DNA from: an uncultured Parvularculaceae bacterium
Lineage (GTDB): Bacteria; Pseudomonadota; Alphaproteobacteria; Caulobacterales; Parvularculaceae
Assembly (NCBI GenBank): GCA_947259375.1
Contig: CAMYLZ010000017.1
Coordinates: 1 to 64,000, forward strand
Reading direction: 5' to 3'
DNA length: 64,000 nucleotides
Shown here: in pieces, positions 1 to 64,000 of the stretch
How the letters are laid out: each line of letters starts with the position of its first letter
How positions within the stretch are numbered: position 1 is the stretch's first letter
Notes under the pieces: generated by a model
What the model was told of the DNA's origin: nothing
The model's database searches: none
Seen by the model: only the letters and a program-made list of their open reading frames with translations
Program-made: the position numbers and the translations under genes

Positions 1-562
1 GCAACGCCTCCACCGGCAAGCCCGCCAGCGCGCGGCGCGCATCGCCAGGCGGCGCCATGCCGCCGCCGCCATAATGCGCCATCGCCCAAGCGGCGCCGGC
101 GGTCTCGGCAATCGCCAGGCGGGTTTCATAGCCCGCCTGACGCAAGCGGTTTTCCAGCCCGGCGTAAATCGCCGCCTCGCCGCCAAACAGGCGTTCGCAG
201 CCGGTGATATCGATAAAGGCCTCGCCAACCGCATGGACATAAACCAGCGGCGAGAAACAGATCAGCTTTTCCGCCAGCGCATGAAAATCCTGCGCGTCCT
301 TTTCCGGCGCAGCCTCGAAAGCGGCGAGCTGCGGGCACATGGCGCGCGCATCGGCAAGCGCCATGCCCGGCGCGAGACCGGCCTGCGCGGCGCGCGCATC
401 AGCGGCGCAAATTCGCAACGCGCCTTTCACCGTTTCATAGATGACAAGCGGGCGGCGCTCGCCCTCAGGCCACCGCTTGCGCTGTTTCAGGCGGTCCGTC
501 GGCCATCGCGGCAAAATGACGGCCGCGATGCGCCGCGGCTTCGAACAATTCGCGACGTTCAT
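1..562 (-). CDS. imuB: ImuB-type Y-family polymerase homologue, partial (3' end outside window)
   Basis: Reading the minus strand from an ATG at 562 gives an open frame to the window edge (about 187 residues). It contains ILPRWPTDRL near the N-terminus, then VIYETVKGALRI, and HAVGEAFIDITGC where Y-family polymerases carry the SIDEAYLDVT catalytic motif. The first catalytic Asp of active Y-family enzymes is absent and the second motif has Gly for Asp, as known for ImuB, which acts as a non-catalytic adaptor for DnaE2 in error-prone translesion synthesis. The start overlaps the 3' end of imuA by about 100 bp in another frame, indicating one operon. dnaE2 would be expected further left, outside the window. 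Confidence 0.85.
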   Translation of the reverse strand, partial: MNVANCSKPRRIAAVILPRWPTDRLKQRKRWPEGERRPLVIYETVKGALRICAADARAAQAGLAPGMALADARAMCPQLAAFEAAPEKDAQDFHALAEKLICFSPLVYVHAVGEAFIDITGCERLFGGEAAIYAGLENRLRQAGYETRLAIAETAGAAWAMAHYGGGGMAPPGDARRALAGLPVEAL

Positions 563-1241
563 AATTCCATTCCAACACCCACCGGCCGCGCCCGCCCGCA
601 CGGCGCCGTTCCACCTCCACCCGCCAGCGTGGATTTCCCGACGCTTTCGCGTCATATTCGTCCGCCGCGCTCATGGCCGGCGCCACGCGCCAGCGCGTGC
701 GCGCGGCGCTGGCGCAGGCTTCGCCGCATCGCATGAGGATCGGCGTCGCGCCCGACGCTTCCGCCGCAAGCTGCAAGCGCCGGGTCGCGGTCAGATCAAG
801 CAGCTTGTGCGGTTTCATCAGCTCAATGAGCACCACGCCGATGCGCGGCGAACGCGCCGCTTCTTCGGCGGCCCATAGCGTCTCTTTTACCGTGTGCGGA
901 TAAACAAAAATGACGTCATCGGCGTGCAGGCCAAATCCCGCCAGCCCGCCGCCATAGGCATGACCGGCATGAAAAGCCTCGAACGCCGCCCCGACCCACA
1001 GCGCCGGCTTTCCCGTCTCGCGCACAATCCGCCCCGCCAGCGCCAGCGAAAAGCCTTGCGCGGCCGGCGCGTCGCGATAATCGGCGGCGCGAATTTCATG
1101 ACAGGCGCCAAGGCCGAACGTCACCGGCCCCAGCGCGCAGACCGGCGCCGCGCCAGCCGCAGGCGACGGGGCGGTTTGCTCCAGTTTTTCGATATGCCGC
1201 TTCAGCTTTTCGAGCCGGCGGCGGCGGGCGATGACAGCCAT
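465..1241 (-). CDS. imuA: ImuA, SOS mutagenesis accessory protein
   Basis: A 258-residue RecA-like protein (ImuA/SulA-related family) of the imuA-imuB-dnaE2 mutasome. It begins MAVIARRRRLEKLKRHIEKL, continues with TFGLGACHEIRAADY, and has the core AAEEAARSPRIGVVLIELM and RLQLAAEASGATPILMRC typical of ImuA. I chose the ATG at 1241, preceded by an AGG about 8 nt upstream. The longer frame to 1292 begins with TTG inside the LexA box and would place the operator in coding sequence. imuB follows with an overlap. SOS induction is likely given the LexA box at 1287-1301. Confidence 0.85.
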   Translation of the reverse strand: MAVIARRRRLEKLKRHIEKLEQTAPSPAAGAAPVCALGPVTFGLGACHEIRAADYRDAPAAQGFSLALAGRIVRETGKPALWVGAAFEAFHAGHAYGGGLAGFGLHADDVIFVYPHTVKETLWAAEEAARSPRIGVVLIELMKPHKLLDLTATRRLQLAAEASGATPILMRCGEACASAARTRWRVAPAMSAADEYDAKASGNPRWRVEVERRRAGGRGRWVLEWNYERRELFEAAAHRGRHFAAMADGPPETAQAVA

Positions 1242-1286
1242 CTCCACGACCTCGCATGACCTCGATAATATCCGGGGACAGCAAGA

Positions 1287-1301
1287 GAACAAAAAAAGAA
1301 C
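1287..1301 (-). promoter_or_regulatory. LexA (SOS) operator upstream of imuA
   Basis: GTTC-N7-GTTC on the minus strand (GAAC, seven A, GAAC on plus), the exact alphaproteobacterial LexA consensus, 46 bp upstream of the chosen imuA start. Its position before an imuAB cassette, a known LexA target, makes chance occurrence unlikely. Confidence 0.85.
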
Positions 1302-1365
1302 ATTTGAGTCAAGGAATCCCTGACTACGCGCGCCGAAAAGAAATTTACCTCAAAAAATCAAGAGA

Positions 1366-2046
1366 TTAAAAGATTGGATCGCCCGCTGGCGCGATCAGCT
1401 CGGACCGGTTGTTCCGCACCGCCCCGACCTCTTTGGCGACCGGAAAGGCGGTCAGCCAGTCGTCGGGACAGGGTTTTAAAAGCGCCCGCTGCGCGTCGCC
1501 CCAGGGCTCGGGGCCCAGCCACCGATCGAGATCGTCTTCCGCCAGCATCACCGGCATGCGCGTATGCAGCGCGCCCATCGCCTTGTTCGCTTCACAGGTA
1601 ATGATCGTGAAGGAGCGCACCCCCGCCGGGTCGATGCGGTCATTGAACGCCCACAGCCCCGCCAGCATCAGCGGCCGGCCGTCGCGGCGCTTGATGGCGA
1701 AAGGTTGCTTGCTCCCCTTCGGCCCGCGCCATTCGTAAAAGCCGCTCACCGGCAGCACGCAACGCATCTTGTTGAGCGAACCTTTCCAGGTCGCTTTTTC
1801 CTCGAGCGTTTCCATCTTGGCGTTGAAGGTTGAAAATTTCGGCGGCTCTTTAGCCCAGACCGGGATCAGCCCCCAGCGCATCTGTTCCAACGCGCGCTTG
1901 CCGTCATGTTGCGCGCAGATCAGCACCTCATGGGTCGGCGCCGCGTTCCAGTTCGGCTGAAAATTCGTCGCCGGCGGCGCGCCGGGAAGGTCCAGCAGCG
2001 CGCGATATTCTTCCCATGTCAATGATGACCAGAACCGTCCGCACAT
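1366..2046 (-). CDS. HMCES/YedK-type SOS response-associated peptidase family protein
   Basis: A 226-residue SRAP-family protein. Mature proteins need Cys2 at the N-terminus, so the start is the ATG at 2046 giving MCGRFWSS rather than a codon three residues upstream. Family landmarks are visible: NWNAAPT, MRWGLIPVWAKEP, FNAKMETLEEKATWKGSL, RCVLPVSGFYEWRG with the conserved Glu, FTIITCEANKAMGALHTRMPVML with the conserved His. Known family members crosslink covalently to abasic sites in single-stranded DNA through Cys2. No LexA box is visible directly upstream, but it sits next to the SOS cassette. Confidence 0.9.
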   Translation of the reverse strand: MCGRFWSSLTWEEYRALLDLPGAPPATNFQPNWNAAPTHEVLICAQHDGKRALEQMRWGLIPVWAKEPPKFSTFNAKMETLEEKATWKGSLNKMRCVLPVSGFYEWRGPKGSKQPFAIKRRDGRPLMLAGLWAFNDRIDPAGVRSFTIITCEANKAMGALHTRMPVMLAEDDLDRWLGPEPWGDAQRALLKPCPDDWLTAFPVAKEVGAVRNNRSELIAPAGDPIF

Positions 2047-2067
2047 GCGGACCATCCTAAACGCAAA

Positions 2068-2112
2068 GGAAGGCTGAAGTCATTCGAATTATCCTCGAAT
2101 GACCGGCCTTCC
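2068..2112 (-). terminator. Hairpin between chrR-like gene and the HMCES/YedK gene
   Basis: Two nested inverted arms: GGAAGGC (2068-2074) with GCCTTCC (2106-2112), and TCATTCGA with TCGAATGA around a short central loop. Read on the minus strand, the stem is followed by a T-rich stretch, so it probably terminates the sigma/anti-sigma transcript. An operator role is also possible because the inner repeat is CATTCGA-N7-TCGAATG. Confidence 0.45.
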
Positions 2113-2161
2113 CCTCTGCTCGTGCAGCAGTCTCCCCCCCTGCACGCGGTTTGAAAATTCT

Positions 2162-2842
2162 TTACACGCCGATAAAGGGCTGCAAGATCTTCATAAGCGG
2201 ATCGGAAAACACCAGCTTGCCCTCATCAACAACCAGCGTGATGCAATCCTCGCCGTCATCATCGATAATCGGTTGATGCGTACACGTCTCATCTTCGCCA
2301 TGAAGGTCGCCGCGCGCATAACCGGCATCACCAATGTGATAGCCGCCCTGCAAGATCAGCGTCCATTCCTGGCCGCGATGGGAGTGAACCGGCATCTTCA
2401 CGCCCGGCCGCGCCTTCAGGAGATAGAGCCGTTCGCCGCCCGCTTCCGTCAGCGGCGCGCGCTCGACGCCCGGCCCGCTTTTTTTCCAGTTGAGCGGCAT
2501 TTGCGCGCCGTCGAGATAATCCCGCAAGGGCGCGGGCATCCAGCCATCCGCGTCCTTCTTCGCGCCAGCCGGCGCTGTTTCCGGCGCATCATCATGGCTT
2601 TCATCAAGCCGCGCCCAAAACGCATCCGACCAGAACGCCTCCGACAAGGGCTCGCCTTTCGCGGTTTCGACAAATGCGCCGCCAATCTCGTCGAACTGGC
2701 CGAGCCGCGCATTCAGCCGCGGCTCCACCGCCGCCTGGCAGTCAATAACCAGCCGCTTTGCCGGCGTAAGGCCGCCCGCCGCGTAAAGGGCGAGCCATTC
2801 CTCGCCGACCGTGTGAAATTCGGGTTGCAACGCTTTACTCAT
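2162..2842 (-). CDS. chrR: ChrR-family anti-sigma factor with cupin domain
   Basis: A 226-residue ChrR-like protein. In Rhodobacter ChrR binds zinc through an N-terminal domain, holds RpoE inactive, and a C-terminal cupin is needed to respond to singlet oxygen. The cupin is well kept: KMPVHSHRGQEWTLILQGG gives the H-x-H-x3-E ligands and THQP the last His, ending LMKILQPFIGV as in ChrR. The N-terminal zinc site is not: where ChrR has H-x3-C-x2-C this protein has VIDCQAAVEPRL, with neither CxxC cysteine. The start overlaps the sigma-factor stop by 8 bp (ATGAGTAA), so the two are translationally coupled. Confidence 0.85.
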   Translation of the reverse strand: MSKALQPEFHTVGEEWLALYAAGGLTPAKRLVIDCQAAVEPRLNARLGQFDEIGGAFVETAKGEPLSEAFWSDAFWARLDESHDDAPETAPAGAKKDADGWMPAPLRDYLDGAQMPLNWKKSGPGVERAPLTEAGGERLYLLKARPGVKMPVHSHRGQEWTLILQGGYHIGDAGYARGDLHGEDETCTHQPIIDDDGEDCITLVVDEGKLVFSDPLMKILQPFIGV

Positions 2843-3482
2843 CGAAATGCTCCGAAAACCTTCTCAATCCTTCCTGCATCTTTTTCAGCGGCGCCCTGAT
2901 CCGGCTTTTCACCGTGCCAAGCGGCAGCCCCGTGCGTTCCGCGATCTGCGCGTGGGTCAGACCTTCGAAAAACGCCAAATGCAAAACCAGCTTTTGCTCC
3001 GGCGCCAGCAGCGCCATTTCGCGGCGCACCGCCTCGGACGCCTCGCTGCGATTATATTCCGCCTCGGCGCTGTCGACCGGCCCGTCCTGAAGGCGCGCCA
3101 TTTCATCCGGCGGCTTTGTCTCCGACCGCCTTTCCTTGCGGTTCCGGTCGATCCAGCGATTGCGCGCCAGTGCGTAAAGCCAGGTTGAAAACCGCGCCTT
3201 TGCCGGGTCGAACCTGTCGGCCTTGCGCCATATGGCGATCATCACGTCCTGAACGATATCTTCCGCGCCATGCGCGCTCTCGCCGCGATAGATCAGCCAT
3301 GATTTGAGCCGCGGCCCGTAATGATGCGCAAGCGCCGCCAGCGCGTCCCGGTCGCGGTCCCGGCGCACCTTCGCAATCAGTCTCTCATCTTCTGCGCAAC
3401 GGCCCGGCATAGCCCTCACCTTCGCAGCTATTTGCGCGGAAGTTGAGTCATTAGATTGCCGAGATTGCATTTGCACACGCAT
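2835..3482 (-). CDS. rpoE: ECF sigma factor, RpoE (ChrR-partner) type
   Basis: A 215-residue group 4 sigma factor. Region 2 reads AEDIVQDVMIAIWRKADRFD followed by KARFSTWLYALARNRWIDRNR. Region 4 carries the helix-turn-helix THAQIAERTGLPLGTVKSRI. The start is the ATG at 3482, six nt after GAGGAG. Longer versions to 3539 would translate through the promoter-like element at 3500-3529. Pairing with a ChrR-type anti-sigma places it in the RpoE-ChrR group that responds to singlet oxygen and organic hydroperoxides in Rhodobacter; the stimulus here is inferred. Confidence 0.9.
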   Translation of the reverse strand: MRVQMQSRQSNDSTSAQIAAKVRAMPGRCAEDERLIAKVRRDRDRDALAALAHHYGPRLKSWLIYRGESAHGAEDIVQDVMIAIWRKADRFDPAKARFSTWLYALARNRWIDRNRKERRSETKPPDEMARLQDGPVDSAEAEYNRSEASEAVRREMALLAPEQKLVLHLAFFEGLTHAQIAERTGLPLGTVKSRIRAPLKKMQEGLRRFSEHFDE

Positions 3483-3499
3483 GACCTGCTCCTCAAATT

Positions 3500-3529
3500 G
3501 GTCTACGCATAAGCAAGGCGGTTGGATCA
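3500..3529 (-). promoter_or_regulatory. RpoE-type promoter of the sigma/anti-sigma operon
   Basis: Minus strand: TGATCC (3529-3524), exactly 18 nt, then TAGACC (3505-3500). TGATC plus an 18-nt spacer is the -35 signature known for RpoE of the ChrR group, so autoregulation is implied. The -10 is only a partial match. Confidence 0.6.
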
Positions 3530-3597
3530 CCGCCCGCATCCATCCGGTTCCCGCATGCGTATAACGAACGTCACTTTACGCAGGGCCTGCAAATTAA

Positions 3598-4965
3598 ATG
3601 AATAAAATCCGCGCCTTACATCCATCGGCAGAAAACGCGCCCCGTCGCCGCGTCGCCATTATCGGCTCCGGCATTGCCGGGCTCGGCGCGGCGTTCGGAC
3701 TGCATCGCGATTGCGATGTCTTCGTCTTCGAGAAAAACGACTATATTGGCGGCCACACCAACACGGTGCTGTTCGATGCGCCGGAAGGCCCGGCGCCGGT
3801 CGATACCGGCTTTATCGTCTTCAATGAGCCGAATTATCCAAATCTCAGCGCGCTGCTTTCAATGCTTGGCGTGCGGACCAATACGACCGAAATGCATTTT
3901 TCCGTGTCGGCGCGCGATCGCGACATCGAATATGCAAGCAACGGTATTGCCGGCCTGTTCGCCGATCTTCGTAATATTACGCGGCCGCGCTTTTTCGCCA
4001 TGCTGGCCGATATCTTGCGCTTTTACGCCGCCGCGCCGGGCCTTGCAGGCGCGTCCGACGAATTGACCCTTGGCGAGTTCCTGACGCTGAAGCGTTACGG
4101 ACGGACATTTATCGAAAACCACATCCTGCCCATGGCCGCCGCGATCTGGTCGTGTCCGGTGGGCGCAATCCTCGATTTTCCGGTGAAAAGCCTCGCCCGG
4201 TTTTTCATCAATCACGGTCTTGCGGAATTCGGCACGCCCTTCGAATGGAAATCCATCGATGGCGGCAGCGCCTACTACATTCCACGCCTGACCGAGGGAT
4301 TCTCGGACCGGATTTTCCTCAACAGCCCGGTCGATGCGGTTCGCCGGCTCGATCATGGAGCGGAAATCCTCCTGGCGAACGGCGTCAAACAGCAATTTGA
4401 CGAGGTTGTCTTCGCCTGCCACGCGCCGCAGGCGCTGGCGCTTCTCAGCGACGCCGATGCGGGCGAGCGCAAGGTACTTTCCGCCTTCCGAACACAAGCC
4501 AACACAGCCATTCTGCACACGGATGACAAATTGATGCCGCGGCGCAAGCGCGCCTGGGCGAGTTGGAATTACATTTCCGACCGGTCTGGCCAGCATGAGC
4601 TCGCCGTCACCTATTGGATGAACGAGCTGCAAAATCTCAACACCGCGACCAATTGTTTCGTCACCCTCAACCCGACCGAGCCGCCGGCGCCGGAAAAAAC
4701 CGTCGCGTCGTTTCAATATGACCACCCGATTTTCGATGGTCCGGCGACCCGGGCGCAAAAAGAGATCTGGAACATTCAGGGCAAGCGCAACGTCTGGTTC
4801 GCCGGCGCCTGGCTCGGCTATGGCTTTCACGAAGACGGCTTGCAGGCCGGTCTTGCGGTCGCCGAAAGCCTGACGGACTGGCGCCGCCCCTGGGCGTTTG
4901 ACTTCGCAAAAGAGCGCCTTGCCCGGCCGCAACCCGGCGCGGCAAAGGAGAGCATCGCCGCATGA
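3598..4965 (+). CDS. NAD/FAD-dependent amine-oxidase-like oxidoreductase
   Basis: A 455-residue flavoprotein of the amine oxidase/phytoene desaturase superfamily. RRVAIIGSGIAGLGAAFGL is the FAD dinucleotide-binding motif (residues about 18-36), followed by VFEKNDYIGGHTNTV and a C-terminal NVWFAGAWLGYGFHEDGL flavin motif. In alphaproteobacteria it is typically found with DUF1365 and fatty-acid-modifying genes, and a homologous RpoE-dependent gene (ufaD) is reported to act in furan fatty acid synthesis; I infer a related role in unsaturated lipid modification. The stop overlaps the next start (ATGA). A weak GCATCC-N18-TATAAC lies at 3536-3565 as a possible promoter, divergent from the sigma gene. 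Confidence 0.85.
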   Translation: MNKIRALHPSAENAPRRRVAIIGSGIAGLGAAFGLHRDCDVFVFEKNDYIGGHTNTVLFDAPEGPAPVDTGFIVFNEPNYPNLSALLSMLGVRTNTTEMHFSVSARDRDIEYASNGIAGLFADLRNITRPRFFAMLADILRFYAAAPGLAGASDELTLGEFLTLKRYGRTFIENHILPMAAAIWSCPVGAILDFPVKSLARFFINHGLAEFGTPFEWKSIDGGSAYYIPRLTEGFSDRIFLNSPVDAVRRLDHGAEILLANGVKQQFDEVVFACHAPQALALLSDADAGERKVLSAFRTQANTAILHTDDKLMPRRKRAWASWNYISDRSGQHELAVTYWMNELQNLNTATNCFVTLNPTEPPAPEKTVASFQYDHPIFDGPATRAQKEIWNIQGKRNVWFAGAWLGYGFHEDGLQAGLAVAESLTDWRRPWAFDFAKERLARPQPGAAKESIAA

Positions 4966-5774
4966 CGCCCATCCGCTTTTATCACGGCGTCGTCCGCCAT
5001 CGCCGCATGACCGGCCCGAAGCACGCGCTGCGCCACCGGGTGAGTTATGTCTGCGTCGATCTCGACCGTTTTGAAGAAGCGAACGCCGCATCGATGCTGC
5101 TCGGCGTCGGCCGTCCGGGACTCATCTCCATCGATGCGAAAGACCATGGCGACGGCAAATCCGGCGACCTCGCCGGCTGGGTGCGCGCGACGCTGCGCCG
5201 CCAAGGCGTCGACAAGCCCGCCAAACGGATCGAATTGCTCGCCATGCCGAAACTTTTCGGTTTCGTCTTCAACCCGATCTCCGTCTATTTCATCCATGAC
5301 GGCGACGACCGCCTGCATCACATTCTCTATGAAGTGAACAATACTTTCGGCGGCCGGCATTTTTATCTTGTCGCCGCCGATGCGCCCCGCCGCGTTCACA
5401 AACATCAATGCGACAAGGCTTTTTACGTCTCGCCGTTTTTCGACGTCGACGGATATTACGACTTCAAGACCGGCGCGCCGGACGATGACGTCAGGCTGGC
5501 GATCACCTATCGCGACCCGCAGTCAAACCCGGCGATGGTCGCCTTGTTCGCGGGCGCGCGCGGGCGCGTTTCAAACGCCGCCTGCCTGAAGACGCTGCTG
5601 CGTTTTCCCTTGATGACCATCGGCGTCGTCGCCGCCATTCACTGGCAGGCTCTCATTCTGCTTTTCAAGGGCGCGCGCATGCGCGACGCGCGCGGCCTCG
5701 ATCACAGTTTCGAAACGGTGTCGCGCGAACGGGGCGGCGCGCCCGTCGCCAACGCCGCAGGAGGTTCCGCATGA
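4962..5774 (+). CDS. DUF1365 family protein
   Basis: A 270-residue DUF1365 protein: RFYHGVVRHRRMTGPKHALRHRVSYVCVDLD at the N-terminus, LLAMPKLFGFVFNPISVYFI and LYEVNNTFGGRHFYL in the middle, and HKHQCDKAFYVSPFFDVDGYY, all family landmarks. Molecular function is unknown. It is regularly encoded beside the flavin amine-oxidase-like protein and lipid-modifying enzymes and belongs to RpoE regulons in relatives. Both ends overlap neighbours by four bases, showing a tight three-gene operon. Confidence 0.9.
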   Translation: MTPIRFYHGVVRHRRMTGPKHALRHRVSYVCVDLDRFEEANAASMLLGVGRPGLISIDAKDHGDGKSGDLAGWVRATLRRQGVDKPAKRIELLAMPKLFGFVFNPISVYFIHDGDDRLHHILYEVNNTFGGRHFYLVAADAPRRVHKHQCDKAFYVSPFFDVDGYYDFKTGAPDDDVRLAITYRDPQSNPAMVALFAGARGRVSNAACLKTLLRFPLMTIGVVAAIHWQALILLFKGARMRDARGLDHSFETVSRERGGAPVANAAGGSA

Positions 5775-6256
5775 TGGACGGTCATCAAGATTTCCCAGCT
5801 GCGAGCGGGCTTTCTGACAATGCATCTGATGCGTTGCGTTTCATCACCGATTGCCTGATTGGCGATATGCGGTGGCGCGGCGAAGCGCGCGCCGCCGGCG
5901 GGATCATCCGGCGCGGTTTTTCTATCCGTTCAAGCGGCCGGATCACGCATGACGAAGTGCAGTTCGACGAAACGCTGACCTTTGACGATGGCGAAACGCA
6001 GCGCCGGGCCTGGCGCCTGTTTGACACGCCGGGCGGCGTCGGCATCGACGCTGGCGAGACTTTCCTGATCGAGCCGGGACGGATGATAGCGGATGGGCGT
6101 TTCGAGATCACCTATAAGACAAAAATGGGCGGTTTCTGGTTCGCCTATCGTGACATTTTCGAACGGAAAGAGGACGGCGGCGTGCTCAATCGCGGCATCA
6201 TGAAATTCGCCGGCCTCGCCGTGATGAAAATCGACGCCGAAGGCGCACGCCCATAA
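5771..6256 (+). CDS. DUF3833-like protein
   Basis: A 161-residue protein, third in the operon (four-base overlap). The pattern of a small hydrophilic fold with IRRGFSIRSSGRITHDEVQFDETLTFDDGETQRRAWRL, then IEPGRMIADGRFEITYKTKMGGFWFAYRDIF, resembles DUF3833 proteins that accompany DUF1365. Unlike many DUF3833 members I see no lipoprotein signal. Function is unknown; a part in the same lipid-modification process is inferred from position only. Confidence 0.6.
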   Translation: MMDGHQDFPAASGLSDNASDALRFITDCLIGDMRWRGEARAAGGIIRRGFSIRSSGRITHDEVQFDETLTFDDGETQRRAWRLFDTPGGVGIDAGETFLIEPGRMIADGRFEITYKTKMGGFWFAYRDIFERKEDGGVLNRGIMKFAGLAVMKIDAEGARP

Positions 6257-6274
6257 TTGTCCGCTTGCGTCAGT

Positions 6275-7030
6275 TTACGGCGCCTTGCGCAACATTGATT
6301 TCGCCGCCCGGAAATATAAGGGCTTGGGCAAAGCGGAAAGCGCTTTCAGCAGCAAAGCAAGCCGGCGCGGAAAGGCGATTTCGAACCCCTTGCCGGCGAG
6401 CCCGCGCACAATGCGCCGCGTCGCCTCATCAAGCTCCATCAGGAACGGCATGTCGAAATCGTTCTTGGCGGTCAGCGGCGTTTTGACAAAGCCCGGCGAG
6501 ATCAGCCTTACGTCAATGCCGGTTTCCGCAAGCTCGGTGCGCAATGTTTCCGCCAGCCGCATGATCGCCGCTTTCGATGCGCAATAGCCGCCGGCCTGGG
6601 GCAGCCCGGCATAGCCGGCAACCGACCCCATCAGCGCGATCTGGCCGCCGCCTTGCGCCTTCATGATGGAGATGACCGGCTCAAGGCAATTGAGCGCGCC
6701 CACATAATTGGTTTGCATCAAGCCGGCATAGTCTTGCAGCCGGAACGCACGCCCATCCGTCGGAATGTGATTGCCGGCATTGAGGATGGCGAGATCAACG
6801 CCGCCGGCATCCTGTCGAAAAGCGTGGATGTTCATCGCAGTTTCTTCCGCATTCGCCACATCGAAAACCAGAGGTCGCGCGCGCGGAAACTGTTTGCGCA
6901 TCTCGCCGAGCGCATCCGGTTTGCGCCCGCAGATGCCGACAAGCGCGCCTTGCTTCAGGTAATGCTCAGCCAGCGCCCGGCCGATGCCGCTCGACGCGCC
7001 GGTAATCAGGATGTTGCTGTTTTTGCTCAT
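6275..7030 (-). CDS. Short-chain dehydrogenase/reductase
   Basis: A 251-residue classical SDR. NILITGASSGIGRALAEHYL is the TGxxxGIG cofactor motif, LNAGNH the NAG motif, MGSVAGYAGL supplies the catalytic Ser, and YCASK is the YxxxK pair, with SPGFVKTPL after it. Substrate is not evident. It ends 18 bp from the convergent DUF3833-like gene. An RpoE-type promoter ends only four nt before its ATG, so the mRNA may be nearly leaderless; SDRs of this sort occur in RpoE-controlled lipid operons of relatives. Confidence 0.9.
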   Translation of the reverse strand: MSKNSNILITGASSGIGRALAEHYLKQGALVGICGRKPDALGEMRKQFPRARPLVFDVANAEETAMNIHAFRQDAGGVDLAILNAGNHIPTDGRAFRLQDYAGLMQTNYVGALNCLEPVISIMKAQGGGQIALMGSVAGYAGLPQAGGYCASKAAIMRLAETLRTELAETGIDVRLISPGFVKTPLTAKNDFDMPFLMELDEATRRIVRGLAGKGFEIAFPRRLALLLKALSALPKPLYFRAAKSMLRKAP

Positions 7031-7034
7031 CTTA

Positions 7035-7064
7035 AGGTTACGTTTGCGGTGCGCATTTGGATCA
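7035..7064 (-). promoter_or_regulatory. RpoE-type promoter of the SDR gene
   Basis: Minus strand TGATCC (7064-7059), 18-nt spacer, TAACCT (7040-7035), the same -35 and spacing as the element before the sigma gene. The -10 ends four bases before the SDR ATG, predicting a start of transcription at or next to the start codon. Confidence 0.6.
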
Positions 7065-7164
7065 CACCTTGGCGCGAAATAATTATTTGCTGCCGGTCAA
7101 TCCGCTTTTTCGACCTCTTCGTAGACTGGTTATCAAGGCAATAACCGATGCAAAGGGGTCAACC

Positions 7165-7671
7165 ATGTCTTTCCTGAAATCCGCGCTTGCGGCTACCGCG
7201 CTTGTCTCGCTTTCGATTGCGCCGGCCGCCGCAGAGCACCACAAATCCGGCAAATATTCGCAGAAATCCGACATCGTCGATACGGCGATCGCTGCCGGCT
7301 CTTTCTCAACGCTCGTCGCCGCTGTCCAGGCTGCGGGCCTTGAAGAAACATTGCGTTCGGACGGCCCGTTCACTGTCTTCGCGCCAACCGATGACGCATT
7401 CGCGAAACTCCCTGCCGGGACGCTCGAAGATTTGCTGAAGCCGGAAAACAAGGATCAGCTTGCTTCAATCCTCACCTATCACGTGCTCTCCGGCAAGGTA
7501 ATGTCCGGCGACATCGCCGGGAAAACGCTCGACGTCGAAACCGTCCAGGGCTCCACCCTGTCGATCGACGCCACTGACGGCGTCAAGGTCGACAATGCGA
7601 CCGTCATCAAGGCTGACGTTAAAGCATCGAACGGCGTCATTCACGTCATCGACACCGTCGTGATGCCGTAA
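7165..7671 (+). CDS. Secreted fasciclin-domain protein
   Basis: A 168-residue protein: signal peptide [20 protein letters not shown] ending in PAAAEH, then one FAS1 domain. FAS1 landmarks are [50 protein letters not shown] and [19 protein letters not shown]. The ATG at 7165 has AAAGGGG upstream; the frame extends further but lacks a signal peptide there. Single FAS1 proteins of this type are periplasmic or secreted and often stress-linked in alphaproteobacteria; the partner is not known. Confidence 0.9.
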
Positions 7672-7758
7672 GCGGAGCACTTTCGCAAGAAACAGCGTGA
7701 ATATGGCGTGAGGGGGCCTGCTCCCCTCGCTCCTGCTGATCACCTGAACGGAGCACTT

Positions 7759-8544
7759 ATGTCTATCGTGAACAATACCATCGCGGGCCTTGCGCTTGCG
7801 GTCATGGCCGCCGGCGCCGCCAGCGCGCAGGAAGATCGCGGATATTATGTGGCGTTTTCCGGCGGCGTCTCTCTGCTGGGCGATTCTCAAAATGACGGCG
7901 CATTTGACGGTGACTTTACGACCGGCGCCGGAACGACCATTCCCGCCGGCACGGTCCTGCCGGACGGTACGGATGTCGGTTGGGACACTGACTTTGACAC
8001 AGGCTACGCTTTCGCCGGCGCCATCGGCCGGCGCTACGGGCCGTTTCGCGGCGAGTTGGAGATCGCCTATCAAGACAATGATATCGGCAGCCATGCGAAT
8101 GTCGCCGCCGCCGGCATCGCGCTTGACGGCGAAGACGCCGGCGTCCTGATCACCGGCTCGCCGAATATCGGCGTCACCGTCGGCGATCTCGTTGCGGATG
8201 GCCAGGGAGACGTCTCCAGCCTGTTCGTCATGGCCAATATTCTTTACGATTTTCGCACTGGCGGGCGACTGACGCCTTATATTGGCGGCGGCGCGGGCGT
8301 CGGCTTTGTCGATGTCAATTACACTCCCTCGGCAGTCGCCATCATTCAGGATGAAGCAACCGCATTCGCCTATCAGGCCCTGGCGGGGGTCGCCTATGCA
8401 GTCTCGCCGAAGCTCAGCCTGACCGCCGGCTATCGTTATCGCGCAACGACGGATGTCGATGTTGAAGCCGACCTGTTCGCTGCGGATTTCGAAATCGAAA
8501 ACAGCACGTCAATCATTGAGGCGGGCTTGCGCCTCGCCTTTTAA
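7759..8544 (+). CDS. Outer-membrane beta-barrel protein (OmpA/Omp25-like fold)
   Basis: A 261-residue exported protein. The start at 7759 follows GGAG and gives a signal peptide ending AASAQE. The rest alternates hydrophobic and polar residues in strand-like stretches (YYVAFSGGVSLLGD, YAFAGAIGRRYGPFRGELEIAY, LTPYIGGGAGVGFVDVNY, LSLTAGYRYRATTDVD) and ends with aromatic-rule IIEAGLRLAF, a typical outer-membrane insertion signal. No porin family can be named. It lies alone between fasciclin and a strong terminator. Confidence 0.8.
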   Translation: MSIVNNTIAGLALAVMAAGAASAQEDRGYYVAFSGGVSLLGDSQNDGAFDGDFTTGAGTTIPAGTVLPDGTDVGWDTDFDTGYAFAGAIGRRYGPFRGELEIAYQDNDIGSHANVAAAGIALDGEDAGVLITGSPNIGVTVGDLVADGQGDVSSLFVMANILYDFRTGGRLTPYIGGGAGVGFVDVNYTPSAVAIIQDEATAFAYQALAGVAYAVSPKLSLTAGYRYRATTDVDVEADLFAADFEIENSTSIIEAGLRLAF

Positions 8545-8602
8545 AGGTCTGCCCAGGGCGCTTTTCACGGCCCTCCCATACCCTTCGAAAAGCGTCCGCC
8601 TT

Positions 8603-8640
8603 GCCGCCGCCATTCCCAAATGGCGGCGGCCTTTTTTTTA
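8603..8640 (+). terminator. Intrinsic terminator of the barrel gene
   Basis: GCCGCCGCCATT pairs with AATGGCGGCGGC around a short loop, followed by a run of eight T on the plus strand. Confidence 0.9.
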
Positions 8641-8683
8641 CTGCGCGCGGAAAGCCGAAGCCGCTGCCGGCGCACAAAGAAAG

Positions 8684-8712
8684 GCGCCGCGGGAATGAAT
8701 TTCCCGCGGCGC
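8684..8712 (-). terminator. Intrinsic terminator of the disulfide reductase gene
   Basis: GCGCCGCGGGAA and TTCCCGCGGCGC form a 12-bp stem; on the minus strand it is followed by CTTTCTTTG. It lies about 40 bp past the stop at 8753. Confidence 0.75.
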
Positions 8713-8752
8713 AGTCCGTCGCTCGACAAGAAGCCTGACGCAGGGAAGCGCT

Positions 8753-10102
8753 TCAGACCAGAAATTTAATGTCGGATGAGAAAGTCGGATAGGCGTAGAC
8801 GGTCGACTTCAACTGATCCGCCGAAACGCCATGCTGCATGGCGAATGCAAAGATGTGGATGATTTCCTCCGCACCATGACCGATAATGGTCGCGCCCTTG
8901 ATCAGGCCATCGGCCTTGCCGACCAGCACTTTCGCAAATGCCGCGGTCTCGGCATAGGTCATGGCCGAGCGCCACCCGGTCATATCGTTGGTCTTGACCT
9001 CGACCTCGACGCCGGCCTCAGCCGCTTGCGCTTCGGTCAGGCCGACGCTGGCGAGCGCCGGCGTGGTATAGACCGCCGACGGGATCGACCCGTAATCCGG
9101 CTTCGCCACATCGCCTTCGAGAATGTTCCTGGCGACGATCCGGCCTTCATAGGAGGCGACGGGCGAAAGCTGCGGCGCCTTGGCGAGCGCGTCACCGGCG
9201 ACATAGACATCCGGATTGGTGGCGCTGCGCAAATGCGCATCAACAAGAATGGCGCCGCGTTCCATCGCGATACCGCCGGCCTCAAGATCGAGCCCCGCCA
9301 CATTGGCGACGCGGCCAGCGCCATTGACGATCCGGTCGGCGGACATCGTCAAACGCTCGCCGCCTTGCTCGAATGTTACATGCAAACACGGCCCGTGTTT
9401 CTGGATTTCCTGAATTTTCACGCCGGTGCGGATATCAACGCCCAGCCCTTCCGTTTCCGCATGCAGATGGCGCACGACATCTTCGTCGATTTGCGGCAAC
9501 AACCGGTCGGCGACTTCCAGAATGGACACGCGCACGCCGGCGCGCGCCAGCACATGCGCAAATTCCAGCGCGATAACCCCGCCGCCGATAAAGATCAGCG
9601 TCTTCGGCAATGCCTCCATTTCCAGCAAATCATCGCTGGTCATCAGATGTTCCGCACCCGGAATGGGCAGCGGGCGCGGCGTCGACCCGGCGGCGATGAG
9701 AATCTTGCCGGCTGAAATTTCGCGCCCGTCCACATTGAGCGAGCGCGGACCGGTGAAGCGCGCGGCGCCCCGGATCAGCTCGACGCCGTTTTTTTCGAGG
9801 CCGGAGGCGAAGCTGGCCGGCACGCCGTCGACGAAACTGTGTTTGCGCTCGATCAACCGTTTCCAGTCGAGGGAAACGCCATTCACCGCAATATGGTGTT
9901 TGTCGGCAAGATCGATCTGATGCAGCGTCTGCGCCGCGGCGACCAGCACCTTTTTGGGCACGCAGCCCCGCACCGCGCAAACCCCGCCGGGCGCGCCCGC
10001 TTCGATCATGGCGACCGACTTGCCAGCCTGCCGCAGGGCGGAGGCTGCGGCCATGCCGGCGTTTCCGGATCCGATGATGATGATGTCAAAGCTGTCTTGC
10101 AT
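8753..10102 (-). CDS. Pyridine nucleotide-disulfide oxidoreductase (glutathione-reductase-like)
   Basis: A 449-residue class I flavoprotein disulfide reductase. FDIIIIGSGNAGMAAASAL binds FAD, GGVCAVRGCVPKK is the redox-active C-x4-C, LIFIGGGVIALEFAHVLARA the NAD(P) motif, and VYVAGDAL the second FAD motif. The C-terminus reads VYAYPTFSSDIKFLV rather than the HPTxAEE of true glutathione reductase (compare the gene at 24772), so the substrate is uncertain. The start is the ATG at 10102 after GAGG; a 12-residue upstream extension has no ribosome site. No heavy-metal domain, so not a typical MerA. Confidence 0.8.
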   Translation of the reverse strand: MQDSFDIIIIGSGNAGMAAASALRQAGKSVAMIEAGAPGGVCAVRGCVPKKVLVAAAQTLHQIDLADKHHIAVNGVSLDWKRLIERKHSFVDGVPASFASGLEKNGVELIRGAARFTGPRSLNVDGREISAGKILIAAGSTPRPLPIPGAEHLMTSDDLLEMEALPKTLIFIGGGVIALEFAHVLARAGVRVSILEVADRLLPQIDEDVVRHLHAETEGLGVDIRTGVKIQEIQKHGPCLHVTFEQGGERLTMSADRIVNGAGRVANVAGLDLEAGGIAMERGAILVDAHLRSATNPDVYVAGDALAKAPQLSPVASYEGRIVARNILEGDVAKPDYGSIPSAVYTTPALASVGLTEAQAAEAGVEVEVKTNDMTGWRSAMTYAETAAFAKVLVGKADGLIKGATIIGHGAEEIIHIFAFAMQHGVSADQLKSTVYAYPTFSSDIKFLV

Positions 10103-10141
10103 TTTCGGGCCTCGTGCGACGTTGTTACATTTAAGCAAACT

Positions 10142-10171
10142 GTTCGGCCGGGCGCAAAGGCCCGGCCGAAC
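10142..10171 (-). terminator. GC-rich hairpin between isochorismatase-like and reductase genes
   Basis: GTTCGGCCGGGC and GCCCGGCCGAAC form a perfect 12-bp stem with loop GCAAAG. On the minus strand it is followed only by AGTTTGCTT, so termination may be weak. It stands between the 3' end of the upstream gene (10226) and the reductase start. Confidence 0.55.
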
Positions 10172-10225
10172 TTTACGCGCCGCCCCTTGGGGGGGGGAGA
10201 GAGGGGGCAGGAGCGGCGGCGCAAC

Positions 10226-11056
10226 CTATTTGCGGTAAGCGGCCTTGATCGCCTTCACCGTGTTTTTCGTGTTGTCGATATCGCTTGCGATGAAGCGGTA
10301 GTTGGTCAGCGCAGCGGCGTAACCGTCATAATGCTCCGTGATCGCAGCCGCCGTGGCGTCGGTAACGACCATGACGTCAAAGCCTTGCTCGCCAAGTTCA
10401 CGCATATGGGATTCGGTGCAAAGATTGGCTGACATGCCGGCGAGAATGACCTTTGAAACACCCGCCTTGCGAAGTTGCAGCACGAGATCATTCGTTTCGG
10501 GACCAAAGACCTTGTGCGGGCTCGTCACGACCGTTTTGCCGTTATTGATATATTTCTTGTAACGCTGGAGCCAGTCGGCGCCGGAGCCCTCAAACCCTTC
10601 AGTCGTCAGCGCGCCCTTTCGATCGAACATGCCGATCTTGTGCATCAGCGCTTCCAGCGTGCCTTCGAATTTCCAGCCGTGATCATGCTCGTAATAATAG
10701 TGCGGCGAAACGAAAACCGGCATGCCTGTGTCTTCGGCGGCCTTGAACAGATGTTCCAGGTTTTCGACCACACCGTTTTCCGTCACGCTCTTGCCGACGA
10801 CGCCCCATGCCACGCCGTCAGGAGACAGGAAATCATTTTGCGGATCGGTGATAACGATCGCGGTCTTGCCCGGCTCGATTTCAAACCCCGGAAGCGGCAG
10901 GCCGTCATTGACCGGCGGCTGTTTTGCGGTTGCGACGCGCACCTCGTCCGAGCCAGCCGACATCGCCGGCGACGTGACAGCGCCGAAGCCGGCGGCAAGT
11001 GCGGCGATCGCGCCGGCGGCAAGCGCCGCTTTCTTGAAACTATGGGAAAGAGACAT
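10226..11056 (-). CDS. Exported isochorismatase-like cysteine hydrolase
   Basis: A 276-residue protein with a signal peptide (FKKAALAAGAIAALAAGFG, cleavage near SPAMSAGS) and an isochorismatase-superfamily domain. The catalytic Asp is in AIVITDPQNDFLSPDG and the nucleophile Cys in ILAGMSANLCTESHMREL; TSPHKVFGPE may supply the Lys. The fold hydrolyses amides or vinyl ethers (nicotinamidase, isochorismatase and relatives); the substrate is unknown and periplasmic placement argues against siderophore synthesis. The ATG follows AAAGGAG. It diverges from a LysR gene, which probably regulates it. Confidence 0.85.
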   Translation of the reverse strand: MSLSHSFKKAALAAGAIAALAAGFGAVTSPAMSAGSDEVRVATAKQPPVNDGLPLPGFEIEPGKTAIVITDPQNDFLSPDGVAWGVVGKSVTENGVVENLEHLFKAAEDTGMPVFVSPHYYYEHDHGWKFEGTLEALMHKIGMFDRKGALTTEGFEGSGADWLQRYKKYINNGKTVVTSPHKVFGPETNDLVLQLRKAGVSKVILAGMSANLCTESHMRELGEQGFDVMVVTDATAAAITEHYDGYAAALTNYRFIASDIDNTKNTVKAIKAAYRK

Positions 11057-11147
11057 GGGGTTTCTCCTTTACTGACAATGTTGATTTCGTTGACAGGAGC
11101 GATTTAGGCCGCCGGTGCGGGTGGAAAAATCGGCCCGCCGACATAAT

Positions 11148-11170
11148 ATTGCTGACGAAACGTCATCAAT
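11148..11170. promoter_or_regulatory. Palindromic operator candidate before the LysR gene
   Basis: ATTG-C-TGACG-AAA-CGTCA-T-CAAT, a near-perfect inverted repeat 17 bp before the regulator ATG and in the divergent gap to the isochorismatase-like gene. A LysR recognition site is the likely meaning. Confidence 0.55.
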
Positions 11171-11187
11171 CAGCCGGGGCCTAATCG

Positions 11188-12099
11188 ATGGATTCCATTG
11201 GAGAAATGACCGTTTTCGCCGAAGTCGTGCGGACCGGCAGCTTTGTCGGCGCGGCCCGCCAGCTCGGCCTCACCTCATCCGGCGTCAGCCGGAAGATCAG
11301 CCGCTTTGAGGACCGGCTGGGCGTGCGCCTGTTCAATCGGACGACACGGTCACTGTCGCTGACCGAAGCGGGCGAGGCCCTGTCGGAGCGCTGCACGGAT
11401 ATTCTCACGTCGATTGAAGCGGCCGAAAATGTCGCGCGCGATCTTTCCGCCGGGCCCGCCGGCGTGCTGCGCGTCGCCGCATCCGATGCGCTTTGCGTTG
11501 AAGTGATCGTGCCGTTTCTCAAAGACTTTTCCGAGCGCTACCCGGATCTAGCGGTGACGCTGGTGCATGGCGACGGTCCGGTCGACCTGCTCGAAGAACG
11601 GATCGATCTCGCCTTGTCTTTCGGGCGGCCGCCGGAAACATCGTTCATCGCCCGAAAGCTGATCGACGATCCGTGGATTGTCTGCGCGGCGCCGTCATAT
11701 TTGAAACGCCATGGCGCGCCGGAAACGCCGGCCGCGTTGCTGAAACACCGTTGCCTCACTATTCACGCGCGCGGCGTGACCAAAGACCACTGGAAGTTCT
11801 GCATCGAGGACGAGATAGAGGCCATTCAGGCGCCGAGCGCCTTTTCCGGCATTGGCCTGACCGTCAAGGCGGCGGCGCTGGAAGGTCTCGGCATTGCGCG
11901 CCTTGCCCATTTCCTTGTCTGTACGGAAATCGCTGCCGGGCGGCTAATTCCTCTGCTAACGGATCAAATGCCGAAAAATGAACGAGCCATCTACGCCGTT
12001 TATCCTAACCGGCAATATCTGCCGTCGAAAATCCGGCTATTCATCGATGCGCTCAAGGACCATATGCACGACAATTTGAAACCTCCTGAGCCGCATTAA
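11188..12099 (+). CDS. LysR-family transcriptional regulator
   Basis: A 303-residue LysR regulator. The N-terminal winged helix-turn-helix reads FAEVVRTGSFVGAARQLGLT then SGVSRKISRFEDRLGVRLFN and RTTRSLSLTEAGEAL, the standard family pattern. The C-terminal substrate-binding domain includes GVLRVAASDAL and LDLLEERIDLALSFG-like segments. The organisation of a divergent enzyme gene is the classic arrangement for LysR control of a neighbour. The effector is unknown. Confidence 0.9.
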   Translation: MDSIGEMTVFAEVVRTGSFVGAARQLGLTSSGVSRKISRFEDRLGVRLFNRTTRSLSLTEAGEALSERCTDILTSIEAAENVARDLSAGPAGVLRVAASDALCVEVIVPFLKDFSERYPDLAVTLVHGDGPVDLLEERIDLALSFGRPPETSFIARKLIDDPWIVCAAPSYLKRHGAPETPAALLKHRCLTIHARGVTKDHWKFCIEDEIEAIQAPSAFSGIGLTVKAAALEGLGIARLAHFLVCTEIAAGRLIPLLTDQMPKNERAIYAVYPNRQYLPSKIRLFIDALKDHMHDNLKPPEPH

Positions 12100-12203
12100 C
12101 CAGGCCGCCGCCGCGCTGCTTTTCAGGGAAACAACGCTGGACGCCGAAATTTAAACGACTGGGTGCGCTTGGCGCTGCGAAATGCAAGCCGTGTCAGCCG
12201 ATC

Positions 12204-12290
12204 AGAAATATCCCCGCAGGCCGGAGCCTGCGGGGCGATTTGGTGCAGTCTACGCTACTTGTTAACGGCTAGCCTGCGATTTCTGAACAT
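12204..12290 (-). ncRNA. Candidate tracrRNA for the neighbouring Cas9
   Basis: Minus strand. A 28-nt antirepeat (12288-12261) pairs with the 5' 26 nt of the 36-nt repeat at 15753-15788: the shared blocks TTCAGAAATCG and CTAGCCG are exact complements, with one mismatch and one wobble between them. A short linker (12260-12241) follows, then a perfect 10-bp hairpin CCCCGCAGGC/GCCTGCGGGG with a four-base loop and TATTT. TTGACT at 12322-12317 would serve as -35 for transcription starting near 12290; a -10 is not obvious. Antirepeat, linker and terminal hairpin match type II tracrRNA layout. The RNA is inferred, not demonstrated. Confidence 0.6.
12212..12235. terminator. Perfect GC hairpin between lysR and cas9
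   Basis: CCCCGCAGGC and GCCTGCGGGG, four-base loop CGGA on plus, flanked by AAAT/ATTT. It can end the minus-strand RNA described as tracrRNA and may also stop lysR transcription on plus, though T tracts are short both ways. Confidence 0.55.
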
Positions 12291-12318
12291 TTACAGATTG
12301 CGGCTTTTCACTTATCAG
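12290..12318 (+). promoter_or_regulatory. Candidate cas9 promoter
   Basis: TTTACA (12290-12295), 17-nt spacer, TATCAG (12313-12318), giving a start about 30 nt before the cas9 ATG. It overlaps the 5' end and -35 region of the opposing tracrRNA candidate, so the two transcripts would compete. Confidence 0.35.
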
Positions 12319-12354
12319 TCAACCGCTCTTGTATGTGAAATTCCAAGTTCGTTC

Positions 12355-15300
12355 ATGCGTCAAAACAAAGCTGAAAAGCGGCCTTACCGCATCGGCATCG
12401 AGTTGGGCCCGAGCTATTTGGGCTGGTGCGTAATTGACCTTGACGACGCCGGCAATCCTACCGGCATTCGCGATATGGGCGTGCGCATATTTGCGGAGGG
12501 CCGCGATCCAAAATCCGGCGCATCTCTTGCTGTCGAACGGCGTTTGGCGCGTTCAGCGCGGCGGCGGCGCGACCGTTTCGTCGGTCGGCGAAAAGCGTTG
12601 ATGAAAGCGCTCGTTAAATTCGACCTGATGCCCGCAGATGCTACCGACAGGAACGCGCTCGAAACGCTCGATCCTTTTGCATTGCGCGCCGCAGCGCTTG
12701 ATGACGCCATTCCGCTTTACCACCTCGGCAGGGCCTTGTTTCACCTCAATCAGCGCCGCGGTTTCAAATCAAACCGCAAGGCGGATCGCGGCAATGACGA
12801 GGAAAAAGGAAAGATTGCGACCGGCATCGCGCGCCTTGCCAAGGCGATGCGCGATAGCGGTGCGCGCACATTTGGCGAGTTTCTCCATCGCCGCCGCCGA
12901 GGCGCCGACGACCCGCGGCGCACGCCGCCGGTCCGCGCACGCCTGCACGCCGCGCCGGATAGCAACGGATACGAATTTTATCCTGACCGCGCCATGCTGG
13001 AGCAGGAATTTGACGCCATCTGGACCGCGCAGACCAGGCATCACCCCAAGGTCTTGACGCCTGAAATGCGCAGCCGCCTGGCGTCGATCATGTTTCATCA
13101 ACGTCCGCTCAAGCGCAGACCCGTCGGCCGATGCATGTTCTTTGACGACGAACGCCTGCCAAAGGCGCATCCGCTGCTCCAGGACCGCCGGGTTTATGAA
13201 GAGGTCAATGCGCTGGAGATCGAAATACCCGGCGAGGCGTCGCGAAAATTGACCCTCGATGAGCGCGACAAGGTTGTTGCAAAACTGCAAAATGCGAAAT
13301 CCGCGTCCTTTTCGGCCTTGCGGACCTTATTGAAATTGCCGGACGCCGCCCGCTTCAATCGCGAGTCCGAGCGTTTGCCGAAACTGACCGGCAATGAGGT
13401 GCGCGCGGCATTGTCGCGCAAGGACAGGTTCGGTCCGAAATGGGCCATCCTCGATCTCGAGACTCAGACGGAAGTGATCAAGCGGCTCCGCGAAGAAGAC
13501 GAGGAAGGCCGCTTAACCGACTGGCTCGAACAGCTATTCGGCATCGAAACCGGTCGCGCAAGAAGGATCGCCAGCGTCGCCCTGCCTGAAGGCTATGGCA
13601 GGCTCGGCGAAAAGGCGACGCGCTTGCTGCTCGACATGTTGCAAGCCGAGGTCATCACCCGCGATGAAGCGCTTGCGCGCTGCGCCGTCGCCTATCCCGA
13701 AATGACGGACCAGACGGCGCCGCATGGCGATGGCGCCATGGCGCACCTGCCTTATTACGCAAAGGTGCTGGAACGCCATGTCGTTCCGGGCACGTACAAT
13801 CCGGATGAAGAGGACGATGCCGTTCGCTATGGCCGCATCGCCAACCCGACCTTTCACATCGGCCTGAACCAGTTGCGGCGGGTCATGAACGACATTATCC
13901 GCATCCACGGCCGCCCCGTTCAAATCACCGCGGAACTGGCGCGCGACCTCAAGCTCAGCGACGAACAAAAAAGGCGCGCAAATGCGCTTGGCCGAAAAAA
14001 CGCCCAGGCGTCGGAACGGCGTTCGGCGCAACTGCGCGAACTCAAGCAGCGCGACACCGGGGCCAACCGGTTATTGCTGAAACTCTGGGAGGAATTGAAC
14101 CCGGATGACCCATCTGACCGGCTTTGTGTTTATTCCGGCGAGGCGATTACGCCCGACATGCTGTTCAACGGGACCGTCGAACTCAATTACATCTTGCCGC
14201 GCTCGCGCACGCTTGATGAAACCGACGCCAACAGAACACTCTGCCTGACAGCGTTTAATCGGCAAAAACGGGGCAAATCGCCTTACGAAGCCTTTGGCCC
14301 GGACAAGGATCGCTGGGCCGGCGTCATTTCCCGCGCCGCGCGCCTGCCAAGGAACAAGCGATGGCGATTTCAGCCCAACGCGATGGAGCGTTTTGAAAGC
14401 GAAAAGCGCAGTTTCGTCGACAGGCAATTGATCGACGGACACTATCTCTCGCGGCTTGCCCGGCGATATCTCGAAACGGTCTGCCCTGGCGATCAGGCGG
14501 CGCGCGCTGGCGTATTCGTCATTCCGGGGCGCATGACCGAAATGCTGCGCCGCAAGTGGGGCCTCAACCCGCTGCTGCCCGATCACAACCTGCCTGTCGG
14601 CGCCGGCCGCAAAAAAGATCGCCTTGATCACCGCCACCACGCGATTGACGCTTCCGTCATCGGCGTTACCGATCGGGCGTTGCTGACCCGCATCGCCGCC
14701 GAAACCGCGCTCGCCGAAGACGAGGCCCGGCTCGATCACGACCTTGGCGACATTGATCCGCCCTGGACGACTTTTCGGGCGGATCTCGGCGCGGCGCTCG
14801 AACGCGTCGTTGTCAGCCACCGGCCGGACCAGGGCTGCATTTCCATGGCCGCGCGCCGCGCCACCGGCCGTGACCGGACGGCGGGGCGCCTGCATAACGA
14901 CACCGCCTACGGCCTTACCGGCAAGACCGATGACAATGGCAATGAAATTGTCGTGGTTCGAAAGCCGATAGAAAGCCTCACCCGACCCGCCGATATCGAG
15001 CGCATTCGCGATCCCGAATTACGCGCGGCGTTGCGGGAAAAAACGCAAGGGCTTTCAGGCGGCAAGTTTGGAAAAGCACTGCGCGCCTTTGCAACGGACA
15101 ATGAAAGATGGCCTGGTCTGCGCCGTGTGCGGATTATCGAATCGATAAAAACGGTAAAAGTCCGCGACCGCACCGGCGCCGCCTATAAAGGGTACAAAGG
15201 TGATTCCAACTATCGTTACGATGTGTGGGAATTACCTGATGGAAAATGGGTTTGCGACGTGGTGACGATGTTTGACGCACATCAGCGGCAAACGGAATCA

Positions 15301-15603
15301 CCGGTCAAACGCGAATACCCCACCGCCAGGAAAATCATGCGCCTACACCAGAACGACATGCTCGCGATTGAGCATGAAGATGGCGAAATCATTGTCAGGG
15401 TGGTCAAATTCAGCATTTCCGGAAATCTGACAATGGCCGGCCATCTCGAAGGCGGCGCCCTGAAGGCCCGCGATGCGCAAAACAGCGACGCCGACCCGTT
15501 CAAATATATCTATGCGTCGGCAAACGCCCTGAAAAAACGAAAAGCGCGAAAAATCCGTATCGATGCGCTCGGCCGCGTGCATGATCCCGGCCCGCGCGCC
15601 TGA
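12355..15603 (+). CDS. cas9: Type II-C Cas9 with altered RuvC-I and HNH active sites
   Basis: A 1082-residue Cas9, normal length for type II-C. In order: RuvC-I YRIGIELGPSYLGW (residues 11-24), arginine-rich bridge helix RRLARSARRRRDRFVGRRKA, REC lobe with YHLGRALFHLNQRRGFKSNR, RuvC-II QITAELARDLKLS (E527), HNH around VELNYILPRSRTLDET, RuvC-III LDHRHHAIDASV (H762, D765), and C-terminal wedge/PAM-interacting region with YKGDSNYRYDVWEL. Canonical Cas9 has Asp in GLDIG and Asp-His in the HNH motif; here they are E16 (GAG at 12400) and N611-Y612 (AAT TAC at 14185-14190). HNH cleavage should be lost and RuvC impaired or lost, while RNA and DNA binding regions look whole. ATG at 12355 lacks a clear Shine-Dalgarno; the frame is open to 12163 but that part is non-conserved. 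No cas1, cas2 or cas4 nearby. Confidence 0.95.
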   Translation: MRQNKAEKRPYRIGIELGPSYLGWCVIDLDDAGNPTGIRDMGVRIFAEGRDPKSGASLAVERRLARSARRRRDRFVGRRKALMKALVKFDLMPADATDRNALETLDPFALRAAALDDAIPLYHLGRALFHLNQRRGFKSNRKADRGNDEEKGKIATGIARLAKAMRDSGARTFGEFLHRRRRGADDPRRTPPVRARLHAAPDSNGYEFYPDRAMLEQEFDAIWTAQTRHHPKVLTPEMRSRLASIMFHQRPLKRRPVGRCMFFDDERLPKAHPLLQDRRVYEEVNALEIEIPGEASRKLTLDERDKVVAKLQNAKSASFSALRTLLKLPDAARFNRESERLPKLTGNEVRAALSRKDRFGPKWAILDLETQTEVIKRLREEDEEGRLTDWLEQLFGIETGRARRIASVALPEGYGRLGEKATRLLLDMLQAEVITRDEALARCAVAYPEMTDQTAPHGDGAMAHLPYYAKVLERHVVPGTYNPDEEDDAVRYGRIANPTFHIGLNQLRRVMNDIIRIHGRPVQITAELARDLKLSDEQKRRANALGRKNAQASERRSAQLRELKQRDTGANRLLLKLWEELNPDDPSDRLCVYSGEAITPDMLFNGTVELNYILPRSRTLDETDANRTLCLTAFNRQKRGKSPYEAFGPDKDRWAGVISRAARLPRNKRWRFQPNAMERFESEKRSFVDRQLIDGHYLSRLARRYLETVCPGDQAARAGVFVIPGRMTEMLRRKWGLNPLLPDHNLPVGAGRKKDRLDHRHHAIDASVIGVTDRALLTRIAAETALAEDEARLDHDLGDIDPPWTTFRADLGAALERVVVSHRPDQGCISMAARRATGRDRTAGRLHNDTAYGLTGKTDDNGNEIVVVRKPIESLTRPADIERIRDPELRAALREKTQGLSGGKFGKALRAFATDNERWPGLRRVRIIESIKTVKVRDRTGAAYKGYKGDSNYRYDVWELPDGKWVCDVVTMFDAHQRQTESPVKREYPTARKIMRLHQNDMLAIEHEDGEIIVRVVKFSISGNLTMAGHLEGGALKARDAQNSDADPFKYIYASANALKKRKARKIRIDALGRVHDPGPRA

Positions 15604-15670
15604 TGAACGCCGCGCGGCCGAAAACAGGACGCAATAGACGCCGCGAAGTCGCGATCAATCATTTGCAAAT

Positions 15671-15725
15671 GCGGTTGCGTTGGGAAAAAGAAAAGGTTCA
15701 GAAATCTCAGGCCAAACGCAACCGC
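15671..15725. repeat. Inverted repeat downstream of cas9
   Basis: GCGGTTGCGTTGG (15671-15683) and its complement (15712-15725, one bulged A) enclose a purine-rich loop. It may terminate cas9 on plus (followed by CTTTAATATATT) or the minus-strand array transcript; it also includes the first bases of the degenerate second repeat. Confidence 0.6.
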
Positions 15726-15788
15726 CTTTAATATATTCTGACTTCGCTGCTCAGTATAGCAATTCAGAAATCGAAGACTAGCCGAAAC
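15687..15788 (-). CRISPR. Minimal one-spacer type II-C-like array
   Basis: Minus strand: a 36-nt repeat at 15788-15753, beginning GTTTCGGCTAG and ending GAATTGCTATACT, then exactly 30 nt (15752-15723), then a second 36-nt unit at 15722-15687. The second unit matches 19 of the first 26 bases, including the ten-base core GATTTCTGAA, and decays at its 3' end as terminal repeats do. 36-nt repeats with 30-nt spacers are the type II-C norm. TGCTATACT at the repeat end is an extended -10 box, like the repeat-borne promoters known in Neisseria arrays. With only two units this could be a decayed array or a fixed guide locus. Confidence 0.6.
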
Positions 15789-15835
15789 TGTTATTTTGGT
15801 ACTTTTTCTTCTGTCGCCGGTGTAACAGTTTCGGC
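15781..15835. repeat. 13-bp perfect inverted repeat at the array leader side
   Basis: GCCGAAACTGTTA (15781-15793) and TAACAGTTTCGGC (15823-15835) with a 29-nt loop. Eight bases of the inner arm are the 5' end of the first repeat, so a transcript entering the array could fold this repeat against its leader. Confidence 0.7.
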
Positions 15836-15945
15836 GCAGCGCGCCAACCGCGCGCCCTCAAAAACCCGCATGCCGCAGGCCGGACGGAACTTGTCGCCCC
15901 GCCACTAGCTCGCGCGCTTATTGCCCGATTGGTCCGGAAAAATCA

Positions 15946-16020
15946 TGGTGGGCGCGGCTGGGTTCGAACCAGCGACCCCTACGGTGTGAACGTAGTGCTC
16001 TCCCACTGAGCTACGCGCCC
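15946..16020 (-). tRNA. tRNA-Val(CAC)
   Basis: Minus-strand cloverleaf: acceptor GGGCGCG with CGCGCCC, anticodon arm CTACG-TTCACAC-CGTAG giving CAC, T arm GCTGG-TTCGAAC-CCAGC, discriminator A and encoded CCA. tRNA genes are frequent integration sites, relevant to the adjacent solitary cas9, though no integrase is visible. Confidence 0.95.
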
Positions 16021-16079
16021 GAAGCCCGCGCATCTTTGCAGGCGTTCGAACGCTGTACATAGCGCGCCGGCGCGCGCCG

Positions 16080-17249
16080 TCAAGCGACGGTTCGGCGCGG
16101 CTCGGCAATCGCCTCCGCGCCTTGCGTTGCGCGCACCCGCGCTGACGGCAGGGTGAACACGGCGCGCGTGCCCTCTTCAACGGTCGAATCGAGACGGAAG
16201 GTCCCGCCATGCGCATCGGCGATCGCGCGCACCAGCGGCAGCCCGAGGCCAAGCCCCTCGCGCGAGCGCCGTTTTGACATGTCGAGCTGCGCGAACGGAG
16301 CAGAAATCTCCTCCACCCGCCCCTGGTTGATGCCCGGACCGTTATCCTTGACGATAACCGCCAGGTCGCCTGTCCGGGTAACCGCTGCGCCAATAAAAAT
16401 CTTGACGCCTTTGGGCGAAAATTTGATCGCATTCTCGACCAGCTTGCAAATGGCGCGCGAGACGAGCGTGCGATCGCAGGTCAGCTCCACATCATCCGAC
16501 GCGACCCGCAACACAGCTTGGGCTTCCGCCGCCGCAAGCGGCTTTTCAAGGCAGTCCATCGCCTCTTCAACGACGCTGCGCAAGCCGACATCAACCTCGT
16601 TCAACACGACCGGGCCGGAACGCGCGTCGGAGGCAAGCAGCATGTCGGAAACTGAATTCAACAGGCGACGGCCGCTATCAACGATATAGTCGGCATATTC
16701 CCGGTGCAGGTTGTCCTTTTGCTTTTCGCATTGCTCGGCGATGATCTGACCGAATCCGATGATCGCATTCAGCGGCGTCCGGAGCTCATGACTCATGACG
16801 GACATGAGATTATCCTTGAACCGGGAGCCCGCCTCAGCCTGGTCGCGCGCCTGCTTCAACGCCTTACGGTCGTCATGAGCGCGCAATACGAATTTCACCG
16901 CATGATGGAAAAGCGGCCAGTTCACGGGCTTGACGAGGAACGATGTCGCGCCGGCGGCAAACGCCTCCTCCACCGCCTCGCTGCTATCGCTCGAGGTGAT
17001 GACCATCACCGGCGTTTCGCTGATCGCCGGATCCTTGCGAATGGCCCGGGTCAGTGCAAACCCGTCCATCACCGGCATGTCGATATCGGAAACGACCAGC
17101 GAAGCGCCAAATTCACGCAACGCCTTCAGCGCTTCGGCGCCGTCCACCGCCTCGCGCACCCGATAGCCGGCCTCACGCAGCTTCGCTCCGGCCAATTCGC
17201 GCATCACCGGATCATCATCGGCAAGTATTATCTCAATATCTGCTTCCAC
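16080..17249 (-). CDS. Response regulator-histidine kinase hybrid (REC-HisKA-HATPase)
   Basis: A 389-residue cytoplasmic kinase without membrane segments. N-terminal receiver: IILADDDPVMRELAGAKLRE, phospho-Asp in LVVSDIDMPVMDGF, Lys in SFLVKPVNW. Kinase: MSHELRTPLNAIIGFGQIIAE carries the phospho-His, then N box KLVENAIKFSPKG and G box VKDNGPGINQG and REGLGLGLPLVRAIADAHGG. I chose GTG at 17249, preceded by GGAGGGAG; the TTG at 17267 would put that ribosome site inside the gene. Input and output partners unknown; a second kinase starts divergently at 17426. Confidence 0.85.
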   Translation of the reverse strand: MEADIEIILADDDPVMRELAGAKLREAGYRVREAVDGAEALKALREFGASLVVSDIDMPVMDGFALTRAIRKDPAISETPVMVITSSDSSEAVEEAFAAGATSFLVKPVNWPLFHHAVKFVLRAHDDRKALKQARDQAEAGSRFKDNLMSVMSHELRTPLNAIIGFGQIIAEQCEKQKDNLHREYADYIVDSGRRLLNSVSDMLLASDARSGPVVLNEVDVGLRSVVEEAMDCLEKPLAAAEAQAVLRVASDDVELTCDRTLVSRAICKLVENAIKFSPKGVKIFIGAAVTRTGDLAVIVKDNGPGINQGRVEEISAPFAQLDMSKRRSREGLGLGLPLVRAIADAHGGTFRLDSTVEEGTRAVFTLPSARVRATQGAEAIAEPRRTVA

Positions 17250-17425
17250 GTTTACTTCTCCCTCCAAGGCGCGCGGCAGTGGAATGCCTGACGCCAGCCT
17301 GCATTAACGCAAAATTATGTTAACAATCAATTTTCACGCGCGGCGTCGGTCGATAGAAATCAATTTTCAAGCAATTACTTGCATGGTGGCGAACAGTTTC
17401 TTGTTGTCGAACCCGAATTGGCCAA

Positions 17426-20200
17426 ATGGCGAAAAGCTCTAAATCGTTACGGAACAGGCTGACGACACTGGTTGTCGCAGCCGTTTTCGGCGCAGTCGGC
17501 CTGACCACCGCCTCTTCAATCTGGCGCGAGGTCTCGCAATTCACCGATGACCGGCAAACCGAGCTTACCGCGACCGCCACCGTATTCGCCTCGACGATCG
17601 CCGAACCGGTAAAACGCGGCGAAGTAACGGCGCTCGGCGCACTGGCCGCCGTCACCCGCGCGCCGATGATTGAATATGCGCGTATCGAGGCGCCCAATGG
17701 CGTTCTGATCGCGGAGATGGGCGATGCCGGCGCACAGGCCGAAAGCGCCGTGCAGGAATATATCCGCGAATATTTGCCGCAAGACGCCGCCCTCAAAATG
17801 CTCACGGCACGATCCTTCAAAGCCGCGGCGCCGATTGTCGACGGCGATGAAACGATTGGCGTCTTGACCATTTTCGCCAGCACGCAATCGCTATCAACCC
17901 GGATCGGCGTCATGCTTTATGATGCGTTTGTTGCGGCGATTTTCACCGGCGGCATCGGCGTCCTGATAACGCTGAAATTCCAGCGCGCCGTCACCGAGCC
18001 GATCCTGTCGCTCGCCCGGGTCATGAAGCGCGTGCGCGAATCCGGCGATTTCAGCGTACGCGCCGAACCCGCAGGCGATGATGAAACGGCGCAACTGGTG
18101 GCAACTTTCAACACCATGCTCGACCAAATACAAGAACGCGATCACAAGCTGCGCGCCCACCAGCTCAATTTGAAGAAAACCGTCGAGCGAAAAACCCTGC
18201 AATTGCGCAAGGCCAAAGAGGCCGCCGAAGCCGCCAATATGGCCAAGTCCGATTTCCTCGCGACGATGAGCCATGAAATTCGCACGCCCATGAACGGCAT
18301 GCTCGCCATGGCGGATCTTTTGAACAAGGCGCGGCTCGCGCCGCAGCAAAAACGCTATGCCGAGGTCATCGCCAAATCCGGGCAGAGCCTCCTGGCCATC
18401 ATCAATGACATTCTCGACTTCTCAAAGATCGAAGCAGGCCGGCTGGAATTCGAAAAGATCGCGGTGCGGCCGGCCGATATTGTAAACGAGGTGGTGAGCC
18501 TGTTCTGGGAGCGCGCGGCGGCGAAGGGCATCGACCTTGCCGCATATGTCGCGCCCAACACCCCTGAAGAGATCGAAGGCGACCCAGTGCGGATCAGCCA
18601 AGTAGTCTCCAATCTCGTCAATAATGCATTGAAATTCACCCAGGAAGGCCATGTGATCGTCGCGGTCGCGTGCAAGCCTTGCAAACCCGGCGTCAAAGAA
18701 AACAATCGCGAACGAAGCATCGAATTTTCCGTGGCCGACACCGGCGTCGGCATTGCCCCGGAAAAGCAGTCAGCAATATTCGAAGCCTTTTCGCAGGCTG
18801 ACCAAACCACAACGCGCAAATTCGGCGGCACCGGGCTGGGGCTGGCCATCAGCCGCCGCCTCGTGGAAGCCATGGGCGGCGCCATCGGTCTTGAAAGCAC
18901 GCCCGGCGACGGCGCGCGCTTTTTCTTCGGCGTGCCCACTGTTGAAATTCACCCGCCGCTCAATGTCCGCAAGGTTGAGGGCGAAAAACGCGCCATTATC
19001 GCAATTGACGGCGACGCAACAGCAAAGATGCTCGCCCGCTATATTCGCGAAACGGGCGTCATTCCGCACATTGTCGACCAGGGCGCGCCAATGGGCCCGC
19101 ATATCGCTTATGCCGATATGATCTTCGCATCGGTGGCGTTTTTCGAAGCCTATCAAAGATCAATCGACAAGGGCGCCGCACAGTGGATCCCCGCCCGCAT
19201 ATGCGTGTGCGAGCTTGGCGAAACCAAGTCGGAACAGCTTCTCGAAAGCGGCGTCGTCGAAGACATATTAATGTCGCCAATATCGCGGCAAGACGTATTG
19301 CAACAGGTCGACCGCATTCTTGACGACAAGATGCGCGGCCCGTCCGCCTTGCAGGAAACGCACAATACCGGCTCATCGCTGGTCGCGTTCAACGGCCAGC
19401 ATGTGCTCGCTGCCGATGACAGCGCCGTCAATCGTGAAGTCGTACGAGAAGCCCTGCGCCGCCTCAATCTCAAGGTGACGCTCGCATCGGACGGCCGCCA
19501 GGCGACGCATCTGGCGCAAACAAGGCATTTCGATCTCATCCTCATGGATTGCTCGATGCCCGAGATGGACGGTTTTGAAGCGACCCAGGCCATCCGCGCG
19601 CTTGAGAACCAGTGCAAACGACCGCGCACGCCGATCATCGCCCTTTCCGCGCATGTGGCCGGCAGCAGCGATAAATGGCGCAGCGTCGGCATGGACAATT
19701 ATCTGACAAAGCCGTTCACCATCGCCTCGCTCGCGGCGGCGCTGGGCGAATTTCTGGAATTTGCGGACGGACCAGCGGCGCAGGCGGACGAATCCGCTTG
19801 CGAAAACGAAACGAGCGGCCCGGCGCCCGCCGACCAATGCGCGGCCCCATTCGACAGGGACGTACTCGAACAGATCAGGCAAATGCAACCGGACCTGCCG
19901 TTTCGCGCGCTGAGCCTTTTCAACGAACATGCGCGCGAAGCGATGCGCAAACTCGCCGCACAGATCAAAACCGGCGACCAGGAGAACATCGCAAAAGCAG
20001 CCCATGCCCTTAAATCCATGAGCGTCAATGTCGGCGCGCGCCAGCTCGGCGAGGCGTGCAAGGCGCTTGAATTGCGCGCGCGCGAGGGCGCTCCCGTCGC
20101 TGAACTGTCGACCTTGTCGAAAGACGTTGTCCGCACCTATCGCGAAGCCCAGGCCGCACTTCCCGGTATTGCCGCAGAATACAAATCCGCCGCAGCCTGA
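17426..20200 (+). CDS. Hybrid sensor kinase (TM-HAMP-HisKA-HATPase-REC-Hpt), BarA-like
   Basis: A 924-residue multistep phosphorelay kinase. Membrane segment about residues 12-32, an extracytoplasmic region of about 130 residues, second membrane segment about 166-188, HAMP, coiled coil, then HisKA SHEIRTPMNGML with His283, HATPase LVNNALKFTQEG and GGTGLGLAISRRLVEAMGG, a degenerate receiver-like part, a true receiver VLAADDSAVNREVV with LILMDCSMPEMDGF, and a C-terminal Hpt KAAHALKSMSVNVG. This order is that of BarA/GacS. The sensed signal is unknown. It ends four bases from the convergent XRE gene. Confidence 0.9.
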   Translation: MAKSSKSLRNRLTTLVVAAVFGAVGLTTASSIWREVSQFTDDRQTELTATATVFASTIAEPVKRGEVTALGALAAVTRAPMIEYARIEAPNGVLIAEMGDAGAQAESAVQEYIREYLPQDAALKMLTARSFKAAAPIVDGDETIGVLTIFASTQSLSTRIGVMLYDAFVAAIFTGGIGVLITLKFQRAVTEPILSLARVMKRVRESGDFSVRAEPAGDDETAQLVATFNTMLDQIQERDHKLRAHQLNLKKTVERKTLQLRKAKEAAEAANMAKSDFLATMSHEIRTPMNGMLAMADLLNKARLAPQQKRYAEVIAKSGQSLLAIINDILDFSKIEAGRLEFEKIAVRPADIVNEVVSLFWERAAAKGIDLAAYVAPNTPEEIEGDPVRISQVVSNLVNNALKFTQEGHVIVAVACKPCKPGVKENNRERSIEFSVADTGVGIAPEKQSAIFEAFSQADQTTTRKFGGTGLGLAISRRLVEAMGGAIGLESTPGDGARFFFGVPTVEIHPPLNVRKVEGEKRAIIAIDGDATAKMLARYIRETGVIPHIVDQGAPMGPHIAYADMIFASVAFFEAYQRSIDKGAAQWIPARICVCELGETKSEQLLESGVVEDILMSPISRQDVLQQVDRILDDKMRGPSALQETHNTGSSLVAFNGQHVLAADDSAVNREVVREALRRLNLKVTLASDGRQATHLAQTRHFDLILMDCSMPEMDGFEATQAIRALENQCKRPRTPIIALSAHVAGSSDKWRSVGMDNYLTKPFTIASLAAALGEFLEFADGPAAQADESACENETSGPAPADQCAAPFDRDVLEQIRQMQPDLPFRALSLFNEHAREAMRKLAAQIKTGDQENIAKAAHALKSMSVNVGARQLGEACKALELRAREGAPVAELSTLSKDVVRTYREAQAALPGIAAEYKSAAA

Positions 20201-20204
20201 TGAG

Positions 20205-20861
20205 TCAGTGCACGCGAATGGAAACGCGCACGCAACCGATTATCGCGACATCGCCTCTTACCATGATCGTCGGGTGGCCGACCTCGTTAGACGACGGCTC
20301 GAGCCTTGGCGGATCTGCACGCCAGCGCCGCACGACCGGCGTTTCACTGACATGGGCGAGACAATATTCCCCGTCATCGGGTTTGCAGTCTTCGTAATCG
20401 ATAACCACCAGCGTGTCCGGCAAGAAAGCGAGATTGACAGCCGGATCGTTGATAAAAACCGCCAACAGCTTTGCAGGGCCCAGCGTCACCGGAATATAGT
20501 CCTCAGCGACTGTGTGCGGATCGGCGGAAGGATCGCGCGCGAACAGCGCCGCCGTCCGTAAACTGACGACCGGCACATGCCGCACGGGGCGGCGGATATA
20601 CGCCGCCCCGGCATGCTTGTCGCTTTCCGCGATCGACCGGTCGCCGGCCGCGAGCCAGTCCAGCGGCGCCTCAAGCGCATCGGCGAGCTTGGCGAGCGTC
20701 AGCCGGCGCGGATCATGAACCCCGCTTTCCCAATTAGCGATCGCCGGCTGGCTCACGCCGACCCGGCTGGCCAGATCAGACTGGCTAAGGCCGCGTGATT
20801 TGCGCGCCTGCCTGATTCGCTCGCCAATGGACCGGGCGGCGGCGGCGTGGGTCATTTCCAT
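20205..20861 (-). CDS. XRE-family regulator with S24/LexA-like C-terminal domain
   Basis: A 218-residue regulator. Helix-turn-helix: RIRQARKSRGLSQSDLASRV and GVSQPAIANWESGVHDPRRL. The C-terminal half resembles the peptidase S24 fold (VFINDPAVNLAFLPDTLVVIDYED then DDGEYCLAHV), but the GxSM serine motif is replaced by NDPAVN, so self-cleavage is unlikely. A CI-like repressor whose C-domain serves for dimerisation is the simplest reading. The ATG follows AAGG. A palindrome 16 bp upstream suggests autoregulation. No phage genes surround it. Confidence 0.8.
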   Translation of the reverse strand: MEMTHAAAARSIGERIRQARKSRGLSQSDLASRVGVSQPAIANWESGVHDPRRLTLAKLADALEAPLDWLAAGDRSIAESDKHAGAAYIRRPVRHVPVVSLRTAALFARDPSADPHTVAEDYIPVTLGPAKLLAVFINDPAVNLAFLPDTLVVIDYEDCKPDDGEYCLAHVSETPVVRRWRADPPRLEPSSNEVGHPTIMVRGDVAIIGCVRVSIRVH

Positions 20862-20876
20862 GATTCAACCTTCATT

Positions 20877-20893
20877 TATAAGCTTGACTTATA
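20877..20893. promoter_or_regulatory. Palindromic operator candidate of the XRE gene
   Basis: TATAAG-CTTGA-CTTATA, a perfect 6-bp inverted repeat with five-base centre, 16 bp before the ATG at 20861 and overlapping the probable -10. Fits autorepression by the XRE protein. Confidence 0.5.
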
Positions 20894-21091
20894 TTATTAC
20901 CCCAAGCTGCGCTATAAAATTTCCCTCACGTCGAGAAAAATGCGCCCCCAAGCAGAGAAATCGTGAATTTATAACGCGATCAGGGGTAAACTGGCCAGTA
21001 TAAAAAACATTTGAATAGGGCTTGAAAAAATCAGCCTGCCTTATAATCTATATTTCGGTGGAAACGTTCAAATGCTAGATCGGGGTTATTA

Positions 21092-21292
21092 ATGACTGAC
21101 CTGTGCGATCGCGACGGCGCCGGCCGTCTCGCAACAAAAATCCAGGAGTTCTGGCGTAAGCGCGGATTTGATGTCGTCGTCGAAATGAAAGACGAAGGCT
21201 TCGTTTCCACGATGCGATCCGCCCGCACCGATGTGCGCAGCAATATGATTAACGGCATGCCGACGAAATTCGCCAGCGCAGAGGCCGGCTAA
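21092..21292 (+). CDS. Small conserved alphaproteobacterial protein of unknown function
   Basis: A 66-residue protein with KIQEFWRKRGFDVVVEMKDE and a C-terminal TMRSARTDVRSNMINGMP. Small proteins ending in this R-x-DVRSxMxNGxP motif are widespread in alphaproteobacteria, where they are uncharacterised. The hydrophilic composition and lack of signal suggest a cytosolic protein. Its stop overlaps the convergent gph stop by four bases. Confidence 0.7.
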   Translation: MTDLCDRDGAGRLATKIQEFWRKRGFDVVVEMKDEGFVSTMRSARTDVRSNMINGMPTKFASAEAG

Positions 21293-21984
21293 GCCTCTGT
21301 GAGAAGCGCACGCTCAAGCAGCGGCGGAAGCTTCTTGTAATTATCAAAAAGTGCAGCCGCTTCGCTGGCGAGCGTCAACGGGCCATAGCCGAAATCGGCG
21401 ACGAAACAGGGCAGGCCCGCGGCTGCGGCCGCGCGAATATCCGTATCGCTGTCGCCGACAAAAGCGGCGCGGCGCGCGCCGGTTTGCTCCAGGCAAAGCC
21501 GCACCGGCGCGGCATCCGGTTTCGGCGCGCTTGCCGTGTCTGCGCCGACGATCGATCCGAACATCGGCGCAAGCCCTAACGCATCCAGCAATTGCCGCGC
21601 CAGCGCTTCGCGTTTGTTCGTGCAAACGGCGAACGCCGCGCCGCGCGCGCCCAACGTCTCGATCAAAGTCACCACATGATCGAAAGGGCGCGAATGGACG
21701 GCGATGTTGTCTTGATAATGCTCAAGGAACAGCGCCAGCTCGCGGTCCAGCTCCGCGTCGCTCGCCGCCCGCCCGACAGAGAGCTCATAGCCGCGCATAA
21801 TCATCCGCCGCGCGCCATGCCCGACGAGATGGCGCACCGCCTCGCCCGGCACCGGCGCGTGACCGGCGGCGACGAGGGCATGGTTCATGGACGCGGCGAG
21901 ATCCGCCGCCGTATCCACCAGCGTACCGTCCAGATCGAAAACAATCGCCGCCCCGCTGAGATCGGCTCTACCGCCTTGCGTCAT
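21289..21984 (-). CDS. gph: Phosphoglycolate phosphatase (HAD family)
   Basis: A 231-residue HAD hydrolase. Motif I IVFDLDGTLVDTAADLAASM, cap segment VRHLVGHGARRMIMRGY, motif II AVCTNKREALARQLL, motif III/IV KPDAAPVRLCLEQTG then AAFVGDSDTDIRAAAAAGL. These fit Gph, which removes 2-phosphoglycolate from DNA repair or oxygenase reactions, although other phosphosugars are possible in this family. I start at ATG 21984 with AAGGGCG upstream; the longer frame to 22344 runs over the glmU start and lacks similarity. Confidence 0.85.
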   Translation of the reverse strand: MTQGGRADLSGAAIVFDLDGTLVDTAADLAASMNHALVAAGHAPVPGEAVRHLVGHGARRMIMRGYELSVGRAASDAELDRELALFLEHYQDNIAVHSRPFDHVVTLIETLGARGAAFAVCTNKREALARQLLDALGLAPMFGSIVGADTASAPKPDAAPVRLCLEQTGARRAAFVGDSDTDIRAAAAAGLPCFVADFGYGPLTLASEAAALFDNYKKLPPLLERALLTEA

Positions 21985-22129
21985 GTGTTCGCCCTTATTT
22001 CGTGTTAACCGCCGCGCGCCCACGCGAATCGCGCCAGATCTTTTTCGCAGAAGGCATAGTCCCTTTTGCTTCAAATATGATAGATGCGCCCCAAGCACGC
22101 CAACTGCGAGAAAAATCAAAGGCGCCAAA

Positions 22130-23485
22130 ATGAGCAAGTCACCGATCGGAGCGATTATCCTGGCCGCAGGGCACGGCACGCGCATGAAATCGGCGCGCCC
22201 CAAAGTGCTGCATGAAATTGGCGGCCGCGCAATGATCGCCCATGTGATCGACGCCGCCGCCGCCCTCGCACCGGAACGCATGAGCGTCGTCATTGGCGAC
22301 CACGCGCCTGAAGTTGGCGCATTCGCGCAGTCGATCAACGCCAAGATCGCCGTCGCAGTGCAATCGCCGCCGCAAGGGACAGCCCATGCGGTGATGCAGG
22401 CGATGGCGCATCTTGAAGGGTTCGACGGCGCCGTACTCGTGCTTTACGCCGACACACCGCTGATCACGACCAAAACGCTGCATGCGCTCGCCGCCGAAAT
22501 CGCCAATGGCGCGGGCGTTGCCGTGCTCGGCTTCGCGCCGGACGATCCCGGCGCATACGGACGATTGGTGCTTGACGATGATGACGCCCTCGCCGCCATC
22601 GTCGAAGCCAAGGATGCATCGCCCGAAGAACTTGAAATCGGCCTTTGCAATTCCGGCGTCATGGCGATCGACGCGCAGCTATTGAAAAACCGCCTTAACG
22701 ATATAGGCAATGATAACGCCAAGGGCGAGTTTTATCTCACCGACATCGTCGCGCTGGCCCGCGCCGACGGCCGGTCTTGCGCGGTCGTCGAAGGCGAGCC
22801 CGACGAGGTTTTGGGCGTTAATTCCCGTTTCGAACTCGCTGGCGCCGAAGTGGTTTTTCAAGATCGCATGCGCGAGCGCGCCATGCATGAAGGCGCAACG
22901 CTCGCCGATCCGGCGACGGTCTATTTTTCTTACGACACCAAGCTCGGCCAGGATGTGGTGATCGGCCAGCATGTGGTGTTCGGACCGGGCGTCGCCCTCG
23001 CCGACAATGTCGAAATCAAGCCGTTTTCCCATTTAGAGGGCGCGACGGTCGCCGCTGGCGCCAGCATCGGGCCTTATGCGCGGTTGCGCCCCGGCGCAGA
23101 CGTCAAAGACGGTGCGAAAATCGGCAATTTCGTCGAAATCAAGAAGGCGCTCATCGGCGATGGCGCGAAAGTCAGTCACCTGACTTATATTGGCGACGCG
23201 GATGTCGGCGCGGGCGCCAATATCGGCGCCGGGACCATCACCTGCAATTATGACGGCTACGCAAAGCACAAGACCATTATCGGCGAAAACGCCTTCATCG
23301 GTTCGAATTCTTCCCTCGTCGCGCCGGTTTCCATCGGCGACGGCGCCTATGTCGGCTCCGGCTCCGTCATCACCAAGAATGTCGACAAGGACGACCTCGC
23401 CGTCGCACGCGGGCGCCAGAGCGCCATCAAGGGCTGGGCGGCGCGTTTTCGCAAATCGCACACACGAAAAAAACAACAGGACTGA
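22130..23485 (+). CDS. glmU: Bifunctional GlmU (UDP-GlcNAc synthesis)
   Basis: A 451-residue enzyme that acetylates glucosamine-1-phosphate and then uridylates it to UDP-GlcNAc for peptidoglycan and lipopolysaccharide. The uridyltransferase signature IILAAGHGTRMKSARPKVLH is at residues 9-28 with QGTAHAV following. The C-terminal left-handed beta helix has hexapeptide repeats (GPGVALADNVEIKPFSHLEG and onward), with NYDGYAKHKTIIGENAFIGS carrying the acetyltransferase site. Start at 22130 from family alignment. rpiA follows after one base. Confidence 0.97.
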   Translation: MSKSPIGAIILAAGHGTRMKSARPKVLHEIGGRAMIAHVIDAAAALAPERMSVVIGDHAPEVGAFAQSINAKIAVAVQSPPQGTAHAVMQAMAHLEGFDGAVLVLYADTPLITTKTLHALAAEIANGAGVAVLGFAPDDPGAYGRLVLDDDDALAAIVEAKDASPEELEIGLCNSGVMAIDAQLLKNRLNDIGNDNAKGEFYLTDIVALARADGRSCAVVEGEPDEVLGVNSRFELAGAEVVFQDRMRERAMHEGATLADPATVYFSYDTKLGQDVVIGQHVVFGPGVALADNVEIKPFSHLEGATVAAGASIGPYARLRPGADVKDGAKIGNFVEIKKALIGDGAKVSHLTYIGDADVGAGANIGAGTITCNYDGYAKHKTIIGENAFIGSNSSLVAPVSIGDGAYVGSGSVITKNVDKDDLAVARGRQSAIKGWAARFRKSHTRKKQQD

Positions 23486-23486
23486 C

Positions 23487-24182
23487 ATGGACAAGGATCG
23501 CGGCAAGCGCCTCGCCGCCGAGGAAGCGGCGAAACATGTAGAGCGCGGCATGACGCTGGGCCTCGGCACCGGCTCCACCGCCGCGCATTTTGTCGACATC
23601 ATGGGCGTGCGCGTCGCCGAGGGCTGGTCGCTGAAAGGCGTGCCCACATCCGAGGAAACGCGCCGGCAAGCGGAACGCCTTGGCATCGAAATCATAGAAC
23701 CGGACGAGACCACCGTCATCGACCTTGCCGTCGACGGCGCCGACGAAGCCGATCCGAATCTCAATCTCATCAAGGGCGGCGGCGCGGCGTTGTTGCGTGA
23801 AAAAGTCGTCGCCCATGCGGCGAAAAAATTCATCGTCATCGCCGACAAGTCGAAACGCGTCGCCGCGCTCGGCGCATTTCCGCTGCCGGTTGAAATCTCG
23901 CCCTTTGGCTGGGCGCTCACCGTCGCCGCCATCCGCAAGACGCTTGCCGGCCAAGGTTTCGATAAATCTGAACTGACCTTGCGCGCCGCCGACGGCGCCG
24001 CTGTGAAAACCGATGGCGGCAATCTCATCATCGACTGCGCGCTCGCCCGCATCGACGACCCGGCACGCCTCGAAAAAGCGCTCAACGCCATTCCGGGCGT
24101 CATGGAGTGCGGCCTTTTTTGCGCCATGACCGACATGATAATCTATGGCGATGAGGACGGGATCAGCATCGCGGCGCCCTGA
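23487..24182 (+). CDS. rpiA: Ribose-5-phosphate isomerase A
   Basis: A 231-residue RpiA interconverting ribose-5-phosphate and ribulose-5-phosphate. Signatures: MTLGLGTGSTAAHFVD phosphate loop, DLAVDGADEADPNLNLIKGG with the catalytic Asp and Lys region, and LREKVVAHAAKKFIVIADKSK. The ATG at 23487 lies one base after the glmU stop, so the two are cotranscribed. Confidence 0.96.
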   Translation: MDKDRGKRLAAEEAAKHVERGMTLGLGTGSTAAHFVDIMGVRVAEGWSLKGVPTSEETRRQAERLGIEIIEPDETTVIDLAVDGADEADPNLNLIKGGGAALLREKVVAHAAKKFIVIADKSKRVAALGAFPLPVEISPFGWALTVAAIRKTLAGQGFDKSELTLRAADGAAVKTDGGNLIIDCALARIDDPARLEKALNAIPGVMECGLFCAMTDMIIYGDEDGISIAAP

Positions 24183-24249
24183 AAGCCGTGCGTTTTGCTT
24201 AATACCCGCCGGCGCGCTAGCCTGACTTCCACATGACGAGAAGGCGGAC

Positions 24250-24762
24250 ATGCCGACACGATTTCAAAAATTGCAAGAAGCGATCAGGACTTATGGCGCG
24301 GCGGCGTTTGAAAACCTGTTGCGCTGCAAGGGCCTTGGCGAAGCGATCATCGATGGATTGCCCGCCTATCTTGAATGCGGCGCTCAATGCGTCACCGCCG
24401 TCCCGCCAATCGGCCCGTTTGATCCGCGCAAGGACTATGGCGACGAGGCCTTCAGCTATAGCCACCGCCAGGTGATCGTACTCGAGCCGGTGCAATTCGG
24501 CGTCGCGCTGACCGTGAAAAATTTCGAGGATTCCGGAGCCTTGTGGCTCAGAACGGCCTTATCGATCGAAGTGACCGGCGACAGTTTTGACGTCTTCGTC
24601 GCGCGACAGCCGAAAATTCTCGTGCCGCTCAACTACGAAAACCGCCTTGAACCGGTGTTTGAGGCGATTTATCGCGAGTTTTTGAACACATTTCAACTCG
24701 AAGTGCTTGAGTTCAATGATAAGCGCTTCGCAACCGGCATCGGCTTTGTTCCCGAAAAATAA
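24250..24762 (+). CDS. Conserved hypothetical protein
   Basis: A 170-residue protein I do not recognise. It starts MPTRFQKLQEAIRTYGAAAF after AAGGCGGAC and contains VIVLEPVQFGVALTVKNFED, and ILVPLNYENRLEPVFEAIY. No signal peptide, membrane segment or catalytic motif stands out. It is placed 67 bp after rpiA and 9 bp before gor, so probably cotranscribed with gor. Confidence 0.7.
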   Translation: MPTRFQKLQEAIRTYGAAAFENLLRCKGLGEAIIDGLPAYLECGAQCVTAVPPIGPFDPRKDYGDEAFSYSHRQVIVLEPVQFGVALTVKNFEDSGALWLRTALSIEVTGDSFDVFVARQPKILVPLNYENRLEPVFEAIYREFLNTFQLEVLEFNDKRFATGIGFVPEK

Positions 24763-24771
24763 GAGTTCACC

Positions 24772-26145
24772 ATGACCAATTATGATTACGACCTTTTCAC
24801 CATCGGCGCCGGATCGGGGGGCGTGCGCGCCTCGCGGCTGGCCTCGAAATATGGCGCAAAAGTCGGCGTAGCAGAAGAATATCGCGTCGGCGGGACTTGC
24901 GTCATTCGCGGATGCATCCCGAAGAAATACCTCGTCTACGCCAGCGAATACGGCCACGGCTTTCATGACGCCAAGGGCTATGGCTGGACCGCGGAAAATG
25001 TCTCATTCGACTGGACGAAGCTGATCGAGAACAAGGACAACGAGATCGATCGCCTCAACGGCATTTATATCCGTAACCTGAAAAACGCCGGCGCTGATAT
25101 TTTCCAGACCCGCGCCGAGGTGAAAGACGCGCATACGGTGCATCTCGTTGACGAGAACCGGGACATCACCGCCGAGCGCATTCTTATCGCCACCGGCGGA
25201 ACGCCATGGGTTGACGATTCCGTTCCCGGCTTCGATCTTGGCGTGACCTCCAACGAAGCTTTCCACCTGGAAAAACTGCCCAAGCATGTCGTCGTCGCCG
25301 GCGGCGGCTATATCGCCATCGAATTCGCGTGCATTTTCAAAGGCCTCGGCTGCGATGTCTGTCTCGTCTATCGCGGCGAGGACATTTTGCGCCATTTCGA
25401 CGCCGATGTGTCTGTGCAGGTGCATACGGAACTGCAGCGCCAGGGCATTCGCGTCATCACGCAAGCCCTTTTCGACAAGATCGAAAAAACAGAAACCGGG
25501 CAAAAACGCGTCAGCCTTTCAACCGGCGATCATATCGACACCGACATGGTGTTCTGGGCGGTCGGCCGCAAACCCGCGACGCAAGGCCTTGGCCTCGAAA
25601 ATGCCGGCGTTGAACTCGGCAAGAACGGCGCGATCAAAGTGGACGATCAGTCAAAATCATCCGTGGGCAGTATTTTTGCTGTGGGTGACGTTACAGATCG
25701 CGTCAACCTGACGCCGGTTGCGATCCGCGAAGGCGCGGCCTTCGCCGAGACATTTTACAACGACAATCCGACACAGATGGATTACCGCTTCATTCCGAAA
25801 GCGGTCTTTTCACAGCCGCCGGTGGGCTCGGTCGGCTATGCCGAACATGAAGCGCGCCATGAATTCAAGAATGTCGACATCTATAAAACGACCTTCCGGC
25901 CGATGAAGCAGATCCTTTCCGGGTCTGAAGAGCGCGTCATGATGAAGCTGGTGGTGGACGGCGATACGGACCGCGTTCTCGGCTGTCACATTGTCGGCGC
26001 GGACGCGGCGGAGATGATCCAGTGCGTCGCCATCGCCGTGAAAGCGGGGCTCAAGAAAAAAGACTTCGACGATACGGTGGCGCTGCACCCGACAATCGCG
26101 GAAGAACTCGTCACCATGCGCGAGAAATTCATCCCGAACCCCTGA
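24772..26145 (+). CDS. gor: Glutathione-disulfide reductase
   Basis: A 457-residue NADPH-dependent flavoenzyme reducing GSSG. FAD motif FTIGAGSGGVRASRLAS, redox disulfide GGTCVIRGCIPKKYLVYAS, NADPH motif HVVVAGGGYIAIEFACIFKG, second FAD motif SIFAVGDVTDRVNLTPVA, and the C-terminal VALHPTIAEELVTMREK with the His-Glu pair of true glutathione reductases. This separates it from the paralogue at 8753. Confidence 0.95.
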   Translation: MTNYDYDLFTIGAGSGGVRASRLASKYGAKVGVAEEYRVGGTCVIRGCIPKKYLVYASEYGHGFHDAKGYGWTAENVSFDWTKLIENKDNEIDRLNGIYIRNLKNAGADIFQTRAEVKDAHTVHLVDENRDITAERILIATGGTPWVDDSVPGFDLGVTSNEAFHLEKLPKHVVVAGGGYIAIEFACIFKGLGCDVCLVYRGEDILRHFDADVSVQVHTELQRQGIRVITQALFDKIEKTETGQKRVSLSTGDHIDTDMVFWAVGRKPATQGLGLENAGVELGKNGAIKVDDQSKSSVGSIFAVGDVTDRVNLTPVAIREGAAFAETFYNDNPTQMDYRFIPKAVFSQPPVGSVGYAEHEARHEFKNVDIYKTTFRPMKQILSGSEERVMMKLVVDGDTDRVLGCHIVGADAAEMIQCVAIAVKAGLKKKDFDDTVALHPTIAEELVTMREKFIPNP

Positions 26146-26263
26146 TCAACGGCCTTACGGCAATTTCATATCGGGCCGAGGCGAGACCGCCTCGGCTGCG
26201 CCGCCGCAAAAGTCGGCATGCGGCCGGGCGTCGCTCTGTCACTGAATAAACCGGGAAGCCGCC

Positions 26264-26785
26264 CTATCGGCACTCGGCAGCGGCGCGGTCGAGCGCCGCA
26301 GAAACGCCGCGCAGCGAAATTACATAGCTGGTCGCCGTGCCGCGCTGAGAGACCGCGTTGATGCGCATGTCGGCGCCCCGGCGCATGGCCCGGATCAGCC
26401 GCTCTTCTTCCGAGCGCTCCTCGATAAACGCCTCATTGTCCGCGACATACATATCCCATTTGTCGGACCCGATACGAAGCGATGGCTCCGGCTTGGCGTT
26501 AATGGAATAGCCGGTCATCAGGCTCGGCTGCTCTTTCGCCGCACCCGACGCCCATGTCGCGATCAGGAAGAAAATATCGCCGTGATTGGCTGATTTCGGG
26601 GATTTGTCCGAGGCCTCGGTCGCCGCGAAGCAAATCTTCTCGCCGTCGACCTCGCGCACGAAAACGCTCCAGTCGCGATAGGTCGCCTTGGCTTCGGGCT
26701 GTTGCGCCAGGGCGGCTGGCGCAGCGACGACGAAGGAAGCGCCCAAAACAGCGGCGAAAACAACAGGTAAGGACGAACGAGACAT
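26264..26785 (-). CDS. IalB-family (invasion-associated locus B) protein
   Basis: A 173-residue exported protein with signal peptide (VVFAAVLGASFVVAAPAALA). The mature part matches the IalB fold: YRDWSVFVREVDGEKICFAAT, IFFLIATWASGAAKEQPSLM, TGYSINAKPEPSLRIGSDKW, and MRRGADMRINAVSQRGTATSY. Family members are common in alphaproteobacteria; despite the name, invasion is shown only in Bartonella. It diverges from acnA. Confidence 0.85.
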   Translation of the reverse strand: MSRSSLPVVFAAVLGASFVVAAPAALAQQPEAKATYRDWSVFVREVDGEKICFAATEASDKSPKSANHGDIFFLIATWASGAAKEQPSLMTGYSINAKPEPSLRIGSDKWDMYVADNEAFIEERSEEERLIRAMRRGADMRINAVSQRGTATSYVISLRGVSAALDRAAAECR

Positions 26786-26959
26786 GGACAGACGGCTCCT
26801 GAATATCCGGTCGGCTCAGCTAAAATCACATTCAAGCCAGCCACATAACATAGTTCGAATTTTGTCGCGAGCGCGACATCTAGATGAATTGCAAGCGGTC
26901 GGCCCATGCGCCATAACGGCGCGGAATTTCATTGATTTTTGTCGCAACGGAGATACCGG

Positions 26960-29635
26960 ATGATTCCTGGACGCGATTCGCTGAATACGAAAAAAACGCT
27001 CGCCGCCGGCGGCGCGACATACGCTTATTACAGCCTTACCGAAGCCGCCAAGCATATTGGCGACATTTCCCGCCTGCCATTCTCGCTCAAGGTGCTGCTC
27101 GAAAACCTCCTGCGCTTCGAAGATGATCGCTCGGTATCCGTCGACGACATCAAAGCGTTTGCAGACTGGCTGAAGGAAGGCAAATCGACGCGAGAGATAG
27201 CTTACCGCCCGGCGCGCGTATTGATGCAGGACTTCACCGGCGTTCCCGCCGTTGTCGACCTCGCCGCCATGCGCGACGCGATGAAAAAGCTTGGCGAAGA
27301 CCCGGAGAAAATCAATCCGCTGGCGCCGGTTGACCTTGTCATCGACCATTCGGTGATGGTCGATTATTTCGGCGGCCCGGACGCATTCCAGAAAAATGTC
27401 GACCGCGAATATGAACGCAATGGCGAGCGCTACAAATTTCTCAAATGGGGCCAGGGCGCGTTTGACAATTTCCGCGTGGTACCGCCGGGCACCGGGATTT
27501 GCCACCAAGTCAATCTCGAATATCTCGCTCAGACCGTATGGACGGCGACACGCGACGGAGAAACCTACGCCTATCCGGACACGCTTGTCGGCACTGACAG
27601 CCACACGACCATGGTCAATGGTCTGTCCGTACTCGGATGGGGTGTTGGCGGCATCGAAGCCGAAGCGGCGATGCTCGGTCAGCCCGTTTCCATGCTGATC
27701 CCGGAAGTGATCGGCTTTAAACTGACCGGCCAATTGCCCGAAGGCGCAACGGCGACCGACCTCGTGCTGGTCATCGTTGAAATGCTGCGCAAGAAAGGCG
27801 TTGTCGGCAAGTTTGTCGAATTTTTCGGCCCCGGCCTTGACCACCTTGCGCTGGAAGACCAGGCCACCATCGCCAATATGGCGCCGGAATATGGCGCGAC
27901 CTGCGGCTTCTTCCCGATCGACAATGAGACCTTGCGCTATCTCAAGGCGACCGGCCGTGCGGAAGACCGCATCGCGCTGGTCGAAGCCTACGCCAAAGCG
28001 CAAGGCATGTGGCGCGAGAAAGACACGCCTGATCCGATCTTCACCGACACGCTGGAGCTTGACCTTGTAAGCGTCGTCCCCTCGCTTGCCGGCCCGAAAC
28101 GCCCGCAAGACCGCGTATTGCTTTCCGAAGCGCCGCAAGGCTTCGCAACCGCCCTCGACAAGGAATATGGCAAAGGCGGCGAAGCCGGCAAACGCGCGCC
28201 GGTTGACGGCGAAGATTTCGACCTTGGCCATGGCGACGTCGCTATTGCAGCGATCACGTCCTGCACGAACACCTCCAACCCGTCAGTGCTGATCGCCGCC
28301 GGCCTCGTCGCCCGCAATGCGCGCGCAAAAGGGCTTAGCGTCAAGCCGTGGGTGAAAACCTCGCTGGCGCCCGGCAGCCAGGTCGTCACCGATTATCTCG
28401 ACGCCGCCGACCTCACCGACGATCTAGACGCGCTCGGCTTCAATCTTGTCGGCTATGGTTGCACCACGTGCATCGGCAATTCCGGACCGTTGCCGCCGGC
28501 GATTTCCAAGGCCGTCAACGAAAACGACCTCGCTGTCGCATCTGTGCTTTCGGGCAACCGCAATTTCGAAGGCCGCGTCAGCCAGGATGTTCGCGCAAAC
28601 TACCTCGCTTCGCCCCCGCTCGTCGTCGCCTACGCCATCGCCGGCTCCATGAATATCAACCTCACCTCGGACCCGATCGGCAAGGACAAGGACGGCAATG
28701 AAGTCTTCCTGAAAGACATCTGGCCGAGCAACAAGGAAATCGCCGAAGTCGTGCGCGCGCATGTCACCCGGCAAATGTTTGAATCGCGCTATGCGGATGT
28801 TTTCAAAGGCGACGAAAAATGGCGCGCCATCGATGCGGGCGATGAGCAGACCTATCGCTGGCCGTCATCAACATATGTAGCGAACCCGCCCTATTTTGAA
28901 GGCATGACAAAGGAACCGAAACCGGTTCAGCCGATCAAAAGCGCGCGGGTGCTGGCGCTGTTCGGCGAGTCGATCACCACTGACCACATCTCTCCCGCCG
29001 GCGCGATCAAGGAAGACAGTCCTGCGGGCGAATATCTGAAGGCGCATCAAGTACCGCCGGCGGAATTCAATTCCTATGGCTCACGACGCGGCAATCACGA
29101 AGTGATGATGCGCGGCACCTTCGCGAATATTCGCATAAAGAACCAGATGCTTCCGGGCACGGAAGGCGGCGTTACCAAATACACGCCGACGGGCGAAGAA
29201 ATGCCAATCTATGATGCGGCGATGAAATACAAGGAAGCGGGGACGCCGCTGGTTGTCATCGCCGGCGAGCAATATGGCACGGGCTCTTCACGCGACTGGG
29301 CGGCGAAAGGCACGATCCTGCTCGGCGTCCGCGCCGTCATCGCCAAAAGCTTTGAGCGCATTCACCGCTCGAACCTGATCGGCATGGGCGTCCTGCCGCT
29401 TCAATTCCGGAATGGAGAAGGCTGGGAAGAGCTGGGCCTGACTGGCGATGAAGAAATCAGCATCGAAGCCGTCGACAAGATCGAGCCGCGCACATCCATT
29501 CCCGTCTCAATCAAATTCGCCAATGGCGAAGAGAAAAAGATCGACGTTCTGGTGCGGATCGATACGGCAGATGAGCTTGATTACTTCCGTCATGGCGGCA
29601 TTCTGCATTACGTCATTCGAAAACTTGCCGCCTGA
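26960..29635 (+). CDS. acnA: Aconitate hydratase AcnA
   Basis: An 891-residue aconitase of the IRP1/AcnA type, citrate to isocitrate in the TCA cycle. [20 protein letters not shown] is present, and the three [4Fe-4S] cysteines are in [12 protein letters not shown] and [14 protein letters not shown]-terminal swivel domain has [17 protein letters not shown] and [19 protein letters not shown]. The start is ATG 26960 after GGAG; a TTG seven codons upstream is less likely. Followed by a strong terminator. Confidence 0.97.
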
Positions 29636-29659
29636 TTATCTTCTTCATATTCGATAATT

Positions 29660-29693
29660 AACGCCGCCGTTACTTTTTAACGGCGGCGTTTTT
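29660..29693 (+). terminator. Intrinsic terminator of acnA
   Basis: AACGCCGCCGTTA and TAACGGCGGCGTT, 13-bp stem with five-base loop, then TTTTT on plus. The stem also lies before the next gene on the same strand, separating two transcripts. Confidence 0.9.
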
Positions 29694-29761
29694 CTTATAA
29701 AGACTGGCGTGTTGCTTGTTTTTCTGAAATAGTTCCCGCCAACAAATAAACCAGAAGGGTT

Positions 29762-30589
29762 TTGAGGGGAGCGGGGGCGCTGAGCACAAAGAAACGCATC
29801 CAGCTTGCGTTTGCGGTGTTTTCCGCGATCTGCGCCTCAACGACAGCCGCCCGCGCATCGCCCTGGGTGCGCGCCGCAGGGGAATTTCTGTTTATTTCAC
29901 GCGGCGAGCTCTTTAACGCGGCGCTTGATCCGGTTGAAACCCCGAGCGGCCTGGTTTCCGCCAACTTCAGCCGGTTCGAATCCGACGCTTACGTTGAATA
30001 TGGCGCAACCCGGCGCTTCACCATCGGCGGCAAAGCGCGTTACGGGTCAACGACCATCCAACGCGGCGCCGAGCGCGACACCGCCAGCGGCGTTTCGGAA
30101 ATCGAAGCCTTTACGCAATACCAGCTATTGCGAAGCCGCCGGCATGCAGCGGCCTTGCGCATATCCGCCTCCAAAAATCGCGGCCTGCAATCCGGCGCCC
30201 GCAATGAGTTGCAAAATACCGGTTTCGATACGGAAATCGCCGCCCTTTACGGACAAGACGTCGTTCTCGAACCGGTAAATATTTATTGGGCGGTTGAGGC
30301 CGGATATCGAAAACGGTTTGGTGATGCGGCCGATCAGATCAAATCAACGGCGACGATCGGCGTCGAGCCGCATCAGCGGTTGCTTCTCCTGTTGGAGACT
30401 TTCTCAACCACATCGCTACGCAACGAAACCGGCGGCGGTTCGGATTTCGACGTGGTCAAAATACAGCCGTCCGTCCTCTTTCGCCTTAACAATCGCTGGG
30501 CGCTCCAAGCTGGCCTTTCAAAAGAACCGATCGTACGCAACCTCCAGCCTGGCCGCACCTATTTCATCAGCCTTTGGAACCGTTTTTAA
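29762..30589 (+). CDS. Exported beta-strand-rich envelope protein
   Basis: About 275 residues with a signal peptide (RIQLAFAVFSAICASTTAARA). The rest is strand-like (AYVEYGATRRFTIGGKARYG, VSEIEAFTQYQLLRSRRHAA, IYWAVEAGYRKRFG) and ends TYFISLWNRF with C-terminal Phe, suggesting an outer-membrane barrel. No ATG is available near the start; TTG at 29762 is assumed and could be wrong by a few codons. The stop shares a base with the next start (TAATG), so it is coupled to the glycosyltransferase, hinting at a polysaccharide-export role (inference). Confidence 0.65.
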   Translation: MRGAGALSTKKRIQLAFAVFSAICASTTAARASPWVRAAGEFLFISRGELFNAALDPVETPSGLVSANFSRFESDAYVEYGATRRFTIGGKARYGSTTIQRGAERDTASGVSEIEAFTQYQLLRSRRHAAALRISASKNRGLQSGARNELQNTGFDTEIAALYGQDVVLEPVNIYWAVEAGYRKRFGDAADQIKSTATIGVEPHQRLLLLLETFSTTSLRNETGGGSDFDVVKIQPSVLFRLNNRWALQAGLSKEPIVRNLQPGRTYFISLWNRF

Positions 30590-32298
30590 TGACGCGACAA
30601 TGGATCGCCCTGAGATCTGGAACGGATGCCAAGGCGATTGGCGCGCCAGACCGCGACATTCAATCATTTGACTGCATCAAAACTTATGCACGCGAAGGTC
30701 GCCTGCCATGGCGCAAACTTAGTCTGCGCAAGACCTTACGCCTTGTCAGCGACATCAGCGAAATCCCTGTCGATAGCGCGGCAGCCGCCAGTCGCGACGA
30801 GCCTCAATATGACGACCAGGTTGTTAATTTCGCTTCTTTTTCGAAAAGCCTTTACGACCGGTTCCGAGAAGATATCGCAACCGCATCGACAACCGGCCTT
30901 CGCGATGCGCGGGCCGACGAGTCGGCGTTTCGGCTGTTATCATCCGGACAGAAAGCATTTTCGATTGCATTCGCGCTCGTCGCGGCGCTGACCTTTTTTC
31001 TATGGCCCCTCGCCGCCATTATCGGCCTCAACATCTTCACAACGATCTATTTTCTCAGCGCAATTATATTTCGTATCTATCTTTTCGCTTTGACCAGGCA
31101 TGAAACAATTGGTGATCGCGCCTATCCTGACCTTTGCGGCCACGACTTGCCCGTCATTACGATTTTGCTTCCGCTTTATCGCGACGCAGATGCATTGCCT
31201 TCGCTCGCCCAGTCAATCGATCGTCTCGACTACCCCCAGAGCAAAAAGGACGTCAAACTTCTGCTTGAAGCCGATGATCTTGACGCCATCGCCGAAGTGA
31301 AACGCCTTGGCCTTCATGAGCGCTATGACGTCATTATCGTGCCTGACATAGCACCAAAGACCAAGCCAAAGGCCTGCAATTTCGGCCTTTACCTTGCTCG
31401 CGGAGAGCTGATTGTCATCTATGACGCAGAAGATCAGCCTGAGCGCGACCAGTTGCGCAAAGCAGCGGCCGCCTTTCAGCATGCTGATGAAACACTCGCC
31501 TGCGTTCAAGCGCGGCTGAACTATTACAATCATGACGACAACTGGCTGACGCGCTTGTTCACGCTCGAATATTCGCTCTGGTTCGACTGGCTATTGCCGT
31601 CATTGCAGCATATTCACGCGCCAATCCCGCTTGGCGGCACGTCGAATTTCTTTCGTTGCGACATTCTTGAGAAGCTCGGCGGCTGGGACCCCTTCAACGT
31701 CACTGAAGATGCTGATCTTGGACTTCGGATAGCCAAACACGGCTTTCGTGTCGAACTGTTGGATTCAACGACATTTGAGGAAGCCAATTGCCGACTTGAC
31801 AACTGGATCCGCCAACGCTCGCGCTGGATGAAAGGTTACCTTCAGACATGGCTCGTGCATATGCGCCGCCCCGGCCAATTCCTGGCGGCGACAGGCTGGC
31901 GCGGTTTCCTGGCGGTGCAACTGTTTGTAGCCGGTAATTTCTTCAGCGCCTTGATCAATCCGATCATGTGGGCGTTGTCGCTAATCTGGCTCATCGGCGG
32001 GCCCGGCCTGGCGCGACAGCTCTTTCCCGATCCGCTGCTTTACATCAATCTCGCCGCACTCACCCTCGGCAATGGCTTCTTCATCGCCATGATGGTGCTG
32101 GCTCCGCTTAAACGCGGACGCCGCGAACTCTGTATTTATGGTTTGACGACGCCAGTCTACTGGTTGCTAACTTCCCTCGCGGCCTATAAATCCGTTTGGC
32201 AGGCCCTGACACGCCTGCATTATTGGGAAAAGACGAATCATATGATCAGCGACGCGGCTCGGCGAAAACGCCAGGATGCGCTTGCCGAACATTTTTGA
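30589..32298 (+). CDS. Membrane-bound family 2 glycosyltransferase
   Basis: A 569-residue processive-type GT2. Two membrane helices about residues 125-165, then the catalytic domain: LPVITILLPLYRDADALPSL, YDAEDQPERDQ (DxD-like), NVTEDADLGLRIAKHG (TED) and WIRQRSRWMKGYLQTW (QxxRW). C-terminal hydrophobic helices follow. These are the motifs of cellulose-synthase-like synthases, close to XagB-type adhesin polysaccharide enzymes; the polymer is unknown. Start ATG 30589 in a TAATG overlap. Confidence 0.85.
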   Translation: MTRQWIALRSGTDAKAIGAPDRDIQSFDCIKTYAREGRLPWRKLSLRKTLRLVSDISEIPVDSAAAASRDEPQYDDQVVNFASFSKSLYDRFREDIATASTTGLRDARADESAFRLLSSGQKAFSIAFALVAALTFFLWPLAAIIGLNIFTTIYFLSAIIFRIYLFALTRHETIGDRAYPDLCGHDLPVITILLPLYRDADALPSLAQSIDRLDYPQSKKDVKLLLEADDLDAIAEVKRLGLHERYDVIIVPDIAPKTKPKACNFGLYLARGELIVIYDAEDQPERDQLRKAAAAFQHADETLACVQARLNYYNHDDNWLTRLFTLEYSLWFDWLLPSLQHIHAPIPLGGTSNFFRCDILEKLGGWDPFNVTEDADLGLRIAKHGFRVELLDSTTFEEANCRLDNWIRQRSRWMKGYLQTWLVHMRRPGQFLAATGWRGFLAVQLFVAGNFFSALINPIMWALSLIWLIGGPGLARQLFPDPLLYINLAALTLGNGFFIAMMVLAPLKRGRRELCIYGLTTPVYWLLTSLAAYKSVWQALTRLHYWEKTNHMISDAARRKRQDALAEHF

Positions 32299-32323
32299 AC
32301 GACTGGGAAATCTGGCCTTTATC

Positions 32324-33178
32324 ATGTCTGCGCTAGCGGGACGCACCTTTCGGAAAATGAACGGGCTTGGCAACAGCTTCGTCGTGATTGATCTGCGCGA
32401 CGCGCCAGCGGCGATCAACGCCGAGATTGCGCAAAAAATCGCCGACCCCAAGACCGGCCCGGGTTGCGACCAGGTCATTACACTGGAGCGCCGCAAAGGG
32501 CATGATGGCGTGTTCATGGGCGTATGGAATGCTGACGGCACTGAGGTCGGCGCTTGCGGAAATGCGTCACGTTGCGTCGGCTGGCTCTTGATGAGCGAAA
32601 CCGGGACAGATGAGGCTTCGTTCATGACCGGCGCTGGCGAGCTGCACTCGTTTCGCATAGGAGAGCATCGCATCGCCGTCGATATGGGCGAGCCGAAATT
32701 TCATTGGCGCGATATTCCCCTTGCCGAACAAATGGACGACACGCGGTTCATCGACGTAAAACTCGGCCCGATCGATAATCCGGTCCTGTGGGGGCCGTCC
32801 GCAGTTAATGTCGGCAACCCCCATTGCATCTTTTTCGTCGACGATGCTGAAGCGCAGGCGCTGGACCGGTTCGGCCCAATGATAGAGCACCACCCGTTAT
32901 TTCCCGAGCGCGTCAATGTTTCCGTTGCTCAGATTTTGAGCAAGCACGCTATCCGCCTGCGCGTCTGGGAACGAGGCGCCGGCATCACCAGGGCGTGCGG
33001 GACCGCCGCCTGCGCGGCGGCTGTCGCCGCAAATCGCCGCCGCTTGACAGCCCGCAAAGCGACCGTAACGCTTGATGGCGGCGATCTCGCAATCGAATGG
33101 CGGGAAAAGGACAACAGGATTATCATGACTGGCCCGATTGAACTTGAAGGCGAAAGCCGTTTTCCGGACGAATTCTGA
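32324..33178 (+). CDS. dapF: Diaminopimelate epimerase
   Basis: A 284-residue DapF converting LL- to meso-diaminopimelate for lysine and peptidoglycan. FRKMNGLGNSFVVIDLRD is the N-terminal signature; the two catalytic cysteines are in VGACGNASRCVGW and ITRACGTAACAAAVA. Start chosen by family alignment at 32324. tdk follows after one base. Confidence 0.95.
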   Translation: MSALAGRTFRKMNGLGNSFVVIDLRDAPAAINAEIAQKIADPKTGPGCDQVITLERRKGHDGVFMGVWNADGTEVGACGNASRCVGWLLMSETGTDEASFMTGAGELHSFRIGEHRIAVDMGEPKFHWRDIPLAEQMDDTRFIDVKLGPIDNPVLWGPSAVNVGNPHCIFFVDDAEAQALDRFGPMIEHHPLFPERVNVSVAQILSKHAIRLRVWERGAGITRACGTAACAAAVAANRRRLTARKATVTLDGGDLAIEWREKDNRIIMTGPIELEGESRFPDEF

Positions 33179-33179
33179 C

Positions 33180-33764
33180 GTGGCCAAACTCTACTTCAAT
33201 TACGCCGCCATGAATGCGGGCAAGTCAACGACGCTCCTGCAAGCGAGTTTCAACTATCGCGAGCGGGGCATGCACACGATCGAGTTTACCGCAAAAATCG
33301 ACAACCGATACGATGGTGCTGCGATCACATCACGCATCGGCCTCAGCAAAGACGCTCACCTATTCGATTCGCACACAAACCTATATGAAGTTGTCGCCGC
33401 AGAATGCGCGCGCAACAACGCTGCCTGCGTATTTCTTGACGAGGCGCAATTCCTGAACGCCGACCAGGTGCTGCAACTCGCCAGGATCGTTGACCAACTC
33501 AACATTCCGGTAATCTGCTACGGGCTGCGCACCGACTTTCGCGGCGAATTATTCGACGGAAGCGCACGCCTGCTCGCGCTGGCCGACGAGGTTCGCGAGC
33601 TGAAAACCATTTGCCGGTGCGGCCGAAAAGCAATCATGAATTTGCGCATCGATGCAGACGGCAACGCGGTCACCGCCGGCGAGAAAATCGAGATCGGCGG
33701 CAATGACCGTTATATTCCCTTGTGCCGTCGGCATTTCTTCGAAGCGCACAAAAAGGCCGAATAG
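33180..33764 (+). CDS. tdk: Thymidine kinase (type II)
   Basis: A 194-residue TK1-like enzyme for thymidine salvage. P-loop AAMNAGKSTTLLQASFNYRE, DxAQF motif CVFLDEAQFLNADQV, lasso region and zinc ligands ICRCGRKAIMN with LCRRHFF. GTG start at 33180, two bases after the dapF stop. Confidence 0.93.
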   Translation: MAKLYFNYAAMNAGKSTTLLQASFNYRERGMHTIEFTAKIDNRYDGAAITSRIGLSKDAHLFDSHTNLYEVVAAECARNNAACVFLDEAQFLNADQVLQLARIVDQLNIPVICYGLRTDFRGELFDGSARLLALADEVRELKTICRCGRKAIMNLRIDADGNAVTAGEKIEIGGNDRYIPLCRRHFFEAHKKAE

Positions 33765-33779
33765 CCGCACGGCACCCCC

Positions 33780-36602
33780 TCAACCAAACGCGCCGTAATA
33801 ATTGCTGATAGCCTGGCTCAACCGGCGCGTCAGGGAATTTATACCGGCGAGCGGGCGCACGATCCGCTCATGCACCTCCGGATAGGCCCCGCCTTCAAAT
33901 ACGGCATCGTCAATGCCTTCCGACAAGCCCTTGAACAGGTCGCTGGCATTGCTTTTTTCAGGAAAGATCGTCCGTATGGTTTCGATTACATCGTCAATCT
34001 TCCAGTCGAACGCCAGCTCGATCAAATCTTCCTTGTTCATATCGTGACGGCGTGAGAATGGCGGCACGCTGGCCGTCAGCGAAATCGCTTTCGCCATTAA
34101 CGCTTGGCGCACGGCATGCAGAACTGAAAGCTCCGCACAGGCGACCATGGTATTGGCGTCAACCGTAACACCTTTTTCAATGATTGCATCAAACCGGCGA
34201 ATGTCCCGTGATATAAAATCTGTTAGCTGATTAAATGCGGCGGATGTCGGTCCGTCGTCAAGCGCCTGCTGTACGCTTTCATACGCATCCGCCGCAGCGC
34301 CTGCCTTGGCGGCAACGGACAATTCCGACCAGAATGCCGGCGCGTACAGCATCGCATAGGCCCGCAAGACAGAAAGATCTGTCAGCCGTCGTGCATGAAC
34401 GGCGAGCGCCGTTAGCTCCCGCATCCTGTCCGAGCATCGAATATGATCGACAAGGCGTTCAGCCTCCTGGCCTGCGGCGAAACCAAACCCGCCTGACACA
34501 TTCACGGGCGCGCCCAGTTGTTGCAGAACAGCGTTATGCGGAATTGCGCGCAGGGCGCTAAGATCAAAACCGTCGCCACGGGCGCGCTTAGTCTGGCGCG
34601 ATCCGGTTTTATAAAGAAACTGTAGCGCGAAACCGGACAATGCGCGCCGATAATCCTGCCGGCGAAACAGATCTTCCTGCCAGGATTTCAAGCCGCGATA
34701 GAAATCCCATGAATAGTTTATTTCCGCATAGAAACAATCATCAATTTCAACCGCAACCGGCGCAATTGCCCAGGCCCACAACATGGACACGGTTTCGCGC
34801 GCCAGTGCGGGCGACTGGAAGTGCATATATCCTTCTCCGCCCTGAAAACTGCACTCCGTATGCAAGGCGATTTTTTTCTGTGCAAACAGACTCACCACCC
34901 ATGGCGTCGCCAGATGGTTTAGGCGCTCGCTAAAGGAACCGGAATGCGCGCCGCGCCCCATGGACTCGCCGTGGGTATTGAACACCAGCGCATCCACATT
35001 GCTGAGCCCTGCATCGGCGAGCGCCCGGGCGAACAGCACCTGCAACCGCTCGATGGCGAGCCCGGCGGCGCATTGCCCCATGAACCGGCCTGAATCCGAA
35101 AATCCAAGCTGAATGCACATGCGCCCGCGCGCCGTCACATAATCGCGAAACCCTTCTTCACGCAGCAAACGTTCGATAAACCGGCCGCCGCGTTCCAGCG
35201 CTTGCGGCGATTCAAACAGCGGCGAGATATCAAGCTTGCCTTCAACGCCGTAATGACGCGCGAGATAGACCGCCCCCATGACCGTCGCAGGCGCTTCGCA
35301 TTCAGCGATCAGATAGCGGATCGGCGCCGCTTCATCGATATGTTTCAATATCTGCGCACAGAGCATGAACTGTCGGCGCGCCGTCATTTTTTCAAGAAAT
35401 ACGGACGCGAAATTGATGTTGCGCGCCTTCGCCGACGTCGCCTTTTTCGCAGCGACATCGAGCGCGGAACGCCCGAGAAAACCTGTATCCGGATCAAGCC
35501 CGAAATCGGCGCGCAAGGCGGAACGAACTTGCGCCGCATTGACGCGCAAATGGATGCGCGCCAGTCCGAGACCGTAAGACTGCATTTCCGATCGCAACAA
35601 GATGAGATCGGTTTTCTTGTCGTTATCGACCGTCTCGCCGATCATGTCGCCAAGCGCATCGATGATCGGCGCTAGACTGACAAGCCGTCCAGGCGCCTCG
35701 TCAGTCAGCAGATTCGCCGCAGCGACAACGATCTCCGGATTATTGAGGTCGCCGGCGAACGCCTCCGCCTGTTGCTCGGCCAGCTCAGCGGCGCCGGTTA
35801 ATTGATCGCGGATTTTGCTGAGCGCTTGATCGGCGTCAATGTCCGCGACAGCGCACAACCGTTCCACATATCTGCGAAGCTGCTTGGCCTTTTCATCAAT
35901 CCGGATGCGAATCGTCTCGCCCCAGTGAATGTCGGTGCGGCCATCGAGATCATAACCGACCCAGCTCGCGATACTGAGCGGCGCCAACTTCAGGGATGGC
36001 CAACGGTTTGGAAACCGCTCGCGGGCGACACGCAAAATCGCCGCATTGAGTTCACGAACAGCGTCCTGCGCATGAATGATGGCTTTTTGCGCCTCGCCAT
36101 GCTCGTAGCGCAAGGTAATCTCGTCGCCCGGCCCGCCTGAGAGCCCCGCCAATCGCTCGCGCCATGCGGCCTTCGCGCCCTCATCGCCGCTAACTGGGTA
36201 CGCCGCCGCAAGATCGCGCTTGGCGGCGCCGAGCGCGAATGTCGGATGGGCGGTAAAGACGATACCCGCCAGCGCCGTTTCCGCCGCTTTGCGAAACTCT
36301 TCAAAACCGCGCTCAGCCAGCTTGTCGAGCGCCGCATCGATATCCGAAGCGCCAGCCGCACGCCGCGCGTGAAAGGCGCAAATGCGCTTTTCGAACGCGT
36401 CGTCGTTGAGCGTCTCCGCCACCTGGCCCAAGGCATTCACATCAATCTCCTCGCGCTCAAGCGCCAGAAAGAGTTCCGAGGCAAGCCGCGCCACCGGGTT
36501 GAGATGCGGATCTTCGCGGCTCTCAGCTTTTAGTTGTTCAAAAGCGCGGACCAGCTTGCCGGCGTCGAGGGCCCCGGATTTATCGACGAAATTGACATTC
36601 AT
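33780..36602 (-). CDS. Divergent phosphoenolpyruvate carboxylase-family protein
   Basis: A 940-residue protein of PEPC size and order of motifs. VFTAHPTFALG matches the catalytic His segment (usually TAHPTE), SWVGYDLDGRTDI the DxDGNP region, LGFSDSGRFMGQ the GYSDSxKDxG region, and FNTHGESMGRGAH the FHGRGG-xxGRGG region. Several usual residues (the Lys after SDS, Arg after FHG, and the C-terminal RNTG) are missing, so PEP carboxylation to oxaloacetate is not assured. The family assignment is firm, the activity not. Confidence 0.75.
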   Translation of the reverse strand: MNVNFVDKSGALDAGKLVRAFEQLKAESREDPHLNPVARLASELFLALEREEIDVNALGQVAETLNDDAFEKRICAFHARRAAGASDIDAALDKLAERGFEEFRKAAETALAGIVFTAHPTFALGAAKRDLAAAYPVSGDEGAKAAWRERLAGLSGGPGDEITLRYEHGEAQKAIIHAQDAVRELNAAILRVARERFPNRWPSLKLAPLSIASWVGYDLDGRTDIHWGETIRIRIDEKAKQLRRYVERLCAVADIDADQALSKIRDQLTGAAELAEQQAEAFAGDLNNPEIVVAAANLLTDEAPGRLVSLAPIIDALGDMIGETVDNDKKTDLILLRSEMQSYGLGLARIHLRVNAAQVRSALRADFGLDPDTGFLGRSALDVAAKKATSAKARNINFASVFLEKMTARRQFMLCAQILKHIDEAAPIRYLIAECEAPATVMGAVYLARHYGVEGKLDISPLFESPQALERGGRFIERLLREEGFRDYVTARGRMCIQLGFSDSGRFMGQCAAGLAIERLQVLFARALADAGLSNVDALVFNTHGESMGRGAHSGSFSERLNHLATPWVVSLFAQKKIALHTECSFQGGEGYMHFQSPALARETVSMLWAWAIAPVAVEIDDCFYAEINYSWDFYRGLKSWQEDLFRRQDYRRALSGFALQFLYKTGSRQTKRARGDGFDLSALRAIPHNAVLQQLGAPVNVSGGFGFAAGQEAERLVDHIRCSDRMRELTALAVHARRLTDLSVLRAYAMLYAPAFWSELSVAAKAGAAADAYESVQQALDDGPTSAAFNQLTDFISRDIRRFDAIIEKGVTVDANTMVACAELSVLHAVRQALMAKAISLTASVPPFSRRHDMNKEDLIELAFDWKIDDVIETIRTIFPEKSNASDLFKGLSEGIDDAVFEGGAYPEVHERIVRPLAGINSLTRRLSQAISNYYGAFG

Positions 36603-36650
36603 AAAATTGCGAGGGCCCTTCCTGTGACGGCAATGACGCGGCGCAGCATA

Positions 36651-36666
36651 GTGAACCCTGGTTCAC
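36651..36666. promoter_or_regulatory. 16-bp palindrome between divergent genes
   Basis: GTGAACC-CT-GGTTCAC, perfect 7-bp arms, 49 bp before the PEPC-like start and about 107 bp before the FNT channel start. A regulator binding site is plausible; which protein binds is unknown. Confidence 0.4.
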
Positions 36667-36772
36667 CGTAAACTCTAAACAACCTAAATTATTGGCAGAA
36701 TCATTCAAAACGGTGTGTAATACGGCGCGCGATGGCGTATCCGCTTCGTGCCGAGACCCGAGTCGAGACTCA

Positions 36773-37660
36773 ATGGACCGAAACACCAAAAACGACACCC
36801 CGGACCGCGGTATTCAGGACCGCGGTATCGACGCATTATTGCCGCCTGAAATGGCGGCGGCATGCGAGGCCGCCGGCGCAGCTAAAGCAAAACGCGACGC
36901 GCCCACGCTCTTCATACTGGGCGTTCTAGCTGGGGCGTTCATTGCATTTGGCGCAATGTTCATGACGGTCGTGATGACTGGCGCCGGCGAACTGCCTTGG
37001 GGCGCAGCGCGCCTTCTGGCGGGGCTGGTCTTTTCACTCGGCCTCATCTTGGTCGTCGTCGGCGGCGCGGAATTGTTCACCGGCGATGCGTTGATGATCA
37101 TCGCGAAGGCGGGTTCGCGCATCACATTGCGCGCGCTCGCGCGGGCATGGGCGCTGATTTATGCCGGCAACATTATCGGCGCGATCGGCACCGCTTTCCT
37201 GGTCTTTCTGAGCCAACAGCACGGTTTTGCCGGCGGCGATGTCGGCAAAACCGCCCTCACCATAGCATCGACGAAAGCAGCCTTGCCGACGATCCCCCTC
37301 TTCTTCCTGGCGGTGCTTTGCAACGTACTGGTCTGTCTTGCAGTGTGGATGTCGTTTGCAGCGCGGAGCACGACCGACAAGGTCATGGTCATCATTCCAC
37401 CGATCACAGCCTTTGTCGCCGCCGGATTCGAACACGTTATCGCCAATCTGTATTTCCTGCCCTATGGTCTTGCGATCAAGCATTGGGCAGGCCCAGATTT
37501 TTGGGCGACCATTGGTCAAAGCGCAACGGATTTTCCAGCGCTGTCCGCCGGCGCCGGGCTCCATAATATTGCGGTGACAACCATCGGAAACCTGATCGGC
37601 GGAAGCTTGATGGTCGGCGCGGTCTATTGGTTCGTGTATCTGCGGCCAACCCGGTCCTGA
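36773..37660 (+). CDS. Formate/nitrite transporter family (FocA/NirC) channel
   Basis: A 295-residue FNT protein with six hydrophobic segments from about residue 45, including LFILGVLAGAFIAFGAMFM, GLILVVVGGAELFTGDALMI, NVLVCLAVWMSFAAR and GFEHVIANLYFLPYGLAI, where the conserved FNT His is HVIANLYF. These inner-membrane pentamers pass formate, nitrite or related small anions. ATG at 36773 is preferred though its ribosome site is weak; an in-frame start exists at 36692. Confidence 0.85.
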   Translation: MDRNTKNDTPDRGIQDRGIDALLPPEMAAACEAAGAAKAKRDAPTLFILGVLAGAFIAFGAMFMTVVMTGAGELPWGAARLLAGLVFSLGLILVVVGGAELFTGDALMIIAKAGSRITLRALARAWALIYAGNIIGAIGTAFLVFLSQQHGFAGGDVGKTALTIASTKAALPTIPLFFLAVLCNVLVCLAVWMSFAARSTTDKVMVIIPPITAFVAAGFEHVIANLYFLPYGLAIKHWAGPDFWATIGQSATDFPALSAGAGLHNIAVTTIGNLIGGSLMVGAVYWFVYLRPTRS

Positions 37661-37901
37661 ACCCTTGAATTCCACATGCGACCCCTACGCTCGGCGTGGG
37701 CCTGCCATCTCGTCCCGCTACGGCAAGGGGTCGTCTCGGAAGATTTCTACGGATTATCGGCAAGGTGAAAAAACCTTCCGCGAGGACCTGGAGAGCAACA
37801 TTGAAGTCGCGAGGCGTGGTCTGAAGGGAATTCACCCCGTCAGCCCCACAGCCGATATTATCGAAATGTTGCCGCAACGGCTCGGTCGGCGAGGGATCCC
37901 C

Positions 37902-38116
37902 GCGCGCAAATCTTAAAACGAGGGTTCGGACAAGCTTTCTCGCGGATGCGTCCGTTCTTGTCCTTGAAAGAAGTTCTGGCGGAGAGAGAGGGATTCGAAC
38001 CCCCGCGCGCCTCTGGCGCGCAAATCTAAAAACGAGGGTTCGGACAAGCTTTCTCGCGGATGCGTCCGTTCTTGTCCTTGAAAGAAGTTCTGGCGGAGAG
38101 AGAGGGATTCGAACCC
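37902..38116. repeat. Tandem duplication of the tRNA-Ser 3' half and its downstream flank
   Basis: Two near-identical copies of about 101 bp, 37902-38002 and 38016-38116, with a period of 114. The right copy contains the T arm and acceptor of the intact tRNA-Ser; the left copy repeats these (from TGGCGGAGAGAGAGGGATTC at 37977) without the rest. Either a site-specific integration footprint or unequal recombination. Confidence 0.9.
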
Positions 38117-38180
38117 TCGGTACCCGTAAAGGCACAACGGTTTTCGAGACCGCCCCGTTCGACCACTCCGGCACCTCTCC
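38091..38180 (-). tRNA. tRNA-Ser(CGA)
   Basis: Minus-strand class II tRNA of 90 nt including encoded CCA. Acceptor GGAGAGG, anticodon loop CTCGAAA gives CGA, long variable arm, T arm GAGGG-TTCGAAT-CCCTC. It sits between two partial duplications of its own halves. Confidence 0.95.
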
Positions 38181-38405
38181 GCGGGGAAAGCGGTGTCTAG
38201 CGCTTAGAATCCGCGCTGGCAACATTGTTGTGGTGAAAAGGAGTGGTCGAACAATCTGAAATTAGCCGGCTTTGCCGGCGGGCGACCACTCCGGCGCCTC
38301 TCCGCGGGGAAAGCGGCAGCTAGCGCTTAGAATCCGCGCTGGCAACATTGTTGTGGTGAAAAGGAGTGGTCGAACAATCTGAAATTAGCCGGCTTTGCCG
38401 GCGGG
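38160..38405. repeat. Tandem duplication of the tRNA-Ser 5' half and its upstream flank
   Basis: Units 38160-38282 and 38283-38405 (period 123) differ at only a few positions. The first contains the 5' end of intact tRNA-Ser, the second an isolated 5' fragment at about 38284-38303. Each unit ends in GCCGGCTTTGCCGGC, a small hairpin. Confidence 0.9.
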
Positions 38406-38582
38406 TGCACCGCCCTTTCCCGCTGTCGCCCGCCAGAAGGCCGCAGCGCCGCGCTCCCGGGTCCTGCCCTGCTTGACGGCCCGCTTCCGGCGGGCTAGAG
38501 ACCGCGCTTCCATAACAACCGGGCGACAGAAACCGGGGTGAAAAAGGACAACGGGGCCAAACGAGCCCTTACGGAGTCGGAT

Positions 38583-39164
38583 ATGTACGCAGTCGTCAAG
38601 ACTGGCGGTAAACAATACCGCGTTTCCAAAGATGATATTTTGCGGGTCGAGCGCCTGCCAGGCGAAGCTGGCGACGTAATCACTCTGGACGACGTTCTGA
38701 TGGTCGGCGAAGGCGCTGACGTCACCGTCGGCGCGCCGAATGTCGACGGCGCTTCCGTGGCGGTGGAAATCGTCGAGCAAATGCGCGACAAGAAGATCAT
38801 CATTTTCAAAAAGCGCCGTCGCCAGAATTACCGTCGGAAAAAAGGCCATCGCCAGCACCTGACGGTCCTGAAAGTGACCGACATACTGACTGGCGGCGCC
38901 AAGCCGAAGCCGGCGGCGAAAAAAACCGAAGCCCCGAAAGCAACCGACGCTGCTGGCGCGGACGACCTCAAAAAGCTGACAGGCGTTGGCCCGGCGCTTG
39001 AGAAAAAGCTCCAAGAGGCCGGCGTGACGAGTTTCGCGCAGATCGCCGCCTGGGGCCCTGAAGAAATCGCAGAGTTTGACGAAAAGCTCGCCTTTAAAGG
39101 CCGGATCGAACGCGAAGGCTGGGTTGAGCAGGCAAAAGAACTCGCCAAAGGCGGGAAGGAGTAA
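38583..39164 (+). CDS. rplU: 50S ribosomal protein L21 with C-terminal HhH extension
   Basis: A 193-residue protein; L21 itself is the first 103 residues ([18 protein letters not shown], then [27 protein letters not shown]). An Ala/Lys linker leads to a helix-hairpin-helix-like segment [20 protein letters not shown] and [16 protein letters not shown]. Such extensions are known in alphaproteobacterial L21. rpmA follows at once. The 177-bp leader 38406-38582 contains GC-rich inverted segments but no element I can name. Confidence 0.95.
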
Positions 39165-39167
39165 GAG

Positions 39168-39425
39168 ATGGCGCATAAAAAGGCAGGCGGTTCCTCCCGC
39201 AACGGACGCGACTCGGCCGGACGCCGGTTGGGCGTAAAGAAATTCGGCGGCGAAGGCGTTGTCCCCGGCAACATTATCGTGCGCCAGCGCGGCACGCAGT
39301 TTCACCCCGGCGACAATGTCGGCATGGGCAAGGACCACACGCTCTTCGCCCTCACCAATGGCCGCGTGCGGTTTTCGGAAAAACGCGGCGGCAAGAACTT
39401 TGTCTCCGTCATTCCGGGCGAATAA
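39168..39425 (+). CDS. rpmA: 50S ribosomal protein L27
   Basis: An 85-residue L27: [60 protein letters not shown]. Starts three bases after rplU with its ribosome site in the rplU end (GGAAGGAG). Confidence 0.98.
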
Positions 39426-39477
39426 CGTCGCGTCGACTTTTGGCGCATGCGCGCGCCGATCGGCTTTAAAAGTTGCA

Positions 39478-39507
39478 GGGAAGGCGCGCCGTCGCCTTCC
39501 CTTTTTC
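39478..39507 (+). terminator. Intrinsic terminator of rplU-rpmA
   Basis: AGGGAAGGCG and CGCCTTCCCT, 10-bp stem, then TTTTT on plus, 27 bp before the next ATG. Confidence 0.85.
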
Positions 39508-39533
39508 GTTTCAGGGCGCTTTGCGGGCAAATC

Positions 39534-40097
39534 ATGACCATCATCCACACCGAACGCTTTGTCCTGCGCCCCATATCCGATGACGACGCGCCGGCCTTCG
39601 TGCCGCTTTGCAATGACGAGAGCCTGGCCCGCGCAACCTCGAGGATCGCGCACCCCTTCACGCTCGAGGACGCGCTCGCCTATACGCGCCATATCGCGAC
39701 AGCGCGCGCCGAGGGAAATGAGTATTCGTTCAAGATCTGCGACGGTGATGACATTGTCGCTTGTTGCGGCGCTCTGAAAGACGGCGAGGACTGGGAGATC
39801 GGCTATTGGGTCGCCGCGGCGGCGCGCGGTCGCGGCGTCGCCACCGAAGCCGCCGGCGCGGTGACAAGCTTCGCTATTGACAGGCTGGGCGCCGAAACAA
39901 TCACAGCCGGCTATTTTGTCGACAATCCAGCCTCCGCCCGGGTGCTCGCAAAGCTTGGTTTTTCACTCACCGGCGAGACGGTGAAAACACACTCGCTCGG
40001 TCGCGGCGAGGATGTCGAAACGATTCGCATGACGCTCGCTGCGAAATGCTTTGTTCGGCCGGCTGGCATATGCATCGACAACCGAGACGATGCCTGA
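39534..40097 (+). CDS. GNAT family N-acetyltransferase (RimJ-like)
   Basis: A 187-residue GNAT. IHTERFVLRPISDDDAPAFV is the RimJ/RimL-type N-terminus; the acetyl-CoA loop region is IGYWVAAAARGRGVATEAAG, followed by YFVDNPASARVLAKLGFSLT. The substrate is not evident. Starts at ATG 39534 just past the L27 terminator. Confidence 0.85.
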   Translation: MTIIHTERFVLRPISDDDAPAFVPLCNDESLARATSRIAHPFTLEDALAYTRHIATARAEGNEYSFKICDGDDIVACCGALKDGEDWEIGYWVAAAARGRGVATEAAGAVTSFAIDRLGAETITAGYFVDNPASARVLAKLGFSLTGETVKTHSLGRGEDVETIRMTLAAKCFVRPAGICIDNRDDA

Positions 40098-40284
40098 CGT
40101 CGCGTTGGTGACCGCATCATTCATCAGGACGCAATCATAAGGCCGACCCGCCCCCGCGGATAACTATCCGCCAAAAGCAGGCTTCACGACGGTTTTCATC
40201 AGAAAAGTTGTATTTTTTCGTTTCAAGCTCAACCTATGCGCGCGCAGGTGATAGCCTGCCGGCAAGCAACCGGAATAAGCGCTG

Positions 40285-41367
40285 ATGACTGAGATTACCG
40301 AATTCATCGTTCGCAAGGATGATTTAGCAAAAACGCGCATGCAAACCCGGCCCGCCCCGGCGCTGAAGGACGGGGAAGTCCTGGCGAAAGTCGATCGTTT
40401 CGCCCTCACCGCCAACAATATCACCTATGGCGTCGTCGGCGAAAAACTCGGCTACTGGAATTTTTTTCCGGTCACGGAAGAAACGGACGGCATCATTCCG
40501 GTTTGGGGCTTTGCCGATATCATCGCATCGAACCACCCGGACGTGCCGCTTGGCGAACGGCTTTACGGCTATTTCCCCATGGCGAGCCATGTCGTCATGG
40601 CGCCGTCAAATCTGCGCGAGGCGCGCCTCAGCGATGGCGCGCCCCACCGCGCAGGCCTGCCGCCAGTCTATAACAGCTATGCGCGCGTCAACGCCGAACC
40701 GCATTTCGATGCCGATATGGAAGATGAACGGATCGTGCTGTTTCCGCTCTATGCAACGTCCTTTTGCATTTGCGATTTCTTCAAGGACAATAGCTGGTTC
40801 GGCGCCGAACAGGCGATCATCCCGAGCGCATCCAGCAAGACGGCGATTGGCGTAGCCTATGCGATTAATCGCGATGCGGGCGCACCCCGGCTTGTCGGCC
40901 TTACCTCCGCACGCAATAAAAGCGCCGTCGAAAAGCTGCGCCTTTATGACAGCGTCCTCGCCTATGACGAAATCGAGAATATTGACGCAAACAAACCGGC
41001 TGTGATTATCGACATGTCCGGAGACGGAACGGTATTGGGCAAGCTACACAAGGCGCTTGGCGCTAATATGAAATTCACGTCGAATGTCGGCGTTACCCAT
41101 TACGACGCCAATGACATGGGTCCGGATTTCATCCGTGAGCGGAGTCAGATGTTCTTCGCGCCGGGCCACATTCAAAAGCGGGCCGAAGAATGGGGACCGG
41201 GCGCCTTTGAAATTCAGGCCTTCGATTTCTGGAAAGACGCCGCCGTCAAGTCACGCGACTGGCTGACGATCCGCCGCAGCGCCGGACGGGACGCAGTTGA
41301 AAATGCCTGGCGCGAAGTGCTGGCGGGCAAGACGCCAGCGGACGCCGCCTGGGTCGTCGGCTTCTGA
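40285..41367 (+). CDS. DUF2855 family protein
   Basis: A 360-residue DUF2855 protein: ALTANNITYGVVGEKLGYWN and VWGFADIIASNHPDVPLGER near the N-terminus, YGYFPMASHVVM, ILFPLYATSF-like VLFPLYATSFCICDFF and SASSKTAIGVAYAI. The fold resembles zinc-independent medium-chain dehydrogenases, but no activity is known. It stands alone; the gap 40098-40284 holds no further feature I can support. Confidence 0.85.
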   Translation: MTEITEFIVRKDDLAKTRMQTRPAPALKDGEVLAKVDRFALTANNITYGVVGEKLGYWNFFPVTEETDGIIPVWGFADIIASNHPDVPLGERLYGYFPMASHVVMAPSNLREARLSDGAPHRAGLPPVYNSYARVNAEPHFDADMEDERIVLFPLYATSFCICDFFKDNSWFGAEQAIIPSASSKTAIGVAYAINRDAGAPRLVGLTSARNKSAVEKLRLYDSVLAYDEIENIDANKPAVIIDMSGDGTVLGKLHKALGANMKFTSNVGVTHYDANDMGPDFIRERSQMFFAPGHIQKRAEEWGPGAFEIQAFDFWKDAAVKSRDWLTIRRSAGRDAVENAWREVLAGKTPADAAWVVGF

Positions 41368-41383
41368 CGGCGCGCCGGTGCAT

Positions 41384-42943
41384 TCAAACCCGCCGCCCTT
41401 TCCAGCGGACATTATATAAATCGAAGCGCCGGTTCTTCAGGTTCTGCACGACACCCGACTGCCGGCTGATCAGCAAGTCCTGCAAGCTCAGATCGGCCAA
41501 AGCGACAGTCTCCGTATTCGGCGCGGTATCCGCAGCGACGCCGTCGCGTGCAAAGGCGAAATCAGAAGGCGTCAGAATACAGCTTTCCGCGTAATGCACG
41601 TCCATATTTTCGACATTCGGCAAATTTCCGACAACGCCAGACAGAACGACATAACACTGATTTTCAACCGCCCGGGCCTGGCAACAATAGCGCACGCGCA
41701 AATAGCCGCGCCGTTCATCCGTACACATTGGCACAAACAGCAGCATCGCCCCCTGATCGACAAGGTGACGCGCAATTTCAGGAAACTCCGCATCATAACA
41801 GACCATCACGCCGATCGGCCCGCAATCGGTCGGTATAACGCTCGCGCCCTCGCCGCCCTTGATATTCCACCATGCCGCCTCTCCCGGCGTCGGGTGCAGT
41901 TTTTCCTGAGCGTAAATGGAACCGTCCCGCAAGAAGACATAACAGACATTGTGAATGTCGCCATTCGCGACCCGCGTCGGATGCGTGCCGCCAACAATGT
42001 TAATATTGTAAGAGACCGCGAGCTTGCCCATGAATTTGCAAAAACGGTCCTTGTATTCCGCAATTTTGGCGATCGCCCGGGCCGGCGCCATTTTCTCCGT
42101 TTCAAGCGACAAAAGCTGGAGGGTGAACAGCTCGGGAAAGGCGACGAAGTCCGCTTTGTAATCCGCGGCGACATCGACGAAATATTCCACCTGTTCTTCA
42201 AATTCGGCGATACGCGAAATCCGCCGCATCTGAAACTGCACCGTGGCGACGCGCACATTTTCAGGCAAGCGCGTGTCGGGGCGCGTTGATGTTTGCGGCG
42301 CAACGTCTGACGCCAGCGGATTGCGCCAGATCATGTGCGCCGCATAGCCTTTCGACGCATGATCTTCCGGCAGGTAATTTGGCAAAACGCCAATCGGCTC
42401 AAAGCCCTGCGCCAATTGAAAATTGACCACCTGATCCCTCACCCGCTTTTCAACCACGGCGGCGATGTAGTCCGCGGGGTTTGGAAATTCCTTTTCCCGG
42501 CGCGCATAACCCGGCATGCGCCCGCCAAATACAATGCCTTTGAGCTCCATATATTCGCAAAGCTCGCGCCGCAGCTTGTAAAAGCGCTGCCCAATGCGCA
42601 GGCGTCGCGCCGAAGGGTCGACGCTCACCTCCATGCCGTACAAATAGTCCCCATTCGGATCATGGCGCGACGCAAAACCGCCGCCGGTAATTTCCATCCA
42701 ACTATGGCGTCTGAGCGCCGGCTCCCCAGCGACAATAAAAGTGGCGCAATAGCCCACCATTCGGCCTTCATATTCAGCAACGAACTGGCCTTCCAGAAAA
42801 TTATTGATCTGGCCGCGGATCTCATCTTCGGACGAGCCGCCGAGCGGGCCGTAGACCCTTCGCGATAAGGCGGCAATCTCCGGCACGTCAGCAAGCGCCG
42901 CGTTTCGGACGACGAGTTTCGGTTTCTTGGCCGTATCTGACAT
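41384..42943 (-). CDS. GNAT-nitrilase fusion protein
   Basis: About 519 residues. N-terminal GNAT domain (VRNAALADVPEIAALSRRVY, then VDPSARRLRIGQRFYKLRRE) joined to a carbon-nitrogen hydrolase with the Glu-Lys-Cys triad in FVAFPELFTLQLLS, QEKLHPTPGEAAWW and IGVMVCYDAEFPEIAR. This fusion is a recognised family in many proteobacteria with unknown substrate; an acetylated or amide small molecule is likely. I prefer the ATG at 42943; the TTG at 42970 and ATG at 42955 are alternatives. Confidence 0.85.
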   Translation of the reverse strand: MSDTAKKPKLVVRNAALADVPEIAALSRRVYGPLGGSSEDEIRGQINNFLEGQFVAEYEGRMVGYCATFIVAGEPALRRHSWMEITGGGFASRHDPNGDYLYGMEVSVDPSARRLRIGQRFYKLRRELCEYMELKGIVFGGRMPGYARREKEFPNPADYIAAVVEKRVRDQVVNFQLAQGFEPIGVLPNYLPEDHASKGYAAHMIWRNPLASDVAPQTSTRPDTRLPENVRVATVQFQMRRISRIAEFEEQVEYFVDVAADYKADFVAFPELFTLQLLSLETEKMAPARAIAKIAEYKDRFCKFMGKLAVSYNINIVGGTHPTRVANGDIHNVCYVFLRDGSIYAQEKLHPTPGEAAWWNIKGGEGASVIPTDCGPIGVMVCYDAEFPEIARHLVDQGAMLLFVPMCTDERRGYLRVRYCCQARAVENQCYVVLSGVVGNLPNVENMDVHYAESCILTPSDFAFARDGVAADTAPNTETVALADLSLQDLLISRQSGVVQNLKNRRFDLYNVRWKGRRV

Positions 42944-43096
42944 GGCTCGCTTCATGCTTTTGTTTTGCAAGGATTAGCATGCGCTGTCTTGGCGCTGCAA
43001 TTAAAACGCTGATGGCGCCGTTCGACGGACAGCCCTGCCGGCGCTATCATCATCCGCAAGCGCCAGACCATTCATTCCCCCCGGAGGATATTTCTC

Positions 43097-43762
43097 GTGA
43101 ACGATACTCCTGACAACCGCCCGCGCCTGCTGATCGACATCGTGTCTGACCTGGTTTGCCCGTGGTGTTATGTCGGCCTCAAATCCTTCCAGCGCGCGCG
43201 CGATCGACTGATGAGCGAGTTCATCGTGCTGCCGCGCATTCGCGCTTATGAACTCAATCCCGGCATCGCCCCCGAGGGGGTCGACCGACGGGCCTATTAT
43301 GAAAAGAAATTTCCCGACGAGGCGGTGCGCGCACAAATGGTTCATCACTTAAAGGCGGCCGCGGCGGGCGCCGGCTTTACATTCGAGCCCGCCGCGCCGA
43401 CCCGCGTGCCCAACACGTTGAAAGCGCATCAGCTTATCCGCCTCGCGCATTTCGACGGCGCACAAGAACGGGTCGCGGACCTCTTATATGCGGCCCACTG
43501 GGATGAGGGCGCCGATATCGCGGACGACGAAACGCTGGCGGCGATCGCACTTAAAGCCGGACTCGACCCGGACAATGCGCGCCGCGACCTTGCCAATGCC
43601 GCCAGCCTCGCCAGCGTCAAAGCCGAGGCCGCCGCTTTTCGCCACGCGGGCGTCACGGGCGTGCCGACCTTTATTGTCAACGAACGCACCGGTTTTTCCG
43701 GCGCCCTGCCCCCTGCAAAACTGGCGGACGCTTTGCGCCAAGCCGCCGTCTCGGCATCATGA
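43097..43762 (+). CDS. DsbA-family (FrnE-like) oxidoreductase
   Basis: A 221-residue cytoplasmic thioredoxin-fold protein. IVSDLVCPWCYVGLKSFQRA carries CPWC, and GVTGVPTFIVNERTGFSGAL the cis-Pro loop, as in FrnE/2-hydroxychromene isomerase-like proteins. GTG start after GGAGG. Probably a disulfide or glutathione-linked enzyme. The next gene begins 42 bp after its stop. Confidence 0.88.
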   Translation: MNDTPDNRPRLLIDIVSDLVCPWCYVGLKSFQRARDRLMSEFIVLPRIRAYELNPGIAPEGVDRRAYYEKKFPDEAVRAQMVHHLKAAAAGAGFTFEPAAPTRVPNTLKAHQLIRLAHFDGAQERVADLLYAAHWDEGADIADDETLAAIALKAGLDPDNARRDLANAASLASVKAEAAAFRHAGVTGVPTFIVNERTGFSGALPPAKLADALRQAAVSAS

Positions 43763-43803
43763 AAACCGGGCGCTGGCGCGGGAATTGCGGTAACATAGAG
43801 GTC

Positions 43804-44721
43804 ATGAGAATTTTGTCCTGCATATTGGCGGCCATGTACGCCTGGTGCGCCGCCGCCAGCGCCGAGATGACGGTTGACAGCGCCCGCGCGCTCGAAAAGG
43901 CCGTGCGCATGGCTGGGTCCGGCGAAACCATTCGCGTCTCATCTGGCCGCTATGACCTTTCAGACCTCAAAATTCCCCGTAACCTGACCCTGATAGGCGA
44001 TGGCGATGGCGACGTCGTCTTCTTCTCATCGGTCCCGGTCGCCAAAGGCATTTTGAACCCTTTATGGGCGTCTTCTTTCCGAGTGGAGAATATCCGCTTT
44101 GAAGGCGTGCGCTCGCCGGACCTCAACGGCGCCGGCATTCGCCATGACGGGGCGGACCTGACGATTGTGAACTGCATCTTTGAAAACAATGATGACGGTG
44201 TTCTCGCCACCGGCCAGGAGCGAGGGCGGATTTCAATCATCGGCTCGCAATTCATCGGCAATGGCCATGGGGACGGCTATTCCCACGGCATATATGTCGC
44301 CAGCGGGGGCGTGCTCGATATTCGCGCCAGCCGGTTTATCGGCACGAAAATTGGCCATCATGTGAAATCGCTGGCGGCGCGCACATCCATAACCGACTCT
44401 TTTTTCGACGATGCTTCCGGGCGCACAAGTTACGCGGTTGACGCATCGCGCGGCGGCGCTGTTTCAATCACGCACAACACTTTTCTGCACGCTGCCGATG
44501 GCGATAATCCCACGCTGATCAATTACGACCTGACACGCGGCGGTGAAGCGGTGTCGCTCGAAATTATCGGCAACCGCATCGTCAACCGCAACCGGTATGG
44601 CCGCTTGTTACGAAACGATACGCCGGTAACGCCGATCATTTCCGATAACAACATCATCAATGAAAACCGCGGTCGCATGCCGTCTCAGGACAACGCTCCC
44701 GTCATTGATGTGAATCAATAA
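43804..44721 (+). CDS. Exported right-handed beta-helix protein
   Basis: A 305-residue protein with signal peptide (RILSCILAAMYAWCAAASAE) and parallel beta-helix coils: AVRMAGSGETIRVSSGRYDL, NLTLIGDGDGDVVF, ADLTIVNCIFENNDDGVLAT, RISIIGSQFIGNGHGDGYSH, VLDIRASRFIGTKIGHHVKS. The fold is that of pectate-lyase-like and NosD/CASH proteins. No catalytic residues can be assigned. Start at ATG 43804 after GAGG. Confidence 0.8.
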   Translation: MRILSCILAAMYAWCAAASAEMTVDSARALEKAVRMAGSGETIRVSSGRYDLSDLKIPRNLTLIGDGDGDVVFFSSVPVAKGILNPLWASSFRVENIRFEGVRSPDLNGAGIRHDGADLTIVNCIFENNDDGVLATGQERGRISIIGSQFIGNGHGDGYSHGIYVASGGVLDIRASRFIGTKIGHHVKSLAARTSITDSFFDDASGRTSYAVDASRGGAVSITHNTFLHAADGDNPTLINYDLTRGGEAVSLEIIGNRIVNRNRYGRLLRNDTPVTPIISDNNIINENRGRMPSQDNAPVIDVNQ

Positions 44722-45030
44722 CATCCCGCACGAACAAAACCCGCCATGCGCCTTATCAATGAAAAGCTGATGGAATGCCTGTCGTTACGGCATCGAAGCT
44801 GCTTTTTAGCGGCGCGCGATTGCAACAAGATGCGCACTCTGCGCGACCTTGACGCCGCAGAGGAGCTGTATTTTAAATTATGATGCGACTTTGTTTTGAA
44901 CGACCTTTACGACCCGCCCCTCCGCTCCTTCGCGACCCGTGGCCGCTAGTTAAGATCCCAAGACATGGTTGCCGATCAAACCCTCGCGCGGCGACGCGCT
45001 GGGATGACGCCATGAATAGGAGACCGACGA
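44722..45030 (+). promoter_or_regulatory. cspA leader region, otherwise empty
   Basis: 309 bp without a supportable gene. The last 90 bp, with AGGAG eight bases before the ATG, probably form the long 5' leader usual for cold-shock genes. I see no clear promoter hexamers. Confidence 0.4.
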
Positions 45031-45234
45031 ATGGCTACAGGCGCTGTAAAATGGTTTAACGCCACTAAAGGATATGGATTTATCGCCCCTGACGATGGCG
45101 GAAAGGACGTGTTCGTACATATTTCCGCAGTGAAGGAAGCCGGCATGCCCGACCTACAGGAAGGCCAACGCATTTCATACGAGCTCGTGGATCAGCGCGG
45201 CAAAACCTCCGCCGGCAATCTCAAGGCGGAATAA
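45031..45234 (+). CDS. cspA: Cold-shock protein (CspA family)
   Basis: A 67-residue single CSD domain: MATGAVKWFNATKGYGFIAP carries RNP1 (KGYGFI) and KDVFVHISAV is RNP2. Binds single-stranded RNA/DNA as an RNA chaperone. Followed by a strong terminator. Confidence 0.95.
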   Translation: MATGAVKWFNATKGYGFIAPDDGGKDVFVHISAVKEAGMPDLQEGQRISYELVDQRGKTSAGNLKAE

Positions 45235-45256
45235 TTCTGCTCGCAATTGTTTCGTA

Positions 45257-45287
45257 AAAACCGCCGCAGGAATGCGGCGGTTTTTTT
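45257..45287 (+). terminator. Intrinsic terminator of cspA
   Basis: AAAACCGCCGCA and TGCGGCGGTTTT with loop GGAA, then a run of seven T on plus. Confidence 0.92.
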
Positions 45288-45361
45288 CCCTACGCCACGC
45301 CCGCGCGAATGTGCGCGTGTTTTTCTATAGAAGGTTTTTCAAACTGCCGCTCGACGCATAA

Positions 45362-46216
45362 TCACGCCGCACCGCCGCGCCCCGACAATTGATCCGTGTG
45401 CGCCAACTCATCGCTATTTCCCGCAACCGCATTGTCGCTGCGTATCAAACTGTTCCACAACTCCGTCAATTGCGCACGCAACGCGTAATGCGCATCATCC
45501 ACGAGCTCCGGCCGCGACGAAAGGCATTTCGACATCCAGATGATCGCCGTTTCCAGCCGATCGGCCGCGGTTGACACTTCATAAAGGCGCAATAGCTCGC
45601 AGTCCCCCCGGACTCGCCGACAAAGCTCAAGGGCCTGCGCGATTTCGCCTTCGCCTGACGGACACTCGTCAGCGCTTTTGCAGCCTTCCACGAACCGTTC
45701 TAGCTCGGACACATCGCGCTTGATCGCCCGGTGCGCAACGCCAATTGCGACCCGCCCCTCAATCCCTCCTTCGGTATTATCTACGCTATTGTCAGCGATC
45801 GTGCGTTCCAAATCCTGTTTCGTTTGCAGCAACTCGATGAAAATCTTGCGCCGCGACATCTGAACATTGACGCGCGCAACAAGGGTGTGCATGTCAACTG
45901 GTTTGCAAACATAATCATTGGCGCCCAGGTGCAGCGCCCGAATTACTGTTTTTGACTCGGTGCTGGAGGACACGACCAAAATGGGCAATTCAATCAATCC
46001 GTGCCCGGTGCGCATGATTTCAAGCGCCTCCAGTCCGCTTATTCCCGATAAGGACAAATCAAGCAGCACAAGCGCATATTGATTTTTCAACATCAGCCTT
46101 AGCGCCTCTTCGGCGCTCGCCGCTTCGCATACGCGATAACCAGATTTTTTCAGGTAAAGACCGAGCAGCGCCCGAGCATCTTCGCAATCGTCGACGATCA
46201 GTATCTCTTCATTCAT
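45362..46216 (-). CDS. Response regulator with unassigned C-terminal domain
   Basis: A 284-residue protein. Receiver domain in residues 1-120: EEILIVDDCEDARALLGLYL, phospho-Asp in ALVLLDLSLSGISGLEALEI, Thr/Ser in LVVSSSTES and Lys in NDYVCKPVD. The remaining 160 residues are mostly helical, without DNA-binding or enzymatic motif that I recognise; they may be a dimerisation or Hpt-like part. ATG at 46216 with GGAGG upstream. Third gene of the minus-strand RR-Hpt-RR group. Confidence 0.75.
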   Translation of the reverse strand: MNEEILIVDDCEDARALLGLYLKKSGYRVCEAASAEEALRLMLKNQYALVLLDLSLSGISGLEALEIMRTGHGLIELPILVVSSSTESKTVIRALHLGANDYVCKPVDMHTLVARVNVQMSRRKIFIELLQTKQDLERTIADNSVDNTEGGIEGRVAIGVAHRAIKRDVSELERFVEGCKSADECPSGEGEIAQALELCRRVRGDCELLRLYEVSTAADRLETAIIWMSKCLSSRPELVDDAHYALRAQLTELWNSLIRSDNAVAGNSDELAHTDQLSGRGGAA

Positions 46217-46249
46217 TTCATTCCTCCGCATTTTCCTGAACAATGGCTG

Positions 46250-46624
46250 TCACAAGGCCGGATTTTTCGGCAGCGTCGCCGTAAAAAGAGACGAGTCCTC
46301 CGGCGAGACGGAATCGATACGCCGCTTGAGCCTTTTCCATGCCGATCGCGCGTCCCGCACCGCTTCCGCGCTGGTCGCATGCGGCGTAACGAACAAAGCG
46401 CGCAGCGCGAATTCGAGGCCTCTCGCGCACTCGCTTATGTCTCGAAAACCAATGCTGCCACTGCTGCCTTTCACCCTGTGGGCAAGGTCAATCGCCTTTG
46501 AAATCGGCTCAACGTCGCCGCAAAACTCCGGCTCCAGCAAGTCGATGCATGCGGCAATCGCCGCCGCCTCCTTACGCAGGGTTTGGCAATGCTTCACGAC
46601 AAGCGCTCTTAATTCATTCTGCAT
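46250..46624 (-). CDS. Histidine phosphotransfer (Hpt) protein
   Basis: A 124-residue Hpt protein; AIDLAHRVKGSSGSIGFRDI contains the phospho-accepting His49 with the usual KGSSG. Starts inside the preceding response regulator gene (10-bp overlap). Likely passes phosphate between the cluster kinases and the two nearby receiver proteins. Confidence 0.8.
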   Translation of the reverse strand: MQNELRALVVKHCQTLRKEAAAIAACIDLLEPEFCGDVEPISKAIDLAHRVKGSSGSIGFRDISECARGLEFALRALFVTPHATSAEAVRDARSAWKRLKRRIDSVSPEDSSLFTATLPKNPAL

Positions 46625-47027
46625 GAGCCACCCCATCTCCACCATGCATGGAGCGCCAAAGCTGCAAAATCTGATCTGGCAAGGCGAGCGGATCGAAGGG
46701 TTTCGAAATGACCCCCGCGGCGCCCAGCGCTTTCAATTTTTCGACTTCGTCCGCCTGGACTTTCGCCGTCATGAAGATCACCGGCGTCTCGCGGAGTGGC
46801 GGCTTTTCGCGCAGTCGCGACAATAATGTCGGTCCGTCCATCCCCGGTATCATGACGTCCAAGAGCAGCAGGTCCGGCTCAAACACCGGCGCTTGTGCAA
46901 GCGCAGCCAGGCCGTCCGGGCAAATATCCAACTGAAACCCGCCGATCCGCGTCAATGCGATTTCCGTCACCGCGCGAATGTCGGGTTCATCCTCTACATA
47001 AGTAATTCTCTTCAGCGTGTTCTTCAC
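46614..47027 (-). CDS. Single-domain response regulator (CheY-like)
   Basis: A 137-residue receiver: RITYVEDEPDIRAVTEIALT, phospho-Asp in LLLLDVMIPGMDGP, VIFMTAKVQ and Lys in GVISKPFDPLALPDQI. GTG start after GGAG. Close paralogue of the protein encoded divergently at 47508. No output domain, so a relay or motor-type function. Confidence 0.85.
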   Translation of the reverse strand: MKNTLKRITYVEDEPDIRAVTEIALTRIGGFQLDICPDGLAALAQAPVFEPDLLLLDVMIPGMDGPTLLSRLREKPPLRETPVIFMTAKVQADEVEKLKALGAAGVISKPFDPLALPDQILQLWRSMHGGDGVAHAE

Positions 47028-47507
47028 GGCGTTCTCCCTTGCCGTTTCTAGCTGAGTACGAAAGGGTGGTGTTCGTTCCCTCTTGAAAAATCATTGCCGC
47101 CATTATCGCGATGCGCAATTCGTTCCGCTTGAAGCAACTCCCCCAACGCGAGGCTGGCGCTCCGCGCCAGAGGAATGCGCCCGTGGCGATGCGCCCGACA
47201 ATTCCGCCGCCTCCTGAAGTTATACCGTGCACAGATAATAAAGATTTAATTTTTGACTTGTGCGTGCTTATTATCTACCAATTTCACTTTTATTGCTTTT
47301 TTCCATTCTATATTTTTACTTTTTTCCGAGTAAAGAAACGAAATTCACAATGCAAAATCCGCCCTTACGCGCCAGCGCCGCCACGCGGCGCTGCATCAAT
47401 ATTTGTTATTCTGCAAATGTGAATTTATCCGCTCACTGTCTTTTTATACTTCTCGCCCATAGTTCAGCTAATCGTCGCGAATTTGCGAGAATATGGAGCC
47501 AAACATT
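47028..47507. promoter_or_regulatory. AT-rich gap between divergent response-regulator genes
   Basis: 480 bp without a supportable gene. A strongly AT-rich stretch (about 47235-47345) contrasts with the GC-rich surroundings and probably holds the promoters of both divergent modules. I cannot assign hexamers with confidence. Confidence 0.4.
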
Positions 47508-47900
47508 ATGCCGACTTGTCTCAACCGCATTACCTATGTCGACGACGAGCCGGATATCCGCGCCGTCGCCGTCCTCGCGCTCGAAAAACTGGGCGGCTAT
47601 GTTGTTGACGCCTGCCAGGACGGGCATGACGCCCTTGAGCGCGCATCTGACTTTCATCCGGATTTGATCCTTCTCGATGTCATGATGCCGAAGCTTGACG
47701 GTGAGACCGTCTTGCAACGCCTCAAGGCTTTGCCGTGTCTTGACGACACGCCAATCGCCTTCGTTACGGCCAAAGCGCAAGCCTCGGATATCGAGCGATA
47801 CCTCATGATTGGCGCAAACGGCGTTATTCCAAAACCGTTCGACCCGGTCATGCTGCCGCAACGCGCCCACCATATTTGGCGCAACTATCATCAACGGTGA
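47508..47900 (+). CDS. Single-domain response regulator (paralogue)
   Basis: A 130-residue receiver: RITYVDDEPDIRAVAVLALE, phospho-Asp in LILLDVMMPKLDGE, IAFVTAKAQ and Lys in VIPKPFDPVMLPQRAHHIW. Alignment with its paralogue sets the start at ATG 47508 (GGAG upstream). The stop overlaps the next ATG (TGATG). Confidence 0.85.
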   Translation: MPTCLNRITYVDDEPDIRAVAVLALEKLGGYVVDACQDGHDALERASDFHPDLILLDVMMPKLDGETVLQRLKALPCLDDTPIAFVTAKAQASDIERYLMIGANGVIPKPFDPVMLPQRAHHIWRNYHQR

Positions 47901-48394
47901 TGAAAATGCGGAGCGAACTGCGCGCTGTGACTGAACGCTATTGCGAGACGCTTGCACTCAAAGCCGAGAGTCTGCGCGTCCTTATTATGAGGCAGCATGC
48001 CGCCAACGCGGCGCCGTCCCGCCGGGACTTGCAAAGCATCACGCGCCTCATAGCGGATATCCGGGGCGGTAGCGGGACGTTCGGATTCCATGAGGTTTTC
48101 TTGAAGGCTGATCGGCTTGAGCAGGCCTTTATCGACGCCGACGACAGCACAAATCACCCGCAACGAGAGATCGTCATAAACGGCCTGCGCGATCTAATGG
48201 ACGTTATCAAGACGCTTTCACTCGACAACTCGCGCCTACATAAAGCGCCTCTGGATTCATTCAAAGTCGCGCCGGCAACCCTGATGGCCGCGAATGCGCA
48301 GCCAGCGGGAGATCGAAATAGAAAACCGTTCCCAGACCGACGCGGCTCCAATAGGCGATCGTCCCGCCATGATGAGCAACGATTGACTGGCTGA
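47900..48394 (+). CDS. Hpt-like protein lacking the phospho-histidine
   Basis: A 164-residue protein homologous to the Hpt at 46250 (ELRAVTERYCETL matches ELRALVVKHCQTL). Where the paralogue has AHRVKGSSGSIGF this one has IADIRGGSGTFGF, with Ala52 in place of His, so it cannot be phosphorylated there. It could act as a decoy or adaptor for the receiver encoded before it. The last 45 codons overlap the convergent kinase gene by 134 bp, suggesting an extended C-terminus. Confidence 0.65.
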   Translation: MKMRSELRAVTERYCETLALKAESLRVLIMRQHAANAAPSRRDLQSITRLIADIRGGSGTFGFHEVFLKADRLEQAFIDADDSTNHPQREIVINGLRDLMDVIKTLSLDNSRLHKAPLDSFKVAPATLMAANAQPAGDRNRKPFPDRRGSNRRSSRHDEQRLTG

Positions 48395-49760
48395 TATTGA
48401 GCCCGAGACCAGCGCCGCCATGCCGCCGCGTGTCGGCGGAATCCGCCTGCGCAAAACGCTGGAAGATACGCCGGCGAAATTCCGCCGGTATGCCTGCGCC
48501 GTGATCAATGACGGCAATGCGCACGCTTCCCTTTCTGAGGTTTGCACGAAGGCGAATGGGCGCGCCCGGCGGTGAAAATTTGAGCGCGTTCGACACAAGG
48601 TTCGCCAGGACTTGCAGCAACCGACCACGGTCTCCGGTTATCTGCACATCGGGCGCCGGCCCCGCAGTCTCGATCCTTTTGCCTTCCCGAGCGCCGTAGG
48701 CGGCGTTCTCGGCAGCCGCCTCTTCCAGAAGCTCCCGCACCGAAACCGGCTCACACGCTATCTCGAGGCCTTCCTTATCCAGCTTTCCGATATAAAGAAT
48801 GTCATTGATCAACCGCAGAAGCCTGCCGCAATTCTGATATCCTATTTCAACCATACGCGCCGCCTCCTCGGGCAGCGCACCCGTTGCGCCGCCGCGAATA
48901 AGAGCGAGCGCGCCTTGCACGGAGGTTATCGGCGTTCTCAGCTCGTGGCTTACTGTCGAGACAAACTCATCCTTTATCGTCTGTATGCGATTCTCCTCGG
49001 TCACGTCGCGACTGATCCCGACGAGCCCGCGCAAGGCGCCCCCATCCCCGCCCTTGATTGCCGAGATGTTTACCGAGAAAAATCGGGCTTCACCCTCAGG
49101 ACCAGCAACTTGCCTGGTTGCTGTTACATGCGCCTCACCGCGCTCAAGAATATCGCGCTCCGCATCACTCCAAATTTTGGCTTTATCCGCCGGCAAAATC
49201 TGGCTTAGCGTTTTCCCAATCGCCGTTTCAGCGCTTTCGATATTCAAAAGCTGCGCCTCTTTGTCGTTAAGGCGCGTATAGGCGCCCGATACATTCTTGA
49301 AAAAAACGCCATCCGAAATAGATCGCATCAGATCGTGAAACATGGTGCGCTCGTGCCGCAGCGCCCGTTCCAGCTTGTGATAACTGACGCCATTATTGAC
49401 CATGCTCAACAGCGCGCGCTCATCCCATGGTTTTGTGAGATAACCGAATATTTTCCCTTCGTTTACCGCACGCACCACGTCGTCCAGATCCGCATAACCC
49501 GTAACCAGAATTCTCGCGGCGCTCGATAAGCGCCTGGCCTTTGCAAAGAATTCGCTGCCAGTCATGTGCGGCATGCGCTGGTCGCACAATATCACCGATA
49601 AGCAACTCTCATCCTGCAGCAGCTTCAATGCTGCTTGGGGCGAAGATTCCGATATGACGGAAAAATTCTCCTCGAGAATATCGGTCAACGCATCAATGAT
49701 GTTAATCTCATCATCGACAATCATCACCCTTTTCGTTTCAGGCAGCTGTTCGGGATTCAC
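48261..49760 (-). CDS. Sensor kinase REC-PAS-HisKA-HATPase
   Basis: A 499-residue soluble kinase. Receiver MIVDDEINIIDALTDILEEN with LSVILCDQRMPHMTG and TKPWDERALL (RpfG-like linker style), PAS domain about residues 140-260 (VFFKNVSGAYTRLNDKEAQL, RGLVGISRDVTEENR), HisKA TVSHELRTPITSVQGALALI, HATPase LANLVSNALKFSPPG and GGAGLGLNISQSIVAHHGG. GTG start overlaps the preceding kinase stop. Last gene of the chemosensory operon. Confidence 0.85.
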   Translation of the reverse strand: MNPEQLPETKRVMIVDDEINIIDALTDILEENFSVISESSPQAALKLLQDESCLSVILCDQRMPHMTGSEFFAKARRLSSAARILVTGYADLDDVVRAVNEGKIFGYLTKPWDERALLSMVNNGVSYHKLERALRHERTMFHDLMRSISDGVFFKNVSGAYTRLNDKEAQLLNIESAETAIGKTLSQILPADKAKIWSDAERDILERGEAHVTATRQVAGPEGEARFFSVNISAIKGGDGGALRGLVGISRDVTEENRIQTIKDEFVSTVSHELRTPITSVQGALALIRGGATGALPEEAARMVEIGYQNCGRLLRLINDILYIGKLDKEGLEIACEPVSVRELLEEAAAENAAYGAREGKRIETAGPAPDVQITGDRGRLLQVLANLVSNALKFSPPGAPIRLRANLRKGSVRIAVIDHGAGIPAEFRRRIFQRFAQADSADTRRHGGAGLGLNISQSIVAHHGGTIAYWSRVGLGTVFYFDLPLAAHSRPSGLPARL

Positions 49761-51480
49761 TGATCTGCTCCGCCAGGTTCAATGGCAATTCGACAATGAA
49801 TTCAGCACCGCCGGCTGCACGGTTTCGCACGTCAATCGATCCTTTGTGTCGATCAATGATCTGATAGCTGACAGCGAGGCCGAGGCCGGTGCCTTTGCCA
49901 ACGTCTTTCGTTGTAAAGAAGGGTTCGAAAATACGCTCCAGAACTTCATCGGGAATGCCCGGCCCGCTGTCGGCGACGCTCAAGCGAAACATTTTGTCCG
50001 TCCGCACGGTCGCGACGCACACCTCGCCAGCTTCGCCGATAGCGTCGAGCGCGTTCGTCAAAAGATTTAAAATCACCTGATTGATCAATCCGGGCGCGCA
50101 ATACAACACGGAGTCTTCAGCGTGCTCGACCACCAGTTTGCGATTACCGGTGCAACGGTGCCGAACGATAGGCAGGGTTGCCTCGATACACTCTTGGACA
50201 TTCGCTAGCTTGAATTCGCCTTTGTCGCGACGCGAAAACGATCGCAGTTTGACGATCAGATCAGCAACGCGTTCAAGCCCCTCAACCGCTTGGGCCGCAC
50301 GCTGCTTCGCCTTCTCCAGCCTGGTCATATCCGGCGCGGCGCCGATGTCGCACAGCTCGCGCCCGAAACGCTCCAAGTTATCTGCAATGCGGCGCAAATG
50401 GGAAAGGGAGTAGGAGAGCGGATTATTGATCTCGTGGGCGATGCCCGCCACCAGCGCGCCAAGCGACGCCATTTTTGCGGATTGAACGAGCTGCGATTGG
50501 GTTTCTTTGAGTTCGCAATTGGCGGCTTCGAGCTCCTTGGCGAGCGCCGCTTGCTTCAAGGCCGCGGCCCGCTCGGTTTGCGCCTGAACGACTTCAAGCT
50601 CCTTCCGGCGAAATTGGGCGAGGATGCGCTCATGCTCATCATGCAGGAGCTTCCTGCGCAGCAACGCGCGGATACGCGCCCTCAAAATCACCGTGTCATT
50701 CGACTTTTTGACGAAATCATCCGCGCCAGCCTCAAGCGCACGCATCATTTCATCTTTCGCCTCTTGGCTGGTCACCATAAGGATCGGCAACGACCGATGT
50801 TGCTCACGCCGGATAACATCCAGCCGCCGGCACAATTCAATCCCATCCATTTTCGGCATGACCAGATCAAGTATGATGCAGTCGATTTCGTCGCGGTCGC
50901 AGCCTTGGGTAGCGGTCGATTGCGCCACGCTTTTTTCTATCAGCGAGAGAGCATCGCGCCCGTTTGTCGCCTTGAGTACTCGGCACCCTTCTGACTCCAG
51001 CTCATGCTCGAGGAATGTGAGATAAGTCACGCTATCATCCACAAGCAATATTGTCTGTGAGCGGAAATGTTCCGTATTGTTTGGCGACAGAAATGGGCTG
51101 TTTCGCGATGAGCGCAATAACGACTCCACCCGCGCGAGCAATAGCGCGTCATCGACAGTTTTTCTGATATAATCATCTGCGCCGCTTTCAAGGCCGCGCC
51201 GCTCAACGTCGGCTTCGTCTTCTTGCGTGAGCAGCAAAACCGGCACCGACTCAATGCCGCTGCGCATCTTGATCTGGCGACACAACTCAACGCCGCTGAT
51301 GCCGGGGAGGTGGTAATCAAGGATGACTAACCCCGGGCGTTTGCGTCGCAGACACTCAAGCGCCTGCTCCGCGTTCGCCGAACGCTCCACATCATAGCCG
51401 GCATCCTGCAGCAGTATTTCCAGCTTAAGCGCCTGGGTGTCGGAGTCTTCCACCAGGTGAATTGTTTTGCGTTCGTTCAT
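49738..51480 (-). CDS. Sensor kinase REC-REC-HisKA-HATPase
   Basis: A 580-residue protein with two receivers: [20 protein letters not shown] with [13 protein letters not shown], and [20 protein letters not shown] with [15 protein letters not shown]; then a coiled coil and the kinase core [20 protein letters not shown] with the phospho-His, [15 protein letters not shown], and [33 protein letters not shown]. Overlaps cheB by four bases, so it belongs to the same operon and may be its output in place of a diguanylate cyclase. Confidence 0.85.
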
Positions 51481-52547
51481 GACGCGACCGTCAAACGCTC
51501 AACAGCGAGGGCGCGCAGCCGCGGGGCGATGTCCGGCAACGGCAACACGGCCGAGACCGCCCCTTGCCGAATCGCCGCCGCCGGCATTCCGAAAACCGCC
51601 GCCGTGGACTCATCTTCTGCAATTGCAAATCCGCCCGCACAGAAAATTTCACGAAGCCCAGCGGCGCCGTCATCCCCCATGCCCGTCAGCAGGACGCCTG
51701 CGCATGCCGCCCCGTATTCCGCCGTCAGCGACCGAAACAGAACGGTTCCCGACGGCCGTTGAGAAGCGACCGGCGCCGCATCACAAAGCCAACTCCGCCC
51801 GTTGGCGACTTCCAGATGAACACTCGCGGGCGCAACATGAACGGCGCCCGGCACTGGCCGCGCGCCATGCGAGGCGGTAACGACTGGCATCGGCGACAGC
51901 CCGTCCAGCCAGTTCACGAAACAGTCGTGAAAAGACGCCGCCATATGCTGAACAAGAAAAACAGGAACAGGAAAATTGTCGCCAAGTCTGGTCAGTATCT
52001 CGACCAGCGCATTCGGCCCGCCCGTTGACGCGACAAGCCCGACCGCCGCCACGCCGGAATGACGCGAACGCACGGCTGAAGGCGGCGTTCCCGACAGCGC
52101 CTCTGGCGCGCGAAACCGCCGCCGGCGGACCAGTTTCAACTCGCTCATCAACAAGATCTGACGGCACAAGCGCTCGGAGATCTGCGACAGACCGGCGCTT
52201 TCCGAAGCGCGCGGCTTTTCGACGACAGACACGGCGCCGGCGCGCAACGCATCAAAAGACATATTCGCCCGGCTCGCCTCGCGCGCCGCGACCACGACAA
52301 TTGGCGTTGGCCGGCGGCGCATAATCTGTTCCGTCGTTTCAATTCCGCTCACCCCTGGCAAACGGATATCCATGGTTATTACGTCTGGCTCCAACCGCTC
52401 CAGGCATTGCAGCGCCGCCTCTCCGGAGCTGACCGCGCCGACAGATTGCAGGCGTGGGTGACTGGCGACGATGGATTGCAACAATCGTCTTTGAACCGGA
52501 GAATCCTCGACAATCATTACACGGATTTTTTTATTCCCTGCCAGCAT
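51477..52547 (-). CDS. cheB: CheB-type methylesterase (WspF-like)
   Basis: About 356 residues: receiver VMIVEDSPVQRRLLQSIVAS with DVITMDIRLPGVSG, linker, and the methylesterase domain with catalytic Ser in VGLVASTGGPNALVE, His in VFLVQHMAASFHDCF and Asp in LLTGMGDDGAAGL. Removes methyl groups from receptor glutamates opposite CheR. ATG at 52547 overlaps the cheA stop (TGATG). Confidence 0.93.
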   Translation of the reverse strand: MLAGNKKIRVMIVEDSPVQRRLLQSIVASHPRLQSVGAVSSGEAALQCLERLEPDVITMDIRLPGVSGIETTEQIMRRRPTPIVVVAAREASRANMSFDALRAGAVSVVEKPRASESAGLSQISERLCRQILLMSELKLVRRRRFRAPEALSGTPPSAVRSRHSGVAAVGLVASTGGPNALVEILTRLGDNFPVPVFLVQHMAASFHDCFVNWLDGLSPMPVVTASHGARPVPGAVHVAPASVHLEVANGRSWLCDAAPVASQRPSGTVLFRSLTAEYGAACAGVLLTGMGDDGAAGLREIFCAGGFAIAEDESTAAVFGMPAAAIRQGAVSAVLPLPDIAPRLRALAVERLTVAS

Positions 52548-54673
52548 CACACCAACCGTTCGATTGTTTTCAACAAGGCGTTTTGATCGAATCGCTGTTT
52601 TACAACATAGGCATCGGCACCAAGCTCGAGCCCCCTTCTCCGATCGGCCTCATCATTGCGCGACGTCACGAGGAGCACCGGGATATGGGTGAGCATCGGA
52701 TCTTTTTTCATTGACGACAGCAAATCAAAGCCGTTCAGCCTTGGCATTTCAATATCCGACACAACGAGGTCTGCGGCCTCCCGTCGCAGCTCTCGCAGGG
52801 CATCGGCGCCGTCGACGCTAAGCCGCACATCATAGCCATTTGCTTCCAGAATGCTCTTTTCCAATGTCCGTGTCGTGATGGAATCATCGACAACAAGAAT
52901 GGAAATTCGTGCGGCTCTTGCATCCACGCCGGGCATTCGCATCATGCACCTCGCGTCGGCCTGCCGATAAACGTCTATGAGCGCACCCGGATCGAGAACG
53001 GGAACAACCGTGTCTGTCTTGAGCACGACACCGCCTGCGACGCAGCCTGCCTTATCAGGATGGAGATGCAGGTCGCGGATGACGCCTTCCAGAATTTCAA
53101 AAACCGCATCGACAACGACGCCAAAACGGCCACTGTCACTCTCAAGCTCGACCACCATGATGCGCCCGACCTCGCCATCCAGTTCCGGGCCGCCGCGCTC
53201 CAACAGAAATTCGAGCGGCGCAAGCGCCATAGGAGGGGCGCTGCCATCGGTCGCATGCGCCCGCCCGTCTATCGTCTGGATATCGCCGCAACTTATCCTC
53301 CGTATTCGTTTTATCTGCGACACAGGAAAAGCAGCGACCCGCCCCGCGCTTTCGACCAGCGCCAGGCGCGTAATCAGGGTTGACGCGACCGTCTTAAGCG
53401 TCACGCGCAGACCGCAAGGCTCGCGCGAGGCGACGGTCAGTCCGCCGCCAAGCCTCTGCACCGCATCGCTCACGACCGACAAACCCATCCCGCGACCGGC
53501 GACTTCATTGACGGATTCCTCCGTCGATAGGCCTGGCTGCATGATCAACGACGCTAAATAGGCGTCGCCGGCCGGCCCTTGAGCCGGCGCATCCATCAGC
53601 CCGCATTCTCTGGCGCGCTGGAAAATGCGCTCCTTGTCGAATCCGCGACCGTCATCTTCAACGGTAAAAACGAGACCGGCGCCGTTAGCGCTGATGTCAA
53701 ACAGAATATTTCCCTCATCGGGCTTGCCTGCGCGCCGACGCTCCTCCGGCGGTTCGATCCCATGGTGCACCGCGTTTCGAAGAAGATGCATGACGGGGTC
53801 TTTAAGGCGCAGCAAAACATTGCGATCAGCCGATAATTCAAGCCCGCGGATAGCGATATTGACGCGCTTTCCCTCTTGTCGCGCAATGTCGCGAATGATC
53901 CTGCCCGAGGCGCCAAACACCTCCCCAGCCGGCGCCGTTTGGAGCCGGCCTAACTGTTCTTGAAGGCTCCGGCCCAGCCGCCGCGTGCGCCACAAATGTG
54001 CGCGCTGACGGGCAATTGCATCCTGAATCGATTGCTCAACATCTTTTCGGGCTTTCGTGTCGCCGCTCGCCCGCCCAACCTTGCGCCCGGCGGCCGCCTG
54101 CTCTTTCAATTGTTCGTCAACGCGCACAAATAACCGAAGCGTGTCGTTTTGCGATTCCAATTCTCCAAGGATTTCCGACGAGCACTGAACGAGTTCGTCG
54201 AAACTCTGCGTGGAAACACGCGTCAAATCCTGCACGGCAAGCGGCGTGGGCTCTTCATGCAATGTTGTCGGCGCGCCGGATCCATCCCCGCCCCGCAGGT
54301 CATTTACAAAGCGGCTCGCCCGGCCCGGCGCGGGCTTTGCAGCGCCCTGCAAAATGGCCGCCGCAGCATCTTCAATCCGATCCAGCGCAGAGCGGACAGT
54401 GGCAATTTCTTCGGCGCCCAAATCCCTGCCCTGCGCCTGATGATCTTCAATTAATCCCTCAAGAGCGTGCGCGAGTTCTTCGACCGGGCGCATGCCAACA
54501 GCGCGCGCTGCGCCCTTCAAACTGTGAAGGCGCCGGTAAAGCTCGACAACATCAAGAGCCGGTCCTTGCAACCCAGCAGTCTCATAAGCGTCGAGCATCG
54601 CACGCGCCGCCGCGATATGGTCCCGATGCTCTGCATTGAATGCAGAAAGAAGCTTTGCCTGCAACTCTTTCAC
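52547..54673 (-). CDS. cheA: Hybrid CheA with C-terminal receiver (WspE-like)
   Basis: A 708-residue chemosensory kinase: Hpt ELYRRLHSLKGAARAVG with His50, dimerisation helices, HATPase HLLRNAVHHGIEPPEERRRA and VEDDGRGFDKERI, GRGMGLSVVSDAVQRLGGGL, CheW-like domain FPVSQIKRIRRI, and a C-terminal receiver ISILVVDDSITTRTLEKSIL with LVVSDIEMPRLNGFDLL. The CheA-REC fusion is typical of Wsp and Frz-like pathways. GTG start overlaps the mcp stop (GTGA). Confidence 0.93.
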   Translation of the reverse strand: MKELQAKLLSAFNAEHRDHIAAARAMLDAYETAGLQGPALDVVELYRRLHSLKGAARAVGMRPVEELAHALEGLIEDHQAQGRDLGAEEIATVRSALDRIEDAAAAILQGAAKPAPGRASRFVNDLRGGDGSGAPTTLHEEPTPLAVQDLTRVSTQSFDELVQCSSEILGELESQNDTLRLFVRVDEQLKEQAAAGRKVGRASGDTKARKDVEQSIQDAIARQRAHLWRTRRLGRSLQEQLGRLQTAPAGEVFGASGRIIRDIARQEGKRVNIAIRGLELSADRNVLLRLKDPVMHLLRNAVHHGIEPPEERRRAGKPDEGNILFDISANGAGLVFTVEDDGRGFDKERIFQRARECGLMDAPAQGPAGDAYLASLIMQPGLSTEESVNEVAGRGMGLSVVSDAVQRLGGGLTVASREPCGLRVTLKTVASTLITRLALVESAGRVAAFPVSQIKRIRRISCGDIQTIDGRAHATDGSAPPMALAPLEFLLERGGPELDGEVGRIMVVELESDSGRFGVVVDAVFEILEGVIRDLHLHPDKAGCVAGGVVLKTDTVVPVLDPGALIDVYRQADARCMMRMPGVDARAARISILVVDDSITTRTLEKSILEANGYDVRLSVDGADALRELRREAADLVVSDIEMPRLNGFDLLSSMKKDPMLTHIPVLLVTSRNDEADRRRGLELGADAYVVKQRFDQNALLKTIERLV

Positions 54674-56349
54674 GACACGACATACCTGTTGACGGATTGC
54701 TGCAGTTGCTGACTGAGGGCATTGAGATTTGATGTCGCGCCTTCAAGACTGCGCGTGCCTTCAGCAACGTCGCTACTAGAATTGCGAATGTCGTCGATCG
54801 CTTGCGACACCTGTTCAATGCCGATTTGCTGCTGATTAGTCGCCGCGATGATTTGCTCGAAGGTCTGAATGCTTGTCTCGATATTCTCAACGAGCGTTTC
54901 AATGGTTGCTTTCATCTGTTCGGACTGGCGCTTGCCGGTCTCGGTTCGTTTGACCGCCTCTTCCGTTTGCATGACCGATGCGTTGATCCCTTCCTGAATT
55001 TCTCCAAGGATCGATTGTACCTGCGCCGTTGCTTCCTTTGCCTGGCCGGCGAGGTTTTTCATCTCATCGGCGACGACCGCGAAACTTTGACCTTGCTCTC
55101 CGGCGGCGGACGCTTCGATAGCGGCGTTCAGAGCGAGCAGGTTCGAACGCTCGGCGATATCATTTACAGTCGTTATGATGTCGCCGATCGACCGGGTCTT
55201 TTCAGTCAACTCAACAACATTTTGCGCAACCGCCGCCGCCTGTTCGCCGATGGCTCCGATAGTGAGATAGGTCGCGCTGACCGCGTCAACGCCCGATTGA
55301 GATGCGCTGGATGTCGTCTCGGAGGCTGCCGCGACTTCTTTGGCGCGCTCGGCGATTTGCGCGCCCGATTGCGCGACCTCATTCAATGTCGTCGAGATCT
55401 CCTGAACGGCTGAATTTTGCTCACTGGTGCTCGCCGCCTGTTGCGCCACCGACGCCTGGAGCTGCGCCGTCGCGCTGCCGACATTGGTTACCGCCGCCAG
55501 GGTCTGTCGTGTGGCGTCCGCCAGGCTATCGGCCATTCCGTTAATCTGAGTCGCGAGCCGCCCGATCTCATCGCGTCCGCGAACCTCAACCCGCTTGGTG
55601 AGGTCGCCCTGGCCGACTTTCTCGACAAAAGCGACGAGTGCGTTGAGCGGCGGTGAGATTGACCGATGCAATATGCGGATAGTGGCGAGCGCGGTTAGCG
55701 CTGCAGCGCCGATGGCGAACATGAACACGCGCAACACGCTTTCGAACGTGGTGTTTATTCCCTGCCGCGCGGCTTGATCCATTTCCGTAGATCGCGCGAC
55801 CAATCGGTCAATCTGACCTGAAAACAATGCGCGCTGCCGGTCCAACACTTCCATTTGCGACGGAAGCGCAGAGACATCGCCGCTGTTCAATGTTGTGAAC
55901 ATCCGTTCAACCACAACACCGATATCCGACAGCTTGGCGCTGGTTTGCGACGCTTCTCGTGCGATCGCTCGCCAGTTGTCTTTAACGCCGCTTTTTTCCG
56001 CCGCCTCGGCCCGCGCGTTTCCCATAACCACAAGTGCATCGATGAGTTTTTCCGTTTCCCGTCGCGCAAGCTCCCATTCCTGCTGGGCTGCACTGGCGGA
56101 TTCATTCGACAATCCGCTATGTTCGAGGAAATGCAATGCAATTGCGCGTTCTGTGTGTATGCGCATGTTTTTCTGACTGGAAAAAATCGCCCCCTGAAGC
56201 CTAGCAGCCTGCAGGTTCGATTCGACAATATCCGCGCTGCGGTTGCGCAAGCTCCGCATCGAACCGAGCTGGTAAGCGCACAACGCGCCCATCGCGGCTG
56301 AAAGCACTAAAAACCCAACCAAAATTCGGGCGCCAATATTCAGCGTCAT
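54670..56349 (-). CDS. Methyl-accepting chemotaxis protein (WspA-like)
   Basis: A 559-residue MCP. Membrane segments about residues 8-28 and 205-227, a helical periplasmic domain of about 180 residues (4HB-like), HAMP (ISPPLNALVAFVEKVGQGDL), then a signalling domain with the hairpin IAERSNLLALNAAIEASAAG EQG region. No C-terminal pentapeptide for CheR binding (ends QSVNRYVVS). ATG with AGGAGG upstream. Only receptor in the cluster, so presumably its dedicated input. Confidence 0.92.
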   Translation of the reverse strand: MTLNIGARILVGFLVLSAAMGALCAYQLGSMRSLRNRSADIVESNLQAARLQGAIFSSQKNMRIHTERAIALHFLEHSGLSNESASAAQQEWELARRETEKLIDALVVMGNARAEAAEKSGVKDNWRAIAREASQTSAKLSDIGVVVERMFTTLNSGDVSALPSQMEVLDRQRALFSGQIDRLVARSTEMDQAARQGINTTFESVLRVFMFAIGAAALTALATIRILHRSISPPLNALVAFVEKVGQGDLTKRVEVRGRDEIGRLATQINGMADSLADATRQTLAAVTNVGSATAQLQASVAQQAASTSEQNSAVQEISTTLNEVAQSGAQIAERAKEVAAASETTSSASQSGVDAVSATYLTIGAIGEQAAAVAQNVVELTEKTRSIGDIITTVNDIAERSNLLALNAAIEASAAGEQGQSFAVVADEMKNLAGQAKEATAQVQSILGEIQEGINASVMQTEEAVKRTETGKRQSEQMKATIETLVENIETSIQTFEQIIAATNQQQIGIEQVSQAIDDIRNSSSDVAEGTRSLEGATSNLNALSQQLQQSVNRYVVS

Positions 56350-56885
56350 GCAGGCCTCCTTTTAATGGAATGAAATCGCCGCCAGACCGCGTCTTCATCG
56401 ACAAGCATGAGACCGTCCGGAAAAACCAGACGGACGATGCTCGAGACATTGTTTCGTTCCGCCCCCGCAGGCGACGCCGAAGCGCGATCAAGGCGAATAA
56501 TTACGATCTCCTCGTCGACGAGCACCGCCGCCTTTTCTTCACCATGGCGGAGCAGCAAGATTTTGCCGCCATCAGAGGCGGCCGCCTGGCCAGACGCGAT
56601 GACGGCGAGGTCGAAAACCGTCCAGATATTTCCACGCTCGTAAATCGCCCCCAGGACAGCGCTGTCCTTTATCGGCAGCCACGCCTTTGGGCGGATCGCC
56701 GTCACGCCCGCAAGCATTGACATTGGAAAAGCGAACCGCTCGCCATTTGCGCTTATTGCAGCTACATTGATGTATCTTCCGTCACTCACGCGATCGGCCC
56801 GCGGCCGTGACGCCAACAGCGCCGTGCGTTCATTTAAAATCGCATCGGCGCGACAAGCGTCGATCTTGAACGCGTCACTCCGCAT
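56346..56885 (-). CDS. cheW: CheW-like coupling protein
   Basis: A 179-residue CheW-domain protein: VSDGRYINVAAISANGERFA, FPMSMLAGVTAIRP, GAIYERGNIWTVFDLAVIAS, KILLLRHGEEKAAVLVDEEI. Couples receptor to CheA. The ATG at 56885 overlaps the cheR stop (TGATG), and its own stop overlaps mcp. It corresponds in position to WspD. Confidence 0.8.
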   Translation of the reverse strand: MRSDAFKIDACRADAILNERTALLASRPRADRVSDGRYINVAAISANGERFAFPMSMLAGVTAIRPKAWLPIKDSAVLGAIYERGNIWTVFDLAVIASGQAAASDGGKILLLRHGEEKAAVLVDEEIVIIRLDRASASPAGAERNNVSSIVRLVFPDGLMLVDEDAVWRRFHSIKRRPA

Positions 56886-58180
56886 CAGGCGTCCTCCCGC
56901 AAATCGCGCAAATGCATCCGCGCAAGACCGCGCATTTCTCCTGCCGATATGGTTTCTCCTTCGCGCAGCGGCGCTTCCGCCCGACACCCGCGCAGGCTTC
57001 GGACGACATTGCGAAAACTGCGGACCGCACAAGCGTCACGCCCAGCGGCCGCGTGCATCTCCCCCATTTGGTAATGGGCGAGCGTAAAATCCGGATCGAG
57101 ATAAATTGCCCGCTTGAGCGCGTTTTGCGCCTCAGCGGTTTGCGCAAGGTTCAAATACGCGACCGCCGCGAAAAACTGCGCCCCTGGGGCCAGCTGTAAC
57201 TCCCGCGCATTTTCTTTGTATACTGAAAGCAACGCGTCCCATTCGCCCGCATCCGCGCAGCGCCGAATATATTGCAAAGCGCCCTCACCATGCCGCCCCT
57301 TCGCACTCGAGCCGCGCCGCGATTGCAACTCCTTGCGCGCAATGCTCGACTGCCGCTCAACAGCCCCAATCTTGCGGCGCGTGCATGTCGAATCGGACCT
57401 CGCCTTGATTGGGCGAGTCCCATCAGCGTTGCGCAAAACCGGGGCCCATTGGCGCATGGCGGCCGGCGCGCCGGCTCCCGCGCGCTTTCGATAAAGCGTG
57501 GCGTCAGGCAGGATAACCGGCGCAAATATGTTCGCAATCTCCAAATAAGGCTCCGCATGCCCGGTCACCAACCAGCCTTCTGACGTCAGATTTTCATGCA
57601 ATGCGTGCAGGATCCGCCGAACGGCGCCGCTGTCGAAATAGATCATGACGTTGCGGCAGAAGATCAGATCGAACGGACCGTCATCGAGCGCGAATTTGCC
57701 GGGTTTCAATGTCGCCAAATTATGTCGGCGGAAGGTCACGGATTGCCGATAGCTGTCGCGCAGTCGCCAGCGCGCGCCGTCTGGAACGAAACACTCTTCG
57801 CGGAGCGGCGCCGGGATCGAGCGCAAATCCCAGTTGCTGTAAACGGCGCGGGCCGCCTGATCGAGCCGCTGCGCGCAGATATCCGTCGCCAAAATCCTGA
57901 TCCGGTTGTCATGAAACAGGTCAGGCAAATGCCTTTTGAGCAATATCCCGAGCGTGTATGGCTCAGCGCCATTGGCGCACCCGGCGCACCATATACGGAT
58001 GCGACGCGACGCGGCCATTGCACGCCATTCCGGAAATAGCAGCGTCGAAATTGCGCGCCATTGCGCCGGGTATCGCCAAAAGAACGTTTCCCCGACGGTT
58101 ATCGTCTCGATAAGCGCATCCCATTCCTTGCCGCCCTGCGCGCCGTCAAGCGCCGCGCGATAGGCCCTGATGCTGGTCAC
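56885..58180 (-). CDS. cheR: CheR methyltransferase with TPR (WspC-like), 5'-truncated by frameshift
   Basis: The frame from GTG 58180 gives 431 residues: SAM-dependent methyltransferase (TVGETFFWRYPAQW, IRIWCAGCANGAEPYTLGIL, FDLIFCRNVMIYFD) and a C-terminal TPR-like part (AKGRHGEGALQYIRRCADAG, YLNLAQTAEAQNALKRAIYL, DPDFTLAHYQMGEMHAAAGR). The usual CheR N-terminal helical domain is missing here but is encoded in another frame at 58340-58146; deleting one G from the six-G run near 58178-58183 would join them. CheR-TPR is the Wsp/Frz type and methylates the MCP. Confidence 0.85.
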   Translation of the reverse strand: MTSIRAYRAALDGAQGGKEWDALIETITVGETFFWRYPAQWRAISTLLFPEWRAMAASRRIRIWCAGCANGAEPYTLGILLKRHLPDLFHDNRIRILATDICAQRLDQAARAVYSNWDLRSIPAPLREECFVPDGARWRLRDSYRQSVTFRRHNLATLKPGKFALDDGPFDLIFCRNVMIYFDSGAVRRILHALHENLTSEGWLVTGHAEPYLEIANIFAPVILPDATLYRKRAGAGAPAAMRQWAPVLRNADGTRPIKARSDSTCTRRKIGAVERQSSIARKELQSRRGSSAKGRHGEGALQYIRRCADAGEWDALLSVYKENARELQLAPGAQFFAAVAYLNLAQTAEAQNALKRAIYLDPDFTLAHYQMGEMHAAAGRDACAVRSFRNVVRSLRGCRAEAPLREGETISAGEMRGLARMHLRDLREDA

Positions 58181-58340
58181 CCCCCGCCGTATTCATCCGT
58201 ACCCGCACTCTTTTCGCGAATTCATCGAGACGGGACGTTACATGGGTGAGGCCGGTTGTTTCTGCGACATATGTTGCAAGACAGGCCAGCGCAGATTTCT
58301 CGGCTTCCAACGGCGGCATCGCTTGCACTGCGCCTTTCAT
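58146..58340 (-). pseudogene. Frame-shifted N-terminal part of cheR
   Basis: From ATG 58340 (overlapping the cheW stop as ATGA) the frame reads SALACLATYVAETTGLTHVT and SRLDEFAKRVRVRMNTAGG, which is the CheR N-terminal domain, then runs out of frame after a six-G run. The main cheR frame resumes directly after it. Either an assembly error, a real inactivating indel, or a slippery site. Confidence 0.75.
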
Positions 58341-58828
58341 ACAGCCTCGTCGAAGATGTCTCTTCGGCGTTGCTCTTCCTCGAAGAAAAATCTTATGCGT
58401 TCGCGCTCGTAACCTCCGAGCAATTGCGCGATATCAAGAAGATGTGCAGCGCCGTCCGGACATGATATTTCCGCGATGACGGCGTCCTTATAAACCTGCC
58501 CTTCCGATACGGTTTTGATCTCGCTCGCGGCGCGTTTTGATATCCCTGAAACGCGATCGACGAGCAGGGCTGTTTTCGGAGAAAACGCCTTTAAAACAAC
58601 GAGATGATCGTATAATTGCAGCGCCTTGACGCAAACGCCGCCAATCAGTGCGTTAAAATTCACCACACTGACGAGTGCGCCGCCAAGCTCGAAGAAACCC
58701 GCATGCGCCGGCGCGGACGCCGGCGCGCCGACCAAATGCGGTACCGGCTCTATACTATCGACGTCACCGCGCCGGAGGGCGAAATGCGCACCCCCCGATT
58801 CGAACTCGATGAAAACGTCTATCGCCAT
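58337..58828 (-). CDS. cheW: CheW-like coupling protein, first gene of the chemosensory operon
   Basis: A 163-residue CheW: MAIDVFIEFESGGAHFALRR, FFELGGALVSVVNFNALIGG, HLVVLKAFSPKTALLVDRVS. Start ATG 58828 with AGGCG upstream is preferred over GTG 58873. Corresponds to WspB in an otherwise Wsp-like set. Its stop overlaps the true cheR start by four bases. Confidence 0.8.
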   Translation of the reverse strand: MAIDVFIEFESGGAHFALRRGDVDSIEPVPHLVGAPASAPAHAGFFELGGALVSVVNFNALIGGVCVKALQLYDHLVVLKAFSPKTALLVDRVSGISKRAASEIKTVSEGQVYKDAVIAEISCPDGAAHLLDIAQLLGGYERERIRFFFEEEQRRRDIFDEAV

Positions 58829-59270
58829 TTTTTCGCCTGCGTAATTCGATTTAATAATACGCACACTGACCACAAAGACGCGTAGGCATTAACGCCTTAT
58901 CGTTGATAAAATGTAAGCAACTAAAAATTTTTATTTGTCTCTATAAAGATTCATTATTTTTGACAACGCATCTTTATAACAATGAATAGGAAATACTCTG
59001 TTATTTCATTATCTTTTACTTATTTCACATATTGAAAATTTCATCTGCATGCCGGCGGCCCAAACCGTCTCGCGCGGCATGATGATGGCCTCCGCAGGGC
59101 AGACCGCCCGCCCGCCGCCGGAGCCAACGATAAGGACAACCGCCGGATACATAAGCGCGCCTGCAGAACTGAAACGGAATTGCCAGCCTCGCGCAGTCCG
59201 AAATCACGACCATGCGCCGAGCGGCCAATCGGCGCTGCAAGCGCGCCGAACAGCCATGCGATTGGAAAAA
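58829..59270. promoter_or_regulatory. AT-rich upstream region of the chemosensory operon
   Basis: About 440 bp without a supportable gene. 58890-59045 is very AT-rich. Contains the promoter candidate listed separately; the GC-rich right part shows nothing I can name. Confidence 0.4.
58938..58966 (-). promoter_or_regulatory. Candidate sigma-70-type promoter of the chemosensory operon
   Basis: Minus strand: TTGTCA (58966-58961), 17-nt spacer, TAGAGA (58943-58938), about 110 bp before the cheW ATG, in AT-rich DNA. One mismatch in the -35. Confidence 0.45.
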
Positions 59271-59347
<77 letters not shown>

Positions 59348-59510
59348 TTAGCCGGAAAGCGCGGTTTACGCTATCGCGCCTCATGCGGCAAGACCGGAAA
59401 CGGCGCGACGACCCGGCGACGCTGATTGCGCCTTTAAATCGCCCGCATCCTGGGCCACATTGTCAGCGATTGACGCCAGCATTCAGCCATTCGAGGGGGG
59501 CGCGTAGTCC

Positions 59511-60476
59511 ATGACCATCCGCAACTATCTGACGAGTATATTCGTTGCGCTCAGCGCCGCGCCCGCTTTCGCGCAGGAACCGGCGCCGATCTTTGCCGCC
59601 GAGACCGCGACGCCCGCCATGTGGCGCATATCGGACGCGGATTCCGACTATATACTGCTCGGCACTTTTCATGTCCTGCCCAAAGGATTTGACTGGCGCT
59701 CCGAAGCGGTAAACGCCGCCTTCGCGAAGGCCGATACGGTCTATTTCGAGATCGAGGCGGACTCGCCCGAGGCGCGCTCGACGGCCGTCAACGTCATGAT
59801 GACGGAGGGCTTCAACAAGCCGGGCGTCACCCTTTCCGGCATGCTTGACGGCGCCGAGGCGCAAGCACTCAAAACGATCTGCGCTGAACTGGGCCTGCCC
59901 TTCGCCGGCGTCGATCCGATGCGGCCTTGGAATGCATTTTTAACGCTCAGCGTGCAGTTCGTTATCAATCAGGGCTTCGACCCGGGGCACGGCGTTGATT
60001 CCGTGCTTTTGAAAGAGTCGAGAGCCCGCGGCAAAAATATTCGTTATTTCGAAACGCTAGAAGAACAACTTGCTTTCTTCACCACGCTCGCGCCGGACAT
60101 TGAGAAAAAGCTGCTTGAAATCACACTCAGGGATTGGGACCAGCAAGCGGCCGCCTTTGACGATTTATTTCGCGCCTGGGCCAGCGGCGATGTCGACTTC
60201 ATTGACGAGCAGATGAATGACGCAATGCGCGCAGATGCGCCGGAGGTCTATCAAAGGCTGATCGTCGAGCGCAATCTCGCCTGGGCGAATGAGCTTGATG
60301 CGGCGCTGAAAAACGAATCCGGCGCAGGGTTCGTCGCTGTGGGCGCAGGCCATCTGGTCGGCGGCGCATATTCGGTGCCGGCGCTGCTCGCGGCAAAAGG
60401 ATATGACGTCATCCCTTACGGAGAATGGACGTTTGACGGGGCAGCGAACGACAATGAGCCGCGCGCATCGCAGTAG
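59511..60476 (+). CDS. TraB/GumN family protein
   Basis: A 321-residue exported protein (signal peptide to PAFAQE). Family motifs: DYILLGTFHVLPKGFDW (GTxH), YFEIEADSPEA, SAGVDP-like FAGVDPMRPW, and the C-terminal FVAVGAGHLVGG. Possibly a metal-dependent periplasmic or surface hydrolase like Tiki proteins; function in bacteria is not established. Confidence 0.88.
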   Translation: MTIRNYLTSIFVALSAAPAFAQEPAPIFAAETATPAMWRISDADSDYILLGTFHVLPKGFDWRSEAVNAAFAKADTVYFEIEADSPEARSTAVNVMMTEGFNKPGVTLSGMLDGAEAQALKTICAELGLPFAGVDPMRPWNAFLTLSVQFVINQGFDPGHGVDSVLLKESRARGKNIRYFETLEEQLAFFTTLAPDIEKKLLEITLRDWDQQAAAFDDLFRAWASGDVDFIDEQMNDAMRADAPEVYQRLIVERNLAWANELDAALKNESGAGFVAVGAGHLVGGAYSVPALLAAKGYDVIPYGEWTFDGAANDNEPRASQ

Positions 60477-60547
60477 CGTTCATTCAATCTAGCAGACTGG
60501 AGCAGCGCCGTAATGCGCCGCCCGGTCGCGCTCAGGCCATATCTGGA

Positions 60548-62974
<2,427 letters not shown>

Positions 62975-64000
62975 TTATGTCAGTGTTTCATGAAGCGCGC
63001 CGTCGCGCGCCTCAAAATGCTGGGCGCGCGCTTCCCACGCCTCAAACAGGGCTTTATCCGTGCCCGTCATAAATGCCTGGAACCCGAGGTCGTCGATAAT
63101 CGCAAACAAGGCCGCGCGCCGGTCCGGATCGAGATGCGCCGCAATTTCGTCGAGCAGAAGGATCAGCGGCGCGCCCTCGCGACCAGCCGCCAGCGCGCGG
63201 GCATTGGCAAGCACCAGGCCGATCAACAGGGCTTTTTGCTCGCCAGTAGAGCAAAGCCGCGCCGGCCGGCCTTTGGCGCGATGCACGGTCTGCAAATCAG
63301 AACGATGCGGTCCGGCAAGCGCGCGGCCCGCTTCCGCATCGAGGCGGCGGCATGATCGCAGCTTGTCGGCGAATTCGCGCGCGACCTCCTCAACCGATTG
63401 CCGCTCAAGCGCTTGCTCAAGCTCGCCGTCAAGCGATATATCCGCCGCCGGGAAGGCGCCGCTTTCTTCGGTGACCGCGGCGCCAGCGAGGCGCAATGTC
63501 ATAGCGCGTCGCGCCGCCGCAATCGCGGCGCCGGCTTCGGCCATCTGCGCTTCAACCGCACCAAGCCACTCATCGTCGCGCGCGCCATCCTCAAGCAGGC
63601 GCTGGCGCTGACGCATCGCTTGCTCATAAGCCGTCGATCGGCGGCCATGCTGCGCATCATGGGCGAGCGTCATGCGATCGAGAAAACGGCGCCGATCGCC
63701 CGCACCCTCCATAAACAAGCGGTCTTGCGCCGGGGTCAGCCACAGGAACCGCAAATGGTCAGCGAAAGCGCCAGGCCCAGAAGCGTCGCCATCATCGATC
63801 CGGCAAACGCGGCGCGACGGGCTTGCGGCGTTCGCGCCAACGCCGAACCGGCGCTCATCCTCGCCGTCATCGAGCCGCGCCGACACGGCCCAGCCGCCCG
63901 AGCCGCCAATGCGCGGCAACTCATCGAGGCGCGCGCCGCGAACGCCGCGCCCCGGCCCGATCAGCGAAATCGCTTCAAGGATGTTCGTCTTGCCCGCGCC
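62975..64000 (-). CDS. recF: RecF recombination/repair ATPase, partial (5' end outside window)
   Basis: Open to the right edge; the visible part starts with GAGKTNILEAISLIGPGRG, the end of the Walker A P-loop. Then HLRFLWLTPAQDRLFMEGAG, DRRRFLDRMTLAHD, the signature CSTGEQKALLIGLVLANARA and Walker B LILLLDEIAAHLD, as in RecF. Loads RecA at gaps with RecO and RecR. The first roughly 35 residues are missing. The longest ATG-type frame begins at 63919 but conserved sequence continues beyond it. Confidence 0.95.
   Translation of the reverse strand, partial: GAGKTNILEAISLIGPGRGVRGARLDELPRIGGSGGWAVSARLDDGEDERRFGVGANAASPSRRVCRIDDGDASGPGAFADHLRFLWLTPAQDRLFMEGAGDRRRFLDRMTLAHDAQHGRRSTAYEQAMRQRQRLLEDGARDDEWLGAVEAQMAEAGAAIAAARRAMTLRLAGAAVTEESGAFPAADISLDGELEQALERQSVEEVAREFADKLRSCRRLDAEAGRALAGPHRSDLQTVHRAKGRPARLCSTGEQKALLIGLVLANARALAAGREGAPLILLLDEIAAHLDPDRRAALFAIIDDLGFQAFMTGTDKALFEAWEARAQHFEARDGALHETLT

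What the first reader, a model, noticed from the sequence alone, without database searches (positions are those of the whole stretch)
12355..15603. Naturally nuclease-altered (probably dead) type II-C Cas9
Seen: RuvC-I reads GIELG (E16) instead of GLDIG; HNH reads VELNYILPRS (N611-Y612) instead of VE-I/L-DHILPRS. RuvC-II E527 and RuvC-III H762/D765 remain. Known: the HNH His is the general base and its loss abolishes target-strand cleavage; Asp to Glu in RuvC/RNase H folds usually abolishes or strongly reduces activity. The 3.2-kb frame has no stop or frameshift and all binding regions are recognisable, which argues for retained use as a DNA-binding protein rather than decay. To my knowledge a natural Cas9 changed at both sites has not been described.
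Basis: partly seen in the sequence, partly recalled or inferred. Interest (0 to 1): 0.95.

Follow-up and report, generated by a model that had tools for sequence, protein, structure and literature searches.

The report
Natural Cas9 with altered cutting sites
A bacterium carries a full-length Cas9 gene whose two DNA-cutting sites have both been changed, next to a well-kept guide-RNA gene and a worn three-repeat CRISPR remnant but without the genes that add new memories, so it may bind DNA by RNA guidance without cutting, or be a relic on its way out.

Summary
Observation confirmed. The 1,082-aa type II-C Cas9 (12355-15603, +) is intact. It has Glu at the RuvC-I Asp (E16), Asn-Tyr at the HNH Asp/Glu-His (N611-Y612) and Tyr at an otherwise invariant Ser (Y21). 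Of 60 aligned relatives (at most 52% identity), every one covered keeps D16 (58 of 58), D/E611 and H612 (59 of 59) and S21 (58 of 58). No orthologue sharing the changes was found.

New here: the locus is a stripped-down II-C system. A predicted tracrRNA gene lies divergent to cas9 (12297-12205, -). Downstream lies a remnant array of three diverged repeats in exact 66-bp register (15687-15854, -) with two spacers. Repeats R1 and R2 are predicted to pair with the tracrRNA (29 and 25 bp). Cas1 and Cas2 were not found in the genome; 9 of 11 named relative loci carry both.

Most likely: HNH dead, RuvC crippled, RNA-guided binding retained. Use as a non-cutting DNA-binding regulator or roadblock is the leading but unproven reading. 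A recently inactivated relic is a serious rival: no target was found, the array is worn, and the neutral-decay test is not decisive. A relative (L015) has a similar Cas9-only, one-spacer layout with canonical nuclease residues.

The parts
12355..15603 (+). cas9, type II-C, 1082 aa, altered RuvC-I and HNH sites
12400..12402 (+). codon 16 (GAG, Glu) at the RuvC-I catalytic Asp position
14185..14190 (+). codons 611-612 (AAT TAC, Asn-Tyr) at the HNH Asp/Glu-His position
12205..12297 (-). predicted tracrRNA (ends approximate): anti-repeat 12262-12297, conserved GTTAACAAG, nexus stem GUAG/CUGC, CACCAAAT
   Evidence: weight-matrix rank 3 of 127930; anti-repeat followed by CAAG found upstream of cas9 in 19 of 36 relatives; nexus in the fold; duplex with repeats
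12212..12235 (-). terminator-like hairpin of the tracrRNA, 10 perfect pairs, weak T tail
15687..15722 (-). CRISPR repeat R2 (cas9-proximal; 3' end diverged)
   Evidence: weight-matrix rank 2 of 127930; predicted 25-bp duplex with tracrRNA
15723..15752 (-). spacer S1, 30 nt
   Evidence: lies between R2 and R1 in 66-bp register
15753..15788 (-). CRISPR repeat R1, best preserved; its end TGCTATACT resembles an extended -10 (by eye)
   Evidence: weight-matrix rank 1 of 127930; predicted 29-bp duplex with tracrRNA
15789..15818 (-). spacer S0, 30 nt
15819..15854 (-). degenerate CRISPR repeat R0 (least certain of the three)
   Evidence: weight-matrix rank 4 of 127930 by a narrow margin (-1.5 against -2.3 for the next site), but in exact 66-bp register
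15671..15725 (.). hairpin with arms 15671-15681 and 15715-15725, overlapping R2
   Evidence: hairpins also seen by eye before the first repeat of relatives

Best explanation
A reduced type II-C locus without the adaptation genes cas1-cas2 that kept Cas9, tracrRNA and a tiny fixed array. Shown by sequence: both nuclease motifs altered; the rest of the protein conserved within the range of canonical relatives; tracrRNA anatomy kept; repeats R1 and R2 complementary to the tracrRNA; no Cas1 or Cas2 found. Inferred: a promoter in the 3' end of R1 transcribes S1-R2 (about 24-nt guide) on the minus strand, as in other II-C arrays; crRNA and tracrRNA load Cas9; the complex binds matching DNA but cannot cut the target strand (HNH lost) and cuts the other strand poorly or not at all (RuvC Asp to Glu), so it acts as an RNA-guided roadblock or repressor of a host or mobile-element sequence. 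The target is not identified.
For: Residues against 60 relatives. Frame intact, and 12 of 160 near-invariant columns changed, a smaller share than in canonical L037 (27 of 167), L018 and L036 (17 of 165 each), L012 (13 of 158) and L066 (13 of 161). tracrRNA with conserved tail, four-pair nexus with one G-U pair and perfect terminator stem. R1:tracrRNA -38.1 kcal/mol and R2 -34.5; 0 of 2000 shuffles as good for either; six relatives -43 to -59. R2, R1, R0 in exact 66-bp register. Cas1 and Cas2 not found in a 99.1% complete genome, nor in the window with models built from relatives. GC3 of cas9 0.689 against 0.704 and 0.707 for two neighbouring genes.
Against: No orthologue with the same changes, so conservation after inactivation cannot be shown. 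No convincing target for S1 or S0 in the own genome or in viral contigs; S1 also not in the genus. R0 is degenerate, R2 has lost its 3' end, and R1 and R2 pair more weakly than the six relatives' repeats. At strictly invariant columns the window departs at 5 of 71, most of the 14 rows listed, and at 6 of 84, tied with canonical L012, in the smaller set; three of the five are not catalytic (21, 500, 695). Enrichment of changes at catalytic positions is weak (P 0.066). No expression data.
Confidence: 0.5

Rival explanations
1. A relic: after loss of cas1-cas2 the system became useless or costly, was inactivated recently by point changes, and has not had time to gather stops.
For: Worn array and no Cas1/Cas2 found; all covered relatives canonical; no target found; if 611-612 count as one event, 250 of 2000 neutral runs reach the second catalytic site without a stop.
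Against: Counting three catalytic hits, only 3 of 400 neutral runs have no stop between first and third hit, and 32 of 400 change at most 10 near-invariant columns; neither simulation includes indels, which would make survival rarer; tracrRNA stem and repeat pairing are kept.
Confidence: 0.36
2. A still partly active enzyme: Glu at RuvC-I supports weak non-target-strand nicking, so it is a natural nickase rather than a dead Cas9.
For: RuvC-II Glu and RuvC-III His and Asp are kept; Glu is a conservative change.
Against: Asp at this place is invariant in 58 of 58 covered relatives; neighbouring S21 is changed too. Asp-to-Glu usually cripples RNase H-like sites (recalled, from no call).
Confidence: 0.1
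3. Sequencing or assembly error at the catalytic codons.
For: Only one genome carries the changes.
Against: Three substituted catalytic codons plus Y21 in a 99.11% complete, 0.01% contaminated, 32-contig assembly, with the frame open throughout.
Confidence: 0.02

Closest known systems
Type II-C Cas9 of alphaproteobacteria (best 52% identity, L025 and L055; also L011, L020)
   Same: Fold, domain order; where examined, divergent tracrRNA upstream (19 of 36) and 36-nt repeats at 65-67 bp spacing on the antisense strand
   Different: All covered relatives have canonical RuvC and HNH residues; 9 of 11 named loci carry Cas1 and Cas2; 74 repeats were counted in L011
Cas9-only type II-C loci: L015 here; Campylobacter coli clade 3 (PMC4607530, passages read)
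   Same: cas9 with repeats but no cas1 or cas2 beside it; L015 has tracrRNA and two repeats around one spacer
   Different: Both keep canonical nuclease motifs (L015; C. coli as stated in the paper); for L015 only a 17-kb locus was searched for Cas1/Cas2
scaRNA and long tracrRNA repression by Cas9 (PMC8730458, passages read)
   Same: Diverged repeat near cas9 with a guide-like segment, tracrRNA pairing; would repress rather than cut
   Different: There the Cas9 is nuclease-active and short complementarity leads to repression; here the protein itself is altered and no target is known
TldR, nuclease-dead TnpB repressors (PMC13418256, passages read)
   Same: Nuclease motifs lost; guide RNA kept
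   Different: TnpB family, not Cas9; many TldRs are associated with non-transposon genes and have shown targets, while this is a singleton without a target

Membership tests
Cas9 protein family | RuvC and HNH domains in Cas9 order | tested here: met
   Pfam RuvC_III and HNH_4 above cut-off; PADLOC Cas9 4.4e-70; Foldseek best hits ThermoCas9 and Nme1Cas9, but low TM (0.30-0.33 for the first ten) on a model of mean pLDDT 73.6
Cas9 protein family | Catalytic Asp of RuvC-I and His of HNH | tested here: not met
   E16 and Y612
Cas9 protein family | tracrRNA pairing with CRISPR repeat | tested here: met
   prediction only: 29 and 25 bp duplexes
Type II-C CRISPR-Cas system | cas1 and cas2 | tested here: not met
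   no PF01867 or PF09827 match in own genome; none in the window with models from relatives
Type II-C CRISPR-Cas system | array of near-identical repeats | tested here: not met
   three diverged repeats only; a pattern search of the own genome gave one further weak site, not an array
Type II-C CRISPR-Cas system | II-C layout: compact Cas9, antisense array downstream, divergent tracrRNA as in relatives | tested here: met
   antisense array in II-C: PMC4607530
RNA-guided DNA-binding repressor (works like dCas9 or TldR) | DNA binding without cleavage; repression of a target | not testable with these tools
   needs biochemistry; no target identified

The most novel reading that the evidence does not exclude
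A natural dCas9: a chromosomal Cas9 that evolution disarmed at both nuclease sites and kept, with its own tracrRNA and one or two fixed guides, as an RNA-guided transcription factor or DNA roadblock, reached through a Cas9-only mini-array stage like that of L015. This would be the Cas9 counterpart of TldR.
Probability: 0.35. Interest if true: 0.9.

Novelty: new variant of a known kind. Interest (0 to 1): 0.64.

Why it matters
Engineered dCas9 is a central tool, and nuclease-dead TnpB repressors are known in nature, but the phrase searches made here found no paper describing a natural dCas9. If it binds and regulates, it shows that adaptive immunity can be turned into fixed gene regulation by losing adaptation and cutting, and L015 offers a possible intermediate layout. 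The test is direct, because all predicted parts lie within 3.7 kb.

Tried and rejected
Targets: S1 seed (16 nt, up to 2 mismatches) gave 6 sites in the own genome besides itself against 2 for the reversed control. The best has a 13-nt seed match in a 105-bp intergenic gap before a helicase-like gene (named by eye; L048), but 19 of 30 nt match overall, so it is not claimed. S0 (15 nt, up to 2 mismatches) gave 2 further sites against 1 in the control; the better one, 14 of 15, lies at the start of a decarboxylase-like gene (named by eye) and matches 18 of 30. The genus search for S1 gave 4 sites with 3 mismatches in other genomes against 3 control sites; S0 was not searched in the genus. Viral contigs gave 1 stretch with an exact 18-nt match for S1 and 6 for S0, which extend to at most 22 of 30. 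A phage BLAST of the array gave 7 records at E 4, all over one AT-rich 25-nt stretch. In the window no guide match beyond 9-nt seeds was found.

Horizontal spread: no relative in viral contigs by peptide patterns, one distant phage-record hit at 27.6%, 57 plasmid records all below 60% identity. dN/dS not attempted: relatives too distant. The neutral simulations are rough and lack indels. The AlphaFold model (11 rows, pLDDT 73.6, pTM 0.49) is too weak for active-site geometry. Rfam found only the tRNA above its gathering score near the locus.

Papers: searches. Seen as passages only: PMC8730458, PMC13418256, PMC4607530, PMC5715146; the rest as listings with abstract starts. PMC11702177 is not held.

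Rows dropped: one search left out 7 short or distant rows; one search left out 6; one search compared 49 rows over 1000 aa, without L006 and L021; L008, L009 and L010 (second pieces of other matches) were not in the alignments; L013 and L030 are the same protein, so 60 rows are 59 distinct.

Corrected on checking: the single-sequence fold pairs the nexus segment otherwise; a shorter piece folds with the GUAG/CUGC nexus. In one search the frame taken for Cas1 of L012 gave no match; one search finds Cas1 of L012 in another frame.

Full report
Observation. The frame 12355-15603 (+) translates without stops into 1,082 residues. Pfam and PADLOC name it Cas9, and the best-scoring solved structures are Cas9s, the first being 9ar4, titled ThermoCas9. 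In the alignment with 9ar4, E16 stands at the RuvC-I Asp and N611-Y612 at the HNH Asp-His.

Relatives. I gathered relatives from the family (62 genomes), GTDB contigs (11 loci), the order (398 genomes), the class (385) and the phylum (398). The genome sets include the own genome and overlap, and the last three are draws from larger groups, so closer kin may exist outside them. None exceeds 52% identity; plasmid records reach 50%. In the final alignment of 60 relatives (59 distinct), D16 is kept in 58 of 58 covered, D or E611 in 59 of 59, H612 in 59 of 59, N635, H762 and D765 in 59 of 59 each, E527 in 60 of 60 and S21 in 58 of 58.

Is it decaying? At columns at least 90% conserved it departs at 12 of 160, sixth highest of 49 rows; canonical L037, L018, L036, L012 and L066 depart more, and the median row has 5 of 158. 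At strictly invariant columns it departs at 5 of 71 (D16E, S21Y, V500F, H612Y, T695G), the most of the 14 rows listed; in the earlier 30-row set it had 6 of 84, tied with L012. Its end branch is 0.71 against a median of 0.49. Mutating the frame at random, the step from the first to the third of seven catalytic codons hit takes a median of 442 mutations and 13 stops, and 3 of 400 runs had no stop. Treating 611-612 as one place and asking only for a second place, 250 of 2000 runs had no stop. So long neutral decay is unlikely, but a short recent one is possible.

RNA parts. A weight matrix built only from the repeats of seven relatives, scanned over both strands of the window, ranks four sites first of 127,930: R1 (15753, score 35.5), R2 (15687, 14.7), the site 12262 on the minus strand (11.2) and R0 (15819, -1.5; the next site scores -2.3). 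R0 is therefore supported mainly by its place: R2, R1 and R0 are exactly 66 bp apart, and the relatives' arrays run at 65-67 bp. The site at 12262 is the anti-repeat of a tracrRNA read away from cas9. In 19 of 36 relatives the same kind of scan found an anti-repeat followed by CAAG upstream of cas9; the other 17 gave no such site under this rule, some of them short or cut loci. The window's tracrRNA keeps GTTAACAAG, a four-pair nexus with one G-U pair (the longer fold pairs this segment otherwise), CACCAAAT and a perfect ten-pair terminator stem with a weak T tail. R1 and R2 pair with the anti-repeat at -38.1 and -34.5 kcal/mol (0 of 2000 shuffles as good), R0 at -25.4 (19 of 2000), six relatives at -43 to -59.

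Layout. Models of Cas1 and Cas2 built from relatives find both in 9 of the 11 named loci L011-L021, and neither in L015, in L017 (which ends soon after cas9) or in the 64-kb window. Pfam finds neither in the 99.1% complete own genome. Here 83 bp separate cas9 from R2. Antisense arrays downstream of the cas genes, repeat-borne promoters and a degenerate proximal repeat are described for II-C (PMC4607530, passages); R1 ends in TGCTATACT, which fits such a promoter by eye. A hairpin overlaps R2; by eye, hairpins also stand before the first repeat in relatives printed.

A similar case. L015, a Rhodospirillales MAG, has cas9 with canonical residues, a tracrRNA, and two repeats around one spacer; neither Cas1 nor Cas2 is found in its 17-kb locus, and the rest of that genome was not searched. 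Its repeats pair with its tracrRNA at -53.8 and -61.1 kcal/mol. It lies in another part of the tree. Cas9-only mini-arrays thus appear to have arisen more than once, also with canonical nucleases.

Setting. The response regulator beyond the tRNA matches in 26 of 28 genomes of the genus, own included. Of 11 sister loci fetched, 8 have tRNA-Val, and none shows cas9 within the up to 1.5 kb of flank held. The cas9 locus looks like an addition beside a tRNA gene in this lineage.

Reading. HNH inactivation rests on established Cas9 chemistry (recalled); RuvC inactivation is likely. That RNA loading and DNA binding persist is inferred from conservation and RNA pairing. That it regulates something is a hypothesis without a target. 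I rate use as a non-cutting RNA-guided DNA binder at 0.5 and a relic at 0.36.

Noticed in passing
L015 7885-11246: Cas9-only II-C locus with tracrRNA and a two-repeat, one-spacer array, no Cas1/Cas2 in the 17-kb locus, canonical nuclease residues; possible intermediate stage.
   Followed up: partly
window 37902-38405: Two pairs of long tandem direct repeats (114 and 123 bp spacing), overlapping a doubtful tRNA-Ser call at 38091-38180.
   Followed up: no
window 15776-15838: 13-bp inverted repeat (TAACAGTTTCGGC, by eye; stem) linking the S0/R1 border with R0; could be a second hairpin in the array transcript.
   Followed up: no
L048 1501-1516: 13-nt match to the 3' end of spacer S1 in a short intergenic gap of the same genome, upstream of a helicase-like gene; not claimed as a target.
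   Followed up: partly
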